From: a virus
Direction: 5' to 3' (one strand)
Virus record (IMG/VR): IMGVR_UViG_3300025057_000058
Location: 1 to 20,201 of that record
DNA: 20,201 bases
The notes under the pieces were generated by a model. That model had not been told where the DNA came from, searched no databases, and saw only the letters and a program-made list of their open reading frames with translations. Made by a program: the position numbers and the translations under genes. Positions within the stretch are counted from its first letter, which is position 1. The number at the start of each line of letters is the position of its first letter. This document shows positions 1 to 20,201 of this stretch, in pieces.

Positions 1-1233
1 ATCCTCAACGACCCGTATGGTGCCGCTGCTGGTGGTTCTACGTTGAACATCGTTGGCGGCGGTCAAATACCAGTGAAACGCACTACTGTCTACAACCAAG
101 AGTTAAGTCAGTCTCAAATCAACACTCTTGTTAAAAAAGATGATGAGTTTTGGCGGTGGAGAATTCTTGGTAGTAGCTTTGCTCTTACCAACTTCTTGAC
201 TGATGGTCAAGTTACTGTTGATTGGGGCGATGGAACGGTTGAGACAATGACTACAAGTGAGCATACGTTCACTGATGGCGGTGGGTATCACGATGTTGGG
301 TTTAGGCTTGATAGTGGCACATACTTTCGTCCTTACATCGACAACGATGCAACACATAAAGACAAAGTTATAGCACTTGGTCCTGCACCGGAAAGTATAA
401 AGTTGAATGGGGATGAAGCCTTTAATGGATGCACTAATCTTGAAGTATTTGATTCAACGGTTGATGCAACGGGTGGGACTAGCTTTCAAAGAGCTTGGAA
501 CGGTTGCTCCAGTCTTACTAGCTTCCCGTTGATTGATACGTCTAGTGGGACTAACTTTGGCAATGCTTGGAACGGTTGCTCCAGTCTTACTAGCTTCCCG
601 CTGCTTGACACATCTAACGCGACAAACCTCGCTACCGCCTGGGCTAACTGTTCCAGCCTTACCAGTTTCCCGTTGATTGATACATCTAGTTGTACAAGCT
701 TCCGCAATACTTGGCGGCAATGCACCAGCCTTGCTTCCTTTCCAGCTATTGACACTTCTCTTGGTACAAACTTTCAGTTGACATGGGAAGATAATGCTTT
801 TAGCACTTTTCCTGCCTTAAACTTTTCCTCTGCAACTCTCATGGGAGGTACTTGGAATGGATGCAGTAATTTAACTGCATTTCCAGCATTGTCTGCAGCC
901 CAACGGTTTTCTTCTGCAATGGTGGATGGTAGCCACCCTTATGGAGGATTTAGGAACACTTGGCTAGGCTGCACTAGTCTTACAACATTTCCTCCCAACA
1001 TCTTTGATGATGTAACAAACTGCGTTGAATTTGGTGGCGCGTTCCAAAACTGCGCTTTAACTGCTCAGTCAATCGAAAACATCCTTGTTTCCATCGACAC
1101 TGCCAACACGTCCAACGGAACACTGGGTCTTAACGGAGGTACAAACGCTGGTCAATCCACTTGGACCGCAGCAGCAACCACTGCTTATAACAATCTCATT
1201 GGCAGAGGTTGGACTATTTCCGCAAAGCCCTAA
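1..1233 (+). CDS. Fibre-like protein with BspA/DUF285 leucine-rich repeats (5' partial)
   Basis: The frame is open from the first base, so the start lies outside the window; the first TTG (base 43) is unlikely to be the real start. The visible part begins with a Gly-rich stretch and a short beta-type domain containing VDWGDGTVET, a PKD-like or BspA-associated motif. From about base 415 there are tandem repeats of about 24 residues of the form W-x-x-C-[ST]-[SN]-L-[TA]-x-FP-x-x-[DN], typical of the BspA/DUF285 leucine-rich repeat family. Such repeats form elongated surface-exposed solenoids. Ahead of another fibre gene in a podovirus late region, the likely role is receptor binding or adhesion at the virion surface. 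No catalytic motif is seen. The function is inference; the repeat family assignment is firm. Confidence 0.8.
   Translation: MLNDPYGAAAGGSTLNIVGGGQIPVKRTTVYNQELSQSQINTLVKKDDEFWRWRILGSSFALTNFLTDGQVTVDWGDGTVETMTTSEHTFTDGGGYHDVGFRLDSGTYFRPYIDNDATHKDKVIALGPAPESIKLNGDEAFNGCTNLEVFDSTVDATGGTSFQRAWNGCSSLTSFPLIDTSSGTNFGNAWNGCSSLTSFPLLDTSNATNLATAWANCSSLTSFPLIDTSSCTSFRNTWRQCTSLASFPAIDTSLGTNFQLTWEDNAFSTFPALNFSSATLMGGTWNGCSNLTAFPALSAAQRFSSAMVDGSHPYGGFRNTWLGCTSLTTFPPNIFDDVTNCVEFGGAFQNCALTAQSIENILVSIDTANTSNGTLGLNGGTNAGQSTWTAAATTAYNNLIGRGWTISAKP
493..708 (+). repeat. Tandem 72-nt repeat units inside the DUF285 fibre gene
   Basis: A 36-nt stretch encoding the conserved AWNGCSSLTSFP block is identical at 493-528 and 565-600, exactly 72 nt (24 codons) apart. 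A diverged third unit starts at 637 (AWANCSSLTSFP). The near-identity of the first two units suggests recent duplication or gene conversion, against more diverged units downstream. Confidence 0.8.
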
Positions 1234-1260
1234 TTGCTGCTAGCATTTTTAGTAAATAAC

Positions 1261-1497
1261 ATGAAACAAATGATCACTACTTACCTTCGTTTCCCCTCTG
1301 AAGAAGTGTGGAAACAAGCCGCTGAAGCAGTCGGCATCCGCACCAACAACCCTATCCTCGTTGAAGAGGAATCAATTGACCCTGACACTGGTGAGATTGT
1401 TCCTGCTGTCTACGAAGACAACTGGTCGTGGCATTACTACACCCACGAATGGGCGGTGGATGAAATTGGCACCATACTCCAGAATTTAACGTTATGA
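1261..1497 (+). CDS. Small fibre-associated protein, short paralogue of the gene at 3983
   Basis: The frame opens at a TTG (1234), but ATG 1261 or ATG 1270 is more likely; the paralogue at 3983 begins at the equivalent of 1270 (M-x-TTYLRFPSEEVWKQAA). The product is 78 residues from 1261. It carries FPSEEVWKQAAEAVG and later YYTHEWAVDEIGTI, both shared with the downstream paralogue. It ends just after that second motif, lacking the paralogue's C-terminal part, and its stop overlaps the next start as ATGA. I do not recognise a named family. Its position beside fibre genes suggests a fibre accessory or chaperone role, which is inference. No Shine-Dalgarno sequence is visible. Confidence 0.75.
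   Translation: MKQMITTYLRFPSEEVWKQAAEAVGIRTNNPILVEEESIDPDTGEIVPAVYEDNWSWHYYTHEWAVDEIGTILQNLTL
1276..1319 (+). repeat. 44-bp perfect direct repeat, copy 1
   Basis: This stretch, coding TTYLRFPSEEVWKQA, is identical over 44 bases to 3989-4032. The two copies flank the 827-aa fibre gene. Confidence 0.9.
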
Positions 1498-3977
1498 CGA
1501 TTAAACATCTTTATCCAGTTATTGAACCGTCGCTCAACCTGGACTTTGCTAACAGCAAGAAGTTAGATCCACGGATTACCTTTAACCGTGGGTCCATTGG
1601 TACATACGTTGGAGATGATGGTCTTATTAAGACTGCTGCACAACATGAGGCACGGTTTGATCATGACAGTGATGGGAATAGCTTGGGGTTGTTGGTGGAG
1701 GAAAGCCGCGTCAACTATTTTGAGTGGTCTAACAGCGCAGTTGACGGAGGAACATGGAACAATGTTGGCGTTCATCTTGATCTTACCAGTGGTCAAGCTG
1801 ATCCTGTAGGAGGAACAACGGCGATCAGGGCAAGTGATGCCAACAACAATACAAGTGGGACGCTTCTTCAAAGGACAAATCTTGCATCATTAACAACTGG
1901 TGCAACAATTTCTTATTCAATTTGGCTTAAACCGATTTCCTGTCCTAATAATATATTGTCACTTTTTGTATATGCAAACGGAACGACGGATTACATTAAC
2001 GTTGGGTTTACAGTATCTGGAGAGCAAATAACAGGTATAACTGCTACAACTACAGGTGGCACTGGTGTTGTTATTGATTCTTCAGTCACTCCATATCCAA
2101 ATGGATGGTATCGGTGTGTTTTGACTGGTATTCCTAGCACTGTAACAATGACAGATGTTAGAACACGTGTAAACCTTGGGAGTTACCAACGAGTACAAGG
2201 CACGGCAAGATTTGATTGGTATGGCGCCCAGCTAGAAGTCGGATCCTTCCCCACCAGCTACATCCCCACTTCCGGCTCCACCGTCACCCGCGCTGCTGAT
2301 GTGGCGAGTATTAGTGGTGATAACTTCGGTGTGTTCAGGACAAACCTGCTGCGGTATTCGGAGGAGTTTGATCAGGCAAGTTGGACAAAAGGATCCAGTG
2401 TAACCATTTTAGAAAATGAAAGCTCCGCTCCAGACGGAACAATTACTGCGGATAAAATTGAGTCTGTTGGTACAACAATATCTGCTAATCAATTCGTCCA
2501 ATTCTTGAATCCCGCTAGAGCAGTTGTTTCAGGAGATACATATATTTTTAGTGTCTATCTAAAAGCAGATGCGCCTACAACAACAAAAATTAGACTTGCA
2601 AATATTGGAGACGGTGACGGTTCGCTTGACGAAGTAAGTGTCACAACAGAGTGGCAGCGATTTGAAACTACCAGAACGTTTACCGGATCTTCTTCAAATA
2701 TTCGATGCGTTATTAATTATCAAAATGACGCTGTCGCTGTCTATGCTTGGGGAGCCCAGTTAGAAGAAGGTTCAACCGCAACCGACTACATTAAATCGGA
2801 TGTGAACTTTGTCTCTCGTGCATCGTCTGCTACTTATTACGATGCTAACGGTGTTATCCAGACTGCTGCAGTTGATGAAGCACGCACTGCTGCCTACCTC
2901 CCGGATGGCAACGGTAACTTCGTCAGTGCTGGTCCGCTGTTGCTGGAAGATGCGGGGACGAATTTGTTGACGTATAGCGAGGAGTTTGATGATGCGAGTT
3001 GGACTCTTACTCGCGCCACTATCTCAGCCAACGCAGCATCGGCTCCGAATGGAACCACAACGGCAGATGCGCTAATCACCAACACCGATAACAATACTCA
3101 CCAAGTTCTTCAAACCTGCACCTACGCAGCCGGCGCCCATACGTTTTCTGTATTTTGCAAGCCAGCGGGCTACTCCAGGGTGCGTCTGCTTATGTTTGAT
3201 GGAACTGCCACGTCAGGCGTTATCTACAACGTCAGCAATGGCGAGTTTATATCATCTTCTGGAACCGTTACGGCTCACTCCTCCACCGCGCTAGTTAATG
3301 GCTGGCGTCGAATTTCAGTCACCATTACTGCGGCTGGAGGAGCTGGAAACGTAAGCATTCGGCCTGTCAACGATTCTAACGCCGATAACTTTGCCGGAGA
3401 CGGCACCAGCGGCATCTACATCTGGGGCGCCCAACTCGAAACCGGCTCCTACGCCACCTCCTACATCCCCACCACCAGTTCTACTGCCACCCGAGCAGCG
3501 GATGTAAGCACGTCAGCCACGGCATCGGTGTTTGAAAGCGATTGGTATCGGCAGGATGAGGGGACGGTGTTTGCTGAAGCAGCTACTCAATTATCAGGCA
3601 CTGGGCACGTTTTAACTGGTTTCTCAACAGGATCTTTTGCTAGTTCTGCCTACCTTGTTAAAAACGGTAGCAATTTAATTGAAGCCGCGCCAAACGCTTC
3701 ACCTTCTAATCTTGGTATTCAACTGCAAAGTGTTACAAATAACACTTTATTCAAATCGTCCTTGGCTTTTACTGCTAGCACAGGTTCTGCATCAGCCGCA
3801 ATGAATGCAGGAACGGTTGGAACCGATGCTTCTACGGGCATCCCGACAACAATGTCTCAAATGAGCATTGGAAGTGCACCTTGGAATTTTAGTACTCAAT
3901 GGAACGGCACCATCCGCCGCCTCACCTACTACCCCCAGCGTCTTCCTGATGCTACACTACAAGCACTAACCCTTTAA
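1494..3977 (+). CDS. Modular lectin-like tail fibre / receptor-binding protein
   Basis: The product is 827 residues, starting at ATG 1494 within an ATGA overlap. The sequence is built from three related modules. Each begins with a line such as NYFEWSNSAVDGGTW, NLLRYSEEFDQASW or NLLTYSEEFDDASW, and closes with [YW]GAQLE-x-GS followed by SYIPT-type and TRAADV-type motifs (the middle module is degenerate after GAQLE). This is the concanavalin A-like/carbohydrate-binding jelly-roll module common in phage fibres and head spikes. A lead-in of the form R-x-S-x-x-TY-x-x-x-G-x-I-x-TAA occurs before modules one and three. The C-terminus, from about residue 680, is a LamG-like beta domain ending in LPDATLQALTL. 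No enzymatic motif is visible. The likely role is glycan or receptor binding at the cell surface; the exact virion location is inference. Confidence 0.82.
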   Translation: MTIKHLYPVIEPSLNLDFANSKKLDPRITFNRGSIGTYVGDDGLIKTAAQHEARFDHDSDGNSLGLLVEESRVNYFEWSNSAVDGGTWNNVGVHLDLTSGQADPVGGTTAIRASDANNNTSGTLLQRTNLASLTTGATISYSIWLKPISCPNNILSLFVYANGTTDYINVGFTVSGEQITGITATTTGGTGVVIDSSVTPYPNGWYRCVLTGIPSTVTMTDVRTRVNLGSYQRVQGTARFDWYGAQLEVGSFPTSYIPTSGSTVTRAADVASISGDNFGVFRTNLLRYSEEFDQASWTKGSSVTILENESSAPDGTITADKIESVGTTISANQFVQFLNPARAVVSGDTYIFSVYLKADAPTTTKIRLANIGDGDGSLDEVSVTTEWQRFETTRTFTGSSSNIRCVINYQNDAVAVYAWGAQLEEGSTATDYIKSDVNFVSRASSATYYDANGVIQTAAVDEARTAAYLPDGNGNFVSAGPLLLEDAGTNLLTYSEEFDDASWTLTRATISANAASAPNGTTTADALITNTDNNTHQVLQTCTYAAGAHTFSVFCKPAGYSRVRLLMFDGTATSGVIYNVSNGEFISSSGTVTAHSSTALVNGWRRISVTITAAGGAGNVSIRPVNDSNADNFAGDGTSGIYIWGAQLETGSYATSYIPTTSSTATRAADVSTSATASVFESDWYRQDEGTVFAEAATQLSGTGHVLTGFSTGSFASSAYLVKNGSNLIEAAPNASPSNLGIQLQSVTNNTLFKSSLAFTASTGSASAAMNAGTVGTDASTGIPTTMSQMSIGSAPWNFSTQWNGTIRRLTYYPQRLPDATLQALTL
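2219..2313 (+). repeat. GC-rich module junction, copy 1 (GAQLE...SYIPT...TRAADV)
   Basis: This GC-rich, CCC-rich segment encodes the closing line of the first lectin-like module and is clearly similar at nucleotide level to 3422-3508, which closes the third. The flanking module bodies are AT-richer and diverged. Conserved junctions between diverged modules are typical of domain shuffling in phage fibres. Confidence 0.6.
3422..3508 (+). repeat. GC-rich module junction, copy 2
   Basis: This is the counterpart of 2219-2313; it encodes WGAQLETGSYATSYIPTTSS and then TRAADV. Confidence 0.6.
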
Positions 3978-3982
3978 ACCAT

Positions 3983-4312
3983 ATGACTACTACTTACCTT
4001 CGTTTCCCCTCTGAAGAAGTGTGGAAACAAGCTGCTCAAGCAGTTGGCATCCTTAATGTCGTTAACGTAGGCACTGAAGAAGAGCCTGATCTTCAAGAAC
4101 AATGGAGTTACTACACCCACGAGTGGGCATGTGATGAAGTTGGTACCATTTATAACGACGATGGTGTCTATAACCAAGAAACTGGGGAGGTAATTACTCC
4201 CCCTACTCCTATGGACGGCTGGCACGTCAACTTTAAAACCGACAAAGACATTGACTGGAGCGGTTTCCCCGTTCACCCCCAAACCCCTTACCGCAAATTT
4301 GCTGGAGAATAA
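3983..4312 (+). CDS. Small fibre-associated protein, full-length paralogue of the gene at 1261
   Basis: ATG 3983 gives 109 residues starting MTTTYLRFPSEEVWKQAAQ. It shares the N-terminal block and the SYYTHEWACDEVGTI block with the gene at 1261, but continues with an extra C-terminal part (NQETGEVITPP, then GWHVNFKTDKDIDWSGFPVH). It follows the fibre gene by only 5 nt. No family name is known to me. The pairing of one such small gene before and one after the fibre suggests a partner of fibre genes, for example in assembly, which is inference. Confidence 0.8.
   Translation: MTTTYLRFPSEEVWKQAAQAVGILNVVNVGTEEEPDLQEQWSYYTHEWACDEVGTIYNDDGVYNQETGEVITPPTPMDGWHVNFKTDKDIDWSGFPVHPQTPYRKFAGE
3989..4032 (+). 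repeat. 44-bp perfect direct repeat, copy 2
   Basis: Identical to 1276-1319, 2,713 bp away, with the fibre gene between them. Confidence 0.9.
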
Positions 4313-4314
4313 CA

Positions 4315-4479
4315 ATGATCACCCTTATCCGTCCAATTCTTTTTTCTTTTCTTCAATCTCAAAGTGTCAAACTACTTATCGTAGATCTGCTTGCTAAACT
4401 AGCTGAGTCTACTGATAACGACATTGATGACAAAGCGGTTGAATTTGTTCGTAACGGTCTTTTTCCGAATAAGCAATGA
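4315..4479 (+). CDS. Small hypothetical protein, 54 aa
   Basis: ATG 4315 lies 2 nt after the previous stop, and the TGA stop overlaps the next start as ATGA, so the ORF is fully tiled into the operon. The product begins MITLIRPILFSFLQSQSVKL and ends with an acidic segment, then VEFVRNGLFPNKQ. The N-terminal 30 residues are hydrophobic and probably helical. I do not recognise a family. The tight packing with both neighbours is the main evidence for a real gene. Confidence 0.65.
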   Translation: MITLIRPILFSFLQSQSVKLLIVDLLAKLAESTDNDIDDKAVEFVRNGLFPNKQ

Positions 4480-4709
4480 TTGAAGCAGTAGTATCTGCTA
4501 CCGTAGCTGCATTAGCAGCAGGAGCAGCACTTACAAATAGACTACACAACAGAATAACAGAATTAGATACACGTGTTGACGCTTTTGAATTACGGATTGC
4601 AACCAGTTATGTTCCACAAGAACAGTTTGGTGAAGCAATTACTAAAATGGAAGCACATATGATCCGCATTGAAAACAAACTTGACCAAATGTTACTTAAG
4701 AACAGTTAA
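4476..4709 (+). CDS. Probable membrane-anchored coiled-coil protein (holin- or spanin-like candidate)
   Basis: The product is 77 residues from ATG 4476 (ATGA overlap). Residues 1-20 (MIEAVVSATVAALAAGAALT) form an Ala-rich hydrophobic helix that could be a transmembrane or signal-anchor segment. The rest is a charged amphipathic helix with heptad-like spacing (RITELDTRVDAFELRI, then KMEAHMIRIENKLDQML). An N-terminal membrane anchor plus coiled coil fits a lysis accessory protein or small holin, and similar proteins occur near the terminase genes of cyanopodoviruses as I recall them. No endolysin is present in the window, so the lysis role is only inferred. A virion-associated role is the alternative. 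Confidence 0.65.
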   Translation: MIEAVVSATVAALAAGAALTNRLHNRITELDTRVDAFELRIATSYVPQEQFGEAITKMEAHMIRIENKLDQMLLKNS

Positions 4710-4711
4710 TT

Positions 4712-4936
4712 ATGACTATTCCCGCAGGTCGTTATCCTATTTTTAGCGATTTTGATACAGATAATGTAACGTTTACTGGTACAACTACTATCGCTACTGG
4801 TGTAGTTACTGGTAATGTACATTTCTCCAACCTACCAGGACCTTTTGGTAATGATCAAACTGCTGCCACTAATGGTGTGTTGGTTGGTCAACTTTATTAT
4901 GATGGTAATGGTCATGTTAAAGTAAGGGTGTCTTGA
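4712..4936 (+). CDS. Hypothetical protein, 74 aa, beta-rich
   Basis: ATG 4712 starts 2 nt after the previous stop; the stop (TGA) overlaps the ATG of the next gene as TGATG. The product is rich in Thr, Gly and Val with short beta-prone repeats (NVTFTGTTTIATGVVTGNV) and ends LVGQLYYDGNGHVKVRVS. This looks like a small beta-structured virion or fibre-tip protein, but I recognise no family. Confidence 0.65.
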   Translation: MTIPAGRYPIFSDFDTDNVTFTGTTTIATGVVTGNVHFSNLPGPFGNDQTAATNGVLVGQLYYDGNGHVKVRVS

Positions 4937-5184
4937 TGAAAAAGAAAGCAACCGAAGACCAGTTCAACGAGTTGCATAATCTAGTTACGAAGGAGTTCCT
5001 CGCCCGTATTAAATCGGGTGAGGCAACTACTCAAGACTTGAAAGCCGCTTGTGACTGGCTAGCAAAAAATGACATTAGTGGTGTTGCATATGAAGGTAAC
5101 CCGCTTGATAAATTGGCAAATGTAATGCCTACTATTGACCCAGAAATGGTACAAAGGAGGTTATATGGCACCCCGTCGCGTTAA
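4936..5184 (+). CDS. terS: Putative terminase small subunit
   Basis: ATG 4936 (overlapping the preceding TGA) is preferred over the in-frame TTG at 4933. The product is 82 residues, mostly helical. It carries ATEDQFNELHNLVTKEFLAR, then IKSGEATTQDLKAACDWLAKN, which resembles the small DNA-recognition subunits of T7-like and other phage terminases (LHxLVTxxxLxRIKSGEA...L..A..WL..N.I). Its position upstream of terL on the same strand agrees, although five genes lie between them. The role would be recognition of the concatemer and regulation of TerL. The assignment rests on pattern memory and context. Confidence 0.65.
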   Translation: MKKKATEDQFNELHNLVTKEFLARIKSGEATTQDLKAACDWLAKNDISGVAYEGNPLDKLANVMPTIDPEMVQRRLYGTPSR

Positions 5185-5431
5185 AAATCCAAGTAAAACT
5201 GCTAAATATTACAGGGAAAACCGTGAAGCTTACTTAAAAAAACTAGCTAAACAATCTAAAGAAAACGGTAAACCCTCTAATAAAGAATATCGTCGTAAAC
5301 TTGCAATGAAACGACGTGAAGCTGGTTTGATGGGTAAAGGTGGTAAAGATATGTGTCACCAATCAAACGGTAAAATTAAACCTTGCAATGCTAAAAAGAA
5401 CCGAGCTAAAGGGGGCGGTCAAAAACGATGA
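5165..5431 (+). CDS. Small, highly basic protein, 88 aa
   Basis: An excellent Shine-Dalgarno (AAAGGAGG, 5153-5160) precedes ATG 5165 by 4 nt, which fixes this start. The gene overlaps the end of the terS candidate by 20 nt. The product is rich in Lys, Arg and Asn (VKNPSKTAKYYRENREAYLK, later GKGGKDMCHQSNGKIKP) and ends in KKNRAKGGGQKR. Similar Lys-rich small proteins recur in cyanophages, to my recollection, without an assigned function. Charge and location beside packaging genes suggest nucleic-acid or capsid association. Its strong SD is unusual in this window and implies high translation. Confidence 0.75.
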   Translation: MAPRRVKNPSKTAKYYRENREAYLKKLAKQSKENGKPSNKEYRRKLAMKRREAGLMGKGGKDMCHQSNGKIKPCNAKKNRAKGGGQKR

Positions 5432-5754
5432 CCCCACTCTTCCCTACGCCTGATCATTATTTACAAAATTTAATTACCATGACAAGTCCCGAAGCTAAAA
5501 GGCTCTGGAGAAGAGCCATTAAAGAGCACTTCAATTGTCACTGTGTATATTGTGGAGAACATTATGAATTACATGAACTTACTTTGGACCACGTTCACCC
5601 TCGGTGTTCTGGTGGAGAAGATCTTACAAGTAACCTCGTACCATCTTGCGTACGCTGTAATCAGGCAAAGGGAAGCAACAACTGGTTAGTTTGGATGCGT
5701 AAAACTTTTGGACTAACCGATAGAGAACATCTTATTTTATCCCATATTAAATAA
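5428..5754 (+). CDS. HNH endonuclease
   Basis: ATG 5428 starts in an ATGA overlap with the previous stop; the product is 108 residues. A clear HNH core is visible: CVYCGEHYELHELTLDHVHP, then RCSGGEDLTSNLVPSCVRCN and QAKGS. The two Cys-x-x-Cys pairs bind structural zinc, and the DHVHP and N-L-V-P-x-C segments carry the metal-binding catalytic residues. The gene could be a free-standing homing-type nuclease or a packaging-associated HNH protein like those beside terminase genes in other tailed phages. Its location between the terS candidate and terL favours the second, but this is inference. Confidence 0.88.
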   Translation: MTPLFPTPDHYLQNLITMTSPEAKRLWRRAIKEHFNCHCVYCGEHYELHELTLDHVHPRCSGGEDLTSNLVPSCVRCNQAKGSNNWLVWMRKTFGLTDREHLILSHIK

Positions 5755-5758
5755 ACAA

Positions 5759-6475
5759 ATGGCTAACAATCGCGATCCCCGTAAAAAAGCACGCATTAAC
5801 CGTAACCGTAATCGTCTTACTTCTTCTTCTAATCGTGCGGCACGATCTCGTGCTTCTGCTGCTGATACTCCTCGTCCTACTTCTTCTGCTAACCGCTCTA
5901 GTCGCACCTCTGGTCGTGCTGTAGTCACTCAAAGCGGTGCCCGAGGACAACGACGTGGAGCACAAGGACCACGTAATCCTCCCGTGCAAGGTCCATCTCG
6001 TCGTACCCCTAACGCTGTTGCTGGTGATACTGGACGCACGGGTGGTACTAACAAATATGGTACAAAACAACCTACTGGTCCTCAAACTCCTACTCCTCGC
6101 GCTAATCCTCGTACTGTTGGTGGTAATTTGCTGAGACGGGGTATTCAACAAGGTGTTAAACAAGGTGTTAAGGCTGGTTCAGGTAGTCTTCTTGCTGGTG
6201 CCGCTAAGCCTCTTGCTGGTGCTGCTGCACTGTTGGCTCTTACTGAAGGTCTTTTTCCCCGTAGAACTGGTATTGGTACTCTTCAAAATCAACCTGTTCG
6301 TCCTAATAACCAAAAACCTAAACCTAAATCTACGCCTGCTCCAAAACCTAAAAACACTCAACTTTCAGCAGGTGCTAGGTCTTTTGATAAAGCATTTGCT
6401 GCTGCTCGTAAAGCAGGTAAATCAACTTTTACTTGGCGTGGTAGATCTTATAACACCAAATATAAAGGCGAATGA
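5759..6475 (+). CDS. Basic low-complexity protein, 238 aa, possible virion protein
   Basis: ATG 5759 follows the HNH gene by 4 nt. Residues 1-110 are low complexity, rich in Arg, Ser, Thr, Asn and Pro. A central Gly/Ala-rich hydrophobic stretch follows (GSLLAGAAKPLAGAAALLAL), then a Pro/Lys linker (KPKPKSTPAPKPK), and the C-terminus ends KAGKSTFTWRGRSYNTKYKGE. That C-terminal AFAAARKAGK-x-x-FTWRG-type motif is one I associate with small phage structural proteins. A DNA-contacting or internal virion protein is plausible. Codon use is strongly T-ending, creating long open frames in other phases, which I discount. Confidence 0.7.
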   Translation: MANNRDPRKKARINRNRNRLTSSSNRAARSRASAADTPRPTSSANRSSRTSGRAVVTQSGARGQRRGAQGPRNPPVQGPSRRTPNAVAGDTGRTGGTNKYGTKQPTGPQTPTPRANPRTVGGNLLRRGIQQGVKQGVKAGSGSLLAGAAKPLAGAAALLALTEGLFPRRTGIGTLQNQPVRPNNQKPKPKSTPAPKPKNTQLSAGARSFDKAFAAARKAGKSTFTWRGRSYNTKYKGE

Positions 6476-6747
6476 ATTTAACTGACGCTATTAAAAATAC
6501 TGTTCAACGGTATAACAACAAAAAAAGGTTAAAAATTAGTGGTTCATTAAAACCTATTGCAGATACTCTTATTGATTTATTGGTTCCAAACACTTCTAAA
6601 CGAATAGAAGAACGTCGCCGTAAGCTTAAAATGATTCCTAAAGAAACCCCTAACGGTAAACCTATTAGGGATGAACTAACCGTTCCTTCATTGCGTCGTC
6701 CATATTACCCAAGTCGTGAAGAACGGAACCGAATTTATGAACTTTGA
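6472..6747 (+). CDS. Hypothetical protein, 91 aa, basic
   Basis: ATG 6472 overlaps the previous TGA as ATGA, and the end overlaps the next gene by 11 nt. The product is helical and basic (KNTVQRYNNKKRLKISGSL, then KRIEERRRKLKMIPKETP). No family is recognised. The gene is AT-rich, like its downstream neighbour. Confidence 0.65.
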   Translation: MNLTDAIKNTVQRYNNKKRLKISGSLKPIADTLIDLLVPNTSKRIEERRRKLKMIPKETPNGKPIRDELTVPSLRRPYYPSREERNRIYEL

Positions 6748-7492
6748 AGAACGACTAGCTTTATTTAAAGAAATTTTTAAAGCAAAACCAGGCTCAATTA
6801 AAGCCAAAAAAATTTTACAAAGTTTGCAACAGTATCAACCTACTACACAACGTGGAAAAATTGTTGTAAATAATCCTCAAGTAGGAATTAGAGCTAGTTT
6901 AAGTCCTAATAACTCTGGAAATTATGAAATAGGATTTTCAGGAAGACAAGGGTTAAGACTTAAAACAAAAGGTGCTGCTTTAGGTTCGCCTCAAAATTTA
7001 GGTGAAAGAGCTGCTTTAAATCAACTTCTTAATGAATTACCACCTAAAAGTAATTATAATTTTGAAGCTATTAGAGAAGTTGATGAAAAACCTGGACGTA
7101 ACAAACGTGCTTCTACCTATCGTCGTTATACTAAAGGGGCTATGAATGCTTATGGTAAATGGGCTCCTTGGGGTGAAGAATATTGGCAGGGTCATGGTAG
7201 ACGTATAGATCAAGAGCGTTGGCAAGCAAAAGATTCTAAAGGTCGTTACACTAAAGCAGTTAAATTTAACCCAGTTACTGCCGATAACGTGCTTAATAAG
7301 TTAGGTCAATTAAGCGCTACTACTATGCGGTCTATTTATCGTGCTAATCCTTATGTACAAGGGGCTTTAACTGCTGACGATATTCTTAAAATTTATACAG
7401 GTAAAGGCGTTATTGATTATCAAAAAGAACAATTAGGAAAAACTTTTAAAAAACAACCAGATATTAATTTGGGACCCATTCTACCTTTTTAA
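6737..7492 (+). CDS. Hypothetical protein, 251 aa, AT-rich
   Basis: ATG 6737 is preferred over an upstream GTG (6716) because it minimises overlap with the preceding gene. The product starts MNFEERLALFKEIFKAKPGS, has a basic middle, a Trp/Tyr-rich segment (YGKWAPWGEEYWQGHGRRID) and a helical C-terminus. I recognise no domain. The DNA is visibly AT-richer than terL just downstream. Location immediately before terL suggests a late virion or packaging role, with no direct evidence. Confidence 0.65.
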   Translation: MNFEERLALFKEIFKAKPGSIKAKKILQSLQQYQPTTQRGKIVVNNPQVGIRASLSPNNSGNYEIGFSGRQGLRLKTKGAALGSPQNLGERAALNQLLNELPPKSNYNFEAIREVDEKPGRNKRASTYRRYTKGAMNAYGKWAPWGEEYWQGHGRRIDQERWQAKDSKGRYTKAVKFNPVTADNVLNKLGQLSATTMRSIYRANPYVQGALTADDILKIYTGKGVIDYQKEQLGKTFKKQPDINLGPILPF

Positions 7493-7495
7493 TAT

Positions 7496-9226
7496 ATGAC
7501 AACCCTTGATTTGCTCAAGGATGATTTCAAGCTGTTTCTACAAGCCTTGTGGGGACAGCTTGATCTCCCTCCTCCTACACGAGCACAATATGCAATTGCT
7601 GATTACTTACAACACGGTCCCAAGCGTCTACAAATCCAAGCCTTCCGGGGCGTTGGAAAATCCTGGATTACTGGTGCTTTTGTTCTTTGGACTTTGTTTA
7701 ACGATGCTGAGAAAAAGATAATGATTATCTCTGCCTCTAAAGAACGGGCAGATAACATGTCTATTTTTCTTCAAAAACTTATTATTGAAACACCTTGGCT
7801 TAATCACCTTAAACCTAAATCTGATGATGCACGATGGGCACGAATATCGTTTGACGTTAACTGCTCACCTCACCAAGCTCCTTCGGTTAAGTCTGTTGGT
7901 ATTACTGGTCAACTTACTGGTAGTCGCGCAGATCTCATGATTCTTGACGACATTGAAGTCCCTGGCAACAGTATGACTGAGCTTATGAGAGAAAAGTTAC
8001 TTCAACTCTGTACAGAAGCTGAATCTATCTTGACTCCTAAGCCTGATTCACGTATTATGTATCTTGGTACTCCTCAGACAACGTTTACTATCTATCGTAA
8101 GCTAGCTGAGAGGTCCTACAAGCCCTTTGTTTGGACTGCTAGGTACCCTAGAGCCATTAACAAATATGAAGGGCTTCTAGCGCCTCAGCTGGTGGCTGAT
8201 CTTGATAATGGTGCTGAACCTTGGGCTGTAACAGATCCTGACCGCTTTGATAACAATGACCTCCTCGAACGTGAAGCCTCTATGGGGCGTAGCAACTTTA
8301 TGTTGCAGTTCATGCTTGACACTAGCCTTAGTGATGCCGAAAAGTTCCCCCTTAAATGTGCAGACCTCATCATTACAGCCGTCAATCCCAGTACTGCCCC
8401 CGAATCAGTCGTGTGGTGCTCAGACCCTGCTAACGTCATCAAAGACCTCCCCACTGTTGGTTTACCTGGAGATTATTTCTACTCTCCAATGCAGCTCCAA
8501 GGAAACTGGAATCCCTACACAGAAACAATCTGCAGTATTGATCCGTCGGGTCGTGGCTCAGATGAGACAGCAGCAGCTTTTATCTCACAACGAAACGGTT
8601 TCCTGTACTTGCACGAAATGCGTGCTTACCAAGATGGATACTCAGACAAAACGCTTCTGGACATTCTAAAAGGATGTAAAAAATATGGAGTTTCTAAACT
8701 TCTTATTGAAACTAACTTTGGTGATGGTATTGTTGCAGAACTTTTTCGTAAACACCTACAACAAACTAAACAATCCGTTGATATTGAAGAGGTGCGTGCC
8801 AACGTACGAAAAGAAGACAGAATTATTGATGCTTTAGAACCTGTCATGAATCAACACCGTCTTGTTATTAATCGTAGTGTTATTGAATGGGATTTTAAAT
8901 CTAATCCTGATGCAGCTCCAGAAGAACGACTCCTATACATGCTATTTTATCAAATGAGTCGCATGTGTCGTGAAAAAGGTGCAATTAAACACGATGATAG
9001 ATTAGACTGTCTTGCTCAAGGTGTTAAATATTACACAGATGCACTTGCTATTTCAGCTTATGAACAGATGAAATTAACAAGACAAGAAGATTGGTATGAT
9101 ATGAACCAAGCATGGCTTGATGATCCTCAACAAGCAGCTAATCATATGGTCTTTGGTTTTGATCTTGAACAACGTAAAAAAGCTAGACAAAATTCTGGAA
9201 AAAATACCGTTGCTAAATGGATTTAG
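7496..9226 (+). CDS. terL: Terminase large subunit (T7 gp19-like)
   Basis: The product is 576 residues from ATG 7496, 3 nt after the previous stop; the length is typical for T7-like TerL. The N-terminal ATPase has Walker A FRGVGKS (K55) and Walker B LMILDDIE (D151, D152, E154). The C-terminal RNase H-like nuclease begins at SIDPSGRGSDE (first catalytic Asp D349), with a later acidic motif in HDDRLDCLAQG. The protein translocates DNA into the procapsid and cuts concatemers at genome ends. The stop at 9224-9226 is immediately followed by a promoter-like motif and an intrinsic terminator. Confidence 0.95.
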   Translation: MTTLDLLKDDFKLFLQALWGQLDLPPPTRAQYAIADYLQHGPKRLQIQAFRGVGKSWITGAFVLWTLFNDAEKKIMIISASKERADNMSIFLQKLIIETPWLNHLKPKSDDARWARISFDVNCSPHQAPSVKSVGITGQLTGSRADLMILDDIEVPGNSMTELMREKLLQLCTEAESILTPKPDSRIMYLGTPQTTFTIYRKLAERSYKPFVWTARYPRAINKYEGLLAPQLVADLDNGAEPWAVTDPDRFDNNDLLEREASMGRSNFMLQFMLDTSLSDAEKFPLKCADLIITAVNPSTAPESVVWCSDPANVIKDLPTVGLPGDYFYSPMQLQGNWNPYTETICSIDPSGRGSDETAAAFISQRNGFLYLHEMRAYQDGYSDKTLLDILKGCKKYGVSKLLIETNFGDGIVAELFRKHLQQTKQSVDIEEVRANVRKEDRIIDALEPVMNQHRLVINRSVIEWDFKSNPDAAPEERLLYMLFYQMSRMCREKGAIKHDDRLDCLAQGVKYYTDALAISAYEQMKLTRQEDWYDMNQAWLDDPQQAANHMVFGFDLEQRKKARQNSGKNTVAKWI

Positions 9227-9248
9227 CGATGTCCCATGTATAAGGGGG
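9226..9248 (+). promoter_or_regulatory. Promoter-like motif shared with the RNA polymerase gene, copy 1
   Basis: The 23-nt stretch gcgatgtcccatgtata followed by a-ggggg matches 13368-13391 with one substitution and one inserted base. An AT step followed by a G-run resembles the layout of T7-family promoters, which initiate at GGG. T7 has its phi-OR promoter at the equivalent place after gene 19. The role is inferred, not shown. Confidence 0.35.
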
Positions 9249-9276
9249 CTGGGAAGGGTGGACCCGAACCCTGAAG

Positions 9277-9322
9277 GGGGAAGACAAACAATTTTCATTG
9301 TTTATCCTCCCCTTTTTTCTTA
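9277..9322 (+). terminator. Intrinsic terminator after terL
   Basis: The left arm 9277-9291 pairs with 9298-9312 in a 15-position stem with two mismatches around a 6-nt loop (ttttca). A run of six T and further T-rich sequence follows directly at 9313-9322. This is a classic rho-independent terminator and would end transcription of the late operon. Confidence 0.85.
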
Positions 9323-9359
9323 TTGCTAATCCGTAGCCCGTAGGGCGAGGGTCAATAAG
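9319..9359 (+). other. Nested inverted repeats (stem-loop) downstream of the terminator
   Basis: The outer arms cttattg (9319-9325) and caataag (9353-9359) are perfectly complementary; inside them is gccc-gta-gggc (9336-9346). It could fold as DNA or RNA. Function is unknown. Confidence 0.5.
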
Positions 9360-9387
9360 ACACAAGTAAAGTAACTGTTTACAGCAT

Positions 9388-9440
9388 TTGTGGAAGATTA
9401 ATGATCACTCATGTAATGAGTCCGATTAATGATCCCACAA
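9388..9440 (+). repeat. Direct repeats around a hairpin, closed by an inverted repeat
   Basis: The 11-bp sequence gattaatgatc occurs at 9396-9406 and 9424-9434. Between them lies a perfect hairpin, actcat-gta-atgagt (9407-9421). The whole is bracketed by complementary ttgtgg (9388-9393) and ccacaa (9435-9440). It may be a protein-binding site, an origin element or a packaging/processing site; nothing in the sequence decides between these. Confidence 0.6.
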
Positions 9441-9441
9441 G

Positions 9442-9455
9442 GTACTTTAAAGTAC
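9442..9455. repeat. Perfect 14-bp palindrome upstream of thyX
   Basis: gtactttaaagtac is an exact palindrome 34 nt before the thyX start. A dimeric regulator or a DNA-processing enzyme could use it. Confidence 0.55.
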
Positions 9456-9489
9456 TATCCATCCAAAAATTACCACCACCACCTTTACT

Positions 9490-10119
9490 ATGCATAACGT
9501 ATCCCTTGTTCATCTTACACCTGATGCTGAACAATTAATCTCTTATATGGCTAGAGTTTCTAATCCCTCTAATCAATCTAATGAAGAAACAGCTCCTAAA
9601 CTTATCAGGTATCTGATCAAGCATCGTCATTGGAGTCCTTTTGAAATGGTTAATATGTGTGTAGAAATTAATACTACACGCAGTATTGCTGCTCAAATTC
9701 TTCGTCATAGATCTTTTTCTTTTCAAGAGTTTAGCCAACGTTATGCTGAAGTAGACAACGATCCTGTTATTCCTAATTTTAGAAGACAAGATACTACTAA
9801 TCGTCAAAACTCTATTGATGATCTGCATCCTGCAACTGTTTCTGATTTTGAATACAAAACTAAGTCAGTCTATCAACTTTCTGTCTTGCTTTATAAAGAG
9901 CTTCTAAAAGCTGGTGTAGCTAAAGAGTGTGCTCGTGATGTCTTGCCGTTGTCTACGCCTTCTAGGTTGTATATGAACGGTACATTGCGGTCTTGGTTGC
10001 ATTATTGTGATTTAAGGTGTGCTAATGGTACTCAATATGAGCATAAATTGATTGCAGATCAAGTAAAAGATCTAATATTTGAGCATTTTCCGTCAGTAGG
10101 TGCTGCTATGTGGCTATAA
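9490..10119 (+). CDS. thyX: Flavin-dependent thymidylate synthase
   Basis: The product is 209 residues from ATG 9490. The ThyX signature RHR-x7-S is present as RHRSFSFQEFS (R72, H73, R74, S82), with the upstream HRHWSPFEM segment that lines the FAD/dUMP site and a C-terminal GTLRSWLHYCDLR-type helix. It makes dTMP from dUMP using methylene-tetrahydrofolate and FAD, supporting phage DNA synthesis; cyanophages commonly carry it. It is a single gene between two non-coding stretches. The leader is A/C-rich (ccaccaccacc) without a Shine-Dalgarno. A small AT hairpin (10118-10135) spans the stop codon. Confidence 0.95.
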   Translation: MHNVSLVHLTPDAEQLISYMARVSNPSNQSNEETAPKLIRYLIKHRHWSPFEMVNMCVEINTTRSIAAQILRHRSFSFQEFSQRYAEVDNDPVIPNFRRQDTTNRQNSIDDLHPATVSDFEYKTKSVYQLSVLLYKELLKAGVAKECARDVLPLSTPSRLYMNGTLRSWLHYCDLRCANGTQYEHKLIADQVKDLIFEHFPSVGAAMWL

Positions 10120-10267
10120 ATTTTGGTAAAAATTTCTGAAGTCTATCCGGGGTGGGGCGGGCAACCAATCTACCCCCATGGCGGTATGTTAATTTTTGTT
10201 AAATAGGGGGGCGGCATGTAGCTAAATGTGGTATATACGCGCGTGTGCAGGCGTGCACGGTTCATAT

Positions 10268-10296
10268 TTGAGAAGTGATCTGTCAGACTTTAACTT
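10268..10296 (+). promoter_or_regulatory. Candidate host sigma-70-type promoter
   Basis: TTGAGA (10268-10273, five of six to TTGACA) is followed after 17 bp by TAACTT (10291-10296), a weak -10 that still fits TANNNT. It faces the early genes. Confidence 0.45.
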
Positions 10297-10317
10297 AACC
10301 TTAACCAACTTTTAACC
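10290..10317 (+). repeat. TTAAC(C) short-repeat array
   Basis: TTAAC occurs at 10290, 10295, 10301 and 10312, the last three extended to TTAACC. The spacing of 5, 6 and 11 bp is close to helical phasing. It may be a repressor or activator site, or an end-proximal short-repeat array like that of T7. Confidence 0.5.
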
Positions 10318-10344
10318 TGTTCTTAGTGGTAATGGGAGCCGATT

Positions 10345-10354
10345 TGCTACAGTA
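10345..10354 (+). promoter_or_regulatory. Candidate extended -10 promoter, copy 1 (TGCTACAGTA)
   Basis: The 10-mer TGCTACAGTA includes TACAGT (10348-10353), a TANNNT -10 preceded by TG. The same 10-mer recurs at 10630, ahead of the next early gene. No good -35 is seen. Confidence 0.45.
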
Positions 10355-10361
10355 CACACAA

Positions 10362-10380
10362 GCAAGCCACCCAAGCTTGC
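10362..10380 (+). other. Hairpin in the early leader
   Basis: gcaagc (10362-10367) and gcttgc (10375-10380) form a perfect 6-bp stem around a 7-nt loop, just downstream of the candidate -10 at 10348. It would lie at the extreme 5' end of the early mRNA and may protect it or act as a processing site. Confidence 0.5.
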
Positions 10381-10395
10381 ACCGCTTTTAATCCC

Positions 10396-10590
10396 ATGCA
10401 GACTGCCCTGGAACGCGATCTACACCTTAGGCACGCCGCTGTTCTTAACTCAATCGCCGCTGAGCTTGTCACCTGGCAGGCTGACGGCAAGGAAGCACCA
10501 GATGCCCTGGTACGTATCGCGGAAATCTTGCACGACACCGGGAGGCTAGATGGTTGCCTGCCTGATTTCTACGCTCGCCGCGATGCCTGA
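10396..10590 (+). CDS. Small early protein, 64 aa
   Basis: ATG 10396 opens the first gene after the promoter region. The product is helical (MQTALERDLHLRHAAVLNSI, then VRIAEILHDTGRLDGCLPDF) with no recognised family. Codons are clearly GC-richer than in the surrounding genes. First early genes of T7-like phages often encode small host-takeover or anti-defence proteins; that role here is only a positional guess. Confidence 0.6.
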   Translation: MQTALERDLHLRHAAVLNSIAAELVTWQADGKEAPDALVRIAEILHDTGRLDGCLPDFYARRDA

Positions 10591-10605
10591 AACATTCCGC
10601 AAAAT

Positions 10606-10624
10606 GGGGACACAATCCGTCCCC
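10606..10624 (+). other. GC-rich hairpin between early genes
   Basis: ggggac (10606-10611) and gtcccc (10619-10624) form a perfect 6-bp stem with a 7-nt loop, followed by ttctct. It could be a weak terminator or an RNA-processing site just before the second TGCTACAGTA. Confidence 0.45.
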
Positions 10625-10629
10625 TTCTC

Positions 10630-10639
10630 TGCTACAGTA
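10630..10639 (+). promoter_or_regulatory. Candidate extended -10 promoter, copy 2 (TGCTACAGTA)
   Basis: Identical 10-mer to 10345-10354, with similar downstream sequence (acaca-agc versus gacaagtc). It would drive the gene at 10743, leaving a leader of about 100 nt. Confidence 0.45.
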
Positions 10640-10742
10640 GACAAGTCGTTTGGAACAAGTGACATTGATGACTACACTGAGGCGTTCGTGCCTCTCTGTA
10701 GCCTTCAAGTGCTACTCTTTCACCATCACTTTGTTTCGATCT

Positions 10743-10988
10743 ATGTCATTTTCCATCCCGCAAACTGAACAAGATCTAGCAAAAGCTAGACTTGTGGTTA
10801 AGCGACTCGAGCGTAAACAACGCAGCGAGAAGCGGATTGAACTAGCAAACAAAATGGTTAAGTTCCGCAACAATCACCGCAACATTCTCAAAGGTGACGC
10901 CATCAGGATGCTAACTTATCTGGAGTCAACAGGAGTCAACCTAACAGACCTTCAGTCAGCATCAAACCATCACTTCACCCTCCAATGA
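10743..10988 (+). CDS. Small early protein, 81 aa, basic helical
   Basis: ATG 10743 (MSFSIPQTEQDLAKARLVVK) is chosen over an upstream in-frame TTG (10650), which would run through the candidate promoter zone. The product is Lys/Arg-rich and probably helical (KRLERKQRSEKRIELANKMV, then MLTYLESTGVNLTDL). The end overlaps the next start as ATGA. No family is recognised. A 12-mer, tttcaccatcac, precedes both this gene and the gene at 12145. Confidence 0.65.
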   Translation: MSFSIPQTEQDLAKARLVVKRLERKQRSEKRIELANKMVKFRNNHRNILKGDAIRMLTYLESTGVNLTDLQSASNHHFTLQ

Positions 10989-11689
10989 AACCACTAGGCT
11001 ATGTTATCCACAAAGGACCGTCACCTATTGATGGACGACCGCTCGTTGTCATCCTTACTTTACGTACGTCGAACCGAAAAACCGGCAAGATGTGTCAGGT
11101 TTGGATTCTCAGGGAAGATGTCAATCCTGTTCATGCTTTACGGACTGGTGATGACTATTCAATATGTGGAAGCTGTCCACACCGTAAACAGGCTGATGGA
11201 TCGCGCAGTTGCTACGTCAACGTTGGACAAGCACCCTTAAGTGTATGGAAAGCATACAAGAGGGGACGGTATGACACAGTACAGAATCCGCAAGAGATTG
11301 CCTCTTTATTGCGCAAGGCTAGTATCCGATGGGGTGCTTACGGTGATCCTGGTCTACTGCCTGTTGATCTCATCAACGACTACAATCGTTTGGTATTGTT
11401 TCACACAGGGTACACGCACCAATGGAGTCAACCATTTGCCCATGACAAGATTGGAATCTTTCAAGCATCCACGGATGGGTTACTAGACACGCAACAAGCT
11501 CAAGCCTTAGGCTGGAAGACGTTCACAGTGGTGGCACGTAATGCAACACCAACCTATGCCAAACAATGCCCAGCTACTGTGGATGGTAGCCAAGCGCAGT
11601 GTTCAACTTGCAAGTTGTGCAATGGTGCTAGGTCTAATGTGTTTGTCCATGCTCATGGCAGTGGCTCCAAGTTTGTAACAGTTCATTAA
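10985..11689 (+). CDS. Cysteine-rich conserved phage protein of unknown function (DUF7227-like)
   Basis: ATG 10985 starts in an ATGA overlap; the product is 234 residues. After a beta-rich start with KTGKMCQVWILREDVNP, there is a Cys cluster, DYSICGSCPHR followed by SCYVNVGQAP, then a VWKAYKRG motif. The central part has IRWGAYGDPGLLPVDLI, and the C-terminus has a second Cys cluster, KQCPA, then QCSTCKLCNGA. The CGxCPHR...CYVxxGQAP...VW pattern is one I recall from a widespread uncharacterised phage family (DUF7227, from memory). Two Cys clusters suggest a bound metal or Fe-S centre, but this is not shown. It sits among early genes, so it is probably expressed before the RNA polymerase. Confidence 0.75.
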   Translation: MKPLGYVIHKGPSPIDGRPLVVILTLRTSNRKTGKMCQVWILREDVNPVHALRTGDDYSICGSCPHRKQADGSRSCYVNVGQAPLSVWKAYKRGRYDTVQNPQEIASLLRKASIRWGAYGDPGLLPVDLINDYNRLVLFHTGYTHQWSQPFAHDKIGIFQASTDGLLDTQQAQALGWKTFTVVARNATPTYAKQCPATVDGSQAQCSTCKLCNGARSNVFVHAHGSGSKFVTVH

Positions 11690-11698
11690 TCAACCATT

Positions 11699-11917
11699 AT
11701 GAAACCATCCGAAGCTGTTAAAGTTCTCAGGAATAGCGGGCTCAGGGGTGACAAGCTCCTGTCCTTGCTAGACTCAATCATTCCCACCATCCAACAAGAT
11801 GACACCGTTTCAAATTCGCGCCCGGATTCAATCACTGCTAACACGTTTAGCACTGCGTCATCTGGACGGAGTAGTGCATCAAACAGTGCAAACTCATCCT
11901 GGGTTGAGATGTTTTGA
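11699..11917 (+). CDS. Small early ORF, 72 aa, overlapping the next gene
   Basis: ATG 11699 lies 9 nt after the previous stop. Residues 1-39 look like a normal helical protein (MKPSEAVKVLRNSGLRGDKL, then LLDSIIPTIQQDD). The C-terminal part, where it overlaps the gene at 11799 by 119 nt, is Ser/Asn-rich and looks like out-of-frame translation. It may be a real small gene with an overlapping tail, or the 5' part of a gene interrupted by a frameshift. Confidence 0.45.
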   Translation: MKPSEAVKVLRNSGLRGDKLLSLLDSIIPTIQQDDTVSNSRPDSITANTFSTASSGRSSASNSANSSWVEMF

Positions 11918-12086
11918 ACTAGATAAGTTAACCCTTAATTCATACCATGACTGGGGAACAAAACATCATCTAGTTAGACTTGAACAACAGGGTCGAATTG
12001 TTAAAGTTATTCGTGAGAATAACAAAACAAAGAAGAAACAACCTGCAATCTATCACTCAATTCCTATCAACAATCGAATCCACTAA
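11799..12086 (+). CDS. Hypothetical early protein, 95 aa, possible winged-helix
   Basis: ATG 11799 gives MTPFQIRARIQSLLTRLALR, then GLRCFELDKLTLNSYHDWGT and LVRLEQQGRIVKVIREN, ending in a basic strand. The helix-turn and short beta-hairpin pattern (LEQQGRIVKVI...QPAIYHSI) is compatible with a small winged-helix DNA-binding protein. This is a shape argument only. It overlaps the gene at 11699 and is followed by an intrinsic terminator. Confidence 0.55.
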   Translation: MTPFQIRARIQSLLTRLALRHLDGVVHQTVQTHPGLRCFELDKLTLNSYHDWGTKHHLVRLEQQGRIVKVIRENNKTKKKQPAIYHSIPINNRIH

Positions 12087-12096
12087 CTAACACAAA

Positions 12097-12122
12097 CTCC
12101 TGGCAATTGTCAGGGGTTTTTT
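12097..12122 (+). terminator. Intrinsic terminator after the early block
   Basis: ctcctggc (12097-12104) pairs with gtcagggg-side bases 12109-12116 in an 8-bp stem (two G-T pairs) around aatt, followed by six T (12117-12122). It lies 11 nt after the stop of the gene at 12086 and 23 nt before the next start. Confidence 0.85.
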
Positions 12123-12144
12123 ATATGTTTCACCATCACAAGTC

Positions 12145-12489
12145 ATGGCAGCAAAAAAGTACTTCGACAACAATTGGCAAGAATACAAGGATGCCCCCGA
12201 TGAGTTCTTTCATGAACACACCTACGAGGAGGTCATGCAATGGAAGGTAGGTGGTTGGGAGTTTCCCAGCAGTGTGGTGTGCATCATTCGTGAAGAAAAC
12301 ACTAAGAATGGCAAGATCAAGGAGCATGTCTATCGCAAAAACCACGCAGCATCTGCTAAGATTGACCAGCTGTTGGTGCAACCAGACACGGCATTCACCG
12401 TAGCTGATCACAGCAGCATTTACTATCTTTCAAAAAAGAGGCTTCCTTATGATTTCGGACAAGGTGACCTGGAAGGATTTTTCGATTGA
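12145..12489 (+). CDS. Hypothetical protein, 114 aa
   Basis: ATG 12145 follows the early terminator. The product is mixed alpha/beta and acidic at its ends (YFDNNWQEYKDAPDEFFHEH, then VMQWKVGGWEFPSSVVCIIR), ending GQGDLEGFFD. I recognise no family, though the position directly before the RNA polymerase is typical for small middle genes of cyanopodoviruses. The leader has tttcaccatcac rather than a Shine-Dalgarno. Confidence 0.65.
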   Translation: MAAKKYFDNNWQEYKDAPDEFFHEHTYEEVMQWKVGGWEFPSSVVCIIREENTKNGKIKEHVYRKNHAASAKIDQLLVQPDTAFTVADHSSIYYLSKKRLPYDFGQGDLEGFFD

Positions 12490-12553
12490 AGAAATCGAAT
12501 CCATGACAGAAGAAGAGTACGCTTACTATTTGGCACACGGATACGAAGATTAA
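12449..12553 (+). CDS. Micro-ORF, 34 aa, acidic
   Basis: ATG 12449 has a reasonable GAGG Shine-Dalgarno 7 nt upstream; the stop lies 3 nt before the RNA polymerase start. The product is MISDKVTWKDFSIEEIESMT followed by EEEYAYYLAHGYED, strongly acidic. It overlaps the previous gene by 41 nt and fills the only gap before the RNA polymerase. T7-like phages use small acidic proteins to inhibit host RNA polymerase, but nothing specific shows that here. Confidence 0.45.
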   Translation: MISDKVTWKDFSIEEIESMTEEEYAYYLAHGYED

Positions 12554-12556
12554 TTA

Positions 12557-14896
12557 ATGGCAACCAAGAGTGACATCGATCGTCAAGTTAAATTCGAGAG
12601 GGAGGCAATTCGTCTTGGTGTAGAAAAACTTCACAAGAACATCAAAGATCTTGAGAAGAAAGATTATGCTAGTGCATCCGTTTATGGGTGTGCTAGTATT
12701 AATGCATTGTTACCTGAACTTGTCAAACAGATAGATTCAACAAAGAATCGAATCAAAGAAGGCAAGAGTGGTGCAGCATTTAAAGAGATCCATCAGTATC
12801 TTGAACCAATAGATACAAGGATTTCTGCTGCTATTGCATTAAAGCTTACATTTGATAAAGTATTTGGATCAACAGATGATTCTAATTTACTTGTCAATGT
12901 AGCCGATAGTATTGGCACTGCTCTTGAGCAAGAAGCACAAATGCAATACTATGAACGTGAGTATCCTGGTTTACTTGAGACAATCAAGAAAAACTATTGG
13001 CATAACACAACAGGCACGCACCAAAAGTTTGTCATTGTTCGTACGATGATGAATAGGAATGACGATGTAGTTTCTTGGAACTTATGGTCTAGACCTATAC
13101 GTGTCAAGCTTGGTTGTTGGTTGCTTGATGCAATCATGGAAACAAGCGGTTGGTTTGTCACTCACTGGTCATATGAAGGTGCAAAGAAGAAGCAAGTCAT
13201 TCTACCTACACCTGAATTTGCAGCGATCAAGGATGATGTGATTAGCAAGGCTGAGTTGTTCAGTCCCATTGCTTACCCAATGCTCATTGAGCCTAACGAC
13301 TGGACCAATGAGAGGAAGGGTGGTTACCTTTTAAACGAGGTAATGCGAGGCAATGATATGGTCCGACGCGGTGTCCCATGTATACAGGGGGAGATACCCA
13401 TCCAATTCCTGAACAAGATCCAGAAGGTAGCGTTTAAACTCAACCCATTTATTGTGGGAGTAGCGGACCATCTGCTTGAAAAAGGAATCAGTGTGGGTAA
13501 ATTCATTCCTGTTGTTGAAATACCAAAGCCACCTAAACCTGTAGACATTGCGACTAATTCTGATAGTCGTAAAGATTACAGGCGTAGATGTGCAGAGGTA
13601 ATGAACACCAATGCTGGGTCATTTAAGAGATCATGTCGAACTCGTATGACCATGCAAGCTGTGGATTTATTTAGGGATGAGAAAGAGTTCTACATACCGT
13701 GGTCATTTGACTACAGAGGTAGAGCTTATCCTATTCCTGCTTTCTTAACTCCACAAGACACAGACTTTGGTAAATCTTTATTAAGATTTGCTAATGAGTC
13801 ATTCATGTCTCCTGAAGCTGAAGATTGGCTAGCCTTTCAAGTAGCAACTACTTATGGACTAGACAAATCTCCTATTAAAGAAAGACTTGAATGGGCAAGT
13901 CACCATCACAATTTGCTAACTCGAATAGCTTTAGATCCAATTGGTTGTCTTCCTGAATGGGAAGCTGCTGATGAACCTTGGCAATTCTTAGCAGCTGTAG
14001 ATGAGTATTACCATTGTGTCATTGCTTGTGATCGTCAGTTTACAAGTCTACCAGTGGCAACAGATGCCACGTGCTCAGGGTTACAGATCCTGGCAGGTCT
14101 TGCTAAAGACAAGTCAACTGCGACCTTGGTCAATGTGACACCTTCAAATGAACCTCAAGATGCATACAAAGTCATTGCTGAAGTAGCAAAACCTAATGTT
14201 CCTGAGAGTATTAAACCTCACATGGATAGAAAGGTAACCAAGCGAACAGTTATGACTGTACCTTACAATGCAAAACCATTCTCAAACAGAGGCTACATTC
14301 GTGAAGCTTTGAAAGAGAAAGGTGTCGAGATCTCTAAAGAAGATCTAACAGCGACTGTTGATGCAGTAAGGAAAGCTATGCATAAGGTTGTTCCTGGTCC
14401 TATGGCAGTGATGTCATGGATTGAGAAAGAAGTAGGCAGAGCTATCAAAGCTGGTAAAGAAGAAATCCAATGGGTCACACCTTCAGGATTTGTTGTCACT
14501 CAGCGTTTGATGAAGAAGCTTACTGAAACAGTCAAACTTCAGTTGATGGGTCGAGTAAAGATTACAATTGCAACTGAGGACAGTGACAAGGTTGATTTGA
14601 TGCATCACAAGAATGCAACAGCACCCAATCTAATTCACAGTCTTGATGCAAGTTTGCTTCACTTGTCTACAATGAAGTTTGATGCACCAATTGCATTGAT
14701 TCATGACTCAGTGCTGTGTCGTGCTACAGACATGACAGGCTTGTCATGCATTGTCAGGGAAACCTACATGCACCTGTTTGCAGAGCATGATTTTCTGCTA
14801 GACTTTGCAAGTCAGATCGGAGCCGAGACAGAGCCACCCATCATTGGTGACCTTCGTCCCGAAAACGTTCTGGCATCCACCTATTTCTTTTGTTAA
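12557..14896 (+). CDS. T7-type single-subunit DNA-directed RNA polymerase
   Basis: The product is 779 residues (T7: 883) from ATG 12557. Motif A is ATDATCSGLQILAGL with catalytic D503 (T7 D537). Motif B is RKVTKRTVMTVPYNAK with K562 and Y570, matching T7 K631 and Y639 with identical spacing. Motif C is IHDSV with H716 and D717 (T7 H811, D812). The upstream PWSFDYRGRAYP block is also family-typical. It transcribes phage middle and late genes from its own promoters. The C-terminus, ASTYFFC, stands where T7 ends in FAFA. The shorter length lies mainly in the N-terminal promoter-binding domain and insertions. Confidence 0.97.
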   Translation: MATKSDIDRQVKFEREAIRLGVEKLHKNIKDLEKKDYASASVYGCASINALLPELVKQIDSTKNRIKEGKSGAAFKEIHQYLEPIDTRISAAIALKLTFDKVFGSTDDSNLLVNVADSIGTALEQEAQMQYYEREYPGLLETIKKNYWHNTTGTHQKFVIVRTMMNRNDDVVSWNLWSRPIRVKLGCWLLDAIMETSGWFVTHWSYEGAKKKQVILPTPEFAAIKDDVISKAELFSPIAYPMLIEPNDWTNERKGGYLLNEVMRGNDMVRRGVPCIQGEIPIQFLNKIQKVAFKLNPFIVGVADHLLEKGISVGKFIPVVEIPKPPKPVDIATNSDSRKDYRRRCAEVMNTNAGSFKRSCRTRMTMQAVDLFRDEKEFYIPWSFDYRGRAYPIPAFLTPQDTDFGKSLLRFANESFMSPEAEDWLAFQVATTYGLDKSPIKERLEWASHHHNLLTRIALDPIGCLPEWEAADEPWQFLAAVDEYYHCVIACDRQFTSLPVATDATCSGLQILAGLAKDKSTATLVNVTPSNEPQDAYKVIAEVAKPNVPESIKPHMDRKVTKRTVMTVPYNAKPFSNRGYIREALKEKGVEISKEDLTATVDAVRKAMHKVVPGPMAVMSWIEKEVGRAIKAGKEEIQWVTPSGFVVTQRLMKKLTETVKLQLMGRVKITIATEDSDKVDLMHHKNATAPNLIHSLDASLLHLSTMKFDAPIALIHDSVLCRATDMTGLSCIVRETYMHLFAEHDFLLDFASQIGAETEPPIIGDLRPENVLASTYFFC
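13368..13391 (+). promoter_or_regulatory. Promoter-like motif inside the RNA polymerase gene, copy 2
   Basis: gcggtgtcccatgtata followed by ca-ggggg matches 9226-9248 with one substitution and one insertion. It is in-frame coding sequence (RGVPCIQGE), so it may be fortuitous. If functional it would give transcripts of the replication genes. Confidence 0.3.
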
Positions 14897-15463
14897 ATGA
14901 ACAAACCAATTATCACCCAAAACCCTGTTCGCCTTGAGGGTTACCAAGCTGTCTTCAAACCAAGCAAGTTTGGTAATTGTGGTCTTATGTGCATCGTCGA
15001 TCAAGGCGTTGTGGATCAGCTTGAATCACAGCGTCCTGAGCTGCTTGAATGGTGCAAGTCCAAGGTAAAGAACGTACGTCGTTCTGTGTGCAAGCCTGAG
15101 CCCTGGGAAGAGGTCTCTGAGGGTCAGTACCAGCTGAAGTTCCGTTGGAATCCTGACCAGCCTGTGCCGGTCGTAGACAGCGAAGGTACTCCCATTGTGG
15201 ATGAAGTGCCTTTGTTCTCTGGAGCTTTGGTCAAGGTTGCATTCAGGCAGCGTCCATACACTCTTCCTGATGACAGCTATGGCACGTCTCTTAAGCTGCA
15301 GGCAGTACAGGTCATCAAAGCTAGCGGCACTGCTGGTGTCGATAGTGGAGACCTGGATGCGTCTGAAGCAGCGGCTATGTTTGGTCAAACCAAAGGTTTC
15401 AAAGTAGGTGACCCAAATGTTGAGGTCATTAATAATGATGTTGAGGAGGACAGCGATTTCTAA
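14897..15463 (+). CDS. Single-stranded DNA-binding protein (T7 gp2.5-like)
   Basis: ATG 14897 directly abuts the polymerase stop. The product is 188 residues: an OB-fold-sized core (PVRLEGYQAVFKPSKFG, later LFSGALVKVAFRQRPYTLP and GTSLKLQAVQVI) and a strongly acidic C-terminal tail ending EEDSDF. The acidic tail with terminal Phe is the gp2.5 hallmark for contacting the DNA polymerase and helicase. It coats ssDNA at the fork and in recombination. The gene order RNA polymerase - SSB - endonuclease I matches T7. Confidence 0.92.
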   Translation: MNKPIITQNPVRLEGYQAVFKPSKFGNCGLMCIVDQGVVDQLESQRPELLEWCKSKVKNVRRSVCKPEPWEEVSEGQYQLKFRWNPDQPVPVVDSEGTPIVDEVPLFSGALVKVAFRQRPYTLPDDSYGTSLKLQAVQVIKASGTAGVDSGDLDASEAAAMFGQTKGFKVGDPNVEVINNDVEEDSDF

Positions 15464-15816
15464 TGAAGTTTCGCTCAGGACTTGAGAAGCAAGTTGCTAC
15501 TCTTTTAAAAGAACTGAGCGTAACATTTGAGTACGAGTCAACCAAAGTTCCGTATGAGTTGCAATGCAATTATACACCGGACTTTCTCCTCCCAAATGGT
15601 GTTTATCTTGAAGCAAAGGGGCAATTTACAGCAGAAGATCGTCGTAAGATGATTGCTGTAAAGAAGCAGCATCCAGAACTTGACATTCGGATGGTGTTTC
15701 AAGCTCCTTTCAATAAGATTGACAAACGCTCAAAGACCACGTATGCTGCTTGGTGTGAAAAAAACAACATCAAGTGGTGTGCTTTCCACTCTATCCCAAT
15801 CGAATGGCTAAAGTAA
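15463..15816 (+). CDS. Endonuclease I, Holliday-junction resolvase (T7 gp3-like)
   Basis: ATG 15463 shares one base with the previous stop (TAATG), with GAGGAGG 13 nt upstream. The product is 117 residues. The PD-(D/E)xK-type active site is clear: E8 in RSGLEKQ, D40 in YTPDFLLPNG, and E50/K52 in LEAKGQF; D40, E50 and K52 keep the spacing of T7 D55, E65 and K67. It cuts branched DNA during packaging and helps degrade host DNA. Confidence 0.93.
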   Translation: MKFRSGLEKQVATLLKELSVTFEYESTKVPYELQCNYTPDFLLPNGVYLEAKGQFTAEDRRKMIAVKKQHPELDIRMVFQAPFNKIDKRSKTTYAAWCEKNNIKWCAFHSIPIEWLK

Positions 15817-15965
15817 CTGGCGACGACTTGATGCGTACTTTGATCAACTCTTTGATCATGACGCTTGATGATCACTACGCTCCCAACGATATTATTGATA
15901 CCGTTGAGGAGGTCATGGACGCTTACGTTGAATTTGTCAATGATTATCGATCAAACCGAGAGTGA
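15804..15965 (+). CDS. Small acidic helical protein, 53 aa
   Basis: ATG 15804 (MAKVTGDDLMRTLINSLIMT) overlaps the end of endonuclease I by 13 nt, and its end overlaps the primase-helicase start by 26 nt. The product is helical and acidic (IIDTVEEVMDAYVEFVNDYR). The double overlap supports a real translated gene. T7 has its lysozyme gene (3.5) at this place; this protein is far too short and unrelated to that. Confidence 0.6.
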   Translation: MAKVTGDDLMRTLINSLIMTLDDHYAPNDIIDTVEEVMDAYVEFVNDYRSNRE

Positions 15966-17535
15966 GTTCCTGCGGCACATTCCGTGCAACAACTGTGGCT
16001 CATCTGATGCAAACAGCTTGTATACAGATGGGCACACATTTTGTTTTGCTTGTCAACACTGGGCTCCAGGAGAAGATCTCGTTGTTCACCATCACGCTAC
16101 TGTGTCCACAACCTTAAAAGGATCTGCAATTCGACTACCTTCAAGAGGTCTAGGCGATCAAACTTGTGAGTTTTACAAAATTTACAAGGACAATGATAAG
16201 CTTAGATTCCATTACTTTTCACCTGACCGACGTGTCATTGGTGCTAAAGTAAAAACAAAGGACAAATTGTTCACTTATGAAGGCGAATCCGATGGTCGTT
16301 TCTTTGGTCAACATCTTTTCAAAAATAAAGGAAAAGAAGTTATCATCACTGAAGGCGAACTTGATGCAGCGTCTGTCTACCAAAGCATTCCAAACAAGGA
16401 CTGGTGCTCTGTCGTTTCGTTACCCTCAGGTGCCGCATCAGCAAAGAAGTCAATCCAAAAGAATTTGGAGTGGCTACAGGGCTATGACACGGTTATCCTG
16501 TTCTTCGACAATGACGATGCTGGGCGTCAGGCGACGCAGGCAGCGGCTTCGGTCCTGCCACCTGGCAAGGTCAAGATCGCTTGCCTACTCAGCGACTACA
16601 AAGATGCGTCAGACGCCTTGTCTGCCAATGACTCTGAAGCGATTCGTCGCGCTATACGGGACGCACAGTTTTACCGTCCAGATGGGATCATCGACGGCAA
16701 ATCGCTTCTAGAAACAGTAACCACACCAAATCCACCAAACGATCATGACTACCCCTTTGACGGACTACAGCGACTATTGCATGGAATCAGGTATGGAGAG
16801 CTTGTCACGATCACTGCAGGCTCTGGTGTTGGAAAGTCCTCATTCTGCAGGGAGCTTGCAACTTCACTTTTACAAAAAGGAGAACGGGTCGGTTATCTTG
16901 CTCTTGAAGAATCGAACCGACGCACTGCTCTCGGTCTGATGTCTTCTGCCTTAGGCAAACCTTTTCATCTTGGTGAACATGAACGATCTACCCTCCGTGA
17001 CGCTTATCAAGCGACTCTTGCTGACTGGAACCTTTTTCTTTTTGATGGTTTTGGGAGCTTTGATCCTGACATCATTTACAACCGAATCGAATACCTGGCT
17101 ACTGGACTCGACTGCAGGATTATATTTTTAGATCACCTTTCCATCCTTCTTAGTGGTCTAGACGGTGATGAGCGCAGAATTATTGACCAGACAATGACAC
17201 GTTTGCGTTCTCTTGTTGAACGTACTGGTGTAGCTCTGTTCCTTGTATCACACTTACGTCGTACACAACAGGACAAAAACCATGAAGAAGGCGCCCGCGT
17301 TACACTGGGACAACTGCGAGGATCTGCTGCAATTGCACAACTTTCTGATGGAGTTATCGCACTCGAACGAGATCAGCAAGGTGGAGGCGAACAGTCTAAT
17401 ACAACTGTTAGAGTCCTCAAGAATCGCTATAGCGGGGAAACTGGCGTCGCCTGTGAACTAAGCTATGACTTATCTACCTGTAAATTCAATGAAACACAAT
17501 TCCAACCAGAGTTCGACGCAACCACAGACTTTTGA
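15940..17535 (+). CDS. Primase-helicase (T7 gp4-like)
   Basis: The open frame reaches back to 15865, but ATG 15940 places the zinc finger as in T7. The product is 531 residues. The zinc-binding domain has C16, C19, C35 and C38 (T7: C17, C20, C36, C39). The TOPRIM primase domain has VIITEGELDAASVYQ and VILFFDNDDAGRQA. The RecA-like helicase has Walker A TAGSGVGKSS (K299; T7 K318), Walker B CRIIFLDHLS and a VSHLRRT motif. The C-terminus ends FDATTDF, an acidic tail with terminal Phe as used by T7 gp4 to contact the polymerase. It unwinds DNA and makes primers. Confidence 0.96.
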   Translation: MIIDQTESEFLRHIPCNNCGSSDANSLYTDGHTFCFACQHWAPGEDLVVHHHATVSTTLKGSAIRLPSRGLGDQTCEFYKIYKDNDKLRFHYFSPDRRVIGAKVKTKDKLFTYEGESDGRFFGQHLFKNKGKEVIITEGELDAASVYQSIPNKDWCSVVSLPSGAASAKKSIQKNLEWLQGYDTVILFFDNDDAGRQATQAAASVLPPGKVKIACLLSDYKDASDALSANDSEAIRRAIRDAQFYRPDGIIDGKSLLETVTTPNPPNDHDYPFDGLQRLLHGIRYGELVTITAGSGVGKSSFCRELATSLLQKGERVGYLALEESNRRTALGLMSSALGKPFHLGEHERSTLRDAYQATLADWNLFLFDGFGSFDPDIIYNRIEYLATGLDCRIIFLDHLSILLSGLDGDERRIIDQTMTRLRSLVERTGVALFLVSHLRRTQQDKNHEEGARVTLGQLRGSAAIAQLSDGVIALERDQQGGGEQSNTTVRVLKNRYSGETGVACELSYDLSTCKFNETQFQPEFDATTDF

Positions 17536-17755
17536 ATCTCCACATCAGCAAGCAATATTGAGTGGTTATAGCAAGGTTTTACAGTTATCTACTGGTGAGG
17601 TTAGTTATCGCCGTATGGCACCTGATGGTTACCCTCTCTACATTGATGTAAACAACGACCCTTACGCCTACTTGAAGCGACCCAATCCTCCTACATCTGA
17701 AGCAATTGAAAAAGCTCAATTCAAAGACAAGACCTACCGCTGGAATGGTCGCTAA
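17465..17755 (+). CDS. Hypothetical protein, 96 aa (start uncertain)
   Basis: ATG 17465 gives 96 residues, overlapping the helicase gene by 71 nt; ATG 17489 would reduce this to 47 nt. The conserved-looking part is C-terminal: GYSKVLQLSTGEVSYRRMAP, then GYPLYIDVNNDPYAYLKRPN and KTYRWNGR. No family is recognised. It lies between the helicase and polymerase genes, like several small T7 genes. Confidence 0.6.
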   Translation: MTYLPVNSMKHNSNQSSTQPQTFESPHQQAILSGYSKVLQLSTGEVSYRRMAPDGYPLYIDVNNDPYAYLKRPNPPTSEAIEKAQFKDKTYRWNGR

Positions 17756-17837
17756 GCTTATTCTAATTGATGGTCTTGTTTTAATTACAAATATTTTTAT
17801 TTGTGCGGGGGTTGTTCGTCATTGGAATGATGTATGA
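17745..17837 (+). CDS. Micro-ORF encoding a 30-aa single-span membrane peptide
   Basis: ATG 17745 overlaps the previous gene by 11 nt, and its TGA overlaps the exonuclease start as ATGA. The product begins MVAKLILIDGLVLITNIFIC and ends AGVVRHWNDV, with a central hydrophobic stretch long enough to span a membrane. Without it there is a 78-nt gap between otherwise overlapping genes. Holin-like or host-membrane-targeting roles are possible but unproven. An AT-rich hairpin (17787-17804) lies inside the ORF. Confidence 0.55.
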   Translation: MVAKLILIDGLVLITNIFICAGVVRHWNDV

Positions 17838-18370
17838 ATTTAGTTTTTGATTTAGAAACTAACGGTTTACTCAATGATGTTACCCAAATCCACTGTTTGG
17901 CAATTCATGATCTTGATGAAGGTAAGACGTATGTCTTCAACGATCAATCGTTTAGCAGAGTTGGTGACAAACCAGCGGAGGCACCAATCGTTCAAGGCAT
18001 TGAAATGCTGGAAGATGCGGACACCATTATTGGTCACAACATTATTGGCTATGATTGTCCTGTTATCAGGAAGTTTTACCCTTGGTTTGACCGATCTTAT
18101 GGTGTGGTGGACACTTTGCTGCTTAGCCGCCTTTATCATGCTAACATACTTGAGGTAGATCAAAAGAGGAAGTGGGATCAAATGCCCCTTCAACTATATG
18201 GTCGTCACTCTCTTGAAGCTTATGGCTACCGTCTCAAGTGCTACAAAGGCTCGTTTGGTAAGACTACCGACTGGTCTGATTGGTCACAAGAGATGCAAGA
18301 CTACATGGTTCAAGATGTTCAAGTTACTGTCAAATTATGGCATCACTTCCACCGTTACCTGACTGGGTAA
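17834..18370 (+). CDS. DNA polymerase 3'-5' exonuclease (proofreading) part, separate gene
   Basis: The product is 178 residues from ATG 17834, the size of the T7 gp5 exonuclease domain alone. All DnaQ-like motifs are present: Exo I FDLETNG (D6, E8), Exo II GHNIIGYD (D74) and Exo III YMVQD (Y157, D161). It ends at TAA 18368-18370 and the polymerase continues in another frame, so proofreading and synthesis are encoded on separate polypeptides unless a frameshift joins them. The two would be expected to assemble as a T7-like polymerase. Confidence 0.92.
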   Translation: MNLVFDLETNGLLNDVTQIHCLAIHDLDEGKTYVFNDQSFSRVGDKPAEAPIVQGIEMLEDADTIIGHNIIGYDCPVIRKFYPWFDRSYGVVDTLLLSRLYHANILEVDQKRKWDQMPLQLYGRHSLEAYGYRLKCYKGSFGKTTDWSDWSQEMQDYMVQDVQVTVKLWHHFHRYLTG

Positions 18371-19605
18371 TTTTAGAACACCAAGTCGCTCAACTACTTC
18401 AACAGCAAGAGGAACATGGATGGGCATTTAATGAAGCTCTTGCATGGGAGCTTGCATCGTCTCTCCAAAAAGAATTGGAAGAGACTTCTAAAATATTACG
18501 AGACAGGCATCCTTTCGTCAAAAGCGAGGAAAAAACTCCTAAAAGAACTAACAGTACCCTTGGATACGTCGAAGGATGTAAGTTCACACGAATTAAAGAG
18601 TTAAACCCTACTTCACGCGATCACATTGCATGGATCCTTACTCAATTTTACAAATGGAAACCTACCCAGATGACGGCTACTGGGAAGCCTATGGTGGACG
18701 AAACGATCCTGACCGAGATTGGTACAGAGATTTCGATGATGTTCTCCAAATGCTTGACCCTGACGAAATCACTTGGGATGCTTACGGCGGGTGTAAATGC
18801 CTGGTTGAAGCTAGAGAAGAAAGGTCGCATTCACCATCACTGTAGTGTTGCAACCATTACTCATCGTTGCGCCCATCGTAAACCAAACCTTGCCCAAGTC
18901 CCTTCTGATGAAAGATTCCGACAACTGTTCATTCCTTCAAAAGGTCTTACAATGGTTGGTGCTGACTTATCTGGAATCGAACTTAGGATGCTCGCTCACT
19001 ACCTAGCAAGGTATGATGAAGGACGTTATGCCAAACTTTTACTTGAAGATGACATTCACCAGGTAAATGCTGATGCGATTGGAATCACTCGTAAACAAGT
19101 TAAAACTGTCACGTACGCTTTCCTATACGGAGCTGGCGACCAAAAGATCGGGTTATCATTTGACGAACATCTTACTTTGCAAAGAGCTAAGTCAAAGGGC
19201 AAAGAAATCCGGGATGCTTACGTCAAAGCTATCCCAGGTCTTGGGAAGCTCCTTGACGCAGTTAAAGAAGCTGCTCAAAGGGGTTGGGTCAAATCTATAG
19301 ATGGTCGAAAGATCACTGTAAACAGTCCACACAAAGCTCTAAACATGCTGCTACAATCATCGGCAGGCGTCATCGCTAAGCGGTGGATGGTCCTAGTTGA
19401 TGAAACTAACAGGCTTTGTGGTATAAACAGCCACCAGCTTGCTTTTGTCCACGACGAACTTCAATTTGAATGCCACCCTGATCATGTCAGCGACTTACGT
19501 ACATCCTTGGTACACGGAGCTACAGCGGCTGGAGAATATTACAATCTCCGAATCCGCATCGATGCTGAAGCCACCCAAGGCTCAAACTGGGCAGAAACTC
19601 ACTAA
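18337..19605 (+). CDS. DNA polymerase (family A), polymerase domain, separate gene
   Basis: ATG 18337 (MASLPPLPDW) is chosen because the homologous region begins there; an upstream TTG (18280) is possible. The product is 422 residues and overlaps the exonuclease gene by 34 nt in the -1 phase. Motif A is GADLSGIELRMLAHY (D210). Motif B is RKQVKTVTYAFLYGAG (K256, Y260, Y264). Motif C is FVHDELQFE (H372, D373, E374). The FNPSSRDH-like marker NPTSRDH is present near residue 90. The segment where T7 gp5 has its long thioredoxin-binding loop is short here. Family A replication polymerase is certain; how it gains processivity is unknown. Confidence 0.93.
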   Translation: MASLPPLPDWVILEHQVAQLLQQQEEHGWAFNEALAWELASSLQKELEETSKILRDRHPFVKSEEKTPKRTNSTLGYVEGCKFTRIKELNPTSRDHIAWILTQFYKWKPTQMTATGKPMVDETILTEIGTEISMMFSKCLTLTKSLGMLTAGVNAWLKLEKKGRIHHHCSVATITHRCAHRKPNLAQVPSDERFRQLFIPSKGLTMVGADLSGIELRMLAHYLARYDEGRYAKLLLEDDIHQVNADAIGITRKQVKTVTYAFLYGAGDQKIGLSFDEHLTLQRAKSKGKEIRDAYVKAIPGLGKLLDAVKEAAQRGWVKSIDGRKITVNSPHKALNMLLQSSAGVIAKRWMVLVDETNRLCGINSHQLAFVHDELQFECHPDHVSDLRTSLVHGATAAGEYYNLRIRIDAEATQGSNWAETH

Positions 19606-19619
19606 ATCCACCAACCACC

Positions 19620-19748
19620 ATGCGAAGCAAATCCTTGATGGGTCTCAAACGTAAAGACCCTTTCACTTCTAAAAAATCCACTCAAGGTAACGGTCGTCAC
19701 AGCAAACCAAAGAAAGGCAAAAAAGCTTATCGAGGTCAAGGTAAATGA
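19620..19748 (+). CDS. Small basic protein, 42 aa
   Basis: ATG 19620 follows an A/C-rich leader (ccaccaaccacc); the TGA overlaps the next start as ATGA. The product is MRSKSLMGLKRKDPFTSKKS, then TQGNGRHSKPKKGKKAYRGQ and GK, almost entirely Lys, Arg, Ser and Gly. It is probably disordered and nucleic-acid binding. Short Lys-rich proteins between polymerase and exonuclease genes occur in related phages, as I recall. Confidence 0.65.
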   Translation: MRSKSLMGLKRKDPFTSKKSTQGNGRHSKPKKGKKAYRGQGK

Positions 19749-20201
19749 GTCTACTAATTGATGCAGACTACATTGTTTACAAAAGCTGTGCAGCTGCAGA
19801 AACTGAAATTGACTTTGGTGATGACATTATTGTTGTTGCTAGTAAATTTTCTGACGCTTACCGTAATACCGAACGAGAACTTTACAACATAGCCCATGAC
19901 CTTGGAGAGTTTGATAATTCTATTTTGTTCTTTTCTGATTCCAGCAACTTTCGTAAACTACTGGATCCATCGTATAAAGGACATCGTAATAGAAAAAAAC
20001 CCTGCGGATATAAAAGAGTAATTAATAAGCTTAAAGAAGAGTACCAAGTTATAGTTATGGAAACATTAGAAGCAGATGATGCTATAGGTATCTACGCTAC
20101 TAATGAGCCAGGGCATATTGTCTGTTCACCAGATAAAGATATGCGTCAAATTCCTGGACAACTTTATAACTTTACCGATGAACTTATCACCATCACGCCT
20201 G
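19745..20201 (+). CDS. 5'-3' exonuclease (T7 gp6-like), 3' partial
   Basis: ATG 19745 starts in an ATGA overlap; the frame is open to the window end (152 codons visible). The start LLIDADYIVYKSC, the FFSDSSNFRK segment, YKGHRNRKKP, LEADDAIGIYA and SPDKDMRQIPG are the FEN/PIN-like nuclease signatures with their Asp/Glu metal ligands. T7 gp6 removes RNA primers and degrades host DNA. Its place after the DNA polymerase follows T7 order. Confidence 0.93.
   Translation, partial: MSLLIDADYIVYKSCAAAETEIDFGDDIIVVASKFSDAYRNTERELYNIAHDLGEFDNSILFFSDSSNFRKLLDPSYKGHRNRKKPCGYKRVINKLKEEYQVIVMETLEADDAIGIYATNEPGHIVCSPDKDMRQIPGQLYNFTDELITITP

Follow-up and report, generated by a model that had tools for sequence, protein, structure and literature searches.

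Whether a T7-type DNA polymerase gene that is broken into two open reading frames yields one protein through a ribosomal frameshift or two separate proteins is a question raised by a virus record, IMGVR_UViG_3300025057_000058, and by marine cyanophages related to it. For marine podoviruses, the gene for DNA polymerase serves as a standard marker. The GenBank record of P-SSP7 describes the pair PSSP7_017A/017B as a possible “split variant of DNA polymerase, or a programmed ...” event, and that of S-TIP37 carries a similar note on its pair 17A/17B (“split variant or frameshift”); the choice was never settled. In a 2012 paper, proteomics of P-SSP7 confirmed what was putatively either a frameshift or a split variant and did not choose between them (PMC3350473); some work takes the break as a frameshift mutation (PMC6370689). 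The first-pass annotation of the present record, which noted that split polymerases exist in some other phages, left the novelty of this one uncertain; because related cyanophages already carry such an annotation, the split is not new as such and its novelty is low. What is new here is comparative evidence on the question posed in the P-SSP7 and S-TIP37 records.

This evidence indicates, from conservation among relatives, that the split is real and old and would yield two proteins, not a single frameshifted one. We propose, with a probability of roughly 0.8, that the T7-type replicative polymerase is made as two polypeptides, an exonuclease of 178 aa and a polymerase of 422 aa, the latter probably by termination coupling, and that the two chains would assemble. 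Such evidence of an old, selected pair of genes bears on annotation, and the model phages P-SSP7 and S-TIP37 would offer a concrete case of a family A replicase whose proofreading domain works from a chain of its own.

The two genes and their relatives

The window analyzed is the whole virus record of 20,201 bases. Its gene order is T7-like, comprising a terminase-like gene, thyX, RNA polymerase, SSB, endonuclease, primase/helicase, exo, pol, and a 5'-3' exonuclease, where the terminase and SSB labels derive from position and from the annotation of relatives. Within the phage collection, its nearest relatives are cyanophages of Synechococcus and Prochlorococcus. A free-standing HNH endonuclease gene at 5428–5754 differs from most window genes in having a strong Shine-Dalgarno-like leader. 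Scans for promoters and terminators across the exo-pol region returned sites no more numerous than in shuffled sequences.

The gene for the 3'-5' exonuclease subunit, corresponding to the exonuclease domain of T7 gp5, occupies positions 17,834–18,370 of the plus strand and ends with a TAA codon at 18,368–18,370 (RNase_H_2; phrog_17 and phrog_403; T7 gp5, E 7e-15). It is followed on the same strand by the gene for a family A DNA polymerase subunit without an exonuclease domain at 18,337–19,605 (DNA_pol_A, 3e-41; T7 gp5, 6e-53; phrog_15971, a PHROGs family that spans the polymerase part alone). The polymerase gene lies in the −1 phase relative to exo, and the two frames are both read across an overlap of 34 nt at 18,337–18,370. 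These coordinates agree with the first-pass annotation, in which the two ORFs, their lengths, phase, and overlap had been given. A mechanical ORF list begins pol at an upstream TTG, yielding 441 aa, because the pol reading frame stays open as far back as 18,280; judged by conservation among relatives, the pol start is the ATG at 18,337–18,339.

Alignment with T7 gp5 bore out the earlier reading that all catalytic residues are intact and that the break falls at the domain boundary. Exonuclease residues D6/E8, D74, and Y157/D161 match the T7 exonuclease sites, and polymerase motifs A, B, and C are present as GADLSGIELR, TRKQVKTVTYAFLYG, and VHDE. The seam lies between the domains, with exo residue 168 corresponding to T7 residue 181 and pol residue 11 to T7 residue 208, in the chain numbering used by the PDB hits. 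The 422-aa chain is predicted to fold by itself: an AlphaFold model of pol alone has a pLDDT of 89.9, and its top structural match is T7 DNA polymerase. The window pair thus contains the catalytic motifs of both domains and the polymerase fold of a family A, T7 gp5-like enzyme. At the thioredoxin-binding insert, pol is shorter than T7 gp5 by about 40 aa (pol residues 44–73 versus T7 241–310), and therefore the processivity factor used by T7 probably plays no part here. In S-TIP28, a thioredoxin gene is annotated two genes upstream of the fused polymerase (contig L100, 1958–2260). When bacterial and archaeal genomes were scanned for the exonuclease, no relatives turned up.

To carry out the search of related phages suggested in the first-pass annotation, IMG/VR and phage records were scanned. 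The split in this phase was present at 191 loci, and a single fused ORF at 12 (11 distinct contigs). Of 7 remaining loci, five were retrievals of the same HNH-carrying virus and two had additional frame breaks. The fused relatives include P60, S-TIP28, SS120-1, S-CBP42, a pelagiphage, LUZ100, and the metagenomic lineages L076 and L199. The split relatives reach down to about 50% identity and include a contig (L003) that is 99% identical to the window and carries the same break. Removal of near-copies at 97% over 590 nt left 123 distinct junctions, in every one of which pol is in the −1 phase. The overlap measures 40 nt in 103 junctions, 52 nt in 10, 34 nt in 7 (one of which is the window), 43 nt in 2, and 37 nt in 1. 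Extra frame breaks in exo or pol were seen in the records of P-GSP1, S-RIP1, and NATL2A-133 and in one metagenomic contig (L092, L088, L096, and L058); these are probably sequencing or assembly errors.

On the tree, the window falls within a starred set of 25 rows, each of which is split or HNH-split. The fused lineages L076 and L199 are placed inside the split group by the joint exo and pol tree, and yet the same data do not reject a grouping of every split member in one clade (AU p 0.447). In the tree of exo alone, the split members form one clade, while in that of pol alone a single clade is borderline (p 0.0495). The simplest account of these sequences would be one origin of the split from a fused ancestor with possible later re-fusion. 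The one-ORF polymerases of L076 (1904–3760) and L199 (2426–4252), which may be nested in the split clade, could represent either such a re-fusion or the nearest fused sister.

Start of the polymerase gene

The pol frame has a start codon at one and the same position in all 123 junctions (ATG in 111, TTG in 12). This codon overlaps the exo codon for Leu168, at which only CTA (81), TTA (31), and CTT (11) occur, while the remaining leucine columns of exo make use of all or nearly all six codons. Of 24 codon changes inferred at Leu168 from the tree, none leads to CTC, CTG, or TTG, the codons that would destroy the start; at 11 other leucine columns, 43% of changes do so (chance P about 1.6e-6). 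In 58 of the 123 junctions, the pol frame is closed no more than 6 nt upstream of the start, and hence the upstream pol frame is unused in those sequences. Conservation of the start would be needless if pol were reached by frameshifting, and separate initiation fares well in this comparison. Synonymous variation in exo is 0.99 of expectation upstream of the overlap, where the lowest 9-codon stretch reaches 0.79, and falls to 0.57 within it. Such a drop is expected whether pol is made separately or by frameshifting; it therefore supports use of the pol frame in the overlap without choosing between the two.

The arrangement suggests the following history and mechanism. An indel in the interdomain linker of a fused ancestor would have shifted exo and pol out of a common frame, and a start codon overlapping the Leu168 codon, ATG or in some cases TTG, would have become the pol start. 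Ribosomes ending exo would then re-initiate 34 nt back on the pol ATG through termination-dependent coupling, and the exonuclease and polymerase chains would assemble into one proofreading polymerase, an expectation drawn from homology to T7 gp5, in which the two domains form one enzyme. Precedent for coupling exists in the coat-lysis overlap of phages fr and MS2, where termination of the upstream gene drives initiation of the downstream one (PMC12548453); the overlap in fr is 34 nt (PMC10666635). The same layout, a conserved start within tens of nucleotides upstream of the stop, was found in 123 of 123 junctions with overlaps of 34–52 nt. Counting against coupling here, an experimental study reports that it mostly needs shorter overlaps of a few nucleotides (PMC10666635). 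No Shine-Dalgarno sequence precedes the pol start of the window, and its relatives generally lack one too, and so for the initiation step we infer coupling. Provided that two proteins are made, the gene layout somewhat favors coupling to exo termination as the route by which pol is produced.

A less likely variant, compatible with two proteins, is that ribosomes use the pol start independently of exo termination, with an A-rich leader and protein S1. The AAA at positions −5 to −3 relative to the start is conserved at 95–98%, and the codon for exo Lys167 shows only 0.19 of the expected synonymous variation, which would suit a start region. Many other window genes also have no Shine-Dalgarno sequence, and no strong RNA structure masking the pol start was found. 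However, the exo stop always follows the start at the distance given by the 34–52 nt overlap, as coupling would need, and two glutamine codons farther upstream are restricted to the same extent as the lysine codon, so that the A-rich signal is not unique. Together these two Gln codons and one Lys codon, located at 18,311–18,334 of the window, retain about 0.2 of the expected synonymous variation among relatives.

Frameshift signals and the seam

Against the two-polypeptide reading stands a programmed −1 ribosomal frameshift within the overlap, which would generate a fused exo-pol protein of about 600 aa and leave free exonuclease as a by-product. The constant −1 phase, the short overlap, the position of the break just before the exo stop, and the short linkers that join the domains in fused relatives too are all in keeping with such an event, which is also listed as an option in the P-SSP7 and S-TIP37 GenBank notes. 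The zone of the window that permits a −1 shift from exo into the pol frame extends over 18,280–18,370 of the plus strand. In this zone, an X-XXY-YYZ heptamer in the exo frame was found in none of the 123 sequences, the window included, compared with a chance expectation of about 9% from codon shuffling; the earlier remark that the overlap holds no canonical slippery heptamer therefore extends to all the junctions. Single-tRNA (4-nt) −1 slip codons are absent from the 29 codons examined in the window. Among relatives, the commonest position for such codons is occupied in 87 of 123 sequences, 19 sequences have none at all, and no position is common to all 123. Stimulatory 3' RNA structure, sought downstream in 60 sequences by pseudoknot-free folding, gave mean z values of 0.16 to 0.69, with no excess over controls or shuffles. 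The pair thus shows neither the slippery heptamer nor the 3' structure of a canonical programmed −1 frameshift gene.

A further argument comes from a relative in which another gene lies between exo and pol. This virus, assembled in two metagenomes (L011 and L012), has 61% identity to the window in exo and 70% in pol, and carries a 123-aa ORF (L011, 2152–2523) assigned as an HNH endonuclease by PHROGs (E 1e-21); a Pfam search of this ORF gave no match. The HNH ORF begins on an ATG at the usual place of the pol start, overlapping the end of exo by 43 nt, and its own end overlaps a TTG-started pol ORF by 44 nt. As exo and pol are here in one frame and separated by stops, a single frameshift cannot join them. 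No Rfam match indicative of an intron was obtained at the seam in L011 or the window, and in the window the overlap of exo and pol leaves no room for an intron or intein insert. Two other contigs each have a relative of this HNH gene just ahead of a fused pol gene (L106, 2360–2749; L107, 2459–2878), which places this HNH family at gene boundaries. As read from its gene layout, the seam in L011 is such a boundary.

Given the missing slip site and structure, the needlessly conserved start codon, and the interrupted relative, a programmed frameshift as the main route to pol is improbable, although a low-level frameshift product alongside the two proteins is possible. The extra frame breaks in the P-GSP1, S-RIP1, and NATL2A-133 records would speak for a sequencing indel or a decaying gene, but this reading is ruled out to a negligible residue: the same break, phase, and pair of ORFs recur in 123 distinct junctions drawn from numerous assemblies, and the catalytic residues are all retained. 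The preference for two proteins over decay, an indel, or a frameshift that had been voiced from the window sequence is thereby strengthened: comparison of the junctions documents a conserved phase, a conserved start, the lack of a slip site, and a sister lineage with a foreign gene in between. It is about an even bet that an entire clade of marine T7-like phages works in this way, with a two-subunit family A polymerase whose proofreading exonuclease is a protein of its own, ribosomes that terminate on exo and move back about 34–52 nt to make pol, and a seam that, now a true gene boundary, can take in homing endonuclease genes.

Comparison with known systems

The closest counterpart of the window pair is the split gene 5 of the cyanopodoviruses P-SSP7 and S-TIP37, with which it shares the two genes, their order, two overlapping ORFs with pol in the −1 phase, and a start at the codon overlapping exo Leu168. 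The overlap in those phages is 40 nt rather than 34 nt, and identity to the window is about 58–64% in exo and 61–68% in pol. The polymerases of P60, S-TIP28, SS120-1, S-CBP42, pelagiphage HTVC168P, and T7 have homologous domains in the same order and at the same place in the replication module but, unlike the window, consist of a single ORF across the seam. In MEP401-type phages of OM43, a phage family A polymerase is likewise found in two ORFs, but the break interrupts the polymerase domain itself, and a small ORF, possibly an intron, separates the two parts (PMC10580990). The coat-lysis pair of fr and MS2 is unrelated and would work alike: its downstream start also lies tens of nucleotides before the upstream stop, in another frame and with an overlap of similar size, the coupling in the window being predicted from gene layout.
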